Source: Telmatospirillum sp. (GTDB taxonomy: Bacteria; Pseudomonadota; Alphaproteobacteria; CACIAM-22H2). From it: 64,000 bases of DNA. The position numbers and the translations under genes were made by a program. The stretch's first letter is position 1. Every line of letters starts with the position of its first letter. The stretch lies in assembly GCA_020248985.1 (NCBI GenBank), contig JADCGL010000016.1:1-64000 (forward strand), given 5' to 3'. The notes under the pieces are model-generated. The model was not told where the DNA came from. It did no database searches and saw nothing but the letters and a program-made list of their open reading frames with translations. Positions 1-64,000 of this stretch are shown in pieces.

Positions 1-1
1 C

Positions 2-1021
2 GCGTTCGAACGCATCACGCGCTATCCGGTCGAAGAACTCGTCGGCCAGAATTGCCGCATCCTGCAGGGGCCGGGCACGTCGCCTGCGACCGTTGCGACG
101 ATCCGCGAGGCGATCGCGGCCGCGCGCCCGGTCCGCGTCGATATTCTGAATTACGCAAAGGACGGCACGCCCTTTTGGTCCGACCTCAGCATCGCCCCGG
201 TACGCGATGCCGAAGGCAATTTGCGGGCCTTCGTGAGCGCCTTTTCGGACGTCACGCCGCGCGTCGAAATGGAGGGGCGCTTGCGGGCCCTCGTGCAGCG
301 CGCCGAGGCCGCCAACAGCGCCAAGGATTCGTTCCTGGCGCGCATGAGCCACGAATTGCGCACGCCTCTCAACGCCGTGATCGGCTATGCCGATCTGATG
401 CTGATGGGGATCAACGGCACGCTCAGCGAGCGCCACCGCGGCTACGTTCAAGACGTCGCGGCGAGCGGCAAGCATCTGCTGGCGATCGTCGAAGACGTGC
501 TCGAAATGGCGCGCCTGCAGCAGGGCACGCGCGCGGTTGCGGTCGAGCGCTTCGAGCCGGCGGTCGAACTCGGCAAGGCGGCGGCCCTGGCGGCGGCCGA
601 AACGGCCAAAGCCGGCGCGACGCTCGAAATCGTCGCCGAGCCGGGACTTGCGGCGATCGGCGACGCGCTCGCCTTCCGGCAGATTGTCGTCAATCTGATC
701 GCGAACGCGGCACGGCACGGGCGTGCGGGCGGGCGCATCGTCGCCCGTCTTTCAGCGGCCCCCGGCGCGCGCGTGCACCTCGAAATCGCCGACGACGGCC
801 CCGGTTTCCAGCCCGATCTGTTGGCGCAGATCGGCAAGCCGTTTCTGGGCAAGTCTTCGCTCGTTGCAGACAAAGGCGGCGCGGGGCTCGGGCTCGCGAT
901 CGCGGTCGAACTTGCCAAACGCATGGACGGCGAGCTGATCGTCGAGAACGCCGCGATCGGCGCGCGCGCGGTGCTCGACATGCCGGCCGGAGCGCCGGAA
1001 CTGCAGCTGCAGGCACAGTAG
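2..1021 (+). CDS. LOV-domain sensor histidine kinase, 5' end cut off
   Basis: The reading frame is open from base 2 and lacks its start. The first ~85 residues match a LOV (blue-light, flavin-binding) PAS domain: GQNCRILQG carries the photoactive Cys (codon 53-55), followed by KDGTPFW and an S-F-SDVT end as in LOV cores. A coiled linker leads to a HisKA box (RMSHELRTPLN, His at residue 117 of the visible part), an N-box (NLIANAARHG), a G1 box (ADDGPGF) and a G2 box (GAGLGLAI). It is probably a soluble light-controlled autokinase that forms a flavin-cysteinyl adduct and passes phosphate to a response regulator. No receiver gene follows directly; a PAS protein does. The flavin and partner are inferred from family knowledge. 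What lies upstream of the LOV core is unseen. Confidence 0.88.
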   Translation, partial: AFERITRYPVEELVGQNCRILQGPGTSPATVATIREAIAAARPVRVDILNYAKDGTPFWSDLSIAPVRDAEGNLRAFVSAFSDVTPRVEMEGRLRALVQRAEAANSAKDSFLARMSHELRTPLNAVIGYADLMLMGINGTLSERHRGYVQDVAASGKHLLAIVEDVLEMARLQQGTRAVAVERFEPAVELGKAAALAAAETAKAGATLEIVAEPGLAAIGDALAFRQIVVNLIANAARHGRAGGRIVARLSAAPGARVHLEIADDGPGFQPDLLAQIGKPFLGKSSLVADKGGAGLGLAIAVELAKRMDGELIVENAAIGARAVLDMPAGAPELQLQAQ

Positions 1022-1070
1022 GCCGAACGCGGTGCGGCGCAGTGACGCACTTGGCGCATGCCGGGACGGC

Positions 1071-1646
1071 ATGCAATCGTATGCTCGTTGCGCGCGTCCG
1101 GGGCGGCGTTCTGCGGGAGTGCGGTATTTGGAATTCGACGGCGTCATCGACCATCCGGATTTGCGCGAACTCTATCGCCATTGGCGTTCGCTCGCGCAAG
1201 GTGCGACGCCGCCGCGTGCGGCCTTCGATCCATTCGCGATTCCGCGGCTGATGCCGCATCTTTTCATGATGGACGTCTTGCCCGACGGCGCGTTCCGCTA
1301 CCGGCTGGTGGGAACGGCGATCGACGCGCATCTCGGCGCTTCGTTCACCGGGTACCGGCTCGACGAAATGCGGTCCGGCAAGACGCGCGACGATCTCGCC
1401 CACCTCTTTGCGACGGTGGCGAGCGAACGCCGCCCCGGCTACTACGCGTCGCGCCTCGCGAGCGAGACCAGTACGCATGCGAGCTACCGCCGGCTCGTGC
1501 TGCCGCTTGCCGAAGCCGACGGTTCGGTCGCGGTGCTGCTCGGCGGCTTTTGCGTCGTGTGGGCGAACGACAGCGTCGATCCGATGCGCGTCACGTCGAT
1601 CGCGAACGCGCCGGAGAGCGGCGGCACGCTGACATTCAGGCGGTGA
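1071..1646 (+). CDS. PAS_5-type PAS domain protein
   Basis: About 191 residues. It matches the short single-domain PAS_5 family common in Rhodospirillales: a HWRSLAQG-like helix, DPFAIPRLMPHLFMMD, then FRYRLVGTAID and a GGF strand near the end. No output domain is seen, so its role is unknown; the family is assumed to bind a small ligand or modulate signalling. Three starts are possible: GTG at 1032 just after the LOV kinase stop, ATG at 1071 with GGGACGG upstream (used here), and GTG at 1119 just before the conserved region. The short spacing to the LOV kinase suggests co-transcription. Confidence 0.7.
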   Translation: MQSYARCARPGRRSAGVRYLEFDGVIDHPDLRELYRHWRSLAQGATPPRAAFDPFAIPRLMPHLFMMDVLPDGAFRYRLVGTAIDAHLGASFTGYRLDEMRSGKTRDDLAHLFATVASERRPGYYASRLASETSTHASYRRLVLPLAEADGSVAVLLGGFCVVWANDSVDPMRVTSIANAPESGGTLTFRR

Positions 1647-1748
1647 CGCGCCCCCTGCCGCGCGCCGGGGGCTGGAAAAACGATCCATATGCGCGGTTGT
1701 GCGGGGCGGCGTCGCTTTTCTGCCGTTTCCGCCGCGGCGACGCCGTCC

Positions 1749-2630
1749 TTAGCGCGACTGCTCTTCGGCGATCCGGTCGAGAAGCCGATTCAGTCGTTCG
1801 TGCGCGTTTGGCGAGAGGGCGACATAGGAGCGGCGCCGGTCGCGGGAATCTTCGTGCCGCACGATCAGGTCCGCTTCCACCATGTCCTGAATGCGCCTCA
1901 GTGCGGTTGCCTGGCTTGTGTGCGCCGACATGGACAGGCCGCTCACCGACGTTGTTTTGCCGCTGCGCTCGATCAGCGCAAGCTCCAGCAGCATGAACCA
2001 CGCGGGATCGCCGAATATCTCCTGCGGCAGCAGTTCGGATCGCAGTTTCCGCGAATGCAGCATCGATTTCAGCGTTGCGGTCCTTTGCCGGTCGCGTTCT
2101 TCGGGGTCCGCTGCGCCGAATTTGTCTTTGGCGCGATGCGGAAAGGCAACCGCCGAGGTCGGCGCATCCAGGAGCGCGCGCAGCGTCGACACGGCAAGGT
2201 CGCGTGTGTTGGCCGAGCCGACGGCTTTTCTGTAGTTCGAGACGGCGGCAGCCGCGGCTGCAAGGGCCTCCTCCGGCTCGAACGGCTTTGGAAGGTACTT
2301 CTCGACCCTCAAATCGATCGCCGCGATGGCATTGGCGACTTCCGGAAATCCGGTCATCAGTATGAACCCGCAAGCCGCGCCGCGATCGCCGCATCGGCGG
2401 ATTCTCTGGAGAAGTCCGATCCCATCTTGCATCGGCATGCGGATGTCGGAAACGACGACGCCGATGCGCTCGTCCTTCAGAAAGCTTTCGAGGCCTTGCG
2501 CCGCACTATATGCGCCGACCGCTTTGAACCCAGCGGCGCATAGGGCAAAGACGAGTTCTTCGACGGCCGATTCCTCGTCGTCCACGACGAGTATTTTCAC
2601 GGCATCCTCGGTCTGCTGGTCTTGCAGCAT
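1749..2630 (-). CDS. response regulator, REC plus MarR-like winged helix
   Basis: About 293 residues from an ATG 23 bases after the stop of the membrane kinase, so the two form one operon and probably one two-component pair. The receiver domain (residues ~10-130) has the acidic pair in VVDDEE, phospho-acceptor Asp62 in SDIRMP, the Thr of LMTG and the Lys of PKPF. The C-terminal ~110 residues (FMLLELALIERSGK, SQATALRRIQDMVEADLIVR, RRRSYVALS) resemble a MarR-type winged-helix DNA-binding domain. This receiver/MarR-like pairing is less usual than OmpR or NarL outputs. The receiver resembles the two receivers at 5951 and 6997, suggesting local gene duplication. Target genes are unknown. The frame also stays open upstream of this ATG. 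Confidence 0.85.
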   Translation of the reverse strand: MLQDQQTEDAVKILVVDDEESAVEELVFALCAAGFKAVGAYSAAQGLESFLKDERIGVVVSDIRMPMQDGIGLLQRIRRCGDRGAACGFILMTGFPEVANAIAAIDLRVEKYLPKPFEPEEALAAAAAAVSNYRKAVGSANTRDLAVSTLRALLDAPTSAVAFPHRAKDKFGAADPEERDRQRTATLKSMLHSRKLRSELLPQEIFGDPAWFMLLELALIERSGKTTSVSGLSMSAHTSQATALRRIQDMVEADLIVRHEDSRDRRRSYVALSPNAHERLNRLLDRIAEEQSR

Positions 2631-2653
2631 GGTTCCCAACTCCCGGGCCAATC

Positions 2654-4804
2654 CTACGCGGAAACCGGTGCGGCCGCTGCGCTCGTCCGTATCGGGAGCG
2701 ACACGACAAAGCGCGCGCCGCGACCGGCGTTCGAGACTTCGATCGTCCCCTTCAGGCTTTCGACGGTCGCGCGGCATATGGCCAGGCCGAGACCGGTGCC
2801 GCCGGCATTTGACCGTGTGGTGAAAAACGGCTGAAAGACGTTCTCAATGATGTCGGCAGGAATGCCGCCGCCGCTGTCTTCGACCACGACGCGGACGATT
2901 TCCGGCGCCCCGGAATCCCGTTCGATGCGGATCCCGACAATATCCGGCGGCCGCTGACTGGAACCGGGAACCGCCTTGCCGTGCGACCGAGATCTCAGAA
3001 TCGCGTCGTAGCCGTTCGCCAGCAAGTTCACGAAAACCTGTTCGAGTTCGATGCGACTGCATTCCAGTTCGCAGGCGACGTCCGTTTCGACGCGCAGTTT
3101 GATTCCGTCGATACGAAACTGCTCTTCGTACATGCCGGTCGCAGCATGTATCGCATCCGCAAGCTGGGCAATTTCGACGGCGTTCCTGTCCTGCCGAATC
3201 AGCGAACGAAAGCGCGTCAGGATGCTTCCCGTGCGCTGGATGTTGTCGATCGCCTTGCCGGCGCGGGTCAGGAGATCCTCTTTCGGCGCATCCCTCTCGA
3301 TGAGCGTCTTCAGGTTCGCAAGTCCGAGCCGGACCACGTTCAGCGGCTGGACCATTTCGTGGTTGAGCGTGGCAGCCAGCCGCCCGAGCGACGCCAGCTT
3401 TGCAGACTGGATGAACATCATCTCTTTCGCGCGCAGTTCTGTATTGTCGATCCCGACGCCGATGAAACGGATCGTCGGATCGATTCCCGTCTTGCTTTGC
3501 GTCCAGCTCCACATGATGTCGCGACGCACGCTCGTGGTGTCGCTCGGCATGAACGACGACTCGAAACGCACGGGATAGGCTGCGGCAGACCGAATCCTGT
3601 TGAACTGCCCGAACTGCGCGGCGGTCAGGTCGCCGGCGGCAACGACCGAGTCGAAGGGCCGCCCGACCAGAGCGCTGCGATCGGCAATACCGAACATGAT
3701 GGCGAACGTCGAATTGCAGGCGACAATCTGGCCCGAAGAATCCGTCTGCACGAGGGCTGCGCCGCACCCGTCCATGATCCCGATAAGGTCCGTTGATTGC
3801 TGGTTCTGCAGCGCGACCAATGCTTCGCCGACCCGGATCCTGTCTTGCGCCCGCAGATAGATCTCGAAAAGAACCGCAAGGCCGATAATGAAAGCAGCCG
3901 AAACGAACCCGATCGTCAGATAGAGACGACGCTGTTCGTAGAAGTCGGCAAATACTGCATCCGTGTTTTTGCCGACGAGAACCGTCAGCGACAGATCGTC
4001 CAAGCGTCGGAAAGCGAAAATCCGTTCGATTTTGTCCAAGCGACTGATTGCCCGAAACGTTCCTTCCGACGAAACTTTGACCCGATCCTCGACTTCAAAC
4101 CCCGCTATCGAACCGCCGATGAACTGCCGCCCGGGCACGCTCGGCGCGCGCGCGCGAATGATGCCGTCCTGCCCGAAAAGGTTCACCACCGCATTGTTCG
4201 GTTCTCCGAGAATTTCGAGAAAGTCGGAGAAGAGCTGGGGATCGACGGAAACGACGACGACGCCCAGAAATCGTCCCCCTGCATTGCGCACCGGCCGGCT
4301 GATGTTCAAGGACAAGCGCCCCGACGCGCGCCCGACAAGCGGTTTGCTGATGAACATGCGGTCGGCATCCGTCTCGCGATGCACGCGGAAATGTTCGCGA
4401 TCGGACAGATCGACCCCGATGCTCGAGGCGTTTTCGGTCGTCGCCAGCAGTTTGCCGTCGGCGCCGATCACGGCGATCTGGAACAGCGGTTCGCGCAGCA
4501 CGCCGCGCCGCGTGGACCATGTTGCGATGTCTGCCGGAGGACCGTCTTCGAGCACTTCCTCGCGCAGAAGCATCAGCACTTGGTCGAAACGCTGCAGGAG
4601 ACTCCGGGTGAAGACTTCGAACAGCTGCGTCTCGTACGTCACCTGCAGAGCGGCACGGCTTTCGAACTCCTTTTCGGCCCGGTCCGTAAGACCGATCGCG
4701 GCGATCACGGTTGCTGCAGCCAGCGAAACGGCGATTGCGAGCACTGTCAGGAGCCGCCCGGAGCCGTCGGCGAAAGATCCGAAGTTTCGGAGGCGCGCAA
4801 TCAT
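2654..4804 (-). CDS. membrane sensor histidine kinase (Cache-like sensor, PAS, HisKA, HATPase)
   Basis: 716 residues. A transmembrane helix at ~17-38 and another at ~294-317 enclose a ~250-residue periplasmic region with Cache-like features (LFQIAVIGADGKLLATT, DREHFRVHRE, GRLSLNISRPV). A PAS domain (~335-450) follows, then a dimerization helix with H482 in ATLNHEMVQPLNV, an N-box (VNLLANGYDAI), a G1 box (VEDSGGGIP), FQPFFTTR and a G2 box (GGTGLGLAI). The NHEMxQPL form of the H-box is typical of HisKA kinases of the DctB kind. The stop lies 23 bases before the response regulator downstream, its likely partner. The extracellular ligand is unknown; Cache domains usually bind organic acids or amino acids. 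Confidence 0.88.
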   Translation of the reverse strand: MIARLRNFGSFADGSGRLLTVLAIAVSLAAATVIAAIGLTDRAEKEFESRAALQVTYETQLFEVFTRSLLQRFDQVLMLLREEVLEDGPPADIATWSTRRGVLREPLFQIAVIGADGKLLATTENASSIGVDLSDREHFRVHRETDADRMFISKPLVGRASGRLSLNISRPVRNAGGRFLGVVVVSVDPQLFSDFLEILGEPNNAVVNLFGQDGIIRARAPSVPGRQFIGGSIAGFEVEDRVKVSSEGTFRAISRLDKIERIFAFRRLDDLSLTVLVGKNTDAVFADFYEQRRLYLTIGFVSAAFIIGLAVLFEIYLRAQDRIRVGEALVALQNQQSTDLIGIMDGCGAALVQTDSSGQIVACNSTFAIMFGIADRSALVGRPFDSVVAAGDLTAAQFGQFNRIRSAAAYPVRFESSFMPSDTTSVRRDIMWSWTQSKTGIDPTIRFIGVGIDNTELRAKEMMFIQSAKLASLGRLAATLNHEMVQPLNVVRLGLANLKTLIERDAPKEDLLTRAGKAIDNIQRTGSILTRFRSLIRQDRNAVEIAQLADAIHAATGMYEEQFRIDGIKLRVETDVACELECSRIELEQVFVNLLANGYDAILRSRSHGKAVPGSSQRPPDIVGIRIERDSGAPEIVRVVVEDSGGGIPADIIENVFQPFFTTRSNAGGTGLGLAICRATVESLKGTIEVSNAGRGARFVVSLPIRTSAAAAPVSA

Positions 4805-5030
4805 CTTATCCCGGCCATTTCAATCCTCTTGTCTTAGATCCATTACAAAATCGCAGACGCGTTCTATCGGTCAAGTGCGCCTGCTGTCGATCCCATTCAA
4901 GGTTCAGATTGGCAGCCAATCTGAACCAGACTTCCCTGTCCCGCGCTCCAAAGTGCGACTAGCTTGCTTAACGGGCGATTAACGGAATGCCGGCGCGACG
5001 GAACGCGAACAGCGAGATTGGCGTGATCAG
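4805..5030. promoter_or_regulatory. divergent intergenic region between two two-component loci
   Basis: 226 bases separate the minus-strand membrane kinase from the plus-strand soluble kinase. The stretch is visibly less GC-rich than the flanking genes (for example CAATCCTCTTGTCTTAGATCC near 4820). Promoters for both loci must lie here or inside the flanking genes. No -35/-10 pair is clear enough to assign. The longer minus-strand frame across 4968-5864 is a shadow of the plus-strand kinase. Confidence 0.4.
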
Positions 5031-5954
5031 ATGACGAGCCTGAAGCTGATATCGAGCACTGGCGGCGCAAGGGACCAAGCCGAACCGACGCTTCGGATGG
5101 GCATCCGGCGCCTGCGCCCTGCCCTTTCGTCGGCCCGCGCTGGAGGCCAGGCCAGAACCTATGCTTCGCCGTCCTATGTTGCCATGGCGGAGAACGCCGA
5201 CCTCAATGTCGCCAAGAATGCGGCGGAAGCGGCCAACCGCACGATAACGGCGCTTCTTGCCAAGATGGAACACGAGCTTCGCGCGCCGCTGAACGCCATT
5301 CTCGGCTTTTCCGAAATTCTCGCCGACAACACAGCCGGCGGGATCGGGCCGATTGAGGCCGCGCGTCAAAGCGAGTTCGCAGGCCATCTCAAGAACGCTA
5401 GCCACCAGCTTCTCGATATCGTCGAAAGCATCTTCGACCTTGCGAAACTCGACGACAAGGTATGCGACCTTCAGCTTTCGCCGACCTCTCTCGATGGTCT
5501 GATCGCGGGTGTAGTGGCGCGACTGCAGCCGATGGCGTCGCAGTTCGGGGTGGAGATTCGCACCGATCTCGAAGCCGGACTGCCGAACTGCGCGATCGAC
5601 GCCGCCCGCATCCGCCAGGCGCTTCGCAGCGTCATCGACAACGCAGTCAAGTTTTCGAACAGAAACGGCACCGTAAATGTCAGGCTGTCGAGCACTGCGT
5701 CCGGCAACGCGGCTGTCACCGTTTCGGATACCGGGACCGGGATCAGCCGGGAAGATATCGTTCATGTCTTCCGGGAATTTCACCATGGCGGTTCCTCGTT
5801 CACGCGTCGCTACGTCGGCGCCGGACTTGGCCTGACCTATGCCAAGAAGTTCGTCGAACAGCACAGAGGCCGAATTGCCCTGGCAAGCGAACGAAACGTC
5901 GGCACGACAGTGACGATCGAGCTGCCGTTGGTCTCCGCCGCGCCGAAAGGATGA
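5031..5954 (+). CDS. soluble sensor histidine kinase (HisKA-HATPase)
   Basis: 307 residues without transmembrane segments. The N-terminal ~70 residues match no recognised sensor domain and end in a coiled-coil-like helix (NVAKNAAEAANRTITALL). The H-box is KMEHELRAPLN with H81, followed by an N-box (SVIDNAVKFSN), a G1 box (SDTGTGI) and a G2 box (VGAGLGLTYAKK). Its stop overlaps the start of the next receiver gene by ATGA, so the two are translationally coupled and almost certainly a cognate pair. The C-terminal two-thirds are clearly similar to the shorter protein at 6382, its tandem copy. No strong ribosome site precedes ATG 5031; ATGs at 5097 or 5184 are alternatives. Confidence 0.85.
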   Translation: MTSLKLISSTGGARDQAEPTLRMGIRRLRPALSSARAGGQARTYASPSYVAMAENADLNVAKNAAEAANRTITALLAKMEHELRAPLNAILGFSEILADNTAGGIGPIEAARQSEFAGHLKNASHQLLDIVESIFDLAKLDDKVCDLQLSPTSLDGLIAGVVARLQPMASQFGVEIRTDLEAGLPNCAIDAARIRQALRSVIDNAVKFSNRNGTVNVRLSSTASGNAAVTVSDTGTGISREDIVHVFREFHHGGSSFTRRYVGAGLGLTYAKKFVEQHRGRIALASERNVGTTVTIELPLVSAAPKG

Positions 5955-6385
5955 TCAAAATGGCTTCGACGCTCTGCAAGGTGCTTGTTATCGACGACGA
6001 CGCCAGCTGCGCCGAAGAGCTGTGCCTGCTGCTCTCGGCGGCCGGTTTTCCAGCCGTGAGCGAAATCTGTGCGGCCGACGGGATACGCCATTTTCTACGG
6101 GACCCGAGCGTCAGGGTGGTCGTTTCGGACATTCGTATGCCCGATTGCGACGGCGTTCGGCTTCTCGACCAAATCCGCAGTTCGGGCGGGCGCGGCATGG
6201 ACGCGACCGTCATTTTGGTGACGGGGCAGCCCGACCTCCACACCACGATCGACGCCCTCAATCTCGGCGCGTCGGCAATGCTGATGAAGCCGCTCGATCC
6301 TGTCGAAATCGTCAGCGCGGTTTCCAAGGCCGTCGACATTCAGATGGAACTGATCGGCTTCGACCAATCCAGGAAGATCTCGTGA
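5951..6385 (+). CDS. single-domain response regulator
   Basis: 144 residues, a receiver domain with little else: VIDDDAS acidic patch, phospho-acceptor Asp60 in SDIRMPDCDG, ILVTGQP and the conserved Lys in MKPLDP. There is no DNA-binding or enzymatic output, so it acts by protein contact or as a phosphate shuttle or sink. It overlaps the upstream kinase by ATGA and the downstream ATPase-only protein by GTGA, giving a strictly coupled trio. AAAGG lies just upstream, so ATG 5960 could also be used. It is a close paralogue of the receiver at 6997. Confidence 0.87.
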   Translation: MIKMASTLCKVLVIDDDASCAEELCLLLSAAGFPAVSEICAADGIRHFLRDPSVRVVVSDIRMPDCDGVRLLDQIRSSGGRGMDATVILVTGQPDLHTTIDALNLGASAMLMKPLDPVEIVSAVSKAVDIQMELIGFDQSRKIS

Positions 6386-6990
6386 TTTCGCAATCATCCA
6401 TGCCCAGCCATGCGCCGCATGGCAATGTGGAGCCCCAAGCAATTCGCGTCGGGCGCGGGGATTCAAAGGTACCCGCCCTATCGGCCGGCGGTCGATTGCT
6501 GCCCGCGATCGAGTCTTTGTGCTTGAACGTTTTGATTCTGGATGTCGTCGAAGAACTGGTGCCGGTATCCGAGCATTTCGGCATCACGATTCAGACCGTG
6601 CTGGATTCAGATCTGCCGCGCTGCATGCTCGATGCCGTGCGCATGCGATACGCCTTGCGAAGCATCATCGACAACGCGATCAGGTTTTCGAAGACGGATG
6701 GCGTGGTCGACATTTGGACGACGCTGTCGGCTCAGCGCGGAATTGTGGTTACCGTGGCCGACAGAGGCGTCGGGATCTGTCCCGAGGATCTGGTCCACGT
6801 CTTCCAGCCGTCCCAAAGACGCGTCCAATCGGCGGCAGGGCGCCACAGCAGTGCGGGTATCGGGCTCGCTTTGGCCAAGACGTACGTCGAGTGCCATGAA
6901 GGAATGATCTGGCTAACTAGCAAACCTGATGTCGGCACGACCGTCGAAATCGTGCTTCCGCTTGGTGACGCACCAAAGAGATCGGAGTGA
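6382..6990 (+). CDS. histidine-kinase-like ATPase lacking the H-box domain
   Basis: About 202 residues from a GTG that overlaps the preceding stop (GTGA). The C-terminal ~150 residues are a HATPase_c domain with N-box (SIIDNAIRFSK), G1 box (ADRGVGI) and G2 box (SSAGIGLALAK). They align with the same part of the kinase at 5031 (for example LRSIIDNAIRFS against LRSVIDNAVKFS). No HisKA dimerization helix and no HELR-type phospho-acceptor histidine is present; the N-terminal ~50 residues match nothing known to me. It is therefore a truncated copy of the upstream kinase that keeps its ATP-binding motifs. It may be an ATPase that modulates the neighbouring pair, a serine-kinase-like enzyme or a decaying duplicate. 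Confidence 0.8.
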   Translation: MISQSSMPSHAPHGNVEPQAIRVGRGDSKVPALSAGGRLLPAIESLCLNVLILDVVEELVPVSEHFGITIQTVLDSDLPRCMLDAVRMRYALRSIIDNAIRFSKTDGVVDIWTTLSAQRGIVVTVADRGVGICPEDLVHVFQPSQRRVQSAAGRHSSAGIGLALAKTYVECHEGMIWLTSKPDVGTTVEIVLPLGDAPKRSE

Positions 6991-6996
6991 TGCGCC

Positions 6997-7530
6997 GTGT
7001 CTGCCGGAAACTGCAAAATCCTGGTCATCGACGACGATGCGAATTGCGCGGATGAACTCTGCCTCGTGCTCGCTGCAGCCGGCTTTCCGGCCGAAAGCGA
7101 GTCGAGTGCGGCGGGCGGAATGCGCCGCTTTCTGGGCGAGCCGGACTTCCGCGTCGTGGTGTCGGACATACGGATGCCGGACTGCAACGGCATCGACTTG
7201 ATGAAGCTGATCCGGGGAAGTTGCCCACGCGGGGCAACTGCAAGCCTTATTCTCGTGACGGGACATCCCGAAGAGCGTTCGATAAACGACGTTCTGAAAC
7301 TCGGCGTTTCGACGATACTTCTGAAGCCGCTCGATCCGATCAAAGTCGTCCATGCCGTTTCGAGAGCGGTCGATCTGCACACGCCGCCCGAGAGCCGATC
7401 CGAGGCAGTCCTGCGGCGGGACAGCCCGCAGGAATCCGAAACGCGCAAGGCGGACCCCTTGGACGAGATGCCCCTCGAGGACATCTTGGCCGCGTTGCGG
7501 CGAATAGTTCAGGAAGGCAAAGCAACCTGA
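6997..7530 (+). CDS. single-domain response regulator with C-terminal tail
   Basis: 177 residues from GTG 6997, preceded by ATCGGAG and only 6 bases after the ATPase-only gene. The receiver part (1-~125) has VIDDDAN, phospho-acceptor Asp57 in SDIRMPDCNG, ILVTGHP and LLKPLDP. It is nearly collinear with the receiver at 5951 (both share ELCL-L-AAGFPA-S and VVSDIRMPDC), so the kinase/receiver unit was duplicated in tandem. A ~50-residue charged tail ends in an amphipathic helix (DEMPLEDILAALRRIVQEG), absent from the other copy, which may be a docking segment. No DNA-binding domain is visible. Confidence 0.85.
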   Translation: MSAGNCKILVIDDDANCADELCLVLAAAGFPAESESSAAGGMRRFLGEPDFRVVVSDIRMPDCNGIDLMKLIRGSCPRGATASLILVTGHPEERSINDVLKLGVSTILLKPLDPIKVVHAVSRAVDLHTPPESRSEAVLRRDSPQESETRKADPLDEMPLEDILAALRRIVQEGKAT

Positions 7531-7569
7531 AGGGCCGCCAGCGGGAGCGGTCGAAGCGGCGCAAGTTGT

Positions 7570-7642
7570 TGCGCCCGCGGCGATTGCAACCCGGAATTCC
7601 GATATTAAAAGGGTCGCGCTCTACCAATTGAGCCACGCGCTC
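7570..7642 (-). pseudogene. decayed tRNA-Lys copy
   Basis: Read on the minus strand, this 73-base stretch aligns with the intact tRNA-Lys at 8902-8974. It keeps the D-arm (GGCTCAATTGGTAGAGC), the loop CTTTTAA with UUU at the anticodon position, and CCGGG of the T-stem. Pairing is broken in the acceptor stem, the anticodon stem (CGACC against TATCG) and the T-stem, and the TTCGA of the T-loop has become TTGCA. About 20 bases of 5' flank (GTCGCCGAAACG-CGTCGAA on the plus strand) are shared too. A functional tRNA is unlikely. It marks a duplication or an old integration junction. Confidence 0.8.
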
Positions 7643-7814
7643 GTCGCCGAAACGTCGTCGAATCAAGTTTCGAAACCGGTGGCACCGGGGCCAGGGCCAC
7701 CCCCCCCTCGGCGTCGCTTCCTTGCCAATCTTTGCGGGAAGGATTAAGTTTTTAGCGATCTATAGTACGAAACTTCCGGACTTTGCATTTCCGCCACCTA
7801 TTTGGGAGTCGGCA

Positions 7815-8876
7815 ATGGCAGTCTTGAAACTGGCACCGATGCTCGCAAGTCTCGTTGTGCTTGTTTGGGCGGGGTGCGCGAACGCAACGGATTTGCGCGC
7901 CGACCGCCTGGGTACGCGGGTTTATCTTTCTTCCGGCGGTTTCTTCGAGATCGACAATATCGTCGACAATACGATCGGCACGGTCGGCGCCGGGTACGTT
8001 CCGGCGGTTTGGCTTGGCGGTTGTTTCAACATTACGAACAATCTGAACTACGACAGATCGCGCGCGTCGGCCTTGTTTCCGTTGAAGGCGGATTCGGTTT
8101 CGACCCTTGAAACTTGGCGCGAGGAACGACGTTGGCAGCTGACGTTTTCGGTCGGAACGCCGGAGCAGATATCCGTCACGGCCGGATCTTTTTCGGCGAT
8201 TCCTATCGTCGTAGACGAGCGCAGTGCTGTGGGAAATTTTCACGGACGGACCAGGTGCTGGTTTGCGCCCGAAGTCGGGTTGCCCATAAAGCTGGAGAAC
8301 CGCGTGATTGCCGGTACGGATGAAGGCCGCCTGCGCGAGTGGCAGGCCATCAAGGTTGAAATCAAGAATCGTGGCGGCAAGGCTGCCTTCGATCCGCCGG
8401 ATGTGGGCGTTCGCTATGTCACGAGTCTGGGGCCAAGCTTTCACATCAACAGAATCGACGGAACGAAAATCGTCGTCGGCACGACGCCGACGAACCAGCT
8501 TGTCGGCGGACTCTATTTGTTGTCCGTAAACAACCTCGAAGCCGATGCGCGCGACAGGGATTTTCGCGCAATCTGGCCGCTTGAGGTCGGCAAGAAGATT
8601 TCGTTTCTCTACAACAGCGGCATGGCGACAGGCCGCTACACGCTTGAAGTCGAGGGCATCGAAACGATCGCAACGCCGATGGGCCGGTTGAATACGTTTC
8701 GCATTTCGACGACGCTTTTGAACGCGAGTACGAGAAAAACCTTCGTAACGCGCACATGGTATTCGCCGGGCATTCGATTCATCGCCAAGCAGGAATTCGA
8801 GTATCCGCCGACCGACAAAGCGCCGGACAATTGGGTGATCCGCTCGGTCGCGCGCGCACCCGTCGGCGCCAACTGA
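7815..8876 (+). CDS. exported protein of unknown function with two internal repeats
   Basis: 353 residues from ATG 7815, preceded by GGGAG. The N-terminus is a signal peptide (hydrophobic core LASLVVLVWAG, then CANA); the Cys could suggest a lipoprotein, but the residue at -3 is Trp, so type I cleavage after ANA is as likely. The mature part looks like two copies of a ~150-residue beta-rich unit (about 33-190 and 200-340): ALFPLKADSVSTL matches IWPLEVGKKISFL and CWFAPEVGLPIKLEN matches TWYSPGIRFIAKQEF. I do not recognise the family; DUF3108-like periplasmic proteins have a similar strand pattern. The gene lies alone between a decayed and an intact tRNA-Lys, and its codon use looks less GC-rich than the core genes, so it may be acquired. 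Confidence 0.75.
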   Translation: MAVLKLAPMLASLVVLVWAGCANATDLRADRLGTRVYLSSGGFFEIDNIVDNTIGTVGAGYVPAVWLGGCFNITNNLNYDRSRASALFPLKADSVSTLETWREERRWQLTFSVGTPEQISVTAGSFSAIPIVVDERSAVGNFHGRTRCWFAPEVGLPIKLENRVIAGTDEGRLREWQAIKVEIKNRGGKAAFDPPDVGVRYVTSLGPSFHINRIDGTKIVVGTTPTNQLVGGLYLLSVNNLEADARDRDFRAIWPLEVGKKISFLYNSGMATGRYTLEVEGIETIATPMGRLNTFRISTTLLNASTRKTFVTRTWYSPGIRFIAKQEFEYPPTDKAPDNWVIRSVARAPVGAN

Positions 8877-8898
8877 CTGGGAACTCGGGAGAAACGGT

Positions 8899-8974
8899 TG
8901 GTGAGCCCGCCGGGACTCGAACCCGGAACCCCAACATTAAAAGTGTCGTGCTCTACCAATTGAGCTACGGGCTC
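8899..8974 (-). tRNA. tRNA-Lys (anticodon UUU)
   Basis: The minus strand folds as a full cloverleaf: acceptor GAGCCCG/CGGGCTC, D-arm GCTC-AATTGGTA-GAGC, anticodon stem CGACA/TGTTG with loop CTTTTAA (anticodon UUU at 8939-8941), and T-arm CCGGG-TTCGAGT-CCCGG. The 3' CCA is encoded (8899-8901). The gene follows coaD on the same strand. A degenerate second copy lies 1.3 kb away at 7570-7642. Confidence 0.96.
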
Positions 8975-9039
8975 GTCGCCGAAACGACGTCGAAACAGGC
9001 CGGGAACCTAGTGTCCTTGGGCCCGAGGGTCAACCCCTC

Positions 9040-9606
9040 TCAGAGGGGTGCGCGCGGCACCGTGACGGGCGGCAAGGTCGGGGCCGGATCGCCGCCCGCA
9101 AAGGCCGTGCCGGTCGCGAATTTGGCCCGCATCGCGGCATGGATGCGCGGCGACACGAAATGCGAGATGTCGCCGCCCAGGCGCCCCACTTCCTTGACGA
9201 AGCGCGAGGAAATGAATTGCTGGTTTTCCGACGCCATCAAAAACAGCGTTTCGACCGTGGGATCGAGGCGCTTGTTCATGCCGGCCATCTGGAACTCGTA
9301 TTCGAAATCCGACACGGCCCGCAGCCCGCGCACGATGATCTTGGCACCCACCGACTGCGCGAAATGCATCAGCAGCGTCTCGAACGGGCGCACCTCGATC
9401 TTGTGCCCGACGTCGTCCATCGCGGCCACTTCCGAGCGCATCAGCGCCACGCGCTCGTCGAGCGAAAAGAGCGGCCCCTTGCCCGCGTTGACCGCCACGC
9501 CCACGACGAGCCGGTCCACGACCAGGGCGCCGCGATGGATGATGTCGATATGGCCGTTCGTCGTTGGATCGAACGTGCCCGGGTAGATCGCAACGCGCGT
9601 GCTCAT
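9040..9606 (-). CDS. coaD: phosphopantetheine adenylyltransferase
   Basis: 188 residues. It joins 4'-phosphopantetheine and ATP to make dephospho-CoA, the penultimate step of CoA synthesis, in the cytoplasm. The family signature is clear: [16 protein letters not shown] with the T/HxGH nucleotidyltransferase motif, [30 protein letters not shown] and the ISSRFVKE block. It is slightly longer than usual (~160 residues) because of a C-terminal tail rich in Pro and Ala. Its ATG overlaps the gyrA stop by ATGA, so it is translated with gyrA. Confidence 0.96.
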
Positions 9607-12353
9607 GTCGCCCCCGTTTCGGTCCCCGCCTCTTCGTCGCCCGCGGAACTGTCGCTGGGCCCGATGTCGCCGAGCCTTGCGACCGACACGACGCGTTCGC
9701 CCTCGCCCATCCGGAACACGGTGACGCCCTGGGTCTGGCGGCGCGCGATGCGAATGTCGTCGATCGGCGTGCGGATGAGCGTACCGGCATCGGAGACGAG
9801 CATCAACTGGTCGCCCTCGCGCACCGGGAACGACGCCACGACAGCGCCGTTCTTCTCGGTGGTTTCGATGTTGGCGATGCCCGAACCGCCGCGCCCCGTG
9901 AGGCGGTATTCGTAGGCCGAGCTGCGCTTGCCGAAACCCTTGCTGGTGATCGCCAGCAGGAATTCTTCGGCCGCCGCCAGTTCGGCGTAGCGTTCCTCGG
10001 AAAGCACCAGGGCCGCACCCTCGACGGCCGCTTCGGCGCCCGTTTCGACTTCGGGCGCGTCGGCGTCCATGCCGCGGCGCTGGCGCGACATGCGCAGGTA
10101 AGCTTCGCGTTCGGGCGTGTCGAGGTCCATGTGGCGCAGGAGCGCCATCGAAATGACCTCGTCGTCGGCGCCGAGCTTCACGCCGCGCACGCCGGTCGAG
10201 TTGCGGCCCGCGAACACACGCACGTCGTCGACCGCAAAGCGGATGCATTTGCCGGCGCGCGTGGCGAGCACGATGTCCTGGCGATCCGAGCAGGGCTGCA
10301 CGGCCACCAGCCGCTCGCCGTCCTCCTCGAGCTTCATCGCGATCTTGCCTTTCGACATGACGTTGGTGAAGTCCGAGAGCGCGTTGCGGCGCACGTTGCC
10401 CTTCGAGGTCGCGAACACGATATGCAAGGAGTCCCACAGGCTCGTGTCGGTCGGCAGGGCCAGCACCGTGGCGATTTTTTCGCCCTCGCCCAAGGGGAGC
10501 AGCTGCACCATCGGCTTGCCGCGGCTTTGCGGCGTGCCGAGCGGCAGGCGGTAGCATTTGAGCAGGAACACGAGGCCGCGATTGGTGAAGAACAGGATCG
10601 GCGCGTGCGTGTTCGCGACGAACACCTGGCTCACGAAATCTTCCTCGCGCGTCGCCATGCCCGAGCGGCCTTTGCCGCCGCGGCGCTGCGCGCGGTAGGC
10701 CGACAAGGGCGTGCGCTTGATGTAGCCCGCATGCGTGACGGTCACGACCATGTCTTCGGGCTGGATCAGGTCTTCGATGTCCTGGTCGCCCGCACCCTCT
10801 TCGAGCGTGGTGCGGCGCTTGTCGGCGAACTCGGTTTTGTAGGCGACGAGTTCGCCGCGCAGGATGCCGAACAGCCGCTCGCGCGAGCTCAGAATTTCGA
10901 TGAAATCGGCGATCTGCGCCACGATTTCCTTGAGCTCGCCGAGGATCTTGTCGCGCTCGAGACCCGTGAGGCGCTGCAAGCGCAGTTCGAGGATCGCTTT
11001 GGCCTGCTCTTCGGAAAGCCGGTACGTGCCGTCGACCACGCCGCGCCCGGGCTCGCCGACCATCTCGATGTAGCTGCCGATGTCGTGCACGTCCCAGGCG
11101 CGCGCCATCAGCCCTTCGCGCGCGGCGACGGGGTCCGGCGAGCGGCGGATCAGTTCGATCACCGGGTCGAGATTGACGACCGACACGGCAAGGCCGATCA
11201 AGATGTGCGCGCGCTTGCGCGCCTCGCGCAGTTCGAAGCGCGTGCGCCGCGTGATGACCTCTTCGCGGAATTCGACGAAGGCGCGGATCAGCTCCTTCAG
11301 GCCCATCAGCACGGGCTTGCCTTCGTCGAGTGCGAGCATGTTGTAGCCGAACGAGGTCTGCAGGCCCGTGTATTTGTAGAGCTGGTTCAGCACGATCTCG
11401 GGATTGGCGTCGCGCTTGAGTTCGATCACCACGCGCACGCCGTCGCGGTCGCTCTCGTCGCGCAGGTCGGAAATGCCCTCGATGATCTTCTCGTTCACGC
11501 ACTCGGCGATGCGTTCCATGAGGCGCGCTTTGTTCTGCTGGTACGGCACTTCCGTGACGATGATCGCTTCGCGGTCCTTGCGCACCTCTTCGGTGTGGGC
11601 GCGCCCGCGCACGAGGATCGAGCCGCGGCCGGTGCGGTAGGCTTCGCGCAGGCCGCCGCGGCCCATCACGATTCCGCCCGTCGGGAAGTCGGGGCCGGGC
11701 ACGTGCTGCATCAACTGGTCGAGCGTGATTTCGGGATCGTCGAGATAGGCGCAGCACGCGTCGATCACTTCGCCCAGATTGTGCGGCGGAATGTTCGTCG
11801 CCATGCCGACCGCGATGCCGGAGCCGCCATTGACCAGCAGATTGGGGAACACGGCCGGCAGCACGCTGGGTTCCTGCGTGCTGTCGTCGTAGTTCGGCAC
11901 GAAATCGACCGTGTCCTTGTCGATGTCGGTCAGCATCAAGGACGCGGCCTTGGCGAGGCGCGCTTCGGTGTAGCGCATGGCCGCCGGCGGATCGCCGTCC
12001 ATCGAGCCGAAATTGCCCTGGCCGTCGATCATCAGCAGGCGCATCGAAAAATCCTGCGCCATGCGGACCATGGATTCGTAGATCGCACTGTCGCCGTGCG
12101 GATGGTATTTGCCCATCACGTCGCCGACCACGCGCGCCGATTTGCGGTAGGCGCGGTTCCAGTCGTAGCCCGCCTCGTGCATCGCAAACAGAATGCGGCG
12201 ATGCACGGGCTTCAAGCCGTCGCGCGCATCGGGAAGCGCGCGGCTCACGATCACGCTCATCGCGTAATCGAGATAGCTGCGCTTCATCTCGTCTTCGATC
12301 GAAACCGGCGAGATGTCGGTGGGGCCAGGCGGGGTGGGCAGAATGTCGCTCAA
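9603..12353 (-). CDS. gyrA: DNA gyrase subunit A
   Basis: 916 residues. It is the breakage-reunion subunit of gyrase, which with GyrB introduces negative supercoils. The N-terminus has [25 protein letters not shown]. The quinolone region is [13 protein letters not shown], with Ser89 at the E. coli Ser83 position and Glu93 at the Asp87 position. The active-site Tyr128 is in [10 protein letters not shown], and the GyrA box QRRGGKG precedes the beta-pinwheel. An acidic, Ala/Glu-rich insert ([17 protein letters not shown]) lies inside the C-terminal domain. The start is TTG; the next in-frame ATG would remove conserved residues. coaD overlaps its stop. Confidence 0.97.
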
Positions 12354-12474
12354 GTGAGGGTGCCGATCATGTAAAAGCGTCGCGAATCAGAGGCGCAAAA
12401 TCTACCAGTGCGCCGCCGCGCAAACAATGCGGAAAAGGCGTTGTTCGGACACTCGCAAGGCCCTGAAAAATCGA

Positions 12475-12495
12475 AGGAAAATCGCCGGATTTTCA
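12475..12495 (-). terminator. possible AT-rich hairpin after the tautomerase gene
   Basis: Around 12477-12494 the sequence GAAAATC-GCCG-GATTTTC forms a 7-base-pair hairpin overlapping the tautomerase stop. On the minus strand it is followed by CTTCGATTTTT. It could end ssb-tautomerase transcription before gyrA. The stem is weak. Confidence 0.35.
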
Positions 12496-12696
12496 GGTCG
12501 CAACGGGCTTGCGCGCGGCACTGCCCAAGACGCCCGCATGGCCCCAGTTTTCGCGCGGCACGTCGTCGATGACGATATGCGTGTTCTCGGGCTTTTTGCC
12601 GAGCACGCGCACGAGCGTGTCGGTCATCTCGCGCACGATTTGCGCCTTCTGCTCGGCGCTCGCCCCGGCCGTGATCTTGACGTTGACGAAGGGCAT
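12493..12696 (-). CDS. 4-oxalocrotonate tautomerase family protein
   Basis: 67 residues, the usual size of the small tautomerase subunit. Pro2 follows the initiator Met (MPFVNVKITAG), the catalytic base of the superfamily after Met removal. ASAEQKAQIVREMTDTLVRVLGK and THIVIDDVPRENWGHAG fit the 4-OT beta-alpha-beta fold. GGAG lies upstream of the ATG. It is 12 bases after ssb on the same strand. No aromatic degradation genes are nearby, so the physiological substrate is unknown. Confidence 0.87.
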   Translation of the reverse strand: MPFVNVKITAGASAEQKAQIVREMTDTLVRVLGKKPENTHIVIDDVPRENWGHAGVLGSAARKPVAT

Positions 12697-12708
12697 GGCT
12701 CCGCCGCC

Positions 12709-13221
12709 TCAGAATGGAATGTCGTCGTCGATCGGGCCCGCCGGTTTGCGCCCGCCGCCGCCGCCGCTCGAACGGCCGCCGCCGCCGCCCGACGACGCGC
12801 CGTAATCGTCGCCGCCGAAATCGTCGCCGCCACCCATGCCGCCGCCCCCGCCCATGCCGCCGCCGCCCTTGCCGCCGTCGAGCATCGTGAGCTCGCCGCG
12901 GAAGCGCTGCAGCACCACTTCGGTCGAGTATTTTTCGGCGCCGCTATTGTCGGTCCATTTGCGCGTCTGCAACGCACCCTCGACATAGACCTTGGCGCCT
13001 TTCTTGAGATACTTCTCGGCCACTTCGCCGAGCTTTTCGTTGAAGATGACCACGCGGTGCCATTCGGTCTTTTCCTGGCGCTCGCCGGAGTTCTTGTCGC
13101 GCCACGTCTCCGACGTCGCGATCGACAGATTGACGACCTTGCCGCCGTTCTGCATCGAGCGCACTTCCGGGTCTTTGCCCAGATTGCCGATAAGGATCAC
13201 CTTGTTGACGCTGCCGGCCAT
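12709..13221 (-). CDS. ssb: single-stranded DNA-binding protein
   Basis: 170 residues. It binds single-stranded DNA during replication, repair and recombination. The OB-fold is clear ([54 protein letters not shown]). A Gly-rich disordered linker ends in DDDIPF, the C-terminal tip that recruits partner proteins. ATG 13221 is chosen because GGAG lies 11 bases upstream; the TTG at 13230 sits too close to it. It is divergent from uvrA. Confidence 0.96.
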
Positions 13222-13251
13222 GGTCTTCAAATCTCCGCGTGCGAATCCTAG

Positions 13252-13266
13252 GAACGAAGCGCAAAC
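13252..13266. promoter_or_regulatory. candidate LexA (SOS) box between ssb and uvrA
   Basis: GAAC-N7-AAAC matches the alphaproteobacterial SOS operator GAAC-N7-GAAC (GTTC-N7-GTTC on the other strand) at seven of eight fixed positions. It lies 31 bases upstream of the ssb ATG and about 130 bases upstream of uvrA, in their shared divergent region. Both genes are common LexA targets. A single short match with one mismatch is weak evidence. Confidence 0.35.
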
Positions 13267-13398
13267 TTATACGCCGGCACCGCCAACGCAAAGCCCAAAA
13301 CGCCCCCCGCCCCGAGTTGTACACAGGCAGGCAGCCGAGGCATCGCCAAGGCACCGACCGCACCCTATATTCCGTGCCCTCACAACACAGGACGACCG

Positions 13399-16284
<2,886 letters not shown>

Positions 16285-16440
16285 GACGCAACGCGGCTTT
16301 TTGATTTCGCCTCTGCAGTGCGATACGAATAGTTCGATCGCATCACGGGGTTGAGGTCGGACATTGCCGCGAAGATCGTCTCACGAAGTTCGATTCCTGC
16401 AAGAAATCGCCCGCCGCTCCAAAAATGGGCGTCGCCCCCT

Positions 16441-17487
16441 ATGAACGCGTCCGCCGTCGCCATGGCTGTGGGTTCGGCGGTGCTGTTCGGCATTTCGGCA
16501 CCGGCGGCGAAATGGCTGCTTGGGGCACTCGATCCGTGGCTGCTGGCGGGGCTGCTTTATCTCGGAGCCGGCGTTGGGTTGGCGCTGGTGCGCAGCTTCG
16601 GGCCGGCCGACCGGGAAGCGGCCGAGGCGCGGTTGGCGCGGCGCGATTTGCCGTGGCTGGCGGCCAGCATCCTGTGCGGCGGCATTGCGGCACCCGTGCT
16701 GTTGATGATCGGCCTTGTGCATGTCGATGCGGCGGCGGCTTCGTTGCTGCTCACGCTCGAGGGCGTGCTGACCGCCCTGCTCGCCTGGTTCGTGTTTCGC
16801 GAGAATTTCGACCGGCGGGTGGCGGTCGGCATGCTGTGCATCGTCGCGGGTGCGGTCGTGCTGAATTGGCAGCCGGGGGTCGCGGTGCGCGATCTTGCCG
16901 GGCCGCTTGCGATCGCGGCCGCGTGCCTTGCCTGGGCGATCGACAACAATCTCACGCGCAAGATCGCGCTGGCCGATCCGATGCAGATCGCCATGGCAAA
17001 GGGGCTTGTGGCCGGGCCCGTCAGCCTCGCGGTTGCGTTCGGCACGGGCAGTGCTGTGCCGGACATCGGCGTTGCCGGGCTCGGGCTGCTCGCCGGGTTC
17101 CTCGGCTACGGGGTGAGCCTGGCGCTGTTCGTGCGCGCGCTTCGCGATTTGGGCACGGCGCGCACCAGTGCCTATTTCGGCTTGGCGCCGTTTGTGGGGG
17201 CGCTCGTCGCCGTGCCCCTGTTCGGCGAACCTGTCCAGGTGCAGCTCTTTGCCGCCGGTGCATTGATGGCGGTCGGCGTGTGGCTGCATTTGAGCGAGCG
17301 CCACGAGCATCCGCATACGCACGGGGAAATCGCGCACGAACATCGCCATATCCACGACGAGCACCACACCCATGCGCATGACGGCCCGGTCGCGGAAGGT
17401 GCCGTGCACAGCCACTTTCATGTGCATGCCCCCTTGCGCCACGCCCATGCGCATCTGCCCGACAGCCATCACCGCCATACGCATTGA
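16441..17487 (+). CDS. EamA/DMT-family transporter with histidine-rich tail
   Basis: About 348 residues. Two EamA repeats give ten hydrophobic helices (AVAMAVGSAVLFGISAPAAKWLL through LFAAGALMAVGVWLHL). EamA proteins export small metabolites or take part in metal homeostasis. After the last helix comes a ~65-residue cytosolic tail dominated by His (HEHPHTHGEIAHEHRHIHDEHH, then a second His cluster to the end), which should bind Zn, Ni or Co. This points to metal-linked transport, but the substrate is unproven. ATG 16441 is chosen because it directly precedes the first helix; a frame extends upstream to 16351. The 156 bases before it hold no gene I can support. Confidence 0.82.
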   Translation: MNASAVAMAVGSAVLFGISAPAAKWLLGALDPWLLAGLLYLGAGVGLALVRSFGPADREAAEARLARRDLPWLAASILCGGIAAPVLLMIGLVHVDAAAASLLLTLEGVLTALLAWFVFRENFDRRVAVGMLCIVAGAVVLNWQPGVAVRDLAGPLAIAAACLAWAIDNNLTRKIALADPMQIAMAKGLVAGPVSLAVAFGTGSAVPDIGVAGLGLLAGFLGYGVSLALFVRALRDLGTARTSAYFGLAPFVGALVAVPLFGEPVQVQLFAAGALMAVGVWLHLSERHEHPHTHGEIAHEHRHIHDEHHTHAHDGPVAEGAVHSHFHVHAPLRHAHAHLPDSHHRHTH

Positions 17488-17718
17488 GGGGCTGCTACGG
17501 CACCTTCTCTTTTTCGGCTAATAATGCTATATAGACTTTATGTCTCTATGGTCGAGGCTGTGCTGTTTGAAACGGTGAATAAGGAAACGAGACAGGCCAA
17601 AAAGGCGGCATATCCGGCCGTTTGTCGCCTGTAACAAAAACGTGCGCTGAGGCGACATTGCTGGAATATCAAAGCGATAAATTGGTTGCCGTCGCGTTTG
17701 GTAACCTATTGTCGCGGA
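17488..17718. other. AT-richer gap between convergent genes, with an inverted repeat
   Basis: 231 bases between the EamA transporter and the Sel1-repeat gene. TGTCGCCT (17623-17630) and AGGCGACA (17650-17657) form a perfect 8-base inverted repeat with a 19-base loop; no T-run follows. A 36-codon frame starts at ATG 17524 without a convincing ribosome site and is not called. The repeat may act in termination for the convergent pair. Confidence 0.3.
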
Positions 17719-18762
17719 TTAACGCCCCGCCCCCACGCGCATCTTGTCGGGGTCGTTGTAGGGATCCTCGGGATCGATCGCATCGTTTGCACTGGGCGGG
17801 CTCGGGCGCCAGGCACGCACGCGAGCCATGGCCGTATCGATATCGACCTGGATCATCGTCTTGGCCAATTCGTTGCGCACCGTGGTGGCTTCGGCGCGCA
17901 CTTCCGCGCCGCCGCGCTGCTGGGCGAGCGTGAGCCAGGTATAGGCATTCACGCGATACTCCACGCTGGCACGGTTGGTGCCGAACCCGAGCTGCGCCAT
18001 GCGGAACAAGGCCCCCGGATGGCCGCGCGCACCCGCCGCCATGTACCAACGCTGGGCTTCGGCGCGGTCAGCCCCCGTGCCGTCGCCGTTGTAGAGCCGC
18101 TCGGCAATCACGAAGCGGGCCTCGGTATTGCCGAGCTCGGCCGCACGCTTGTAGAGCGCAAACGCCTGCGCGCGATCGCGGTCGATGCCGCGGCCGCCGT
18201 CGAACAGCGAAGCCATGTCGAGCAAGGCCGGCGTGAAATCGACATTGGCGGCCCGCGTGAGATAGTTGATCGCCTGCTGCGGATCGGCGTCGACGCCGCG
18301 GCCTGTGGCGTAAGCGCGCGCGATCGCATAGAGCGCCTTGGGATATTCCTTGGTCGCGGCCAGCCGGTACCAGCGCAGCGCCTCGCGCGGATCGAGGGCA
18401 ACGCCGTTGCCGCCTTCGTCGGAAATGCGGCCGAGCATGAACTGCGCTTCCGGATCTCCGCGTTGGCCGTAGGGCAGCAGCAGCACATAGGCCGTGCCGT
18501 AATTGCCCTTCGCGAACTCGGCCTTGCCAGCCGTCAGATCTTCGGGCTCGGCAGGCCCGGGGCGCATACTCGGCGGCACGCGCACGGTCGGCGGGGCCGC
18601 GAGGATCCGGCGCGGCGCTTCGGGGGCTGCTGGCGCCTGGGTGGCTGGGGCTTCGGGCGCTGGCGTCTCGGGGGCTGGCGCTTGGGCAGCCGCGAACAAA
18701 TACGCTGCTGCCGCCAGCAGGGCGCCGACGCTCCGGGTGCGTATGGACGGCGCCCGGGCCAT
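17719..18762 (-). CDS. exported Sel1-repeat protein
   Basis: 347 residues. A signal peptide (SVGALLAAAAYLFAAAQA) is followed by a Pro/Ala-rich linker and then a run of Sel1-type tetratricopeptide-like repeats from ~80 to ~290 (for example EAQFMLGRISDEGGNGVALDPREALRWYRLAA and TEARFVIAERLYNGDGTGADRAEAQRWYMAAG patterns). Sel1 repeats are protein-protein scaffolds; the partner is unknown. It starts 3 bases after the ridA stop, so the two are co-transcribed. A charged C-terminal tail follows. Confidence 0.85.
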   Translation of the reverse strand: MARAPSIRTRSVGALLAAAAYLFAAAQAPAPETPAPEAPATQAPAAPEAPRRILAAPPTVRVPPSMRPGPAEPEDLTAGKAEFAKGNYGTAYVLLLPYGQRGDPEAQFMLGRISDEGGNGVALDPREALRWYRLAATKEYPKALYAIARAYATGRGVDADPQQAINYLTRAANVDFTPALLDMASLFDGGRGIDRDRAQAFALYKRAAELGNTEARFVIAERLYNGDGTGADRAEAQRWYMAAGARGHPGALFRMAQLGFGTNRASVEYRVNAYTWLTLAQQRGGAEVRAEATTVRNELAKTMIQVDIDTAMARVRAWRPSPPSANDAIDPEDPYNDPDKMRVGAGR

Positions 18763-18765
18763 CGC

Positions 18766-19155
18766 CTAGACCTTGGCCGCGATCGCCTCGATTTCGATCA
18801 GGAAATCGGGGCTGGCAAGGGCCGTCACGACCATCAAGGTCGAGGTCGGCGGCGAGGCTGCACCAAGGGCGCGGTCGCGCGCATCGCGGCTCGCCTGGGT
18901 AAAGCGCGCATCGGTCAGCAGCACGGTGATTTTGACGAGGTCTTCGAAGCCCATGCCGGCATCGGCCAAGATGGCCTTCAGATTGGCCCACACCGCATCG
19001 GCCTGGGCGGCAATGCCGACCGCGATGCTGCCGTCGGGCAGATTGCCGACCTGGCCCGAGATATAGAGCCAGCGCGCATTGGGCTGGACGACAATCCCGT
19101 GCTGGTATCGGCCGGTCGGGGGTGCGATGGTCGCGGGGTTGTGGATCTTGAACAT
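18766..19155 (-). CDS. RidA family enamine/imine deaminase
   Basis: 129 residues, the typical size. It matches the YjgF/YER057c/UK114 family: [48 protein letters not shown] and a C-terminal FLIEIEAIA. Family members hydrolyse reactive enamines from PLP enzymes. The usual Arg before the final IEA block is replaced ([11 protein letters not shown]), so canonical RidA activity is uncertain. It is coupled to the Sel1 gene downstream and divergent from trmFO. Confidence 0.85.
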
Positions 19156-19225
19156 GGCGCTTGGATGGCTCCAGGGTGCGGGATCGGCGGCGAATCTAGG
19201 TTGGAACAATAGCAGGTTGGGCGCA

Positions 19226-20581
19226 ATGGATCGAACGAAGCCGGTGCATGTGATCGGAGGCGGGCTTGCGGGCTCGGAAGCGGCGTGGGCGCTTGCGCAA
19301 GCGGGCGTGCCCGTGGTGCTGCACGAGATGCGCGGGCTCAAAAAGACCGAAGCGCACCATACCGACAAATTCGCCGAGCTCGTCTGCTCGAATTCGTTCC
19401 GCTCCGACGAGTGGGAGATCAATGCGGTGGGCCTCTTGCATGCCGAGCTGCGCCAATTGGGCTCGCTCGTGATGCGCTGCGCCGACCGCCACAAAGTGCC
19501 GGCCGGGGCCGCTTTGGCGGTCGACCGCGAAGGCTTTTCGCAGGCCGTGACCGAGGCGATCGCGGCCGAGCCGTTGATCCGCATCGAGCGCGGAGAAATC
19601 GAGACGCTGCCGCCCGCCGATTGGGACAGCGTGATCGTGGCGACGGGCCCGCTGACGGCCCCTGCCCTCGCCGAGGCGATCCGTACACGCACGGGCGAAG
19701 AATCGCTGGCGTTTTTCGACGCGATCGCCCCCATCGTCCACAAGGACAGCATCGACATGTCGAAGGCCTGGCTGCAGTCGCGCTGGGACAAGGGCGAAGG
19801 TGCGGACTACATCAACTGCCCGCTCGACAAGGACCAATACGAAGCGTTTGTCGCGGGCCTCGTGGCGGGCGAAAAGACCGACTTCAAGGAATGGGAAAAA
19901 TCCACGCCCTATTTCGAAGGCTGTCTGCCGATCGAGGTGATGGCCGAGCGCGGCGCGGAAACATTGCGCTTCGGGCCGATGAAGCCGATCGGCCTCACGA
20001 ACCCGGCAACCGGAGGGCGTGCCTATGCCGTCGTGCAACTGCGGCAAGACAACGCGCTCGGTACGCTCTACAACATGGTGGGCTTCCAGACCAAGCTCAA
20101 ATACGGCGAGCAGGTGCGGCTTTTCCGCACCATCCCGGGGCTGGAAAACGCCGAATTTGCAAGGCTCGGTGGCATCCACCGCAATACGTTTTTAAATTCG
20201 CCCAAGCTGCTCGACGGGCAGCTGCGTTTGAAGGCCGAGCCGCGTTTGCGCTTCGCAGGCCAGATCACAGGCGTGGAAGGCTATGTGGAAAGTGCGGCGA
20301 TCGGTCTGCTCGCGGGTCGCTTCGCGGCGGCCGAGAAACTGGGGCGCGAGCAAGCGCCGCCGCCGCCGACCACGGCGTTCGGCGCCCTGCTCGCCCACCT
20401 CACCGGCGGGGCGAATGCCGACACGTTCCAGCCGATGAACTGCAATTTCGGGCTGTTTCCGCCTTTGGCCGAAACCTCGAAACGCATCAAAGGCCAGGAC
20501 CGCAAGAAGCTCTATGCGCATCGCGCGCGCGCCGATTTGGCCGCCTGGCTCGCAGCGCAAAGCTCAGAGGCGGCCGCGTAG
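19226..20581 (+). CDS. trmFO: methylenetetrahydrofolate-tRNA-(uracil-5-)-methyltransferase
   Basis: 451 residues. This FAD enzyme methylates U54 in the T-loop of tRNA using methylenetetrahydrofolate. The N-terminal FAD motif is [19 protein letters not shown]. Family blocks include [64 protein letters not shown], the [16 protein letters not shown] region and [14 protein letters not shown] 19226 matches the family start; the frame is open upstream. Its last 18 bases overlap the 3' end of the convergent gene at 20564. Confidence 0.95.
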
Positions 20582-21370
20582 GCGCACCCACAAAAGCCGC
20601 CAGATATCGCCCGGATGCGGGGCCTGCAAAGACAGTGCAAACGGATCGAAGCGGCATGCGGCCAGCCGCTTGAGCCACATGCGTGCGAGCGCTGCCGGCA
20701 AAGCGGCAGGCAATGCGGCACGCGGGATTGGGGCCTCCAGCAGATCGCGCGCACGATGCACGATGGGTTCGATCGCTGCGGCGATTTTTGGACCGGCCTT
20801 GCCTTCGTGGATCGTCTCGGCCGTCAAGCCCGCCTGCGCGATCAAATCGGCCGGCAAAGGCAAGCGGCGCTGGCGCGCGTAGAACGGCAAGGCACGCACG
20901 ATGCCGGCGAGCGCGTAGCCGGTGCCGAGGTCTTCGGCCGCTGCCGTATCGCACCCGGCGGCTGCAAACGCCGCCTTGAAGATGCTGCCCGAAGTTTCGC
21001 GCGCATAGGCCGCCATGTCGGCAATGTCGGCAAACGGCGCATCGTCGAGGTCGCGTTCGCGGCCGTCGATGGCGCGTCCAAGCTCCGCCAGATCGAGCTC
21101 CGCCGTCGCCACGCAGGCCACGATCGGGTGTTTTCGCAGGGGCCCGCCCGCCGCGATTTCGGCCAAGGCTTCGCGCCACCATTGCAGGCGGATCTGGCCC
21201 AGCAGCGGCTCGGACACGGTTTCGCGCACGCGCGCGATTTCGACGTTGAACGCGTAGAGGGCGGTGAGCCGCGCGCGCAATGGGGCTGGGGCGAGCAAAG
21301 TCGCGCGCCAGCGGTCGGGGTCGTAGCGGCGAAACTGCGCATCGGCTTCGGCAACTTCGTGCGGTTCCAT
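20564..21370 (-). CDS. squalene/phytoene synthase-fold protein, NDUFAF6-like
   Basis: 268 residues. It has the fold of trans-isoprenyl diphosphate synthases, but the first Asp-rich motif of true synthases is absent: the equivalent region reads [32 protein letters not shown]. The second keeps only part of the pattern. RLQWWREAL and this spacing are characteristic of the NDUFAF6 (C8orf38) branch, a mitochondrial complex I assembly factor. A scaffold role is therefore more likely than squalene synthesis, although it stands divergent from hpnC with only 41 bases between. Its 3' end overlaps trmFO. Confidence 0.8.
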
Positions 21371-21411
21371 GCAATGCTATATAGACGGGCCCTCCAACGG
21401 AATCGACCTTC

Positions 21412-22224
21412 GTGAGCAGCCGCACCGCCTCCACCGAGAATTTTCCGGTCGCCTCTTTTCTGATCGCGCCTGCGCATCGGCCGACGGTGCTGGCCTTCTA
21501 TCGCTTCGCGCGCGAAGCCGACGACGTCGCCGACGATCCGGCCTTGGACGGCGATGCCAAAACCGCGCGGCTCGAAGCCTTCGACCAAGCCTTGCAAGGC
21601 AGTGCGGACGGCCCCGAAAGCGCGCAGACCTTGCGTGCCGCACTCGTCGACCGGGGCCTCAGCCTCGACCATCCGCGCCATCTGCTGCAGGCATTTCTGG
21701 CCGATGCGCGCGGCCGGCCCTGCCGGTCGTGGTCGGATCTCATCGCCTATTGCCGCTTCTCGGCGGCCCCCGTCGGGCGCTTCCTGCTCGATCTGCATGG
21801 GGAAGATCGCGCGGCGTGGCCCGCTTCGGATGCGCTGTGCACGTCGCTGCAGATCCTCAATCATCTGCAGGATGCCAAGCAAGATTGGGCCGATCTGCGA
21901 AGGCTCTATGTGCCGCGCGATTGGCTCGTGCAGGCGGGTCTCGCCGAGCGCGATCTGTTGGGGCCTCGCCTCGCGCCGCCCTTGCGCGGCGTCTACGACC
22001 GCGTGCTCGATCGCGTCGACGAGCTCAATCTGCAGGCGCGCCCGCTCGTGCGCGCGATCGCGGATCGGCGCCTGCGCATGGAAGCGGCCGGCATCCATGC
22101 GATCGCCCTGCATCTCGCCAAACGCCTGCGCCGTGGCGATCCGCTCGCGGCACGCGTGGCCCCGACGCGCTTGGGCAAGGCCGCCGCCCTCGTGCGCGCT
22201 TTGGCGGCCGGGCTCGTTCGATGA
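21412..22224 (+). CDS. hpnC: squalene synthase HpnC (hydroxysqualene synthase)
   Basis: 270 residues from GTG 21412. In the HpnCDE route HpnD makes presqualene diphosphate, HpnC converts it to hydroxysqualene and HpnE reduces that to squalene for hopanoids. The family start ENFPVASFLIAPAHRP is present, with Asp motifs READDVADD and LNHLQDAKQDW and the segment RRLYVPRDWL. It is first in a three-gene operon and overlaps hpnD by ATGA. The cyclase gene (hpnF/shc) is not in this window. Confidence 0.93.
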   Translation: MSSRTASTENFPVASFLIAPAHRPTVLAFYRFAREADDVADDPALDGDAKTARLEAFDQALQGSADGPESAQTLRAALVDRGLSLDHPRHLLQAFLADARGRPCRSWSDLIAYCRFSAAPVGRFLLDLHGEDRAAWPASDALCTSLQILNHLQDAKQDWADLRRLYVPRDWLVQAGLAERDLLGPRLAPPLRGVYDRVLDRVDELNLQARPLVRAIADRRLRMEAAGIHAIALHLAKRLRRGDPLAARVAPTRLGKAAALVRALAAGLVR

Positions 22225-22934
22225 GCGAGGCCCGCCGCCGCTCCACCTTCTACTGGGCGATGCGCCTGCTTCCTGCCGAACGGCGCGAAGCTCTGTTCGC
22301 CCTCTACGATATCGCGCGCGCCATCGACGATGTCGCCGACGGCCCGGGCGGCGTGGAGGAGCGGCGGCAAGGCCTGGCGCACTGGCGCACCCAAGTCGCG
22401 GCGATCTATGAGGGCACGCCGGTCGAACCCATCGCGCGCGCGTTCCAGCCCCACGCCAAACGTTTCGGCCTGCCGCGCGCCGAGCTCGATGCGCTGATCG
22501 ATGGCCAGCTCATGGATCTCGAGCCCATGGTCTTCGACGAGGCGTCCTTTGTGCTCTATTGCCGCCGCGTCGCCGGGACCATCGGCATGCTGGCCCTGCC
22601 GATCTTCGGCGCAAACGGGGCTGCCGCCGAGCGCTATGCGATCGCGTTGGGCGAAGGGCTGCAGCGAGTCAATGTGCTACGCGATATCGCCGAAGATGCC
22701 GCGCGCGGCCGCAGCTATCTGCCCGAACCGGTCGATGTGTTTTCGGCACGCGCAGCCGCCAAACTCGCGCAAGCCAAAGCGATGCTGCCCGATCTCGAGC
22801 GCCGCGCCCTGCGGCCCGCGATCGTGATGGGCGAACTCTACGAAGCCCTGCTGCAGGCCGTGATGCGCGGCGAGAGGCTCGGAAGCTGGGGCAAATTCGC
22901 TGCCGTGCTGCGCGGCCTGTGGGGCAGCCGATGA
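22221..22934 (+). CDS. hpnD: presqualene diphosphate synthase HpnD
   Basis: 237 residues, somewhat shorter than many HpnD proteins. It condenses two farnesyl diphosphates to presqualene diphosphate. Both Asp-rich motifs are intact (IDDVADG near residue 35 and NVLRDIAEDAARGRSYLP), as is STFYWAMRLLP at the N-terminus. It is coupled by ATGA overlaps to hpnC upstream and hpnE downstream. Confidence 0.94.
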   Translation: MSEARRRSTFYWAMRLLPAERREALFALYDIARAIDDVADGPGGVEERRQGLAHWRTQVAAIYEGTPVEPIARAFQPHAKRFGLPRAELDALIDGQLMDLEPMVFDEASFVLYCRRVAGTIGMLALPIFGANGAAAERYAIALGEGLQRVNVLRDIAEDAARGRSYLPEPVDVFSARAAAKLAQAKAMLPDLERRALRPAIVMGELYEALLQAVMRGERLGSWGKFAAVLRGLWGSR

Positions 22935-24223
22935 GCCCGCCGGATGTGCATATTGTGGGGGCTGGGCTCGCCGGGCTTTCGGCCGCCCTCGCCCTCTCCG
23001 AAGCCGGTGCAAGCGTGCGCATCCACGAAGCGGCCCCGTTCGCGGGCGGACGCTGCCGCTCGTTCGACGATCCGATCCTCGAGCGGCGCATCGACAATGG
23101 CGGCCATGTCGTCATGTCCTCGAACACGGCCACCTTCGCGTATCTCGGCGCGATCGGGGCCACTGATCGGCTCGACGGAATCGTGCCCGCCCGCTTTCCG
23201 TTCCTCGATCTTGCCACCGGCGAAAGCTGGACGATCCGGCCCAATGCGGGGCCGATCCCGTGGTGGATCATGGCCGCCGGGCGCCGCGTACCCGGAACCC
23301 GGCCGGCCGATTATGCCGAAGCGCTGCAGCTCTATTTTGCGCCCGCCGATGCACGGGTCGTCGATCGGCTCGATCCCCACGGCCCGCTCTTCGAGGCATT
23401 GTGGGCCCCACTTGCGGTCGCCGTGCTCAATACCGACCCGCGCGAAGGGGCCGCCCGCCCGCTCGCCACGATGCTCGCCAACAGTTTCGGCAAGGGCGAG
23501 GCCGCGTGCCGCCCCTATCTCGCCGCCAACGGCCTTTCGGACGCATTCATCGATCCCGCGATCGCAGCTTTGGCGCGGCGCGGCGTCGAGATCGAAACCG
23601 GGCGCGCCCTTTCGGGCGTTCAGATCGAGCGCGGCCAAGCGGTGGCGCTCGATTTTGCCGAAGAGCGCCTCATGCTGTGCGGGGCCTGCGTGGTGCTGGC
23701 CCTGCCGCCTTATGCGGTCGCACGGCTGCTTCCGGGCATCGTCGTGCCGGCCGATATGTCGCCGATCGTGAATGCGCATTATCGGCTCGACGGGCCGATC
23801 GAACTGCCCGGCGGCACGCGGCTCTTGGGCCTGATCGGCGGCTCGGCGCAATGGCTGATCGCCACGGGCGATGTGCTCAGCGTCACGGTCAGTGCGGCCG
23901 ACGATCTCGTCGAACGGCCGAACGAAGCGCTTGCGGCCCTGCTGTGGCGCGATTGTGCGGCGGCCCTCGGGCGCCCTGCGCTGCCCGTCCCGCCGAGCCG
24001 CATTGTGAAGGAAAAGCGCGCCACCTTGCGGCTTACTCCGGCACAGGAAATGCAGCGGCCCGATGCCGCGACAGCCACGCAAAATCTCTATCTTGCGGGG
24101 GACTGGACGCAGACCGGGCTTCCGCCGACAATAGAAAGCGCGATTCGGTCCGGATCAAACGCGGCGCATTCTGTGCTCCAAGGGCACAGTGTTCGGCCGC
24201 ACGCACCCTCACTTTTGGAGTAG
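22931..24223 (+). CDS. hpnE: hydroxysqualene dehydroxylase HpnE
   Basis: 430 residues. This FAD-dependent amine-oxidase-fold protein completes squalene formation. It starts with the FAD-binding motif VHIVGAGLAGLSAALALSEAGASVRIHEAA, then GGRCRSFDD and DNGGHVVMSSN, and ends with LYLAGDWTQTGLPPTIESAIRSG, typical of the carotene desaturase/squalene-associated FAD family. The start overlaps the hpnD stop by ATGA. A membrane protein gene follows after 7 bases. Confidence 0.92.
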   Translation: MSPPDVHIVGAGLAGLSAALALSEAGASVRIHEAAPFAGGRCRSFDDPILERRIDNGGHVVMSSNTATFAYLGAIGATDRLDGIVPARFPFLDLATGESWTIRPNAGPIPWWIMAAGRRVPGTRPADYAEALQLYFAPADARVVDRLDPHGPLFEALWAPLAVAVLNTDPREGAARPLATMLANSFGKGEAACRPYLAANGLSDAFIDPAIAALARRGVEIETGRALSGVQIERGQAVALDFAEERLMLCGACVVLALPPYAVARLLPGIVVPADMSPIVNAHYRLDGPIELPGGTRLLGLIGGSAQWLIATGDVLSVTVSAADDLVERPNEALAALLWRDCAAALGRPALPVPPSRIVKEKRATLRLTPAQEMQRPDAATATQNLYLAGDWTQTGLPPTIESAIRSGSNAAHSVLQGHSVRPHAPSLLE

Positions 24224-24230
24224 ATGAAAA

Positions 24231-24833
24231 ATGGTCGATTTTCTCGCAAAACTCGGGCTCGACAAGCTCGATCGCGCGCTGATGTACGGCGTGGCACTGT
24301 CCTTGATTCTGGCGGTGCTTTCGAACGCGATCTATATGGAAGCTAGCTGGATCGCCTTCTTCGTGCGCTGGCTGCACGTGCTGTCCGGCGTGATGTGGGT
24401 GGGGCTGCTTTGGTACTTCAACTTCGTCCAGATTCCGTCGATGCCGAAAATCCCGGACGAGCAGAAGCCCGCCGTCTCGAAGGTCATCGCGCCCACGGCC
24501 CTGTTCTGGTTCCGCTGGGCGGCCCTCGCCACCCTCGTCACCGGTCTGCTGCTGGCGATGCTCAACGGCTACATCGTGCAGGCGCTGACCCTGACGGGCA
24601 CCGGCCCCGCCAAGCTCATTGGTATCGGCATGTGGCTCGGCATCGTCATGGCCTATAACGTGTGGATGATCATCTGGCCGAACCAGAAGATCGCGCTCGG
24701 CATGGTCGAAGCCGACGCCGACACCAAGAAGAAGGCGGCGCGCACGGCCATGATCACCAGCCGTTTCAACACTATGTTCTCGATCCCCATGCTCTATTTC
24801 ATGGTGGGCGCGCAGAATATCGCCGCCGGCTAA
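24231..24833 (+). CDS. PuuD-like (urate oxidase N-terminal type) membrane protein
   Basis: 200 residues with about five hydrophobic helices (MYGVALSLILAVLSNAIYM, ASWIAFFVRWLHVLSGVMWVGLLWYFNF, FWFRWAALATLVTGLLLAML, LIGIGMWLGIVMAYNVWMIIWP, MFSIPMLYFMVG). RWLHVLSGVMWVGLLWYFNFVQ matches the membrane part of PuuD urate hydroxylases. It lacks the C-terminal cytochrome c domain of full-length PuuD, so enzymatic activity on urate is doubtful. TGGAG precedes the ATG, and it may be co-transcribed with hpnCDE. A terminator hairpin follows. Confidence 0.72.
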   Translation: MVDFLAKLGLDKLDRALMYGVALSLILAVLSNAIYMEASWIAFFVRWLHVLSGVMWVGLLWYFNFVQIPSMPKIPDEQKPAVSKVIAPTALFWFRWAALATLVTGLLLAMLNGYIVQALTLTGTGPAKLIGIGMWLGIVMAYNVWMIIWPNQKIALGMVEADADTKKKAARTAMITSRFNTMFSIPMLYFMVGAQNIAAG

Positions 24834-24856
24834 GGCCTAGCGAACACGAACGGCGA

Positions 24857-24887
24857 AACGGGGCCCTCGCGGGCCCCGTTTTCGTTT
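24857..24887. terminator. rho-independent terminator between convergent genes
   Basis: AACGGGGCCC-TCGC-GGGCCCCGTT is a perfect 10-base-pair hairpin followed by TTCGTTT on the plus strand. It lies between the PuuD-like gene and the end of the Mth938-like gene and can serve both strands. Confidence 0.88.
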
Positions 24888-25271
24888 CTATAGAGCGAAA
24901 AGACAGGCCGCCACACGGCGTTCTTCGGCCAGCAGCACATTGTAGGTGCGGCACGCAGCCCCGGTATCCATCGTGTCGGCCACCATGCCCAGATCGCGCA
25001 AGGCCGTGCGCACGACTGGCTTCAGGAACTGGCCGCGGGCACCCATGCCGATCAGCAAGATGCTTGGACGCCGCTCGGGTGCAATCGCTGCAAGCGCATC
25101 GAAATCCGACACAACGAGGGCTGCGATATCGATCGGGCGCCAAGGCAGAATGGCGTCCGGCAGCAGGATCAGCGAACCGTCGTGACGCTCGCCGCGAATG
25201 GTGAAAACGCCCGGCCCATAGCCGTCCACGACCTTGCGGTCGGGATGCGGGGCTGGCGGCGGGGCGGCCAC
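24888..25271 (-). CDS. Mth938-fold protein, NDUFAF3-like
   Basis: 127 residues from GTG 25271. It matches the Mth938/DUF498 fold: VVDGYGPGVFTIRGERHDGSLILLPD, WRPIDIAALVVSDFDAL, ILLIGMGARGQFL and the C-terminal MDTGAACRTYNVLLAEERRVAACLFAL. The human homologue NDUFAF3 is a complex I assembly factor. It starts 12 bases after the secF stop, so it belongs to the yajC-secD-secF operon. This neighbourhood suggests a role in inner-membrane complex assembly. An NDUFAF6-like gene is 3.5 kb away. Confidence 0.88.
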   Translation of the reverse strand: MAAPPPAPHPDRKVVDGYGPGVFTIRGERHDGSLILLPDAILPWRPIDIAALVVSDFDALAAIAPERRPSILLIGMGARGQFLKPVVRTALRDLGMVADTMDTGAACRTYNVLLAEERRVAACLFAL

Positions 25272-25283
25272 GGGCGGCGGCCG

Positions 25284-26249
25284 TTAGGGTGTGGCCGGTG
25301 CGGCGTCGTCGGTTTTGCCGGGCGGCGGCCCGCGGCGCAATTTGTCTTCGCCCAAGAACAGCAGAATGGGTGCTGCGATGAAGATCGAGGACGAGGTCGC
25401 AAGCACGATGCCGAACAGCATGACCCAAGCGAACTCTTCAAGCGCTTCGCCGCCGAACAGCGCGAGCGGCAAGGTCGCAAGGAACGTCGCCACCGACGTG
25501 CCGACCGTGCGGGACATGGTTTCGTTGATCGAAAGATCGATCAGATCGCGCAGCGGCATCGATTTGTATTTGCGCAGATTCTCGCGCACGCGGTCGTAGA
25601 CGACGACCTTGTCGTTGATCGAGTAGCCCATCACGGTGAGCAAAGCCGCGATCGCCACGAGATTGAACTGGAAGTCGGCCACCACGTAGAAGCCGACCAT
25701 CTTGGTGATGTCGAGCAGCAGCGTCACGACGGCGCCGACGCCGAACTGCCATTCGAACCGGAACCAAATATAGAAAAGCATCGCGACCATGCTCAAGCCC
25801 AGGGCCAGCATGCCGTTGCGGAACAGCTCTTCGGACACTGAAGCGCCGACCGCTTCGACGCGCCTGATCTGTACGCCGGGGAAGCTCTGTTGGAGGGCAC
25901 CGCGCACGCGCTCGACCGCGCGCTGCTGGGCCGCGTCGTCGCCGGGTTGGCGCTCGAGGCGGATCAGCACGTCGTTGGGCGAGCCGAATTGCTGCAGGCC
26001 CGCCTGGCCGACATTGAGTGTCTGCAGCATGCCGCGGATCGCGGGGAAGTCGGCTGGCGCTTGCGTGCGCGCCTCGATCACGATGCCGCCCTTGAAGTCG
26101 ATGCCGTAGTTCAGGCCAGGATGGAAATAGAGAACGACCGAGATGATCGACAGCAGTGCGGACAAGCCCACGCCCGCGAAGCGGCCTTTCATGAACTTGA
26201 TGTCGGTCTTGTCGGGGAACAGCCGCAGACGCGGGAACAGGCGGATCAT
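25284..26249 (-). CDS. secF: protein translocase subunit SecF
   Basis: 321 residues. With SecD it uses the proton gradient to pull proteins through SecYEG on the periplasmic side. There are six membrane helices, with YGIDFKGGIVIEART after the first, the RVEAVGASVSEELFRNGMLAL motif, and GYSINDKVVVYDRVRENLRKY and GTSVATFLATLPLALFGG at the C-terminal half. It follows secD by 14 bases. The Pro/Gly-rich C-terminal tail is unremarkable. Confidence 0.96.
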   Translation of the reverse strand: MIRLFPRLRLFPDKTDIKFMKGRFAGVGLSALLSIISVVLYFHPGLNYGIDFKGGIVIEARTQAPADFPAIRGMLQTLNVGQAGLQQFGSPNDVLIRLERQPGDDAAQQRAVERVRGALQQSFPGVQIRRVEAVGASVSEELFRNGMLALGLSMVAMLFYIWFRFEWQFGVGAVVTLLLDITKMVGFYVVADFQFNLVAIAALLTVMGYSINDKVVVYDRVRENLRKYKSMPLRDLIDLSINETMSRTVGTSVATFLATLPLALFGGEALEEFAWVMLFGIVLATSSSIFIAAPILLFLGEDKLRRGPPPGKTDDAAPATP

Positions 26250-26263
26250 GGGCAGGGTGTCCT

Positions 26264-27871
26264 TCAGACTGGCAGCGTTTGGCGCTTTTTGGCGCGCAGC
26301 CAGACAACCATCATCAGACGCACGAGGACCGTGGCGGTGAACATCGAAGTCAAGATGCCGAGCGTGATCGTGACCGCAAAGCCCCGCACGGGGCCCGAGC
26401 CGAAGGCGAACAGCAGCATCATCTTGATGAGGGTCGTGAGGTTGGAGTCGACGATGGTCGAGAAAGCGCGCGAGAAGCCCGCTTCCATCGCGGCATAGGG
26501 CGATTTGCCCGCGGCCGTCTCTTCGCGAATGCGCTCGTTGATCAAGATGTTCGCGTCGACCGAGAGGCCCAAGGTCAGCAGCAAGCCCGCCATGCCGGGC
26601 AATGTCAACGTGGCGTGCAGCATCGAAAGGGCCGCGACGGTCAAGAACAGGTTCGCGACGAGGCCCAAGCACGCAAACACGCCGAACAGCCCGTAGCTCC
26701 AAATGATGAAGCCGAACACGAGCACGAGCCCGACCAGGATCGAGGCAATGCCGGCGCGGATGGCATCGGCCCCAAGATCGGGACCGACCGTGCGCTCTTC
26801 GACGATCGTGAGCGGTGCGGGCAAAGCACCTGCACGCAGGAGGACGGCAAGGTCTTGCGCGTCGCGCGCGGTGAAGCGGCCCGAGATCTGGCCGCGACCG
26901 CCGGTGATCGGCTCCCGGATCACCGGTGCGCTGATGACCTTGTCGTCGAGCACGATCGCGAAGGGTCGGCCGACATTCTGGCGCGTCACGTCGCCGAAGC
27001 GGCGCGCCCCCAGCGAGTCGAACTCGAAATTGACGATCCATTCGCCGGTCTGCGGATTGGTACCGGCCGAGGCGCGCGTGAGGTTCGCACCTTCCACTTC
27101 CACGCGCTGGCGCACCGCATAGAGCGTTGCCTGGCCGTCGCTGCGCCGTTCGTTTTCGGCGCGCATGATCTCCACACCCGGCGGCGGCCGCTGGCCGGAA
27201 TTGGGATCGAAATTCGGGTCGAGCAGCCGGAACGTCATCTTGGCGGTAGTGCCGAGCAGACGCTTGATGCGGTCGGGATCGTCCACGCCGGGCAACTGCA
27301 CCAAAATGCGATTGGCCCCCTGGCGCGCGATCGTGGGTTCGTTCACGCCGGTTTCGTCGATACGGCGGCGCACGATCTCGATCGACTGTTCGACCGCTTG
27401 CGTCGCCTTGTCGCGCAACGCGACTTCCGTGAGCAGGATCGTGACTGTGCCGTCGGGCGTGGATTGAATGTCGAGATCGGGCGTGCCGCCGCCGAGCCCG
27501 CCCGTGCCGACATTGGTCACGATCTCGCGCAATGCGCGCACGGCGTCCGCCGCCTGTGCGGGATCGCGCACCTGGAAGACGACGGCGTTTTCGCGCGCCG
27601 CAATGCCCAAGATGGCGATGTTGCCCGCGCGCATGCGCGTGCGCACCTGGTCCTGAATATTCACTAGCCGCTCGCGCACCACGGCGGGCATATCCACCTC
27701 GAGCAGCAGATACGAGCCGCCGCGCAGATCGAGGCCCAGATTCATCGCCGCATAGGGGACCGATTCCGGCCACCAGGACGGCCGCGGGATCACATTGGGC
27801 AACGAAAGGATCACGCCGGCCAAACACAGACCGACGATCGACCAGATCTTCCAGCGCGCGAAAAACAGCAT
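26264..27871 (-). CDS. secD: protein translocase subunit SecD
   Basis: 535 residues, normal length. It is the SecF partner. NLGLDLRGGSYLLLEVD follows the first membrane helix; the P1 periplasmic domain occupies ~60-340; then come the DLAVLLRAGALPAPLTIVEERTVGPDLG block and the C-terminal helices with SVDANILINERIREE. It lies between yajC and secF on the minus strand. A strong hairpin occupies the yajC-secD gap. Confidence 0.97.
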   Translation of the reverse strand: MLFFARWKIWSIVGLCLAGVILSLPNVIPRPSWWPESVPYAAMNLGLDLRGGSYLLLEVDMPAVVRERLVNIQDQVRTRMRAGNIAILGIAARENAVVFQVRDPAQAADAVRALREIVTNVGTGGLGGGTPDLDIQSTPDGTVTILLTEVALRDKATQAVEQSIEIVRRRIDETGVNEPTIARQGANRILVQLPGVDDPDRIKRLLGTTAKMTFRLLDPNFDPNSGQRPPPGVEIMRAENERRSDGQATLYAVRQRVEVEGANLTRASAGTNPQTGEWIVNFEFDSLGARRFGDVTRQNVGRPFAIVLDDKVISAPVIREPITGGRGQISGRFTARDAQDLAVLLRAGALPAPLTIVEERTVGPDLGADAIRAGIASILVGLVLVFGFIIWSYGLFGVFACLGLVANLFLTVAALSMLHATLTLPGMAGLLLTLGLSVDANILINERIREETAAGKSPYAAMEAGFSRAFSTIVDSNLTTLIKMMLLFAFGSGPVRGFAVTITLGILTSMFTATVLVRLMMVVWLRAKKRQTLPV

Positions 27872-27889
27872 CGTTTCGAGTCTCGACGA

Positions 27890-27914
27890 TGCCGCCCCTT
27901 TTATCGGGGCGGCA
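27890..27914 (-). promoter_or_regulatory. hairpin in the yajC-secD gap
   Basis: TGCCGCCCC and GGGGCGGCA form a perfect 9-base-pair stem with a 7-base loop, in the 49-base space between the yajC stop and the secD start. No U-run follows in the direction of transcription, so termination is unlikely to be complete. It could act as an attenuator, a processing site or a stabilising structure for the downstream message. Confidence 0.6.
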
Positions 27915-27920
27915 CCGTTC

Positions 27921-28499
27921 TCAATCCTTCAGAGTGGCGACGAACTCGTCGTGGCCCAGACGCGCATAGAGCTTGCGCTTCACGGGGTCTTTCAGCGTGT
28001 CGATGGCTTCGGCCGCTGCCGGGTCGCCCGCCTTGGTCGCAGCCGCCGCATCGACTTCCGCCTGGCCGGCATTCTCGGGCACGCCCAGAATCTGCCAGTA
28101 GGTCGGGCCCGAGGGCGCCTTCTTTTCGGCCTTTTCGTGCTTCTCGGCCTTCTCGTCGCTGCCGCTCGCACCGGGCTTGGCGGTGATCTCGACGACCATG
28201 GCGCGCAGGATGCGCACACGCACGCCGTCGGCGATCTCGATGACCGCTTCGCGGTCGTCGACGATTCGCTGCACGGTGCCGATCAGGCCGCCGCCTGTGA
28301 CGACGCGGTCGCCGCGCTTCAGCGCGTCGATCATCGCCTTGTGGTCCTTCGCCTTCTTCTGCTGCGGACGAATGATCAGAAAGTAGAAGACGACGAAAAT
28401 GAGCACCAACGGGAGCAGCTGGACCAGAAAGTCGCTGCCGCCGCCGCCGCCCGCAGCCTGGGCATAGGCGGGAGAAATGAACATCGAAGAAAACTCCAT
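27921..28499 (-). CDS. yajC: YajC with a degenerate J-domain-like C-terminal extension
   Basis: 192 residues, against ~110 for ordinary YajC. The first ~105 are standard: one membrane helix (FLVQLLPLVLIFVVFYFLIIRPQ), QKKAKDHKAMIDALKRGDRVVTGGGLIGTV and a short beta domain. A charged Lys/Glu linker follows. The last ~60 residues (YWQILGVPENAGQAEVD..., then LKDPVKRKLYARLGHDEF) align with helix I and helices III-IV of a DnaJ J-domain, but helix II and the HPD motif are missing. It is the first gene of the yajC-secD-secF-Mth938 operon and associates with SecDF. The extension should lie in the cytoplasm. Confidence 0.9.
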   Translation of the reverse strand: MEFSSMFISPAYAQAAGGGGGSDFLVQLLPLVLIFVVFYFLIIRPQQKKAKDHKAMIDALKRGDRVVTGGGLIGTVQRIVDDREAVIEIADGVRVRILRAMVVEITAKPGASGSDEKAEKHEKAEKKAPSGPTYWQILGVPENAGQAEVDAAAATKAGDPAAAEAIDTLKDPVKRKLYARLGHDEFVATLKD

Positions 28500-28588
28500 C
28501 GAACGAGGGGTTTTTGGATCGGGCGCGAACTATAGCCACCCCGCCCACAAAAGCAACGTCCCCCTTCAGGTCGGATTTTCCTTTTGGA

Positions 28589-28617
28589 TTGACCACTTGG
28601 GGACTGGGAGATAGCTT
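28589..28617 (+). promoter_or_regulatory. candidate promoter for the DUF815 ATPase
   Basis: TTGACC (28589-28594) and TAGCTT (28612-28617) are separated by 17 bases, about 47 bases before the ATG at 28664. The -35 is good and the -10 is weak. It lies in the divergent space between yajC and the ATPase gene. Confidence 0.35.
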
Positions 28618-28663
28618 GCGCGGCGTTTTCAAAAGCCATTGCCTCGCGCGGGACTCCGAACCG

Positions 28664-29521
28664 ATGGACGCTGCCAAGATCGAAACCCTGCTCGCCCGAA
28701 TTGCCGATGCCCTCGAGCGGTTGGCCCCGCCCGCCTCGATCTCGGCCGATCTCGATGCCGGCGATGCTTTCGTGTGGCATGCCGACGGCCAGCGCCTTGA
28801 GGCGATCGCCAAGGTAAATCGCGTCGATCTCGATCTGCTGCGCGGCGTCGATCGCCAGCGCGAAACGCTGTACGCGAACACGCTGCGCTTCGCCAAAGGC
28901 CTTCCGGCCAACAACGTCCTGCTGTGGGGGGCCCGCGGCACGGGCAAATCCTCGCTTGTGAAGGCCGTGCACGCGGCCATCAACGCCGAGATGCCGCGTA
29001 GCGTGGCGCTCGTCGAAATCCATCGCGAAGACATTCCGTCGCTGCCGCTGCTGCTGTCGCACATCCGCGGCAAGAAGCGCCCGGTCATCGTGTTCTGCGA
29101 CGATCTGTCGTTCGACGGCCAGGACGCGGCCTACAAATCGCTGAAGGCCGTGCTCGACGGCGGCATCGAAGGCCGCCCCGACAATGTGGTGTTCTACGCC
29201 ACCTCGAACCGCCGCCATCTGATGGCGCGCGACATGATCGAAAACGAACGCTCGACCGCCATCAACCCGTACGAAGCGGTCGAAGAAAAAGTCTCGCTCT
29301 CGGACCGGTTCGGCCTGTGGCTCGGCTTCCACAATGCCGACCAGGACACGTATTTCGCAATGATCGAAGGCTACGCCAAACGCTACGATTTCGGCTTGGC
29401 TACCGAAGATCTGCATGCGCAGGCCAACGAATGGTCGGTCACGCGTGGAGCGCGCTCGGGCCGCGTGGCGTGGCAGTTCGTGCAGGATCTCGCCGGCCGC
29501 TTGGGCAAGCGGCTCGACTAG
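28664..29521 (+). CDS. DUF815-family ATPase
   Basis: 285 residues. It is an AAA-type P-loop protein: Walker A GARGTGKSS, Walker B VIVFCDDLSFD, sensor-like FYATSNRRHL and the RFGLWLGFHNADQDTYFAMI segment all match the DUF815 family of predicted ATPases. The physiological role of the family is unknown. ATG 28664 is chosen at the start of conserved sequence (MDAAKIETLLARI); the frame is open upstream. Its stop overlaps that of the convergent gene by 4 bases. Confidence 0.88.
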   Translation: MDAAKIETLLARIADALERLAPPASISADLDAGDAFVWHADGQRLEAIAKVNRVDLDLLRGVDRQRETLYANTLRFAKGLPANNVLLWGARGTGKSSLVKAVHAAINAEMPRSVALVEIHREDIPSLPLLLSHIRGKKRPVIVFCDDLSFDGQDAAYKSLKAVLDGGIEGRPDNVVFYATSNRRHLMARDMIENERSTAINPYEAVEEKVSLSDRFGLWLGFHNADQDTYFAMIEGYAKRYDFGLATEDLHAQANEWSVTRGARSGRVAWQFVQDLAGRLGKRLD

Positions 29522-30372
29522 GTTTCGCGGATTGCGAATTTGGCGCCCGGCATTTTGCCGACACCGTAGGCGTCGAAAATCTTGTCGTAGGTGCCGTCGG
29601 CCTTCATTGCGTCGAGTGCCCAGACGACCGCGTCGGCAAGACTGCGTTCGCGCGTGGCAAGGCACGAGAATTGCGGAAACTGGCGGCTCAGCACGGTTTC
29701 GACTGTGCGTGAATCCTGCAGCAGCTTTACCGTTGCATCGATGGCTGCAACCGCATCGACCTGGCGCGCGCGCAAGGCCGCGATCGCCTCGGCGATATTG
29801 TTGAAGGTCGCAATGTCGATGGCCTTGAGCCCTTTGGCGACGAGGCTTTCGCTCAAAGCGCGCGTGCGGTTCTCGGCCGTAGCGCCGAGTTCGACCGCAA
29901 CCCGCTTGCCGGCCAAATCGTCGGGCGTGCGAATGCCGGTCGGGTTGCCGGGGAACGTCGCGTAGCTGAGCGCTGCGACCTCGTATGGGATCATCTGCAT
30001 CAGCTTGGCGCGCTCCTCGCTCCAGAAGATGCCGGTGTTGATCATGTCCCAGCGCCGTGCGGCCAAGCCCGGGATCATCGGCGCGAAATCCGTGCGGATG
30101 TACTCGGCCTCGAGCCCGAGGCGCTTGGCGATCTCGATGCCGACTTCGATGCGGAGGCCCTTGAGCCCGCCGCGATCGTCGGCATACATCAAAGGCGGCA
30201 CGGTCGGGTTCGTCGACATCATGAGCTTGCCGGGCTGCACGAGCACGCCGGGCGCCAGGCGCGGCGCTTGCGCAAAGGAAGGTCGCGGACCCGCGGCTGC
30301 AATAAGGCCAGCACTTGCGCCTGCCAGCAGAACAAACCGACGATCCATTTGCGGTGTCGCGTTACGGCGCAT
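29518..30372 (-). CDS. Tat-exported solute-binding protein (ABC family 3 type)
   Basis: 284 residues. The N-terminus has a twin-arginine-like signal (DRRFVLLAGASAGLIAAAG). The mature part is a type II periplasmic binding fold of the polar amino acid family: GLKGLRIEVGIEIAKRLGLEAEYIRTDFAPMIPGLAARRWDMI, then RTPDDLAGKRVAVELGAT and ADAVVWALDAMKADGTYDKI. The ligand is not predictable. No permease or ATPase gene is adjacent. It is divergent from a TauD-like dioxygenase. The 94-base gap presumably carries both promoters. Starts at 30372 and 30348 are both possible. Confidence 0.85.
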   Translation of the reverse strand: MRRNATPQMDRRFVLLAGASAGLIAAAGPRPSFAQAPRLAPGVLVQPGKLMMSTNPTVPPLMYADDRGGLKGLRIEVGIEIAKRLGLEAEYIRTDFAPMIPGLAARRWDMINTGIFWSEERAKLMQMIPYEVAALSYATFPGNPTGIRTPDDLAGKRVAVELGATAENRTRALSESLVAKGLKAIDIATFNNIAEAIAALRARQVDAVAAIDATVKLLQDSRTVETVLSRQFPQFSCLATRERSLADAVVWALDAMKADGTYDKIFDAYGVGKMPGAKFAIRET

Positions 30373-30466
30373 GGGCCCCTCCCTTAATGTTTGATCTACA
30401 GCGAATTTACGCAAATTGTGTGCCATACGCACCCATGCTACAAACGAAAGAAGCCAGGGGGCGGAT

Positions 30467-31357
30467 ATGCAGCAGACGACGGCACCGATCGAGCGATCCG
30501 ACGACGCGTCGGCACCTGTTTGGACGCAGCGTTTGGCGCACAGCAATTGGCACGACCGCCGCATGGGAACGGTCGTGCCGGACATCGATCTGGCGCAACT
30601 CGACGATGCCAGGTTTGCGCGTATCGGCGAGGCGCTGCTGCGCCACTCGGTCGTCGTGCTCAAGAACCAGTCTTTGCCGCCGGAAGCGCAGGTCGCCTTC
30701 ACCGAGCGTTTCGGGCCACTCGAAATCAGCATCCATCGCGAATTCACGCTCGGCAACCATCCGCCGCTGCTGGTGCTTTCGAACGTCGTCGAAAACGGCA
30801 AACCAATCGGCTTCGCCAATGGCGGCAAGCAGTGGCACACCGATTTTTCGTTCATGGAGCGCTGCGGTTTGGCGACCGTGCTGTACGGCGTCGAATGCCC
30901 GCCCGAAGGTGCGAACACGATGTTCGCCGACATGTACGCCGCCTACGACGCGTTCGACGACCAGACGCGTGCACGGCTCGACCCGATGGAAGTGCTGCAT
31001 AGTTATCGCCTGCGCTACCGCGACGGGGGCATTGCGTCCGACAAGCTCACGCGTTGCCCCGACGTCGTGCATCCGCTCGTGCGCACCCATCCGCAGACAG
31101 GACGCAAGGCATTGTTCTTGGGCTGTCGGCAGAGCGCTTTCGCCCACGGCATGCCCGAGGTGGCCGGCAACAGCTTCATGCGCGTGCTGATCGAGTTCGC
31201 GACGCAGCCGCAATTCGTCTATTCCCACAAATGGGAGGCGGGCGACGTCGTGATTTGGGACAATCGCGCTGTCATGCATACGGCCACGCCGTTCGACGAG
31301 CGCAAATACCGGCGCGTGATGCACCGCACCTCGACGATCGGCGAGCGGCCGGTCTGA
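30467..31357 (+). CDS. TauD/TfdA-family 2-oxoglutarate dioxygenase
   Basis: 296 residues. The iron-binding facial triad is visible: His124 and Asp126 in QWHTDFSF and a distal His in RAVMHTATPF, with the Arg of KYRRVMHR for 2-oxoglutarate. VVVLKNQSLPPEAQVAFTERFGPLE is typical of the family. These Fe(II) enzymes hydroxylate taurine, 2,4-D, sulfate esters or related substrates; which one applies here is unknown. An AGGGGGCGG ribosome site precedes ATG 30467. The divergent solute-binding gene hints at a shared substrate. Confidence 0.88.
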   Translation: MQQTTAPIERSDDASAPVWTQRLAHSNWHDRRMGTVVPDIDLAQLDDARFARIGEALLRHSVVVLKNQSLPPEAQVAFTERFGPLEISIHREFTLGNHPPLLVLSNVVENGKPIGFANGGKQWHTDFSFMERCGLATVLYGVECPPEGANTMFADMYAAYDAFDDQTRARLDPMEVLHSYRLRYRDGGIASDKLTRCPDVVHPLVRTHPQTGRKALFLGCRQSAFAHGMPEVAGNSFMRVLIEFATQPQFVYSHKWEAGDVVIWDNRAVMHTATPFDERKYRRVMHRTSTIGERPV

Positions 31358-31360
31358 GGT

Positions 31361-31849
31361 CTATAGTCCCGCAAAACGCCCGTTCTGCAAAGCGCCCAAC
31401 ACGAAGCAGACGGCGCGAAACAGCGTCGGGCTGAATTCGGAAATCACGATCGTTGCGTCGCGCGCCCCGTTCGGACCCGGCGTTATCAGCGCCTTGCCCG
31501 GCGCCCCCGATCGGCGCGACAGCTCGTAGCTGACAACGCCCGGATTCGATTTGTCGCGCACCGCACGGATTTGCCAGTCGGACAGCGGATCGCGCAGGTC
31601 ACGGATCGTCGCCAAGTACTCGGCCCGCATTTTGCGCGCCGTCTCGGCCAAACGCAGCACAAGCGGATCGTTTTGGCTGGCTTCGGCCCACAAGGCGATT
31701 TTGGCCTCGGCCGAAGGCAATGCGACCGTATCTTCGGTCGGCTTTGGGGGCATTTTCTCGGGCGGTTTTTCGGCGCTTGTCGGCACACGGGCGGGAACGG
31801 CAGGCCTCGACGCAGACACAAGATCGCGAAGCACGCGAAGATCGCTCAT
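31361..31849 (-). CDS. hypothetical protein
   Basis: 162 residues from ATG 31849, with GGAG just upstream. I do not recognise the family. A Pro/Lys-rich segment (VPTSAEKPPEKMPPKPTED) precedes two amphipathic helices (AKIALWAEASQNDPLVLRLAETARKMRAEYLATIRDLRD). The C-terminal half is predicted beta/alpha (VVSYELSRRSG, DATIVISEF, LFRAVCFVLGAL). No signal peptide or membrane segment is evident. The 90 bases upstream are less GC-rich (CCTATAGAATTGCACTTTAG near 31890) and probably contain its promoter. It converges with the TauD-like gene, 3 bases apart. Confidence 0.65.
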   Translation of the reverse strand: MSDLRVLRDLVSASRPAVPARVPTSAEKPPEKMPPKPTEDTVALPSAEAKIALWAEASQNDPLVLRLAETARKMRAEYLATIRDLRDPLSDWQIRAVRDKSNPGVVSYELSRRSGAPGKALITPGPNGARDATIVISEFSPTLFRAVCFVLGALQNGRFAGL

Positions 31850-31939
31850 AGGCATTCTCCATCCGATCGCGCATGCATTCTGCATGCAACCTATAGAATT
31901 GCACTTTAGAGCTGTCGAGTCAATGCGCCGCGCGAAAGC

Positions 31940-33064
31940 CTAGTTGGCGGCCGAGACCGAACCCAAAAATTCGATCGGATTGACCGCGCGTGTGCCGCGA
32001 CGCACTTCGAAATGCAACTGCGGTGTGGTCACGTTGCCGGTCGCACCGACGCGGCCGATCGTCTGGCCACGCCGCACCTGATCGCCGCGCTGCACCATCA
32101 ATTCGTCTGCATGCGCATAGGCAGTCACAAGGCCCCCCTCGTGGCGCAGAAGCAGAAGATTTCCGAAGCCGCGCAACTCGTTGCCGGCATAGATCACAAC
32201 CCCGCTTTCGGCCGCACGGAACGGCGTGCCACGCGGGGCGGCGATATTGACGCCGTCATTCTGCAAGCCGCCGGGCTTGGGTCCGAAATCGGACGTTACG
32301 ACGCCGCGCACGGGCCACAACATGCGCCCCGCTGAAACGGCTGTGTCGCTGCCCGCCGGTGCCGCCGGCGGATTGGCTGGGAGCGGCGGTGGGGCCGGCG
32401 CGGCCGCGGGCGGTACGGACGCGATCTGCGGTACGGGTGCGGCCGTCGCGGCTGGGGCGGTTTGAGTCGTGGCAGCTTGCGGCGCTGGCGCCGGGCTCGA
32501 GACAACCGCCTGCGGCGGTGCCGCTTGCGATGGGGCGGGCGAAACGGCGGCGATGGCGGGTCCAGGTGCCGGCGGCGTCGGCACGACGTTTCGCACGTTC
32601 TCGGGGCGTGCCGTCTCCGGGATCACCAGACGCTGGCCGACGCGGATCGTATAAGGCGGCTCGATGCCGTTCACGCGCACAAGCTCGCGCATCGGCACGC
32701 TGTAGCGCTGCGCCAATTGCGACACCGTGTCGCCGCTGCGCACCTCGTGCACATTCACGTTCGGGATCGACAGGCGCGTGCCGGGCTCGAGCGCGTAAGG
32801 CGGATTGAGGCGGTTGGCGTCGATCAATGCGCGCGTCGGCACGCCCGCCCTGCGGGCGACAGTGAAAAGCGTATCGCCTTCGCGCACGATGTAGGTCGAG
32901 CCTGGGGCGATGGGTGCTGCAGCAGCGGCAATGCGCGCGGCATTTGCCGCTGGCGGCTGCGCGGAGCCGATCGTGACGGGAGCCGGCGGACCGCTGCGCG
33001 CGCACGCTGCAAGTGCGGCAATTGCCGCACCGCAAACAAAGATCCGAAACGAACGCGCCGGCAC
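31940..33064 (-). CDS. nlpD: NlpD-like LysM/M23 lipoprotein, degenerate active site
   Basis: 374 residues from GTG 33064, with AGGAGG upstream. The signal ends in the lipobox LAAC. Two LysM repeats follow (YIVREGDTLFTVARRAGVP and HEVRSGDTVSQLAQRYSVP), then a long Pro/Ala-rich linker and a C-terminal LytM/M23 domain. The zinc ligands are not all present: the HxxxD region reads LQNDGVNIAAPRG and the final block reads QLHFEVRRG. It is therefore probably a non-catalytic amidase activator like NlpD or EnvC in the cell envelope. Its position after surE and pcm matches the classical surE-pcm-nlpD order. Confidence 0.88.
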   Translation of the reverse strand: MPARSFRIFVCGAAIAALAACARSGPPAPVTIGSAQPPAANAARIAAAAAPIAPGSTYIVREGDTLFTVARRAGVPTRALIDANRLNPPYALEPGTRLSIPNVNVHEVRSGDTVSQLAQRYSVPMRELVRVNGIEPPYTIRVGQRLVIPETARPENVRNVVPTPPAPGPAIAAVSPAPSQAAPPQAVVSSPAPAPQAATTQTAPAATAAPVPQIASVPPAAAPAPPPLPANPPAAPAGSDTAVSAGRMLWPVRGVVTSDFGPKPGGLQNDGVNIAAPRGTPFRAAESGVVIYAGNELRGFGNLLLLRHEGGLVTAYAHADELMVQRGDQVRRGQTIGRVGATGNVTTPQLHFEVRRGTRAVNPIEFLGSVSAAN

Positions 33065-33078
33065 GGGGCCTCCTGCCC

Positions 33079-33714
33079 TTACGTCGGCAATCCTGCCACC
33101 ATCGGCACGAATCGCACGGCGTCGAGTTCCTCGATGGTGGCACGGCCATCGATTTTGCGCACGCGGATCAGGCTTTGCGTGCGTTTCTCGCGCCCGACGG
33201 GCAAGACCATCACGCCGCCTTCGGCGAGCTGGTCGATCAAAGTATTGGGGATTTCGCTGGGAGCAGCGGTCACGATGATGCGCTCGAACGGCGCTTGCCC
33301 GGCCCACCCCTGCCAGCCGTCGCCGAACTTGGTCGTGACGTTGTGGATGCGCAGCGCTTTGAAGCGCGCTTCGGCTTCCTGCATCAGCTCGCGATGGCGC
33401 TCGATCGTGTAGACGCGGCGCACCATGCGCGCGAGCACGCAGGTCTGATAGCCCGAGCCCGTGCCGATTTCGAGCACCTTCATGCGCGGGCCCGCTTCGA
33501 GCGCTTGGCTCATCAGCCCCACGACCGACGGGCGCGACAGGGTCTGCGCGTGCCCGATCGGCAGCGCGGCGTCTTCGTAAGCGCGGTCGCGGAACGTGGG
33601 GGGCACAAAAGCTTCGCGCGGCACGCGTTCGATCGCCGAGAGCACGGCCGTGTCGCCGATCCCGGCGGCGCGCAGATCCATCAGCAGGCGGATGCGATGG
33701 TTGGGCGTGCTCAT
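33079..33714 (-). CDS. pcm: protein-L-isoaspartate O-methyltransferase
   Basis: 211 residues. It uses S-adenosylmethionine to methylate isoaspartyl residues in damaged proteins. Family blocks include IERVPREAFVPPTFRDRAYEDAALPIGHAQTLSRP, the SAM motif VLEIGTGSGYQTCVLARM, FERIIVTAAPSEIP and GGVMVLPVG. The ATG overlaps the surE stop by ATGA, and nlpD follows after 14 bases. Confidence 0.96.
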   Translation of the reverse strand: MSTPNHRIRLLMDLRAAGIGDTAVLSAIERVPREAFVPPTFRDRAYEDAALPIGHAQTLSRPSVVGLMSQALEAGPRMKVLEIGTGSGYQTCVLARMVRRVYTIERHRELMQEAEARFKALRIHNVTTKFGDGWQGWAGQAPFERIIVTAAPSEIPNTLIDQLAEGGVMVLPVGREKRTQSLIRVRKIDGRATIEELDAVRFVPMVAGLPT

Positions 33715-34502
33715 GCGGCGTCCCCGAATTGGCGCGCCAGCGTCTTGAAGGTCGCGCGATGGGTAAGGTCGAGATGCAGGGGCGTAACCGTGTTGTAGCC
33801 GCGGTCGGTCGCCCAAATGTCGGTACCCTTGCGCTCGTCGTGGCCCCGCACGGCCGCCCCGATCCAGTAGTAGGCCTGGCCGCGCGGATCGGTGTTGCGC
33901 ACGATGTCGTCCGACGTTTTGTAGCGCCCTTGCGCGGCGCGCACGGTGCCGCGCACCTTGGCGTGCGGCACGTCCGGGAAATTGACGTTCATCAGCACGT
34001 TCTCGGGCCAGCCCACGTAAGCAAGCTTTTTCACGATGCCGCCTGCAAAATGTTCGGCCGTCTTCCATTTGATCGGATGCGGGCCTGCCACGACTTGCGA
34101 CATTGCGATCGCGGGCACGCCCAGAATGGTGGCCTCCATCGCCGCCGCAATGGTGCCGGAATAGGTCACGTCGTCGGCGAGATTGCCGCCGCGATTGATG
34201 CCCGACAGGCACAGCGTCGGCGGCTTGTCGCGCATGATCTCTTGCAGTGCGAGCATCACGCTGTCGGTCGGCGTGCCGTCGACGGCAAAGCGTTTTGGCC
34301 CGAGTTTGCGCACCCGCAACGGGCGCCGGATCGTCAGCGAATGGCTGACCGCACTTTGCTCGGTCTCGGGTGCCACGACCCAGACATCCGGGCAAAGTTT
34401 GCGCGCGATTTTCTCGAGCAAGGCAATGCCGGCTGCATCGATCCCGTCGTCGTTGCAGACGAGGATCCGCGCTTTTGCAAGGTCGATGGGCTTGCCGAAC
34501 AT
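33711..34502 (-). CDS. surE: 5'/3'-nucleotidase SurE
   Basis: 263 residues. It is a divalent-metal nucleotidase and survival protein. The metal-binding Asp pair lies in ILVCNDDGIDAAGI, followed by APETEQSAVSHSLT, GTPTDSVMLAL, LSGINRGGNLADDVTYSGTIAAAMEA and MNVNFPD. ATG 34502 is preceded by AAGGA with good spacing; 12 further codons are open upstream. TATAAC at ~34574 (minus strand) could be its -10 box. It is first of surE-pcm-nlpD. Confidence 0.95.
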   Translation of the reverse strand: MFGKPIDLAKARILVCNDDGIDAAGIALLEKIARKLCPDVWVVAPETEQSAVSHSLTIRRPLRVRKLGPKRFAVDGTPTDSVMLALQEIMRDKPPTLCLSGINRGGNLADDVTYSGTIAAAMEATILGVPAIAMSQVVAGPHPIKWKTAEHFAGGIVKKLAYVGWPENVLMNVNFPDVPHAKVRGTVRAAQGRYKTSDDIVRNTDPRGQAYYWIGAAVRGHDERKGTDIWATDRGYNTVTPLHLDLTHRATFKTLARQFGDAA

Positions 34503-34633
34503 CCAGATCCTTGACAACCCGTTGGCCGCACGGCGCAAAATCGCGAATCGCGCGACGAATCGAGTGCAACCGTTATACGGGCGCCCCGAGTCGGGTGTCC
34601 ACAGATCGGCAATTTACGTTTGGATCTAGAGGT

Positions 34634-35536
34634 TTAACGAGACGCGTTGAAATCGGTCTCGGGCACGCCCGCCACAACCGCGACGGCATTGGTCGAAGCC
34701 GTCGCCGCCGGAGCCGCCGCTGCGGGTGAAGCTGCTGTGGAACTTGCGGCTGGGGTCTCGTCCGTCTCGGTTTCAGCCTCGGCGCGTTTCTTCTCGATCA
34801 CATAGCCGATCCAGATCGACGCCTCGTAGAGCAGGTACATCGGGACTGCGAGCGACAATTGGCTGAACACGTCGGGCGGTGTGACCACGCCCGCAAACGC
34901 AACGACGCCGACCACGGCATAGCGCCGCTTCTGCGCCAAGGTTTTGGCCGACAGGATGCCGACGCGCACCAGCAAAAGCAGCAACACGGGCAGCTGGAAG
35001 CTGATGCCGAAGGCCAAGATCAGCGTCATGACGAGCGACAGATACTCGCTCATCTTGGCTTCGAGCTGGATCGGCAATGCGCCCTCGCCCGCCGGCATTT
35101 CGAACGAGGCGAAGAACTTCATCGCGACGGGCAGCACGCCGTAATAGAGCAGCGTTGCGCCCAGCGTGAACATGACCGGCGTTGCGACCAGGAACGGCAG
35201 GAACGCGTTTCGTTCGTGCTTGTAAAGGCCGGGCGCGACGAACTTCCACAGCTGGTTCGCGATGATCGGGAACGAGAGGCAGATGCCCGCGAAAAACGCG
35301 ACCTTGATATAGGTGAAAAACGCCTCGGTCGGTGCCGTGAAGATCATGCGGCGGCCGGCCTGGCCCTCGAACACATGGTTGAGCGGCTGGACGAGGAAGT
35401 TGAAGATCGGCTGGTGGAACTGGTAGGCGACGATGAAGGCCACGAAGAACGCCACGATCGAATAGAGCAGCCGCTGGCGCAGCTCGATCAGATGCTCCAT
35501 CAGCGGCATTTTTTTGTCGTCGATATCTTCGGCCAC
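34634..35536 (-). CDS. tatC: twin-arginine translocase subunit TatC
   Basis: 300 residues from GTG 35536. It is the signal-peptide receptor of the Tat pathway, with six membrane helices. Key blocks are KMPLMEHLIELRQRLLYS near the start, FTAPTEAFFTYIKVAFFAG, FVAPGLYKHERNAFLPF and FAGVVTPPDVFSQL. An Ala/Thr-rich tail of ~45 residues extends the C-terminus. It is 6 bases after tatB. Confidence 0.96.
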   Translation of the reverse strand: MAEDIDDKKMPLMEHLIELRQRLLYSIVAFFVAFIVAYQFHQPIFNFLVQPLNHVFEGQAGRRMIFTAPTEAFFTYIKVAFFAGICLSFPIIANQLWKFVAPGLYKHERNAFLPFLVATPVMFTLGATLLYYGVLPVAMKFFASFEMPAGEGALPIQLEAKMSEYLSLVMTLILAFGISFQLPVLLLLLVRVGILSAKTLAQKRRYAVVGVVAFAGVVTPPDVFSQLSLAVPMYLLYEASIWIGYVIEKKRAEAETETDETPAASSTAASPAAAAPAATASTNAVAVVAGVPETDFNASR

Positions 35537-35542
35537 GGCGGA

Positions 35543-36001
35543 CTATGCGCTTTGTTTGGAGGCTTCGGGCAGCGGCGCAATCGGCGCGGGCGCTCCGGCA
35601 TCTTGCGTCTTGGGCGCTTCGGCAAGCGCCGCCGGTGCCGGCAATTCCGGTGCGGGCGGCAATGCCGATTCTGGTGTGGGTGCAGCCAAGGCCGGCGGCG
35701 GGGCCAGTGCCGTTTCGACCTGGGCTTTGAGTTCGCCCTTGGGATCGATCGTGTTCTGGATCGCCGTGCTGATGCCGCCGCTGGCGAGGCTCTGGGCCGA
35801 CTGGACCTGCTTTTTGACCTCGTCGAGATCGGCTTCGCGGATCATGTCGTCGACATTGTTCTGGAACTCGCGCGCCATCGTGCGCGCTTTGCCGACCCAA
35901 TGGCCAAGTGCCCGCAACGCGCCCGGCAGTTCCTTGGGACCAATGAAAATCACGGCGACCGTTCCGATCACCACGATTTCGCCCCAGCTCAGATCCAGCA
36001 T
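35543..36001 (-). CDS. tatB: Sec-independent translocase protein TatB
   Basis: 152 residues. The N-terminal membrane helix has the TatB pattern LSWGEIVVIGTVAVIFIGPKELPGALRALGHWVGKAR, including the Gly-Pro hinge, and is followed by an amphipathic helix (MAREFQNNVDDMIREADLDEVKK). The C-terminal tail is Pro/Ala-rich and variable. It lies between tatA and tatC, as is usual. Confidence 0.95.
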   Translation of the reverse strand: MLDLSWGEIVVIGTVAVIFIGPKELPGALRALGHWVGKARTMAREFQNNVDDMIREADLDEVKKQVQSAQSLASGGISTAIQNTIDPKGELKAQVETALAPPPALAAPTPESALPPAPELPAPAALAEAPKTQDAGAPAPIAPLPEASKQSA

Positions 36002-36044
36002 GTCGCCCCCGCGCGCCGGCAGTTCGGCCGATCGCCTGCCCGGC

Positions 36045-36284
36045 TCAAACCTTCGGCTTTTCGGCGGTCGTTGCCGAAACCGAAGGGGCGGCCGTGACTT
36101 GAGCGGTCTGGCCCGTTGCGGCAGCGGCCGTCTCGGCCGGGGCTTCGTCGTCCTTCATGCCCTTTTTGAAGGCTTTGATGCCCGACGCCATGTCGCCCAT
36201 CAGCTTCGGGATCTTGCCCGCGCCGAACAGCAGCAACACGACCACGAGCAGGATCAGCCAATGCCAAATGCTTGTCATACCCAT
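36045..36284 (-). CDS. tatA: Sec-independent translocase protein TatA
   Basis: 79 residues. It forms the Tat pore. [43 protein letters not shown] is the standard TatA membrane helix, hinge and amphipathic helix. The start is ambiguous: ATG 36284 has GGGAG 8 bases upstream and is used here; ATG 36278 and ATG 36299 are alternatives. It heads tatA-tatB-tatC. Confidence 0.94.
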
Positions 36285-36407
36285 CGAAAACGCTCCCATG
36301 ATGTCAGCGCCCAACTGCGCTTTGCCGCAGCATCGGGCCAAATTCGGGCCGGAGTGTGGCAGACCCTTGCGTCTGCCGCAACCGATCCGGCGTGCGGTCG
36401 CAATTGC

Positions 36408-37490
36408 TTACATGGTGTCGTGCATCTCGAAAACAAAGACTTGTCCGGGATCGATTTCAATACCGACCACATCGCCCTCGGGCGGCAGGAAGCGGCCGGG
36501 GGCCCGCGCATGCAGATGCTGGTGGTCCTCGGCATCCTCCGGCCCCGCCGCCCCCAGACACAGATGGATCCACGACGAACGCCCAAGCAAGCGGGCCGCC
36601 AAAACCTTGGCCGGCGCTCCCGCCTCGGCCGACGGCGACAGGCGAATGCCCTCGGGCCGAACCAGAATGCAGACAGAAGTGCCGTCGGCAAAACCGCTTG
36701 CTGCAACCGGCCCCAACGGCGTGCTCGCAAAACCGCCGGCAACGACCGCGCGATATTCGTTGGTCTGGCCGAAAAACCGCGCCACGAAGGCGCTGGCGGG
36801 GGCGGCGTAGACGCGCTCGGGGGTTGCGTCCTGCTCGATGCGCCCGGCCTGCATGACTGCGACCCGGTCGGCCATGAACATCGCCTCTTCGGGGTCGTGT
36901 GTGACCATCAAGGTCGCTGCCCCGCTGCGCTTCAGCACATGCAGCGTATCGTCGCGGATCGTCTCGCGCAGCCGCGCATCGAGGCCGGAAAACGGCTCGT
37001 CCATCAGCACCACGCGCGGCTTCGGCGCCAGCGCGCGGGCCAACGCCACGCGCTGCTGCTGCCCGCCCGATAGCGTATGCGGCCAGGCCTGCGCCTGCTC
37101 GGCCATGCCGACGGAGGCGAGGATTTCCGCCATGCGCGCTTTGCGGGCAGCGGCCGTCCACCCGGCAAGGCCGAACGCGACATTGTCGGCGACGTTCAGA
37201 TGCGGAAACAGCGCGTAATCCTGGAAAACAAGGCCGATCCCGCGTTGTTCAGGCGGGATGGCGGCCCCGGGCTCGGCGATCGGCACGCCGTCGAGCAGCA
37301 CAGTGCCTTCCTGCAGCGTTTCGAGTCCGGCGGCAATGCGCAGCAGCGTGCTTTTGCCGCAGCCCGAGGGCCCCAACAGACACAGCAATTCGCCGGGCGC
37401 GACGGCCAGCGAAACGTCGGCCAATACGCGCTGCGCACCGAACCGATGCGACACGCCGCGCAATTGCAGACCGGGTTCCAAGCGCGACAT
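36408..37490 (-). CDS. ABC transporter ATP-binding protein, iron/spermidine type
   Basis: 360 residues. Walker A GPSGCGKST, Q-loop QDYALFPH, signature LSGGQQQRVALA, Walker B VVLMDEPFSGLD and H-loop VTHDPEEAM are all intact. C-terminal TOBE-like segments (~230-360) place it near FbpC/PotA-type ATPases, which drive Fe(III) or polyamine uptake. No cognate permease or binding protein is adjacent, so the transporter it serves is unknown. It sits 11 bases after scpB and ~120 bases before tatA. Confidence 0.85.
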   Translation of the reverse strand: MSRLEPGLQLRGVSHRFGAQRVLADVSLAVAPGELLCLLGPSGCGKSTLLRIAAGLETLQEGTVLLDGVPIAEPGAAIPPEQRGIGLVFQDYALFPHLNVADNVAFGLAGWTAAARKARMAEILASVGMAEQAQAWPHTLSGGQQQRVALARALAPKPRVVLMDEPFSGLDARLRETIRDDTLHVLKRSGAATLMVTHDPEEAMFMADRVAVMQAGRIEQDATPERVYAAPASAFVARFFGQTNEYRAVVAGGFASTPLGPVAASGFADGTSVCILVRPEGIRLSPSAEAGAPAKVLAARLLGRSSWIHLCLGAAGPEDAEDHQHLHARAPGRFLPPEGDVVGIEIDPGQVFVFEMHDTM

Positions 37491-37501
37491 TTCGCGGAAA
37501 A

Positions 37502-38410
37502 TTACGACCGCTCGGGCGGCGGCGGCGTCTCGGCCGCTGCTTCTTCGGGCGCTGCGGCCGCGGCCGTTTCGGGTTCCGGCACTTCGGGTTCGACGTCTTC
37601 GACTTCCATCTCGCGGTCGTCGATCGGGCCCGTCTCGGCTTCCGTCGCCTCGCCCATTTCGGGCACAACCGACAGGCCGCTGTCTTCGCTGTAGGCACTG
37701 ACGGCGGGCCGGGTATCGAGCAAGCCCAGATCGCGCAGCTCTTTAAGGCCTGGCAGCGATTTGATGCTGTCGAGCCCGAAATGCTCGAGGAAGCGGTCTG
37801 TGACCGCGTAAGTCACCGGGCGGCCCGGCGTTTCGCGATTGCCCTTGGGGCCGACAAATTCGGCTTCCATCAACACTTCGAGCGTTCCCTTCGACAAAGC
37901 AACGCCGCGAATTTCTTCTATTTCCGAACGTGTTACCGGTCGATCTTCAGCTGTTTGATAAGCAATGATCGCAAGCGTTTCGAGTGCGGCACGGCTCAAT
38001 TTGCGCGTCTGGACCCGCTCGATCTTGAGACGGTCGGCAATGTCCGCGGCGGTGCGGAATGCGACCTTGCCCGCGATGCGCACAAGATTGACGCCGCGCG
38101 GGGCGTAATACGCCTCGAGTTCGGCCAGGATCGCTTTGACGTCCACGCTCTTGGGCAAGCGCTTGGCGATCTCGCGCACCGTCAAAGCTTCGGCGGACGC
38201 AAAGATAAGCGCTTCGACCACGCGCAAAGCCTGGGCGTGCATCTCCTCAGGCGGCAATTCGTCGGCCGCAAAAGCCGCATCGGGGGCTGCCTCGCCTTCG
38301 GCCGAAACAGGCGTCTCGATCGCTTCGGCGGATTCGGACGTTTCGACAGCTTCCGGAGTTTCGGGAACTTCCGGTTCTTCGATTTGGGCTTGATTGGTCG
38401 AGGCGGTCAT
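37502..38410 (-). CDS. scpB: segregation and condensation protein B
   Basis: 302 residues, longer than usual because of acidic, low-complexity N- and C-terminal tails (Glu/Pro/Ala). The winged-helix core at ~60-235 has ALRVVEALIFASAEALTVREIAKRLP, RTAADIADRL, LSRAALETLAIIAYQTAEDRPVTRSEIEEIRGV and GRPVTYAVTDRFLEHFGLDSI. With ScpA it bridges the SMC heads of condensin. The ATG overlaps the scpA stop by ATGA. Confidence 0.93.
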   Translation of the reverse strand: MTASTNQAQIEEPEVPETPEAVETSESAEAIETPVSAEGEAAPDAAFAADELPPEEMHAQALRVVEALIFASAEALTVREIAKRLPKSVDVKAILAELEAYYAPRGVNLVRIAGKVAFRTAADIADRLKIERVQTRKLSRAALETLAIIAYQTAEDRPVTRSEIEEIRGVALSKGTLEVLMEAEFVGPKGNRETPGRPVTYAVTDRFLEHFGLDSIKSLPGLKELRDLGLLDTRPAVSAYSEDSGLSVVPEMGEATEAETGPIDDREMEVEDVEPEVPEPETAAAAAPEEAAAETPPPPERS

Positions 38411-39249
38411 TGCGGCGTCCTGTCGACGGGGAATTCGGCAATCGGGTTTTCCGGCGGCCGGCGCAGATAGATGGGACCGAACGTGCTGTCCTGGCGTATC
38501 TGCAGGCGGCCGGTGCGCACCAGCTCGAGCGTCGCGGACAAAGTGGCCGCTACATGCGAGCGGCCGACCGTGTCGTCGCGCAGATCGCTCGGCAAGAAGG
38601 ACTGCAGCGTCGTCCAGTCCGGAATGTTCATGGTGCCGAGCATGGCCGACAGGCGCTCGATCGCGGCTTCCATCGTGTCGAGTTCGGTCGCAACGATGCG
38701 CAAAATCGGCTTGTCGACGCGTGTGCGGTACTCGGCATACGCGCGCAGGACTTCGACGAGTTTCACGTCCCACACTTCGGTCGTATCGACCGGCGTGCCT
38801 TCGGGCATGCCGCGCCCGAACACGTCGCGCCCCAACACGCCGCGCGCATAGAGGCGGGCCCCCGCCTCCTGCATCGCTTGCAGCCGCTGCAGCTGGTAGC
38901 GCAAAGCCGCTTCCATTTGGGCGGCCGTCGGCTCGGGTTCGGGCTCCTCAGGTGTGGGCGGCAGCAGCAATTTCGATTTGAGGAAAGCAAGCCAGGCCGC
39001 CATCACAAGGTAATCGGCGGCGATCTCGAGCCGCAGCCGGCGGGCGGCCGCGATATAGGCCAGATACTGCTCAGCCAGCGCCAAAATCGAAATGCGCGTA
39101 AGGTCGAGCTTCTGGTCGCGCGCCAAGCCCAGCAACAGATCGATCGGCCCGTCGTAAGCGCCGAGATTCAGCACAAACGTGCCGTCCTCGCGCACGACGG
39201 TGCGGCGTTCGGGATCCTGTTCGAAATCGGTTGCGGCCGGTTCAGTCAT
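38407..39249 (-). CDS. scpA: segregation and condensation protein A
   Basis: 280 residues. It is the SMC kleisin. The N-terminal block FVLNLGAYDGPIDLLLGLARDQKLDLTRISILALAEQYLAYI and AADYLVMAAWLAFLKSKLLLPP match the family, as does the C-terminal winged-helix segment (HVAATLSATLELVRTGRLQIRQDSTFGPIYLRR). It is translationally coupled to scpB. The AT-rich upstream region contains a perfect DnaA box. Confidence 0.95.
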   Translation of the reverse strand: MTEPAATDFEQDPERRTVVREDGTFVLNLGAYDGPIDLLLGLARDQKLDLTRISILALAEQYLAYIAAARRLRLEIAADYLVMAAWLAFLKSKLLLPPTPEEPEPEPTAAQMEAALRYQLQRLQAMQEAGARLYARGVLGRDVFGRGMPEGTPVDTTEVWDVKLVEVLRAYAEYRTRVDKPILRIVATELDTMEAAIERLSAMLGTMNIPDWTTLQSFLPSDLRDDTVGRSHVAATLSATLELVRTGRLQIRQDSTFGPIYLRRPPENPIAEFPVDRTPQ

Positions 39250-39511
39250 AAAAAATTCCTGGCTTTCGTTTTCGTTTCAAGAAGTTGCCAGGCGATCCTT
39301 CAGTGTTGCATTGGCTTGCAAAAGGCCTGCGAAGCCGTTGAGGGCATCTTTCGCTTGGTTTTGCCGATGCGACTCGAGAAAACCAGCTGTTTTTGGATAC
39401 AGCATGCCTCGGTATGACGGAAGCATGACCTTATCCACAGGTTGGGACAGGCCTCACAATTTACATTGAGTTATAATTTTAATTAATTGATTCTTTTTAT
39501 GTTTTTAGTCG
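39250..39511. promoter_or_regulatory. AT-rich region upstream of scpA with a DnaA box
   Basis: 262 bases without a supportable gene, separating scpA from the CBS-BON gene on the same strand. TTATCCACA at 39431-39439 is a perfect consensus DnaA box. Just beyond it, ~39455-39510 is strikingly AT-rich (TTATAATTTTAATTAATTG and TTTTTATGTTTTTAG), unlike anything nearby. It probably contains the scpAB promoter; DnaA control is inferred. Confidence 0.55.
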
Positions 39512-40258
39512 TTATTTCTTCCGCCCGATCGGAATCGGTATGGCATGCATGAGCGCAGTCGCAGCTTTGTCGATATGAAGTTCGGTATCATCGACGCGAC
39601 GAATACCGGGAACCGCTTCGGCCATGGCGCGCAATGCATCGCGCTGGGCGATCGAGGCGACGATCCCTGCGAACTTCACGATGCCCTCGCGAACCGTCAA
39701 GCTGACCAATGTTGCACCGGCCCAGCTCTCCTTGCCCATACGTTTGCGGATTTCGCCCAATGCCTCGACGTCGCTGAGCCCCTTTTCGACAGCTGCTTTG
39801 CTCGCAATACGGACCAAAGCGGTCAACAGGTCGGCACGCGCGACAACCCCAACGACGCGCCCATTCTCGACGACCGGAACGCGCTTGATTTTGTGCTGAT
39901 CCATCAGCGAAACGACGCTCGAAAGCGGCGTCTTCGGTTCGACGCTGACGACATTGCGCGTCATGGCGTCCGATACGCGACGCCCAAAAGCCCTGGCATA
40001 ATCGCGCGCCATGTCCCGGTCGCGCGTAATGAGGTTGAGCCACCACGAGCCTTTCTTGCGCGAGCCCAACTCGATCCGGTGCACAAGATCGCCCTCGCTG
40101 CAGATGCCGAGCAGTCGGCGCTTACGGTCGAGCACAAGCAATGCGCTTACCTTGCGCTTCAGCATAAGATTGGCGGCGATCTGCACATTGACATCAGGGG
40201 AAATTGACACGAGCTTGGAACTCATGACGTCGCGCGCGGTAAGTTCTGCTTGCGCCAT
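39512..40258 (-). CDS. CBS-pair plus BON domain protein
   Basis: 248 residues from ATG 40258, with GGAGG 8 bases upstream. Two CBS motifs (ARDVMSSKLVSISPDVNVQIAANLML..., SDAMTRNVVSVEPKTPLSSVVSLMDQHKIKRVPVVENG) form an adenosyl-ligand binding module. They are followed by a BON domain (~165-240, GATLVSLTVREGIVKFAGIVASIAQRDALRAMAEAVPGIRRVDD). CBS-BON proteins are thought to sense energy state or bind nucleotides; the function is unknown. It interrupts the frequent nagZ-scpA adjacency together with the GST gene upstream. Confidence 0.88.
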   Translation of the reverse strand: MAQAELTARDVMSSKLVSISPDVNVQIAANLMLKRKVSALLVLDRKRRLLGICSEGDLVHRIELGSRKKGSWWLNLITRDRDMARDYARAFGRRVSDAMTRNVVSVEPKTPLSSVVSLMDQHKIKRVPVVENGRVVGVVARADLLTALVRIASKAAVEKGLSDVEALGEIRKRMGKESWAGATLVSLTVREGIVKFAGIVASIAQRDALRAMAEAVPGIRRVDDTELHIDKAATALMHAIPIPIGRKK

Positions 40259-40361
40259 ATGTAAATCCTCCATGTTTTTCAGCAATATAATACAGAAAAC
40301 GGAAGGCTCCGGCAAACTTCAAATATAAACCCGCATTACGTCCATCTGCGTGGACACTTCC

Positions 40362-41018
40362 CTACGCTGGTTCCAGTTCGCGTTTGGCCATCATGGCCTT
40401 GAAGGCCGGGCGCGCATGGCAGGCGGCAAGCCAGGCTTTGACGTTGGGCGCACCTTCGAACAATTCGGGTGCGGGCATCGCGTAGCGCAGCACTTCGGCC
40501 ACATTGATGTCGGCCACGGTGAAGCGGGCACCGACGACAAAACCCGTCTTGGCAAGCGCGGCATCGAGCATCGCCACGGGGCCGCGCAGGGCGGCGATCG
40601 CGGCGTCGACAATCTTCGGGTCGCGTTCGGCCACAGGCTTGGCGACGCGGTAATAGAGAATATTGATGCTGTGCGGCTCGACCATGGTGCCGGCCCACAG
40701 GGACCATTGCGCCATCAGCCCTTCTTCGGCGAGCGTGGCGGGGGCGAGCGGGCCGCCATGTTTGCGCGCAAGATAGAGATTGATCGCGAGCGATTCGGCC
40801 AAGACCAGCCCGTCATCCTCGATGGCCGGGATCGCACCCGCCGGGTTGATAGCGAGGAAGGCGGACGACTTGGTGTTGAGCGGAGCGCCGGGTGCGAGCG
40901 GATCGGCCAAGCGATTGGCCTGGATAACCGGCACGGATTCAAACGGCACCCCCATTTCGCCGCAGAGCCAAATGTTGCGCGTCGCACGGCTGCGATAGAC
41001 GCCGTAGATCTTGAGCAT
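40362..41018 (-). CDS. glutathione S-transferase family protein
   Basis: 218 residues. The N-terminal thioredoxin fold ([28 protein letters not shown]), the cis-Pro block [31 protein letters not shown] and the C-terminal helical domain ([18 protein letters not shown]) match cytosolic GSTs. YRSRATRN at the active-site loop suggests Ser or Tyr rather than Cys catalysis. The substrate is unknown. It lies between nagZ and the CBS-BON gene. Confidence 0.88.
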
Positions 41019-41039
41019 GTGTTTTCCCCTGCTATTCGT

Positions 41040-42071
41040 TCAAGCGGCCAGAAAAGCCTGCAACTCCGCGGCCGCAGCCGCCAAATCGAAATCCGCCTGG
41101 CGGCGCTCGCGCCGCAGGCGATTGCCGACCGCGACCCGCGCCATTGCCGCATCGTCGAGCGGACGCGCAGCAGCGGCGATTTCGACCATCTCGGCGAAAT
41201 TGCCGTTGCAATGAAGCACCGAATCGCAGCCCGCCACGAGGCAGCCAGTCGTGCGCACCGCCATGGTGCCGGCTAGGGCCTGCATCGACAGATCGTCCGA
41301 CAGCAGCAGCCCTTGGAAGCCGATCGTGCGGCGGATCGTGTCGTGAATGATCGTTTTCGAGATCGTCGCCGGATTGGCGGCGTCGATGGCGGTGTAGCGG
41401 ATATGCGCGGTCATGCCCCAAGGCAGATCGGCGAGGGCTTTGAACGGCACGAAGTCGGTACGTTCAAGCTCGGCAAGCGGCGTATCGACGACCGGCAGTT
41501 CCATATGGCTGTCGGCATAAGCGCGCCCGTGGCCGGGCAAATGCTTGACGACCGGCAGCACGCCGCCCGCGAGCAGCCCGTCGGCCACCGCGCGCGCATA
41601 GAGCCCGATCGTCGCCGGATCGGCCCCGTAGGCGCGGTCGCCGATCACGTCGTGCGAGCCTGGGATCGGCACGTCGGCGACAGGCGCGCAATCGACGTCG
41701 ATTCCAAGATCGGAAAGCTCGGCGGCGATCATGCGGAAATTGGTGCGCACGGCCGCAAGGGCGGCCGCCTGGCCGCGCTTGGCTGCACGGTCGACGAAGG
41801 TTTGGGCGGGCGGGGCTTTGCGCCAATGCGGCGGCTTGAGGCGCGACACGCGCCCGCCCTCCTGGTCGATCAGCACGGGCGCATCGCTTCGGCCCACGCT
41901 GTCGCGGAGATCCGCCACGAGCGCGCGCGTGGCGGCTGGCGTGTCGATGTTGCGCGCAAAAACGATGAAACCCAGCGGATCGGCGTCGCGGAAAAAGCGC
42001 TTTTCGTCGGGGCTCAGTTTGGTGCCGGCACAGCCGAAAATGGCCGCCAGGGGGCGTCGTTCGTTGGTCAT
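41040..42071 (-). CDS. nagZ: beta-N-acetylhexosaminidase
   Basis: 343 residues. This GH3 enzyme removes N-acetylglucosamine from anhydro-muropeptides in cytosolic wall recycling. The signature KHLPGHGRAYADSHMELP carries the general acid/base His, and SDDLSMQAL the nucleophile Asp. IDQEGGRVSRL and NIDTPAATRALVADLR also match. The ATG overlaps the SPOR gene stop by ATGA. The frame continues open far upstream, but that part is a shadow of argS and the SPOR gene. Confidence 0.94.
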   Translation of the reverse strand: MTNERRPLAAIFGCAGTKLSPDEKRFFRDADPLGFIVFARNIDTPAATRALVADLRDSVGRSDAPVLIDQEGGRVSRLKPPHWRKAPPAQTFVDRAAKRGQAAALAAVRTNFRMIAAELSDLGIDVDCAPVADVPIPGSHDVIGDRAYGADPATIGLYARAVADGLLAGGVLPVVKHLPGHGRAYADSHMELPVVDTPLAELERTDFVPFKALADLPWGMTAHIRYTAIDAANPATISKTIIHDTIRRTIGFQGLLLSDDLSMQALAGTMAVRTTGCLVAGCDSVLHCNGNFAEMVEIAAAARPLDDAAMARVAVGNRLRRERRQADFDLAAAAAELQAFLAA

Positions 42072-43003
42072 CGCACTACGTTGCATCCAACCCCGCGCGC
42101 GCGCAAGGTTTCGCACGCCGCACGGGCCGCTTCGGGGATCGGGAACGGCCCTGCCTGCAGGCGTATGTACACGCCGCGCTCTCCCAAATCTGCACTCGTG
42201 TAGCTGGGGCTGAGCCCGCCCAGCACGTCGCCATGCTGGCGCAGCAGCCGCGCCCATTCGCGCTGGGCTTCGGCTTCGGCCCGCACCGAAGCAAGCTGGA
42301 TGCGCGCCCCGCCCGCCGGTGCTGCCGCAACGGCGGCAGGCGCCGGTGTCGCCGGGCGCGTTTGGACTGGCGGCGGTGCAGCGACGGGTGGCGGTGCAGC
42401 GGCAACAGGCGGCGGTGCGGCGGGTTGGGGTGGCGGCGGGGCTGGTGTTGCAAGTTGGACCGGCGGCGGTGCCGGGCGTGATGTTGCGGCAACTGGCGGC
42501 GGTGGCGGTGCTACGACGACGGCATTGGGCGGCGGCGCCACGTCCGGCGTTGCCGGGATCGAGGCCACGGGGGCCGGCGGCGGCGTGGGGCGCGGCAGCG
42601 GCGCTTCGGGGCCCGGCAGCAAGCGCTCGACCGGGCGATTGACGGCGGCAGGCGCGCCCGGCCGCCCGGCCGGTGCGGCGGCACCCGCCGATTGCTGGCC
42701 GACACGGTCGTAGATTTGCGTGTTCTGGAACGGCACCTCGATGCCGCCAGGCGTTTCGGGGCGAAGTTTCATCGGCCGCGGATCGGCGCGCACTACTGGG
42801 ATTGCGGCCGGCTCGAGGGCGCCGTCGCGATTCTGCACGAAGAAATAGGCGAGAAGACTGCCGAACCCGACAACGACCGAAAACACGAACACGCCCGCCA
42901 ACAGCTTGCCCCAGCTGCGCCCCTGCCCTGCAGCGGCACTCTCGGGCGGGCCCCCGAGCGGGGCATCGGCCTTTAGAATGGGTTTGGCACCTTCCGGCAG
43001 CAT
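42068..43003 (-). CDS. membrane-anchored SPOR domain protein
   Basis: 311 residues. A single membrane helix (~31-55, WGKLLAGVFVFSVVVGFGSLLAYFF) is followed by a long Pro/Ala-rich periplasmic linker and a C-terminal SPOR domain (~234-311, ARIQLASVRAEAEAQREWARLLRQHGDVL... RLQAGPFPIPEAARAACETLRARGVGCNVV). SPOR domains bind denuded glycan strands at division sites. Coupling to nagZ and argS is typical of alphaproteobacteria. It starts 3 bases after the argS stop. Confidence 0.9.
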   Translation of the reverse strand: MLPEGAKPILKADAPLGGPPESAAAGQGRSWGKLLAGVFVFSVVVGFGSLLAYFFVQNRDGALEPAAIPVVRADPRPMKLRPETPGGIEVPFQNTQIYDRVGQQSAGAAAPAGRPGAPAAVNRPVERLLPGPEAPLPRPTPPPAPVASIPATPDVAPPPNAVVVAPPPPPVAATSRPAPPPVQLATPAPPPPQPAAPPPVAAAPPPVAAPPPVQTRPATPAPAAVAAAPAGGARIQLASVRAEAEAQREWARLLRQHGDVLGGLSPSYTSADLGERGVYIRLQAGPFPIPEAARAACETLRARGVGCNVVR

Positions 43004-43006
43004 CGC

Positions 43007-44764
43007 CTAGCGCAGCTCCTCGGCCGGCGTCACGCCCAGCAATTCGAGACCCGATGCGACCGTGATCGCAACCGCGCGCAGCAGGGCCAAGCGCGCGAGC
43101 GTCATGTTGCGGTCGTCGGGCACGACGAAGCGCAAGGCCGTCTCGTGGTTGCCGCGTGTCCACAATGTGTGGAACGCGGAGGCAAGATCGTAGAGCCAGA
43201 ACGCGACGCGATGGGGCTCGCCCGCTTCGGCCGCCGCCTCGAGCATGCGCGGGTAGCCCGACAGCAACCGGATCAGCGCCAGTTCCTCGTCGGAGCCCAG
43301 CAGATCGAGATCGGCTTTGGCGAGCGTCGCGTCCGACATGTCGAGCCCGGGAAACGCGATTTCCGCCTGGCGCAAGGCCGAGCGGTGGCGCGCATGCGCG
43401 TACTGCACGTAAAAGACCGGGTTCTCTTTGGACTGCTCGCGCACCTTGGCGTAGTCGAAATCGAGATGCTGGTCTTGCTTGCGCGTCAGCATCACGAAGC
43501 GCACGACATCGGCGCCGACCTCGTCCACAACGTCGCGCAGCGTGACGAACGTGCCCGCGCGCTTCGACATTTTGACGGGCTCGCCCTTGTCCATCAGATT
43601 GACCATCTGGCAGAGCTTGACCTCGAAGGTCGCGCGGCCTTCCGACAATGCTTTGACGGCCGCATCGACGCGTTTGACGTAGCCGCCATGGTCGGCACCC
43701 CACACGTCGATGAGACGCGTGAAGCCGCGGCGGTACTTGTCGAGATGGTAGGCCATGTCGGCGGCGAAATAGGTCCAGCTGCCGTCGGACTTGGCGAGCG
43801 GTCGATCGACATCGTCGCCGAACTCGGTCGCCTTGAACAAAAGCTGCGGGCGCGGCTCCCAATCGTCGGGCTTCATGCCCTTGGGCGGCTCGAGCACACC
43901 GGTATAAACGAGATCGCGCAGCTTCAGCCGCTCGATCGCCTCTTCCACGCGCCCGCGCCCGACAATGTCGTCGCGCTCGCTCGTGAACACGGCATGGCGC
44001 ACGCCGAGCGCTGAGAGGTCCTCGCGGATCAGCGCCATCATCGCCGCGATCGTTGCGGCCTTGAAGGGGGTGAGCCACTCGGATTCCGGTGCCGTCTTGA
44101 ATCGGTCGCCGAGTTCGGCGGCGAGTTTGGCGCCGACGGGTTTCAGATAGTCGCCCGGATAGAAACCTTCCGGAATGGCGCCGATTTCTTCGCCGAGCGC
44201 TTCGCGATAGCGCAGATGCGCCGAGCGCGCGAGTGTGTCGACCTGGGCACCGGCATCGTTGATGTAGTATTCGCGCGTGACCGCATGGCCGGTCTTGGCC
44301 AACAACGAGGCGAGCGCGTCGCCGACGACGGCCCCGCGGCAATGGCCGACATGCATCGGCCCCGTCGGATTGGCCGAGACGTATTCGACGTTCACTGCTT
44401 TGTCCGCACCCATACGGCTTTCGCCGTAGCGTGTCCCCAGCGCCAAGATCGCGCGCACGAGATCGCGCCACACGCCGGGCTTCAAGCGCAGATTGACGAA
44501 GCCGGGACCCGCGATCGAGGTCGATGCAACGCGCGGATCGGCGGCGAGCTTCGACACAAGCATCTCGGCCACGTCACGCGGCTTGGTCCCTGCCCCTTTG
44601 GCCAGCACCAAGGCCGCATTGGTCGAAAGATCGCCGTGCGAAGGATCGCGCGGCGGCTCGACGACGGCGCGCGACAAATCGAGCCCGGCCGGCAACTTGC
44701 CTTCGGCGACAAGCGCGCCAAGTGCATCGGACAATGCGATATGGAATTCGGCAAAAACGTTCAT
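43007..44764 (-). CDS. argS: arginyl-tRNA synthetase
   Basis: 585 residues, normal length. It is a class I synthetase: the HIGH-type motif is [14 protein letters not shown], and the second signature is [30 protein letters not shown] and the C-terminal anticodon-binding DALR segment ([15 protein letters not shown]) are present. The ATG shares one base with the dgt stop (TGATG), giving translational coupling. Confidence 0.96.
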
Positions 44765-45960
44765 CAAGCTTCCCCAGTCAGTCGGCGATGTTCGCCCAAG
44801 GCAAAATTGTCGGTCATGCCGGCAATGTAGTCGGCAACGGCGCGCGCTGCACGCAGCCGGTCGGGGCCGGCCGCAACCGAGCGCCATTGTTCGGGCAACA
44901 GCTGCGGCTCGGCGTGGAAGCACGCGAAAAGTTCGGCCACCACGCGGCGCGCATGTTCGGTGCGGATTTTGACGCTCGGATGGCGATACATGCGCTCGAA
45001 CAGAAAATCCTTCAACGAAGCCATCTGCGCCACCATGGCAGGCGAAAATGCCGCGAGCGGGCGGCGCAGATTGCGCACCGCATCGACCGAGCCGGGTCGG
45101 ATCGCGACGATGTTGGCACTCGTTTGGGCCAGCAGATCCTCGACCATCGTGCCGACCAGGCGGCGCACCAACTCGCCGACCTTGCGGCCCAACTCGATGC
45201 CCGGATGTTGCGCCTCGATTGCGGCCAAAACGGGGCCCGCCAGGGCGATATCGGCAAGGTCCTCAAGTGCGAACAAACCGGCGCGCAAACCGTCGTCGAG
45301 ATCGTGTGCGTTGTAGGCGATGTCGTCGGCAAGGGCGGCGATCTGCGCTTCGGCACTCGGGTAGCTGTGCAGTTCGAGATCGTGGTCGGAAGCGTATTCG
45401 GCGATCGCAGCCGGAAACGGGGCCAGCACCGGGCCGTTGTGCTTGACCACGCCCTCCAGCGTTTCAAAGGTGAGGTTGAGCCCGTCGAAGCCGAAATGGC
45501 GGCGCTCGAGTTTGGTCAGCACGCGCAAAGTTTGCGCATTGTGGCTGAAGCCGCCATGACCCGTCATTGCAAGATCGAGCGCTTCTTCGCCCGCATGGCC
45601 GAACGGCGTGTGCCCGAGATCGTGCGCGAGGGCGAGACACTCGGTCAGGTCCTCGTCGAGACCGAGAGCGCGGGCGAGCGTGCGCGCGATCTGCGCCACC
45701 TCCAACGAATGGGTGAGGCGCGTGCGGTAATGGTCGCTTTCGGGGGCGACGAAAACTTGCGTTTTGTGCTTGAGGCGGCGAAACGCAGTCGAATGGATCA
45801 CGCGGTCGCGGTCGCGCTGGAACGGCGTGCGCAACGCACTCGGCGCTTCCGGCCAGCGGCGTCCGCGGCTGGCCCCTGGCTGGCAAGCAAAAGCCGCTTT
45901 GCCCCCGGAACCCGCCGGAAACAGGGCGGAATTCGACTCGATTGCGGCAGTCCCGATCAT
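44764..45960 (-). CDS. dgt: deoxyguanosinetriphosphate triphosphohydrolase-like protein
   Basis: 398 residues. It is an HD-domain dNTPase that releases triphosphate from dNTPs. Motifs: [42 protein letters not shown], the HD pair in [15 protein letters not shown], and [14 protein letters not shown] with the second Asp. It is divergent from the erpA-like gene and heads dgt-argS-SPOR-nagZ. Confidence 0.94.
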
Positions 45961-46025
45961 CTTGCGGGCAAGCTAACGTCGCGCTGGCCTTACCGCAATG
46001 TCGAATACCCCTATTTTCCCTGCCA

Positions 46026-46052
46026 TTGACATTTCGCGAGCGATTCTTAACT
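46026..46052 (+). promoter_or_regulatory. candidate promoter of the erpA-like gene
   Basis: TTGACA at 46026-46031 is a perfect -35 element. TTAACT or the overlapping AACTCT lies 15-17 bases downstream as a possible -10, about 30 bases before ATG 46079. The -10 is weak. Confidence 0.45.
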
Positions 46053-46078
46053 CTAGAAGGCAGACAGGAGTTCCTTTG

Positions 46079-46435
46079 ATGTCCGACACAGCGCTTGCCG
46101 AGAAATCGGCGGAATTTGCCGTCACCGACGCCGCCGCGCGCCGGATTGCGTTCATTCTGAGCCAGGAAGAACACAAGGGCATGATGCTGCGCATCGCCGT
46201 TTCGGGCGGCGGCTGCTCGGGCTTTCAGTACGGTTTTTCGTTCGACGACCGCGCTGCCTCGGGCGACCTTCTGGTCGAGCGCGAAGGCGCCAAGGTTGTG
46301 ATCGACGAAACCTCGCTCGAATTGCTGGCCGGCGCGCAGATCGACTACGTGGAAGACATGATCGGCGCTTCGTTCCAGATCAAAAATCCGGTCGCCAAAT
46401 CGTCGTGCGGCTGCGGCAATTCTTTCTCTGTCTGA
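46079..46435 (+). CDS. erpA: iron-sulfur cluster insertion protein, ErpA/IscA type
   Basis: 118 residues. It is an A-type carrier for Fe-S clusters. The three conserved cysteines are present: Cys46 in SGGGCSGFQYGF and Cys110/Cys112 in SSCGCGNSFSV. An AGGAG site precedes ATG 46079; the frame is open upstream. ErpA and IscA cannot be told apart with certainty by eye, but a location divergent from dgt is usual for erpA in this class. It is followed by xthA. Confidence 0.9.
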   Translation: MSDTALAEKSAEFAVTDAAARRIAFILSQEEHKGMMLRIAVSGGGCSGFQYGFSFDDRAASGDLLVEREGAKVVIDETSLELLAGAQIDYVEDMIGASFQIKNPVAKSSCGCGNSFSV

Positions 46436-46457
46436 CGCTAGACCGGGGCGCTCGCCC

Positions 46458-47228
46458 TTGAAAATCGCCACTTGGAACGTGAACTCGGTGCGCGCGCGCG
46501 TGCCGCATCTCGTGGCATGGCTCGGGCGATTTGCGCCCGACGTGGTGCTGCTGCAGGAACTCAAATGCATGGACGCCGATTTCCCGATGATGGAAATCGA
46601 AGCGACCGGCTATCGGGCATCGTTCCAGGGCCAAAAGAGCTACAACGGCGTTGCCATCCTCGCACGCGAAGCGATCGAAGACGTCGTGATCGGCCTGCCC
46701 GGCGACCCGGAAGACGCGCAAGCCCGCTATATCGAGGCGACGGTTTCGGGCGTGCGCGTGGCCTCGATCTATCTGCCCAACGGCAATCCGAACCCAGGTC
46801 CCAAATTCGACTACAAGCTCGGCTTTCTCGCCCGCCTCGAGGCGCATGCGCGCGGTCTACTCGCCCTCGAGCGGCCCGTGGTGCTCGGCGGCGACTACAA
46901 TATCTGCCCGACCGAAACCGACGTTTGGGACGAAAAGGCGATGGCGGGCGATGCGCTCATCGATCCTTTGTCGCGCGCGGCGTGGCGGCGCATCGTCAAC
47001 CAGGGTTGGACGGATGCGCTGCGCCAGATCCATCCGCAATTGCGGCTCTACAGCTACTGGGACTATTTCCGCGACCGTTTCACGCACGACCACGGCCTGC
47101 GCATCGACCATCTGCTGCTGTCGCCGCAGGCCGCCGACCGGCTGATGGACGCCAATGTCGACCGCAGCCCGCGCGGCCTCGAAAAACCGTCGGATCACAC
47201 GCCGGCCTGGGTCGAACTACGCGGCTGA
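46458..47228 (+). CDS. xthA: exodeoxyribonuclease III
   Basis: 256 residues starting at TTG 46458. It is an AP endonuclease and 3'-5' exonuclease of base excision repair. Catalytic blocks are visible: NVNSVRAR, LLQELKCMD, YLPNGNP, VLGGDYNICPTETD, YWDYF, LRIDHLLLS and the final SDHTPAW. The spacing from erpA is 22 bases, so they may be co-transcribed. Its 3' end overlaps that of the convergent LysR gene by 12 bases. Confidence 0.95.
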   Translation: MKIATWNVNSVRARVPHLVAWLGRFAPDVVLLQELKCMDADFPMMEIEATGYRASFQGQKSYNGVAILAREAIEDVVIGLPGDPEDAQARYIEATVSGVRVASIYLPNGNPNPGPKFDYKLGFLARLEAHARGLLALERPVVLGGDYNICPTETDVWDEKAMAGDALIDPLSRAAWRRIVNQGWTDALRQIHPQLRLYSYWDYFRDRFTHDHGLRIDHLLLSPQAADRLMDANVDRSPRGLEKPSDHTPAWVELRG

Positions 47229-48104
47229 ACCCTCGAAAGCGGCTTTGTGCGTGGCCAGTTCGCGCCCCGCAAAATCGACGAAGGCGCGCACGCGCGCGGT
47301 GCGCCGCAAATCGGGATGGGTCAGCAGCCACAGGCTGCTCGCCATCTCCGGGATCGGCTTGGTGCAGCGCACGAGACGTGCATCGCGGTCGCCGACAAAA
47401 CACGGCAAAGCGGCGATGCCAAGCCCCGCCCCTGCTGCCAAGCGCAACGCGTTCAGCGAGTTTGCGCGCAGCACAATGCGCTCGGCTGCGACGTGCTGTG
47501 CTATCCAACGCGCGCTCGCCAAATGCGCAAGTGTGTCGTCCGGCGCGACGAAGGGGCTTGCTGCCGGATCGGCGGCGCCCGCCGCGTAGAGTGCCGTCGC
47601 AATGCCGCAGATACGTCGCGCCACGAGCCCGTCGGGCGGGGTTGCAGCAGCGCGCAGGGCCACATCGGCATCGCGCTTCGCGAGCGTGAAAAACGCATTG
47701 GCCGTCGCAAGCTCGATCGCGATCTCCGGAAACACGGTCGCAAACTTCGCGACCAACGGCACCATGATATCGAGCAGCGTGTCCGGCAAGGTCACCCGCA
47801 CTGTTCCGCGCGGCAGCAGGTCGCGCCCCGCAAGCTGGCGATCGAGCGTTGCGAGTTCCTCGAGCACGCGCCCGGCCGTCGAGATTGCCAATTCGCCGGC
47901 GGCCGTCGGCGCATAGCCGTCGCGCGCGCGCTCGAAGAGCCGCACGCCCAAACGCCTTTCGATCGTACCCAAACGTCGATAGGCGCTGGAATGGTCGATG
48001 CCGATGGCGCGCGCGGCCGCCGCAAGCGTGCCTGCGCGGCCAATCTCGCGCAGCAAATGAAGCGCGTCCGGTGCCAATAGACTTTGCATCTGCTGCAAAC
48101 TCAT
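47217..48104 (-). CDS. LysR-family transcriptional regulator
   Basis: 295 residues. The N-terminal winged helix (LHLLREIGRAGTLAAAARAIGIDHSSAYRRLGTIERRLGVRLFER) is followed by a LysR substrate-binding domain with the start GTVRVTLPDTLLDIMVPL. It is divergent from the GST gene at 48183, with 78 bases between, the standard arrangement of a LysR regulator and its target. The inducer is unknown. Confidence 0.88.
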   Translation of the reverse strand: MSLQQMQSLLAPDALHLLREIGRAGTLAAAARAIGIDHSSAYRRLGTIERRLGVRLFERARDGYAPTAAGELAISTAGRVLEELATLDRQLAGRDLLPRGTVRVTLPDTLLDIMVPLVAKFATVFPEIAIELATANAFFTLAKRDADVALRAAATPPDGLVARRICGIATALYAAGAADPAASPFVAPDDTLAHLASARWIAQHVAAERIVLRANSLNALRLAAGAGLGIAALPCFVGDRDARLVRCTKPIPEMASSLWLLTHPDLRRTARVRAFVDFAGRELATHKAAFEGSAA

Positions 48105-48182
48105 TTGGCGATATTGCCATATTCATTTGCATGAAACGACAAAGAATGATGGGCAATCCCTTTGTCTGTTGGAGCCCCTCCC

Positions 48183-48854
48183 ATGACCGTCACACTTGTG
48201 AGCCACAATCTTTGCCCCTATGTGCAGCGCGTCGCGATCGCGCTTACCGAAAAGAATGCCTCGTTCGAACGCACTACAATCGATCTGGCAGCCAAACCCG
48301 ATTGGTTTGTGGCGATCTCGCCGCTGGGCAAAGTGCCGTTGATGCGCATCCCCGAAGGCAAAGGCGAAGCCGTGCTCTTCGAAAGCGCCGCGATCGCCGA
48401 GTATGCGGACGAAGCCTATCCCGGCCCCGACCTGTTGCCGCGCGCGCCGCTTGCGCGTGCGCGCCATCGCGCTTGGATCGAATTCGCCTCAAGCCTGCTT
48501 GGCGATATCTGGCGCCTCGAAACGGCCAAAACAGAGGATGTGTTCTCGGCCGCCTGCGGCAGCCTCACGCTGAAACTCGCGCGCGTCGAAGAAGCGCTTG
48601 GGCAGGGGCCCTATTTCGCGGGCGAAGCCTTCGGCCTGGTCGATGCGGCGTTCGCACCCGCCTTTCGCTATTTCGACGTGTTCGATGGAATCGGGCCAAC
48701 CGTTTCGTTCGCCGATTTCCCGAAGACCGCCGCATGGCGCACCGCTCTTGCGGCCCGCCCAAGCGTGCGCGGCGCCGTCTCACCGGCATATCCCGAATTG
48801 CTGCACGATTTCCTGAAGCGCTGCGAAGCGGTGCTCTTGGCGCGCGCCGCCTAG
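48183..48854 (+). CDS. glutathione S-transferase family protein
   Basis: 223 residues from ATG 48183, preceded by GGAG. The active-site motif is [16 protein letters not shown], with a Cys (residue 11) as in omega- or beta-like GSTs that act as thiol transferases. The segment [32 protein letters not shown] is the glutathione-binding block. It is probably controlled by the divergent LysR regulator. Its last 4 bases overlap the chemoreceptor gene end. Confidence 0.88.
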
Positions 48855-50248
48855 ATCTTGTAGGCGACGCGCACGCCGCCCCAGTGGCGGCCGCGTATAG
48901 AGATTGGCGCCGAGACGTCTTTCATCAGCGCGAATTGGCCGTTGCCCATGTCGCGCCGATAGGTCTGCACGAGGAAGGGCTGCGTGCTGCGCCCGGCCGC
49001 CAAACCCACGCGGTCGTTGAAGATGCGTCGGTTGCGCGCATTGGCGGTATTCCAGGCGACGTCGTTGCCCTGCGGCTGCGAGAATTTTCGGTTGTGCGTC
49101 GGCAGATAGCCGTTGCGGTCGACGGCCGCACAGAACACGATGCGCGGATCGACATTCAGCATCGGCTCCTGGATCGCCGGGAACAAACGGTCGGTTGCGT
49201 CGAGGAAGCGCGTGCGCACCTGCTGCGGATTCGTGCCCGTGATTGGCACGTACTGCTCGTCGAACAAATCCGCCGTCGACAGCCGCCCGCTTTCCAACTC
49301 GGCTTCGAGTGCGGCCGCGATCTTGGCCGCAGCACCTTTGGCCGCGTCTATGAAGGGGGTATCGACAGTCTCGATACCCGAGGCCGCCGTGGCGGCGATC
49401 AGTCGCTCGCCCATGCCGACCAGGCGATCGACGCGTGCTTGCGTATTGTCGAGCGCTTTGCGCGATGCGTCGTTCGTGGCCGTGAGATCGCCCATCGCCT
49501 CGCTCACGCTTCGCGAGCGCGTGTCGATATGCCCGACCGCCGTCGTGATCTGACCAAGCCGATCGGACACGTCGCGCACATGCACGCTGATCGTGTCCAT
49601 CACTTCGGCGATCGCCGCCCCGCCCTGTTCGGCCGACTTGGCGCGTTGCAGCGAGTTTTCCGACTGGCCGATCAGGCGCGAGGCCTGCTGGCCCAGCGTC
49701 TTGAGCGTCGCGTCGATTTCGCCGGTGGCTTCGGCCGTTTGGCGTGCAAGCGCCTTCACCTCGCTTGCGACGACCGCGAAGCCCTTGCCCGCATCGCCCG
49801 CCCGCGCCGCCTCGATCGTGGCGTTGAGTGCCAGGAGATTGGTCTGCCGCGCGATCGCATCGATGCCCTTGGCCACGCGACCGATGCCGTCGAGGGCCGC
49901 GCGCAGACCGGTAAGGTCGTTTGCAATGCCGCGCGTGATCTCGACCAAGGCGGCAATCTCGCGAATGGCGCTATCGACCTGCGTCTTGGACGCCGTCATT
50001 TCGCCCGAGACGCGCTGCGCCAAAGTTCCCGCTTCGCCGGCGGCCGTCGCAACCTGGTGGTTGGCCGTGCTGAGTTCGGCCGTTGCCGCACGCACCGAGT
50101 CGAAACGCTCGATCTGCACTTTCAGATTGGCGGTGAGTTCGCCCACGAACCCGGCGACATCGGCGATTTCGACGCCAAGCGTCCCCGCTTCGGTCGCAAC
50201 GGTTTGCATCAGCGCTTTGGCTTGATCGCTCGCGGTCGACAAGGGCAT
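48851..50248 (-). CDS. soluble methyl-accepting chemotaxis protein with C-terminal sensor
   Basis: 465 residues from ATG 50248, which has GGAG 8 bases upstream (GTG 50257 is too close to it). There is no membrane helix. The signalling hairpin comes first, with the conserved tip [41 protein letters not shown] ~140-residue domain at the C-terminus ([67 protein letters not shown]) resembles the Cache/PAS-like sensor found in reversed-order receptors. It is probably a cytoplasmic chemoreceptor; the ligand is unknown. Confidence 0.9.
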
Positions 50249-50369
50249 TGGCGCCACTCCTGTTTTTTTGGTTCGTTCTTAACGCAAACTACTATTTTTC
50301 CATCGGTCGCACGCGCAAGGTTAAGAAAGGTTTAACGGGCAGCCATGTCGCTAACATTTGCGCTCCCCG

Positions 50370-52097
50370 TCAGATGTCGGCGTAGCTGTGCGTCTCCTTC
50401 GAAGCACCCGGATGGGTGACCGCGCCGAACGCGGCACTGCCGACGGTCTGGCAGTATTTCCACAGCGTCCCACTCTGGTAGTCGTGCGGGCGCGGCTTCC
50501 ACTGCGTTTTGCGGGCCGCAAGTTCGGTGTCGGATACTTCGAGCGTGAGGCGGCCGGTTTCGGCGTCGATCGTGATGATGTCGCCGTCTTTGACGAGCCC
50601 GATCGGACCACCCGCCGCAGCCTCCGGGCATACATGCCCGACGCAGAAACCGCGCGTACCCCCCGAAAAGCGCCCGTCCGTTATCAGGGCGATCTCCTCG
50701 CCCTTGCCCCAGCCATAAAGGGCTGCGGTCGTTGACAGCATCTCGCGCATGCCGGGACCGCCCTTGGGCCCTTCGTTGCGGATGACCATGACTTGGCCGT
50801 CTTGAATGTCGCGTTTCAGCACGGCGGCAAGCGCTTCTTCCTCGCGCTCGAAAACTCGCGCAGGGCCGCGGAATTGCTGCTTCTTGAGGCCCGCCACCTT
50901 CACGATAGCGCCTTCGGGGGCAAGGTTGCCCTTGAGCCCCACAACGCCGCCGGTCGCGGTGAGCGGGTTTTTCACACGATAGACGACCTTCTGGTTTTCG
51001 GGAAATACGACATCCTTCAGATTTTCGGCGATCGTCTTGCCGGTCACGGTCATGCAGTCGCCGTGCAGGAAGCCTGCATCGAGCAGTTCTTTCATCACGA
51101 CGGGAATGCCGCCGACGGAATAGAGATCGACGGCGGTGTATTTGCCGCCCGGCATCAGATCGGCGATGTAGGGTGTGGACCGGAAAATCTCGGCGACGTC
51201 TGTAAGGTCGAATTTGATCCCGCATTCATGCGCCATCGCGGGCAGATGCAAGGCGGCATTGGTCGAGCCGCCCGTCGCAGCCACGACGCGCGCTGCGTTC
51301 TCGAGTGCTTTGCGCGTGACGATGTCGCGCGGCCGGATGTTGCGGCGAATGAGCTCCACGACTTGCTCGCCCGAGGCCACGCACCAACGGTCGCGGCTCT
51401 CGTAGGGCGCAGGCGTGCCAGCAGATCCCGGCAGCGCAAGGCCGATCGCCTCGGATACGCACGCCATGGTGTTGGCCGTAAACTGGCCGCCGCACGAGCC
51501 GCCGGTCGGCAAAGCGACCTGCTCGAGATGCTCCAGATCGGCGTCCGACATTTTTCCGGCGGCATTGGCCCCGACACCTTCGAACACGTCGACGATCGTG
51601 ACGTCGCGGCCCTTGAAACGGCCCGGCAGGATGGTGCCGCCATAGACGAAGACCGACGGCACGTTGAGGCGCAGCATCGCCATCATGAGGCCCGGCAGCG
51701 TCTTGTCGCAGCCCGCCAGTCCCACGAGCGCGTCGTAGCAATGTGCGCGCACCGAAAGCTCGACCGAATCCGCGATTACTTCGCGGCTCGCAAGCGAGCT
51801 GTGCATGCCGGCATGGCCCATCGCGATGCCGTCGGTGACGGTGATGGTCGTGAACTCGCGCGGCGTGCCGCCGGCGGCGGCAACGCCCTTCTTGGCGGCC
51901 TGCGCCTGGCGCGACAATGTGATGTTGCAGGGGGCGGCTTCGTTCCACGTCGTCACGACGCCGACGAGGGGCTGGGCGATCTGTTCCTTCGACAAGCCCA
52001 TCGCATAGAGCATCGCCCGGTGGGCGGCGCTCGTAGGGCCGACGGTTGTGTGGCGGCTCGGCAGTTTCGATTTGTCGATGGGCGTGTTGTTGGTCAT
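50370..52097 (-). CDS. ilvD: dihydroxy-acid dehydratase
   Basis: 575 residues. It dehydrates dihydroxy acids in valine, leucine and isoleucine synthesis. Fe-S and metal ligands are seen in [23 protein letters not shown] and [26 protein letters not shown] and [21 protein letters not shown] also match. IlvD shares its fold with sugar-acid dehydratases, so the assignment is by overall resemblance. No other branched-chain genes are nearby. The MFS gene ends 79 bases upstream on the same strand. Confidence 0.93.
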
Positions 52098-52176
52098 GGC
52101 GCGTCCGGTTCCCCCTGGCGATTTATGGCGGGAAATCTAGCCCGAGCGGACGCGATTTGTGTAGCTTTTTCGAGCG

Positions 52177-53403
52177 CTACGCAGGCCGCGCGCGCCATGC
52201 CGCAAGCGTGCCGAGGAAGGCGACAACCGGCAATACGTCGAAAGCGACCGCGTAGGCTTGCGCATCGTAGACCCGTGCACCGTCGATGAGGGCGCCATGC
52301 CAGTTGGCATCAAGAAAAGCCCCAATCAGCGGCTGGAACATTGCACCCGAACCGACGACTCCGGTATTGACGATTCCGTAGACAGCGCCGCTGGTTTCCG
52401 GCGGATTGCTGGCGCGAGCGGCCCCATAGCTCAGAATCATGCTCGATGCGCACACGCCGTTGAAGAACAGCAGGAACGCGGCGAACGCCACCGGCAAGGC
52501 GGGCAGATAGAGCAGCAGCAGAAGGCTGGCCGTCATCGCAATTCCGCCGCCGACCATGATCGGCTTGCGCTGCCTGGTGCGGTCGGCGAGCAGGCCGATC
52601 ACGGGGGCGCCCGCAGCCCAGCCCAGAAACATCGCACTCGCAAGGCCGGCTGCCGCCGTGCGCGAATGGCCATGGACGGTTTCGAACCAAGGGACCGCCC
52701 ACAGGCCTGCAAAAGACAGCATCGTGCCCGTCATCGCCATCCCATAAAGGGCATGCAGCCATGTCTGGCCGTTTGCGGCCGCAACGCGCAATCCTGCCGC
52801 CAGGCGCGGACGGGTGCGATCGGAAGCTTGCGGCGGTCGATCTGGAATTGTCGCATACAGCCCTGCTGCGATCCCCGCCCCCACGACCGCCAAAGCGCCC
52901 AAGGCGCCGCGCCAGCCGAGTTCGCCGACCATCACGGCAAGCGGCGCTTGGCCCAGCATGGCGCCTGCCATGCCGCCGGCCTGGGCAATGCCGGTAAGTG
53001 CCGAAAAGCGCGACGCCGGCAGCCACAAGGTTGCGACCGTAAGGATGCCGATCCATGCGAAAGATGCGCCCAGCCCGATCATCGCGCGCCCGACATAGGC
53101 GAACTCGACCATCGGGGACGTGGCAAAAACGAGCGCGCCGAGGGCCGACAAGGCTGCCGCTCCGCTCATCAAACGGCGCGGGCCGTAGCGGTCGATCAGC
53201 ACACCGACCGGAATCTGCATGCCCGCATAGGCATAGAAATAGATCGCCGAAAGCGTGCCGAGCACCGTCCCGCCCAGCGAAAACGCCGCCATCAGATCGC
53301 CGACGACGACGGAAGTCGCCACGCGCTGCACGAACTCGTGGCAGAAATAAGCGCTTGCCAGCGCAAAAGCGGCATAGCCGCGCAAAAGGCCGGGTGGGGT
53401 CAA
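52177..53403 (-). CDS. MFS transporter
   Basis: 408 residues from TTG 53403, which overlaps the deaminase stop as TTGA. About twelve membrane helices are seen, with the MFS signature between helices 2 and 3 (GVLIDRYGPRRLMSG) and the related GLLADRTRQRKPIMVG between helices 8 and 9. It resembles the metabolite-proton symporter branch. The cargo is unknown; being coupled to guanine deaminase, a purine is a fair guess. No ATG is available before the first helix, which supports the TTG start. Confidence 0.82.
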   Translation of the reverse strand: MTPPGLLRGYAAFALASAYFCHEFVQRVATSVVVGDLMAAFSLGGTVLGTLSAIYFYAYAGMQIPVGVLIDRYGPRRLMSGAAALSALGALVFATSPMVEFAYVGRAMIGLGASFAWIGILTVATLWLPASRFSALTGIAQAGGMAGAMLGQAPLAVMVGELGWRGALGALAVVGAGIAAGLYATIPDRPPQASDRTRPRLAAGLRVAAANGQTWLHALYGMAMTGTMLSFAGLWAVPWFETVHGHSRTAAAGLASAMFLGWAAGAPVIGLLADRTRQRKPIMVGGGIAMTASLLLLLYLPALPVAFAAFLLFFNGVCASSMILSYGAARASNPPETSGAVYGIVNTGVVGSGAMFQPLIGAFLDANWHGALIDGARVYDAQAYAVAFDVLPVVAFLGTLAAWRARPA

Positions 53404-53870
53404 TATTCGACGCGATCGGGCTTGGCGAACCAAGCCGCGAACACCGCCTGCGCCTCGTCGGCCAGCAGCCTGTCGGTTGGAAGCGTGCGCCCGTCGATGG
53501 GCAAGGCGACCTCGCGGTAGAAAGCTTCGTCGTCGAAACCGATTGCGGCGGCGTCTTGCCGGTTCGCCGCGTAGCACATGCGGCTCGCGCGCGACCACAG
53601 GATGGCGCCCATGCACATCGGGCACGGTTCGCAGCTCGTGAAGACCGTCGCCCCTTCGAGATCGAACGTGCCAAGCCGCGCGCAGGCGTCGCGGATGGCG
53701 ACGATTTCGGCGTGCGCGGTCGGGTCTTTCGTGGCGACGACGCGGTTCCAGCCTTCGCCGACGATGGCTCCGTCTTTGACGACGACGGCGCCGAACGGCC
53801 CGCCCTCGCCCGCGCGCATGCGTTCGTCGGCGAGTGCTATCGCACGGCGCATAAAGAGAATGTCGGTCAT
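53400..53870 (-). CDS. guaD: guanine deaminase, cytidine-deaminase fold
   Basis: 156 residues. Zinc ligands His53 (TAHAEIVAIR, with Glu55 as proton shuttle), Cys83 and Cys86 (SCEPCPMCMGAI) are intact. The tail IGFDDEAFYREVALPIDGRTLP and the ending DRVEY closely follow the Bacillus-type GuaD rather than the tRNA adenosine deaminase TadA. It converts guanine to xanthine. The ATG overlaps the receiver gene upstream by ATGA, and TTGA links it to the MFS gene. TadA remains a less likely alternative. Confidence 0.85.
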   Translation of the reverse strand: MTDILFMRRAIALADERMRAGEGGPFGAVVVKDGAIVGEGWNRVVATKDPTAHAEIVAIRDACARLGTFDLEGATVFTSCEPCPMCMGAILWSRASRMCYAANRQDAAAIGFDDEAFYREVALPIDGRTLPTDRLLADEAQAVFAAWFAKPDRVEY

Positions 53871-54283
53871 TTTGCCTGCTTGTGCTGCAAGACGGCGAGG
53901 ATCTTCTGGCCGAGCTGGGCCGGCGAAAACGGCTTCACCACATAGGCATCGACGCCGTTCTCGCGCGCCTGAACGACGAACTCGGGGCTCGCTTTGCCCG
54001 TCAGCATGATGAACGGCATGGACGGCCATTTGTGGCGCACCGCCTTCAAGAGCTGCAGCCCGGTCATTTCCGGCATGTTCCAATCCGAAATCACAAGTTC
54101 GAATTTCTGCATGTTCGCGTTCAAGATATCGAGCGCTTCGGCCCCGTCGCGCGCGGTCGACACGTACGGAATCTTGAGCTGGCGCAGCACGGTCTGCGCG
54201 ATCTTCACGGCAAAAGCGTCGTCCTCGACCAGCAGAACCGAGAGGTTCGAGAAGAGTTGGTCCATGGTCGGGCCCGGCTGCAT
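53867..54283 (-). CDS. CheY-like response regulator
   Basis: 138 residues from ATG 54283, preceded by AGGAC. It is a single receiver domain: VLLVEDDAF, phospho-acceptor Asp67 in ISDWNMPEMTG, IMLTGKAS and the conserved Lys in VVKPFSP. It starts 28 bases after the hybrid kinase, whose HPt module (H703) could phosphorylate it. There is no output domain. It is overlapped by the guanine deaminase start. Confidence 0.9.
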   Translation of the reverse strand: MQPGPTMDQLFSNLSVLLVEDDAFAVKIAQTVLRQLKIPYVSTARDGAEALDILNANMQKFELVISDWNMPEMTGLQLLKAVRHKWPSMPFIMLTGKASPEFVVQARENGVDAYVVKPFSPAQLGQKILAVLQHKQAK

Positions 54284-54311
54284 GATTTCGTCCTGTCCGT
54301 AATTCCGCCGC

Positions 54312-56612
54312 TCAAGATGCGGCTGCAAGCTGGTTTGCGTAGCGCTGTTCGAGCGCAGCAATGCCTGCTTCGATGTGCAAACCGAGCTTATCGCAGATGT
54401 GGCCTGCCGTCACAAAATCGCCGAACTCGCCCGCGAATTCAAGATCGCGCGCCGCACGAAAGGTCTGCGCCAGACCCATGCTGGCAGCCGAACTTTTGAG
54501 CGAATGGGCCGCACGGATCCAATCTTGGTCCGCACCGGCAGCGCGTGCCGTCGCAAGCTGCGCCATCAACTCGCGCGCGCTCTGCGCGTAATCGCCGACC
54601 AGCGAGGCGACGATTTCGGCCCCCATCTGCGCTTCGAGATCGCCGATCACGCTTTCGTCGAGCACGGCCATGCTTGTGTCGAGCCGTTCCTGCACGCTGG
54701 GGCCGGCCGGTGCGCCGCCATTCTCAGCGGCTTGCGCCTGCGCCTCGAGCACGCCCGTCGCGCGCAGCAGGGCGGCCGAAAGCGCGTCGGGCGAAATGGG
54801 CTTGGCCACATAGTCGTTCATGCCCGCGGCCAAGCAATTTTCGATGTCCGACTGCATGGCGCCGGCCGTCGCGGCGACGATCCACACGACGCCGTTCGGC
54901 GGATCGAGGGCACGGATCGCGCGCGTTGCTTCGATGCCGTCCATGACGGGCATGTTCATGTCCATCAGCACGAGGTCGAACGCGCCGCCGCGCACGGCCT
55001 CAACCGCTTCGGCACCATTCTCGGCGATCTCAACCGTGTGCCCGCCTGGCTTGAGCAGGCCCAACGCGACTTTCTGGTTCACGAGATTGTCTTCGGCGAC
55101 CAGGATTCGTAGAGGCCGTGCAGCGGCCGCGGGGGCATGTGCCGCCGCACGCGGTTCGATGCCGATCGGCAGCGTCAGTTCGAAATGGAATTCCGATCCC
55201 TTGCCGATCTCGCTTTCGACGCCGATGTCGCCGCCCATCGCCTCAACGAGGCGGCGGCTGATCGCTAGACCGAGCCCGGTGCCGCCGAAGCGCCGCGAGA
55301 TCGACGAGTCTGCCTGAACGAAACTGCCGAACAATTTCGCCTTTGCCGCAGCGGAGATGCCAATGCCCGTGTCGCGAACGCCAACGCGCAGGCGCGCATA
55401 GGGCTCGTCCGGATTGTCGAGCGGCAGTTTGCGCACATGCACCCGGACGCCCCCGCGCTCAGTGAATTTGACCGCGTTGCCGATCAGATTGAGCAGCACT
55501 TGGCGCACGCGGCCAGGGTCGCCGCGAAGATACTGCGGCACTTCCGGATCGACCTCGCCCGCCAATGCAATGCCCTTCTCGTCGCTTTTTGCCTTCATCA
55601 ACGCAACGGCATCCGCGACCGCTTGGCGCAGATCGAAATCGATGCTCTCGACTTCGAGGCGCCCGGCTTCGAGCTTCGAATAGTCGAGAATGTCGTTGAG
55701 GATCTGCAGCAGCGACAGGCCGCTGTCGAGGATGAGCCGCGCATTGTCGCGCTGCTCGTGCGAAAGCTCGGTCCCGAGCATCAAGCGGCTCAAGCCGATG
55801 ATGCCGTTCATCGGCGTGCGAATCTCGTGGCTCATCATCGCCAGGAACTCGGACTTCACCTTCGTCGCGAGTTCGGCACGGTCGCGCGCGTCCCGAATGT
55901 CGAGCATCGCCTGTTTGAACACCGCCATGGCGCGGGCCGTGTCGCCCAGTTCGTCGCGCCGCTCGGCATAGAGAATGTTCACTTCCGTGTCGCCGCGCGC
56001 GATCTTGCGCATCTTGCGGTTCAGGACGTCGAGCGGCAGCACGATGTTGCGCACGAGCAGCACGCCCACGCCCGCGAGTGCCAGAGCCGCCGCCGCCAGT
56101 GCCAGCAGCACGCGATTGCGCGTCGCGTCGATCGTGTCGACGGCATCCTCACGGAATACGTAGCCGGCATCGGCCGCGATCTGGGTCAGAATTTCAAGGT
56201 CCTGGCGAACGCGATCCCCGAGTTCGGCCTGCGTCGAAGCCATGCCGCCGCCCGCAAGCCAAGCCGAGATGTCGCGCCGAACGCGCGCGACCATCTCTTC
56301 GATCTCCGCAATCTCGACCGACTTCGCACGATCGAGCACCACCTGCAGATTCTTGTCGAGATCTTCGAGCAGCGATGCCGTTTCGAGGATCGTTGCCTGC
56401 GCATCCGCGGTAAGTTCGTGTTTGCGACGCTCGATGATCGCGAACTGCGTCTGCGCCAAACGCGCAAAATTGATCGTTTGCAGAGGCCCGTCGTACATCT
56501 GCACGGTGAGCCGGCCCAGAGTATCGGTCGCCCAAGTCGCTACCGTGCCCGCGACGGCCGCCGCCAGCAGGGCGATCAGGAGGGCGGCGACGAGTTTGAA
56601 GCGGATCGACAA
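54312..56612 (-). CDS. hybrid sensor histidine kinase with receiver and HPt domains
   Basis: 766 residues from TTG 56612; a TAG lies in frame 8 codons upstream, so no longer start exists. Membrane helices at ~6-28 and ~168-190 flank a helical periplasmic sensor of the four-helix-bundle kind; a HAMP domain follows (~190-245). Next are HisKA (H262 in [12 protein letters not shown]), HATPase ([29 protein letters not shown]), a receiver (D551 in [11 protein letters not shown]) and HPt (H703 in [13 protein letters not shown]). This is a complete phosphorelay in one chain. It starts 21 bases after a cupredoxin gene and is followed by a stand-alone receiver. Confidence 0.9.
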
Positions 56613-56633
56613 GGGCGCGCGCCGCTTCTGCCG

Positions 56634-56969
56634 CTATTCGACGACGATCTGCATCGCCATGCGCGGATGAATCCGGCATTTCACGGCAAACGTGCCTGCG
56701 CGCCGAAAGGGAACCGAAATGCGCGTATTGGGTCCTTGCCGGCCGACATCGAATTCGCCGCCCGACGTCTCCGAATAGACGTTGTGGCCGAACGGATCGC
56801 CGTTGACGAATACGACCAGCCCGCCGGCACGGATGCGGACCTCTTTCACGTCGAAATCGATTTCGCGCTGCACGACCGTCGCTTCGTTCGCGGGGCTCTG
56901 CGCCAGAAGCGTCTGGGCGGCCGCAAAGCTCGCCAGGGCGCCTGCCGCAACGACCAGGAATCCACGCAT
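56634..56969 (-). CDS. small exported cupredoxin (blue copper protein)
   Basis: 111 residues from ATG 56969, preceded by AGGAAGGGG. A signal peptide (FLVVAAGALASFAAAQTLLAQS) is followed by a plastocyanin-like domain. The type 1 copper ligands are visible: His62 in DPFGHNVYS, then Cys98, His101 and Met104 in KCRIHPRM. It should be a periplasmic electron carrier or copper-binding protein. It is immediately upstream of the hybrid kinase, which suggests that it shares the kinase's physiological trigger or feeds its sensor. Confidence 0.87.
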   Translation of the reverse strand: MRGFLVVAAGALASFAAAQTLLAQSPANEATVVQREIDFDVKEVRIRAGGLVVFVNGDPFGHNVYSETSGGEFDVGRQGPNTRISVPFRRAGTFAVKCRIHPRMAMQIVVE

Positions 56970-57060
56970 CGTCTTTCCCCTTCCTCGCGCCGAGTATAGC
57001 AAAAGCGAACGCCGAACAAATCGGCAATCTGCAATTCGCGCCGGACCTGCGAAGGTTACT

Positions 57061-58638
57061 TTACTTCCAGAAAGGGCGTGCGTCGGCAAATGTTTGCCAG
57101 ATTTCCGGTAGGTTCTCGAGATCGCCGCGCACGCGGGCGGCGATCCAGCCCGTCACGATTCCGTCGGCACGCGCGAGCAACGCGGGCGGCAGTTCGCCGC
57201 CGGCGCGCGCAAGCTCGGCCAGCAGGGCTTTGGCGACGGCCGCATCGTTCAGCGAACCCAGATGCGCCTGCACATCGGCCAGGGCCGCGAGATACGGCTT
57301 TGCGAGCTTGCGTGCGAACAGCGTGCGGAAAAACTCGGCGGTATAACGCAGCTTCTTGCAACGGATGCGCAACTCGTGCAATTCGACCTCTTCAAGATCG
57401 CCGATCGCCTCGCCGAGGCGCAAGACCTTGCGATGCAGCTTTTTCAGCGTCGCGGCGGCGAAATCGCGGGCCGGCAGATTGCGCCAAGCCCCCATGCCCG
57501 CCTCCCAACTGCCGCCTTCCCACCAAGCTTCGACATCGACCAGCGCAACCGCCAGCTTTTCCGAGGACAGCGTCTGCGACATTGCCTCATAGGCGCGGGC
57601 GCGGGCCGCCTCAGCGGCTTGGGTCACGCGTGTGAGGCCCGGCTCGTCGGCGAGATGGCTCGCAAGTGGCTGCAGCAGTTCGCCGCCGAAAACGTCCCAG
57701 TCGCGCGCTGCCCCGCATGAAGCCGCAATCCAGCGCAGATTGTCGGACGACATTCGCCGCCCCTCTTCGGGCAACACGTCGGCAAACGACGACAACGCCG
57801 AGCGCAAACGGCGCAAGGCCACGCGCAACTGGTGCACGCCTTCGGCGGAAGGCGCGGTGCGCACAAGGCTTTCGTTTGCACGCATGTGGCGGAAACATTG
57901 GCGGCCGATCGCGCGGAACGCCTCGGCCACGCTGGCTTGCGCATCGAAATCGAGACTCTCGGCGCGCACGGCATCCGACGCCGGCGTTTCGCCCGGCCGC
58001 GAGCGCGCAAGCCGATAGCCGCGCTCGGCTTTGCTGCGCGCTTCGAACTGGGCCGGAACGAGCGTCATGATCGTGCGCGCGAGGGCGTAGAGATCGAGGA
58101 CGGTGCCCGAGACCAGTTCGAGTTCGATTTCGGCGATCGCAAGCGTTCCTTGCGGCGCTTCGACGATGCCGCTGTCGAGCGCGAGCTCGACGAGGCTTGC
58201 GCCCTGCCGCACATGCAGCAGGCGGCGCGCGAAGCTGGTCGTGAAAAGGGCCGTGAGCTGACGGTGCAGTTTTTCCTTCGACAGCAATTTGCGCGCGTCT
58301 TTGTCGTCGATTTCGGCGAGCCATTCGGCATCGATGACCGGCGTTTCACCGATGATCGTGCGTTCCCACTCGCCGCGCGCAAGTGCCCCCAGTGTCGGAT
58401 GGTGGGCGGTCTTCAGCGTTTGGATACGCCGCTTGCCGTCGCGGCGCACGCGAAGCGCGATCCCGGCCTCGAACAGCCGCAGATCGGGCGTGTCGAAGTA
58501 GGTCGTCGAAAAGCGCTTGCGCCGCACCGGACCCGCAGCAATCGCTTGCAGTTTCGGCGCATTGAGCAACCGCGCGAAGGATGCGGCCGGAACAGCGAGC
58601 TTGAGCTCGATCTCCGCCGTTTTTGCCGCCGTCGCCAT
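57061..58638 (-). CDS. CYTH and CHAD domain protein
   Basis: 525 residues. The N-terminal CYTH domain (~1-205) begins with EIELKL, the ExExK motif of triphosphate tunnel enzymes, and includes TTYFDTPDLRLFEAGIALRVRRDG. The C-terminal CHAD domain (~230-520) is helical and His/Arg-rich (VHQLRVALRRLRSAL, ELHELRIRCKKLRYTAEFFRTLF) and binds polyphosphate in characterised members. Together they suggest polyphosphate or triphosphate hydrolysis. ATG 58638 places the ExExK motif near the N-terminus; ATG 58704 is possible, and neither has a strong ribosome site. Confidence 0.88.
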   Translation of the reverse strand: MATAAKTAEIELKLAVPAASFARLLNAPKLQAIAAGPVRRKRFSTTYFDTPDLRLFEAGIALRVRRDGKRRIQTLKTAHHPTLGALARGEWERTIIGETPVIDAEWLAEIDDKDARKLLSKEKLHRQLTALFTTSFARRLLHVRQGASLVELALDSGIVEAPQGTLAIAEIELELVSGTVLDLYALARTIMTLVPAQFEARSKAERGYRLARSRPGETPASDAVRAESLDFDAQASVAEAFRAIGRQCFRHMRANESLVRTAPSAEGVHQLRVALRRLRSALSSFADVLPEEGRRMSSDNLRWIAASCGAARDWDVFGGELLQPLASHLADEPGLTRVTQAAEAARARAYEAMSQTLSSEKLAVALVDVEAWWEGGSWEAGMGAWRNLPARDFAAATLKKLHRKVLRLGEAIGDLEEVELHELRIRCKKLRYTAEFFRTLFARKLAKPYLAALADVQAHLGSLNDAAVAKALLAELARAGGELPPALLARADGIVTGWIAARVRGDLENLPEIWQTFADARPFWK

Positions 58639-58820
58639 TGCCGAAACGCTCGCTTGAAAAAGATGTCTGCCGAGGTCGCGAACGTTACGCAGTCGCTTTC
58701 CCATGCTGCAAGCCGCAAAGCATTACGGTTTTATGACGATCCTTCGCTATTCGAAAAACACTCTTTTTCTTCAACCTGTTGGCCAGAACATTTCCATTAC
58801 AGGAAAATGGCAGAGCAGAA

Positions 58821-59600
58821 CTAAAGCGTGCCCGGGAACGCCCCGCCGTCGAGCACAATATTCTGGCCTACGACAAACCCGGCATGCGCGCTGCACAAGA
58901 ACGCGCAGGCGGCCCCGAACTCCTCGGTCGTGCCGAAGCGCTCGGCCGGATTGGCCAAGCGCCGCTCCTCGCGCAGCGCATCGACCGGACGCCCGCTCGA
59001 TTTCGAGCCGGCCGCAAACACCGAACGCAGTCGATCGGTCTCGAAGGGGCCCGGCAGCAGGCCGTTGATCGTGACATTGTGCTTTGCGACTTGGCGCGAC
59101 AGGCCGGCAACGAAGCCGGTGAGGCCTGCGCGCGCGCCGTTCGAGAGGCCAAGATTGGCGATCGGATTTTTCACGGCCGCCGAGGTGATGTTGACGATGC
59201 GTCCGAATTTTCGTGCGATCATGCTGTCGATCGTGGCGCGGATCAGCATGATCGGCGTCACCATGTTGGCTTCGACGGCCGAATGCCATGCCTTTTCGTC
59301 CCAGGCGCGGAAATCGCCGGGCGGGGGACCGCCGGCATTGTTGACGAGAATGTCCGGATCCGGGCAGGCCTTCAGCAATGCGGCACGGCCTTCCGCCGTA
59401 GTCACGTCTGCGGCAATGGCGACGACAGAGACGCCGAAATCGGCGCGGATCTCGGCGGCCGTTGCTTCGAGCGCTTCAGCGCCGCGCGCATTCACGACCA
59501 GCGACACGCCTTCTGCCGCAAGCGCACGCGCGCAGCCCTTGCCGAGGCCCTTCGATGCCGCACACACGATCGCCTTGCGCCCTTTGATGCCCAGATCCAT
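58821..59600 (-). CDS. short-chain dehydrogenase/reductase family, atypical active site
   Basis: 259 residues. The Rossmann core is normal: ASKGLGKG as the TGxxxGxG equivalent, ILVNNAGGPPPG as NNAG, and INGLLPGPFETDR after it. The catalytic Ser is in NITSAAVKNP, but the usual YxxxK is replaced by SNGAR in LGLSNGARAGLTGF. This replacement characterises an SDR branch often annotated as 3-oxoacyl-ACP reductase, whose chemistry is unclear. It is a singleton between the CYTH-CHAD and hdaA genes. Confidence 0.82.
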   Translation of the reverse strand: MDLGIKGRKAIVCAASKGLGKGCARALAAEGVSLVVNARGAEALEATAAEIRADFGVSVVAIAADVTTAEGRAALLKACPDPDILVNNAGGPPPGDFRAWDEKAWHSAVEANMVTPIMLIRATIDSMIARKFGRIVNITSAAVKNPIANLGLSNGARAGLTGFVAGLSRQVAKHNVTINGLLPGPFETDRLRSVFAAGSKSSGRPVDALREERRLANPAERFGTTEEFGAACAFLCSAHAGFVVGQNIVLDGGAFPGTL

Positions 59601-59638
59601 CGTTCGACTCCTTCGTCTTTGCTTTGTTGTCAGTCAGT

Positions 59639-60316
59639 CTATGCCGCGAAGCCCGCGTCGCGCAAAACTTCACGTGCAAGCGGAATGCTGGCAGGCCGCT
59701 TGCCTGCAAGGCTCGCGGCGTCGAGGTCGGCGGCAATGCGCGCGACCGCGCCAAGCGAGCGATCGAGGCGCGTAACGATATAGCGCACGGTTTCGGTCGG
59801 CACGCGCATCTGGCGGTCGGCGAAGTGTTTGACGAGCACGGCCTCGACGAGGCTTTCGTCCGGTGCGGCGATTTCGACCGCCGCAAGGGCGCGCAGGCGC
59901 GAAGCAAGGTCGGGCAAAGCGATTTGCCAGCGCGCGGGTGCCGCGCGGGCGGTCAGCAGCATGTGGCCGCCACGCTCGGCCAGCAAGTTGTAGAGATGCA
60001 GCCAGGCGACCGGCTCGGGCGGTTTGCGGTCCACGTCCTCGAGCAAGATCGCTTTGGCGGCCCCCAACAGCGTCGGCACCGACGCGACAGCAAGGTCCTG
60101 CGCTGCAAGGCGCACGGCGGCGGCACGCATCTGCCACGTGGCGGCAAGATGGGATTTTCCGCAGCCCGTCTCGCCCCACACGACAAGGCCCGGCGACGGC
60201 CAGTCCGGCCACGCATCGAGCCAGGCAACGGCCGCACGATTGGCGTCCGCCACCAGAAAATCGCTGCCGCCCAGCGACGGGCGATGCGGCAGCGCCAAGG
60301 GCAATTGGGCCGGCAT
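59639..60316 (-). CDS. hdaA: DnaA regulatory inactivator Hda-like protein
   Basis: 225 residues. It resembles the AAA part of DnaA: an N-terminal QLPLAL clamp-binding motif, Walker A GETGCGKSHLA, Walker B ILLEDVD, LYNLLAERGGHMLLTARAAP and the lid with RLDRSLGAVARI. With the beta clamp it stimulates ATP hydrolysis by DnaA after initiation. It overlaps the permease gene; GTG 60322 (GTGA overlap) is an alternative start. Confidence 0.9.
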   Translation of the reverse strand: MPAQLPLALPHRPSLGGSDFLVADANRAAVAWLDAWPDWPSPGLVVWGETGCGKSHLAATWQMRAAAVRLAAQDLAVASVPTLLGAAKAILLEDVDRKPPEPVAWLHLYNLLAERGGHMLLTARAAPARWQIALPDLASRLRALAAVEIAAPDESLVEAVLVKHFADRQMRVPTETVRYIVTRLDRSLGAVARIAADLDAASLAGKRPASIPLAREVLRDAGFAA

Positions 60317-60318
60317 AT

Positions 60319-61395
60319 TCACGCGTTGGGGCCGCGATAGAGCGAACTCGCCAGATAGCGCTGCAGCGCAAACCGGGCCAACACGCCGACAGCGGCGGCG
60401 ATCGGGATCGCCAGCAGCACGCCTGTGAAGCCGAACAGTCCGCCGCCCGCGAAGATCGCGAACAGCATCCACAACGGATGCAGCCCCACGCGATCGCCGA
60501 CGAGTTTGGGCGACACGAAATTGCCCTCGAGGAACTGGCCCAGCAGAAACACGGCGACGACGAGGCCGAAGTCGATCCAGGACGGGAACTGGAAGAACGC
60601 GATCGCAAGCCCGGTCGCCATGCCGACGAACATGCCGACATAGGGGATGAAACTCAGAATGCCGGTCATGAGTCCGACGAGCAGACCGTAATTGAGGCCC
60701 GTCAAGGTGAGGCCGACGGCGTAAAAGACCGCCAGGAACAGGCAGACCAGCGCCTGTCCGCGCAGGAAACCCGCCATGCGCGCATCGATCTCCTGCAAGA
60801 GCCCGCGGATCGTCTGCGCGTATTGGCGCGGCAGCCAGCTGTCGATCTTTTCCTGCACTTTGCGCCAGTCGCGCACGAGATAGAACACGACGACCGGCGT
60901 GATGAACACGAGCGACAGCACGTTGACGACGGCAAGTCCGCCGCTGATCACGCTGCCTGCCGCACGCAGCAGCCAAGCGGTTGCCGTGCGCACGGCATCG
61001 CCCGCCCCGCTCAATTGCTGCATCTCGACAGCACTCGCCTTGTCGAAAAGATCCTCGAGATAGGGTTTGGCAAGCTCGTAGCCCTGGCGCGCGATGATCG
61101 CCAGCCGTTCGGCAAGCCCTGCGAGCTGCGCGTTCAGGACCGGGGCCAGCAGCACGACCGCAAGCGTGAGCAAAGCGAAGAACGAGATCGTGACGATCGC
61201 AGCGCCGCCCGCCCGCGGGATGCCCCAGCGCTCGAGCCGGTCGACGATCGGATCGATGAGATAGGCCACGATGAACGCGACAACGAACGGCAGCAGCACG
61301 CCGCTCAGCGTGTAGAGGATCGCGAACAGGGCCAAACCCAGCCCCGTCCAGATCAAGCCCCTTCCCCAGCCGGGCGTCTGCTTTGGCTCGTTCAT
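60319..61395 (-). CDS. AI-2E family transporter (PerM type)
   Basis: 358 residues, ~8 membrane helices. The family signature is present: the proline-containing N-terminal helices (LLPFVVAFIVAYLIDPIVDRLERWGIPRAGGA), QKIDSWLPRQYAQTIRGLLQEIDARM and IPYVGMFVG, ending with LAIPIAAAVGVLARF. The substrate is not predictable. Overlaps with the phosphatidyltransferase upstream (ATGA) and hdaA downstream mark one operon. Confidence 0.9.
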   Translation of the reverse strand: MNEPKQTPGWGRGLIWTGLGLALFAILYTLSGVLLPFVVAFIVAYLIDPIVDRLERWGIPRAGGAAIVTISFFALLTLAVVLLAPVLNAQLAGLAERLAIIARQGYELAKPYLEDLFDKASAVEMQQLSGAGDAVRTATAWLLRAAGSVISGGLAVVNVLSLVFITPVVVFYLVRDWRKVQEKIDSWLPRQYAQTIRGLLQEIDARMAGFLRGQALVCLFLAVFYAVGLTLTGLNYGLLVGLMTGILSFIPYVGMFVGMATGLAIAFFQFPSWIDFGLVVAVFLLGQFLEGNFVSPKLVGDRVGLHPLWMLFAIFAGGGLFGFTGVLLAIPIAAAVGVLARFALQRYLASSLYRGPNA

Positions 61396-61943
61396 TGCGC
61401 GTTTTCTTCCCTATGGGCCAAACGTCGCGTCCACCGCACCGTGTAGGCAAGCCCCGAGCCGCACGTCGTGGCGGCCGTCGCCGCGATCGCGTAGGGCCTG
61501 AGCGTATCCCATTCGAGGCCGACGCCCAATTCCGCGAGCACGCAGGCCGCGAGCAGAATCTGTAGCGTGGTGTTGAGCTTGCTGATCCACATCGGATCCG
61601 CCTTGAAATCGCCCGTCATCGCCAGCACGACGACAGCCCCTGCGACGATCACAAGATCGCGGAAAATGACCATAATGGTGAGCCAGAGCGGGAGATGACC
61701 GGTAAGGCCCAGCACCAGAAACACGGAGACCAGCAGCGCCTTGTCGGCCAGCGGATCGAGATAGGAGCCGAGTTCGGACTCCCAGCCGAAGCGCTTGGCC
61801 AAAAACCCGTCGAGCGCGTCGGTCGCCCCCGCCGTGACGAACAGCCAGAAAGCCCAATCGAACTCGCCCGACAGCATCAGCCAGATCGCGACCGGAACCG
61901 CAACCAAGCGTGCGAAGGACAGCAGATTCGGCAAATTCCTCAC
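61392..61943 (-). CDS. CDP-alcohol phosphatidyltransferase family protein
   Basis: 183 residues from GTG 61943, overlapping the previous stop (GTGA). The catalytic motif DG-x2-AR-x8-G-x3-D-x3-D is present as DALDGFLAKRFGWESELGSYLDPLADK, with several membrane helices. NLPNLLSFARLVAVP is the family N-terminus. Candidates are phosphatidylglycerophosphate synthase or cardiolipin synthase; I cannot decide between them. Confidence 0.87.
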   Translation of the reverse strand: MRNLPNLLSFARLVAVPVAIWLMLSGEFDWAFWLFVTAGATDALDGFLAKRFGWESELGSYLDPLADKALLVSVFLVLGLTGHLPLWLTIMVIFRDLVIVAGAVVVLAMTGDFKADPMWISKLNTTLQILLAACVLAELGVGLEWDTLRPYAIAATAATTCGSGLAYTVRWTRRLAHREENAQ

Positions 61944-63061
61944 GGCGCGCGCGCACCGGTCCCGGCCAAAGACAGGGTCCAAGCACCGTCCTGTTCGCCG
62001 AGCGTCATATCGCGCAAGGCGAGAGCCGTGCGCAGCGTCTCGATTGCACCCTCGTGCCGGATATCGACGATGGCGCCGCCGCGCCCGAGGACGAGCAAGT
62101 CGATTTGTCGCACGGCAGCGATCTCGGCAAGGCGCCGACGCACGAGGACCCACTCGTCGAGATTGGCAACCGGGATCGCGGCACGCAGCAACTGCGTCTC
62201 CCCGCCTTGCGTCGAAACTTCCGCTTTCCAGCGCTCTTCAATCAACGACGCTGCGGCTGCTGCCACGCGCGGGCAGGCCGCCTCCGGCGTTTCGCGGGCC
62301 CCCAAACGGAATGTCGCGCTCCAATCCGTATTCGGGGCGGCGGCACCCGTGCGCACAAACTGCATGTTCACGGCCGGCCCGCCCGGCGCGTTGGGGTCGA
62401 GTTCGGCCGCCACCACGATCGCACCTTGCGCGCGGTTCCGTTCGGCAAGGGCGCGCAAGCGTGGCCGGTCGATGGCGGCGGCCTGGTCGGCAGCGATCAG
62501 CGCCACGTCGTCGAGATCGCCCGCGGGCACGGACCAGGGTTGCAGCCCGTCGGACGCCGGCACGCTGGCCCAACCGGTGCGCCACAGATTGTCTTCTTCC
62601 CACAGCAGCGCTTGGCCGTCCTGCACGAGGACCGGAACGACGAGCACGCGCCGCCCCGGCGTTTCGGCGTAGGCAACTCCGCGTGCGCGCAAAAGATCGC
62701 GCACGGAAGCAGGCCGGAAGCGAAATCCAAACGCGCCAATCCAGCGCGTACCGGAGCCACGCTCGTTTTCGACCTCGAAACTGTCGATCAACCCCGCAAG
62801 CTCGCCGGCCGGCAGATTGCCAAGGGCAGTACGCGCGTCGGCGGGGGCAATGCGCGCCAACAGCCGGCGCCAGGCTAGACGCTGGCCGTCGAGGATCGCC
62901 TGCTCGCGCGCAAGGCTTGCCGTGGCGGCCGAACGATCGACTTCCACGCCGCGCAGCCAATAGACCTCGGCCACGCTGGCCGCCGGGCTCTGCGCAAAGG
63001 CAGGGGTCGCCGCCGCAAAAGCGAGCATCCAAAGGGCCAGACAGAATCCGCGCAGCGCCAT
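61940..63061 (-). CDS. exported DUF2066-like protein
   Basis: 373 residues. A signal peptide (LALWMLAFAAATPAFA) is followed by a ~350-residue periplasmic protein that matches the DUF2066 family: AREQAILDGQRLAWRRLLARI near the N-terminus, IDSFEVENERGSGTRWIGAFGFRFRPASVRDLLRARGV, then VLVVPVLVQDGQALLWEEDNLWRTGW. The function is unknown. It is divergent from purM with 84 bases between and coupled by GTGA to the phosphatidyltransferase, an arrangement I associate with this class. Confidence 0.85.
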   Translation of the reverse strand: MALRGFCLALWMLAFAAATPAFAQSPAASVAEVYWLRGVEVDRSAATASLAREQAILDGQRLAWRRLLARIAPADARTALGNLPAGELAGLIDSFEVENERGSGTRWIGAFGFRFRPASVRDLLRARGVAYAETPGRRVLVVPVLVQDGQALLWEEDNLWRTGWASVPASDGLQPWSVPAGDLDDVALIAADQAAAIDRPRLRALAERNRAQGAIVVAAELDPNAPGGPAVNMQFVRTGAAAPNTDWSATFRLGARETPEAACPRVAAAAASLIEERWKAEVSTQGGETQLLRAAIPVANLDEWVLVRRRLAEIAAVRQIDLLVLGRGGAIVDIRHEGAIETLRTALALRDMTLGEQDGAWTLSLAGTGARAP

Positions 63062-63145
63062 TGCAAACCGTTCCGAATCCTTTAATTTCCGCCCGTCGCC
63101 GGACGACGGGACTGTTGTTATAGCCAATCCGGCAAAGGGGCGCCA

Positions 63146-64000
63146 ATGAGCACGAACCGTTACGCCGAAGCCGGGGTCGATATCGATGCAGGCGAAGCTT
63201 TGGTCGAAGCCATCAAGCCGATGGCCAAATCGACGCGCCGGCCCGGTTCGGACGCAGGCCTTGGCGGGTTCGGCGCCCTGTTCGACATCAAGGCCGCCGG
63301 TTTCAAAGATCCGATCCTGGTCGCCACGACCGACGGTGTCGGCACCAAGCTCAAAATCGCGATCGAAGCCAACCGCCACGATACGGTCGGCATCGATCTC
63401 GTCGCAATGTGCGTGAACGACCTTGTCGTGCAAGGGGCCGAGCCGTTGTTCTTCCTCGACTATTTCGCGACCGGCAAACTCGACGTTGCGGCGGCAAAGA
63501 CGATCATGGCGAGCATTGCCGAGGGGTGCCGCATCGCCGGCTGCGCGCTCGTGGGCGGCGAAACGGCCGAGATGCCGGGCATGTATTCGCGCGGCGACTA
63601 CGATCTGGCGGGTTTTGCCGTCGGTGCCCTCGAGCGCGGGACCTCGATCGACGGCAGCACTGTCGCCGTGGGCGACGTGGTGCTGGGCCTGCCCTCGTCG
63701 GGCGTGCATTCGAACGGCTTTTCGCTGGTGCGCCGCGTGGTGCACGCAGCCGAACTTGCGTGGGACGCGCCCGCCCCGTTCGCGCAGGACAAATCGGTCG
63801 CCAATGCGTTGCTCACGCCGACGCGCATCTACGTCAAAAGCTGCTTGGCCCTTGCCAAAACGGGCGAAGTTGCCGCGATGGCGCACATCACCGGCGGCGG
63901 GCTAGTCGAGAACGTGCCGCGCGTGATCCCGGAAAATCTGCAGGTGCGGCTCGATGCGCGCAGCTGGGCCTTGCCGCCGGTGTTCAAGTGGCTTGCGCGC
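63146..64000 (+). CDS. purM: phosphoribosylformylglycinamidine cyclo-ligase, 3' end cut off
   Basis: 285 residues are visible and the frame runs off the window. It makes aminoimidazole ribonucleotide in purine synthesis. Blocks include [104 protein letters not shown] and [18 protein letters not shown] 63146 matches the family start. It is divergent from the DUF2066-like gene. Confidence 0.96.

Follow-up and report, generated by a model that had tools for sequence, protein, structure and literature searches.

A kinase-derived protein reduced to its ATP-binding domain, and probably retained for use, in a duplicated two-component operon of Telmatospirillum sp.

The stretch of DNA analysed here (the window: positions 1 to 64,000 of contig JADCGL010000016.1, assembly GCA_020248985.1, Telmatospirillum sp.) carries a four-gene two-component operon at 5031-7530, whose third gene, HK2, encodes a kinase-derived protein that has lost both the phospho-acceptor His and the DHp domain and retains the ATP-binding (CA) domain. 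With no DHp bearing a phospho-acceptor His, HK2 is not a HisKA-type kinase; it is kinase-derived, its His is lost and its gene is retained under selection (CA-domain dN/dS of 0.27), as expected of a histidine pseudokinase. Sequence comparisons make a functional accessory protein more probable than a dead gene. The reading that we favour, with somewhat more confidence than doubt, is that of a functional accessory CA protein, a pseudokinase reduced to its CA domain, which would modulate the HK1-REC1/REC2 relay.

The preliminary description of this DNA had proposed the order kinase, receiver, ATPase-only protein and receiver, and all four open reading frames were indeed found there, on the plus strand. 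HK1 (5031-5954, 307 aa) is a soluble histidine kinase with HisKA and HATPase_c domains in Pfam (1.7e-11 and 1.1e-24, respectively) and an intact His (MEHELRAPLN), followed by REC1 (5960-6385, 141 aa), a single-domain receiver. HK2 (6382-6990, 202 aa) begins with a GTG codon that overlaps the REC1 stop by 4 nt (GTGA). As also proposed, it has neither the dimerization helix nor the phospho-acceptor His, since Pfam detects HATPase_c only (3.8e-21) and HisKA is absent, and it aligns with the ATP-binding half of HK1 (47% identity over 154 aa, starting at HK1 residue 153). REC2 (6997-7530, 177 aa) closes the operon. The two receivers are close paralogues (61% identity over 123 aa) and both retain the acidic pair, the phospho-Asp, the Thr and the Lys, but REC2 is not the plain receiver that it had been taken for: its receiver domain is extended by a linker and a conserved C-terminal helix.

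Genome-wide, the best paralogue of HK2 is HK1 (5e-37, with a runner-up at 3e-18 among 39 matches in the genome), and that of REC1 is REC2 (1.7e-45), ahead of a divergently encoded REC-MarR response regulator (2.4e-28). These closest-paralogue relations agree with the duplicated two-component unit suggested earlier, and the origin of the operon in a tandem duplication of a kinase-receiver pair, not in chance, is well supported by sequence. Of the four genes, REC1 is the best conserved (87% identity to relatives, dN/dS 0.10-0.13).

HK2 is present in 4 of the 11 genomes of the genus that were searched, the window's own (G000) counted, with five copies in total: the other genomes are G002, G004 and G003, the last with two loci (contigs 2 and 6, hereafter G003:C2 and G003:C6). 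When the four-gene order was looked for in related genomes, it proved to be conserved at G004, G003:C2 and G002 contig 64, divergent each time from the same dCache-PAS histidine kinase (2654-4804, minus strand, in the window), which is conserved at all five related loci. The overlap between REC1 and HK2 is likewise kept in four species. The REC-MarR gene (1749-2609, minus strand, translated from within the open reading frame 1749-2777, its start being approximate) also occurs at G003:C2 and G002, and the G004 contig (CAMDLT010000054.1, from a MAG deposited as 'Asaia bogorensis') stops short of its position. The window locus and G003:C2 are both followed by tRNA-Lys and gyrA and are thus positional orthologues. 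At the second G003 locus (G003:C6:214000-223000), the dCache kinase and REC-MarR are accompanied by HK2 and REC2 alone; HK1 and REC1 being missing, its His-less HK2 has no local sister. In G004, the N-terminal part of HK1 apparently lies in another frame than the DHp-CA part (L036:2220-2400), through a frameshift or a MAG error, and HK1 may be shortened there.

Outside the genus, a search with REC1 as query found the module absent from 12 genomes of other genera of the order and, at E 1e-25 among 385 genomes of the class, present in the window's own genome only. It was not found in a plasmid search, and the only close match in a genome-contig database was the G004 record. For the six proteins examined, NCBIfam listed no family above its curated cut-off. 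An open frame of 191 aa (G012:C106) was considered as a further HATPase-only member and rejected, as it runs off the contig edge.

The relatives display intermediate forms of HK2. The copies of G003:C2 and G002 (269 aa each) and of G003:C6 (304 aa) retain a DHp region homologous to that of HK1, which scores weakly against HisKA (E of 7e-4, 0.034 and 6e-4, respectively, versus 1.7e-11 for HK1), and their phospho-acceptor His is replaced by Glu in G003:C2, Asp in G002 and Gln in G003:C6. The His is therefore present in 0 of 5 copies of HK2, and none of the five contains a stop or a frameshift. The two DHp-less copies, those of the window and G004, are both 202 residues long, 67 codons below the form of G003:C2 and G002; they form one clade (support 93/93), have a recognisably homologous N-terminus and resume at the same point after the loss, with the exact length and both junctions kept. 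The simplest history is a duplication, loss of the His in HK2 and then a single in-frame excision of the DHp in the ancestor of G000 and G004, although the three different replacements would also be compatible with independent losses of the His.

The preliminary description had named a full-length kinase in close relatives as a sign of sequencing error or local deletion. Such kinases do exist in G002 and G003, and the longer HK2 of these two congeners is what could be said for an assembly error or a recent deletion private to the window genome. Yet those copies are already His-less, and the short form, with the same junction, recurs in the independently assembled G004 at 71% identity to the window protein. 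We therefore do not infer an error or a private deletion, and regard this explanation, which the G004 orthologue rules out, as having a negligible probability.

We then considered the CA domain itself. The residues invariant between HK2 and ordinary kinases include N98, D127, G129, G131, G159, G161 and G185. Of the three boxes reported as kept, the N-box (Asn) and the G1 box (Asp/Gly) are indeed intact, whereas the G2 box retains its central Gly but reads SAGIGL in the window protein, with Ser at the first Gly, a position that is still Gly in G004. The G2 box is altered as well in the HK2 of G003:C2 and G002 (SGHGL, GPGNGL). Moreover, the Phe of the F-box is replaced by Ser in both DHp-less proteins (VFQPS); this position is Phe in the HK2 of G003:C2 and G003:C6 and Leu in that of G002. 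Because both short copies have lost the F-box Phe, and the window copy the first G2 Gly as well, HK2 may be impaired in its handling of ATP, and a donation of phosphoryl groups in trans by HK2 becomes less certain. AlphaFold2 predicts disorder for residues 1-39 and, with confidence, a CA fold for residues 40-196 apart from the ATP lid. Foldseek matches of this model include HK853, ZraS, the DHp-CA of DivL, CckA-CA and ThkA-CA, the best being HK853-RR468 structures. ATP binding by HK2 is plausible.

To estimate selection, Nei-Gojobori (NG86) counts with bootstrap were made for one pair, window versus G004, over few codons. The HATPase domain of HK2 has a dN/dS of 0.27 (0.14-0.51), close to that of HK1 (0.25; 0.14-0.42), while the linker reaches 0.39 (0.13-1.07) and residues 1-36 reach 1.16 (0.55-3.51). 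On these two-sequence estimates, the bare CA domain of HK2 appears to be held about as firmly as that of its intact sister, and the new N-terminus appears to drift. The contrast between 0.27 and about 1.2 speaks for the earlier suggestion of use rather than decay.

How might such a protein act? HK2 would be made together with HK1, REC1 and REC2, would bind nucleotide and, as it has no His to carry a phosphate, would set, in the role of an accessory subunit, the output that HK1 directs at the two receivers. Its likeliest mode would be to dock on the DHp of HK1 or on a receiver, in competition with HK1's own CA domain, and this docking may depend on nucleotide. Within the operon only HK1 has a phospho-acceptor His, so only HK1 could supply the receivers; outside the operon, the His is also kept in the divergent dCache kinase (NHEMVQPLN). 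A dimerisation of HK2 with HK1 through the DHp, as previously envisaged, is impossible for the window protein, whose DHp is gone, and is still possible for the DHp-bearing versions of the relatives.

Other readings of HK2 were weighed. HK2 could be a split-kinase donor, its CA domain binding ATP and phosphorylating HK1 in trans at the His, in the way that CheA4 acts on CheA3 in Rhodobacter sphaeroides. The catalytic N-box Asn and the G1 residues are retained, HK1 is the closest relative and its DHp could thus accept the CA domain of HK2, and split kinases exist, the separated CA and DHp of EnvZ remaining active (PMC3591291). HK1, however, has its own CA domain and, unlike CheA3, needs no donor, and the F-box and G2 changes described above, in the window and in relatives, also count against donation, which we therefore consider unlikely. 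Alternatively, HK2 may be a duplicate in slow decay that, having lost its His and then its DHp, persists by lag or through translational coupling to REC2. The stepwise loss of parts, the F-box and G2 changes and the drifting N-terminus fit this course, and HK2 may have a role in keeping REC2 translated. Against it stand the constraint on the CA domain, whose upper bound is 0.51 at 71% identity, the lack of stops or frameshifts in all five copies and the exact length and junctions shared by two species, so that we give slow decay a rather low probability.

It could also be asked whether HK2 binds REC1 or REC2 instead of HK1, its nucleotide state serving to hold, localise or dephosphorylate a receiver. 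HK2 lies between both receivers with conserved spacing and overlap, the CA domain is near the receiver in known kinase-receiver complexes such as HK853-RR468, the best structural matches, and the tail of REC2 resembles a PopZ hub helix. Receivers, though, dock mainly on the DHp, which is precisely what HK2 is missing, and a purely receiver-side partner appears improbable. The accessory subunit acting on the HK1-REC1/REC2 relay remains our preferred reading.

Several known systems resemble HK2 in part. DivL is an alphaproteobacterial pseudo-histidine kinase whose His is replaced by Tyr (Ala in Magnetospirillum) and which works on another kinase pathway via a receiver (PMC4211667). Like HK2, it is kinase-derived and without phospho-acceptor His, and its DHp-CA is among the structural matches of HK2. 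Unlike HK2, it keeps the DHp and can dispense with the CA domain, whereas HK2 is CA only, is devoid of PAS domains and arose by local tandem duplication. In the DivL type, the DHp-CA is retained, the His is substituted and a receiver is bound; the window HK2, having no DHp, falls outside this type, and the HK2 of the relatives fit it in outline. CheA3/CheA4 and EnvZ split in vitro share with HK2 an ATP-binding protein without phospho-acceptor beside a partner with the acceptor (PMC3591291). There, however, the partner has an acceptor His and no CA domain, while HK1 is complete with HisKA and HATPase_c; moreover, CheA4 is without P1 only, and HK2 is without any domain for dimerisation or docking.

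The MA_type 2 kinases RdmS and MsmS of Methanosarcina acetivorans have an ATP-binding domain and no H-box, as HK2 does, and RdmS, although it shows no autokinase activity, binds ATP and hydrolyses it (PMC11784639); these are archaeal orphan sensors with input domains, whereas HK2 is a CA domain without a sensor, encoded within a two-component operon. In Corynebacterium glutamicum, a laboratory-evolved ChrS pseudokinase alters output via its paralogue (PMC9491836), a case that likewise involves paralogous two-component pairs; ChrS lost its CA domain and forms heterodimers through the retained part, and HK2 lost the opposite domain. Caulobacter HmrABCX was rejected as a parallel, since it concerns a hybrid kinase and Hpt proteins. 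A literature search returned no paper under the phrase 'histidine pseudokinase'. Histidine pseudokinases, H-box-less ATP-hydrolysing kinases and split kinases are thus already known, and a bare CA domain beside a complete sister kinase, reached through a visible loss of the His and then the DHp, matches none of them exactly.

Although acceptor-less kinases are known, the path of loss is seldom visible. Here, living congeners display its steps: HK1 as the intact sister, full-length kinases in which one of three residues has taken the place of the His, and a CA domain on its own that is still under selection. They raise the testable question of what use a cell has for an ATP-binding kinase domain when dimerisation via a DHp and phosphorylation are both closed to it. 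A survey of Azospirillum required, in most such cases, HisKA with its His plus HATPase (PMC4618731). Domain-based surveys that discard 'incomplete' kinases may overlook proteins like HK2.

The C-terminal part of REC2 deserves a closer look. Its linker drifts (dN/dS of 1.2 and 0.9 in two pairs, with wide bounds), and its C-terminal helix, predicted at residues 160-173 with moderate confidence, is conserved in all five copies. The tail, PLEDILAALRRIVQEG (7465-7518), is similar to the N-terminal helix of the PopZ encoded in this genome, PSMEEILASIRRIISEDG. When 30 residues of PopZ were searched against the genome in six frames, the only matches were PopZ itself and this tail. The tail matched at E = 0.98 (50% over 18 residues), which is not significant alone; its conservation among orthologues makes the likeness a lead, and the tail is possibly a PopZ mimic. 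The N-terminus of Caulobacter PopZ binds the receiver CpdR, and this binding depends on phosphorylation (PMC11519897). The REC2 of G004 (L036:4193-4726) differs from the other four copies in having Ala at the position of the conserved receiver Thr (LVAGH).

The intergenic region of 226 nt between HK1 and the dCache kinase contains a perfect palindrome with 13-bp arms, GGTTCAGATTGGC-a-GCCAATCTGAACC (4901-4927, no strand), the longest found in a scan of the window. The palindrome is conserved at the orthologous loci (80% identical columns across four loci, compared with 33-41% for the outer parts of the intergenic region), and a genome-wide search allowing up to 3 mismatches found it as the sole site. 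From its position, the palindrome is likely the operator of REC-MarR, whose receiver is 43% identical to REC1. A second block conserved at four loci holds a CtrA-type full site, TTAA-N7-TTAAC (4968-4983, plus strand; motif as defined in PMC3692519). The genome encodes a CtrA, 70% identical to the Caulobacter sequence, so that at the sequence level the operon has what is expected of a CtrA regulon member. The motif is not enriched genome-wide (5 matches versus 12 for a backward control). Its perfect form occurs at four distinct places in the genome (4968-4983, 50320-50336, G000:C2:36411 and G000:C24:148752), all just upstream of signalling genes, namely the HK1 operon, two MCPs, one of which lies in the window (48851-50257), and a dCache histidine kinase. 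This suggests a possible tie of the operon to CtrA-controlled chemotaxis or motility. The operon would probably belong to a CtrA- and chemotaxis-linked group of signalling genes, and the divergent pair of dCache kinase and REC-MarR would exert control locally.

A bolder extension, which we put forward as speculative and doubtful as a whole, would see in HK2 a selected, natural free-standing CA domain (His lost, then DHp excised), an inverse DivL whose nucleotide state would control the sister kinase or a receiver in trans, and linked to polar or chemotaxis signalling by CtrA control and by the PopZ-like tail of the receiver.

Downstream of the operon, tRNA-Lys(ttt) is present as a degenerate second copy and an intact one, 1.3 kb apart (about 7580-7642 and 8899-8974), with a DUF3108 gene (7722-8876) between them. 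Given that tRNA-Lys directly follows REC2 in G003:C2, the stretch between the two copies in the window is an insertion or a duplication.
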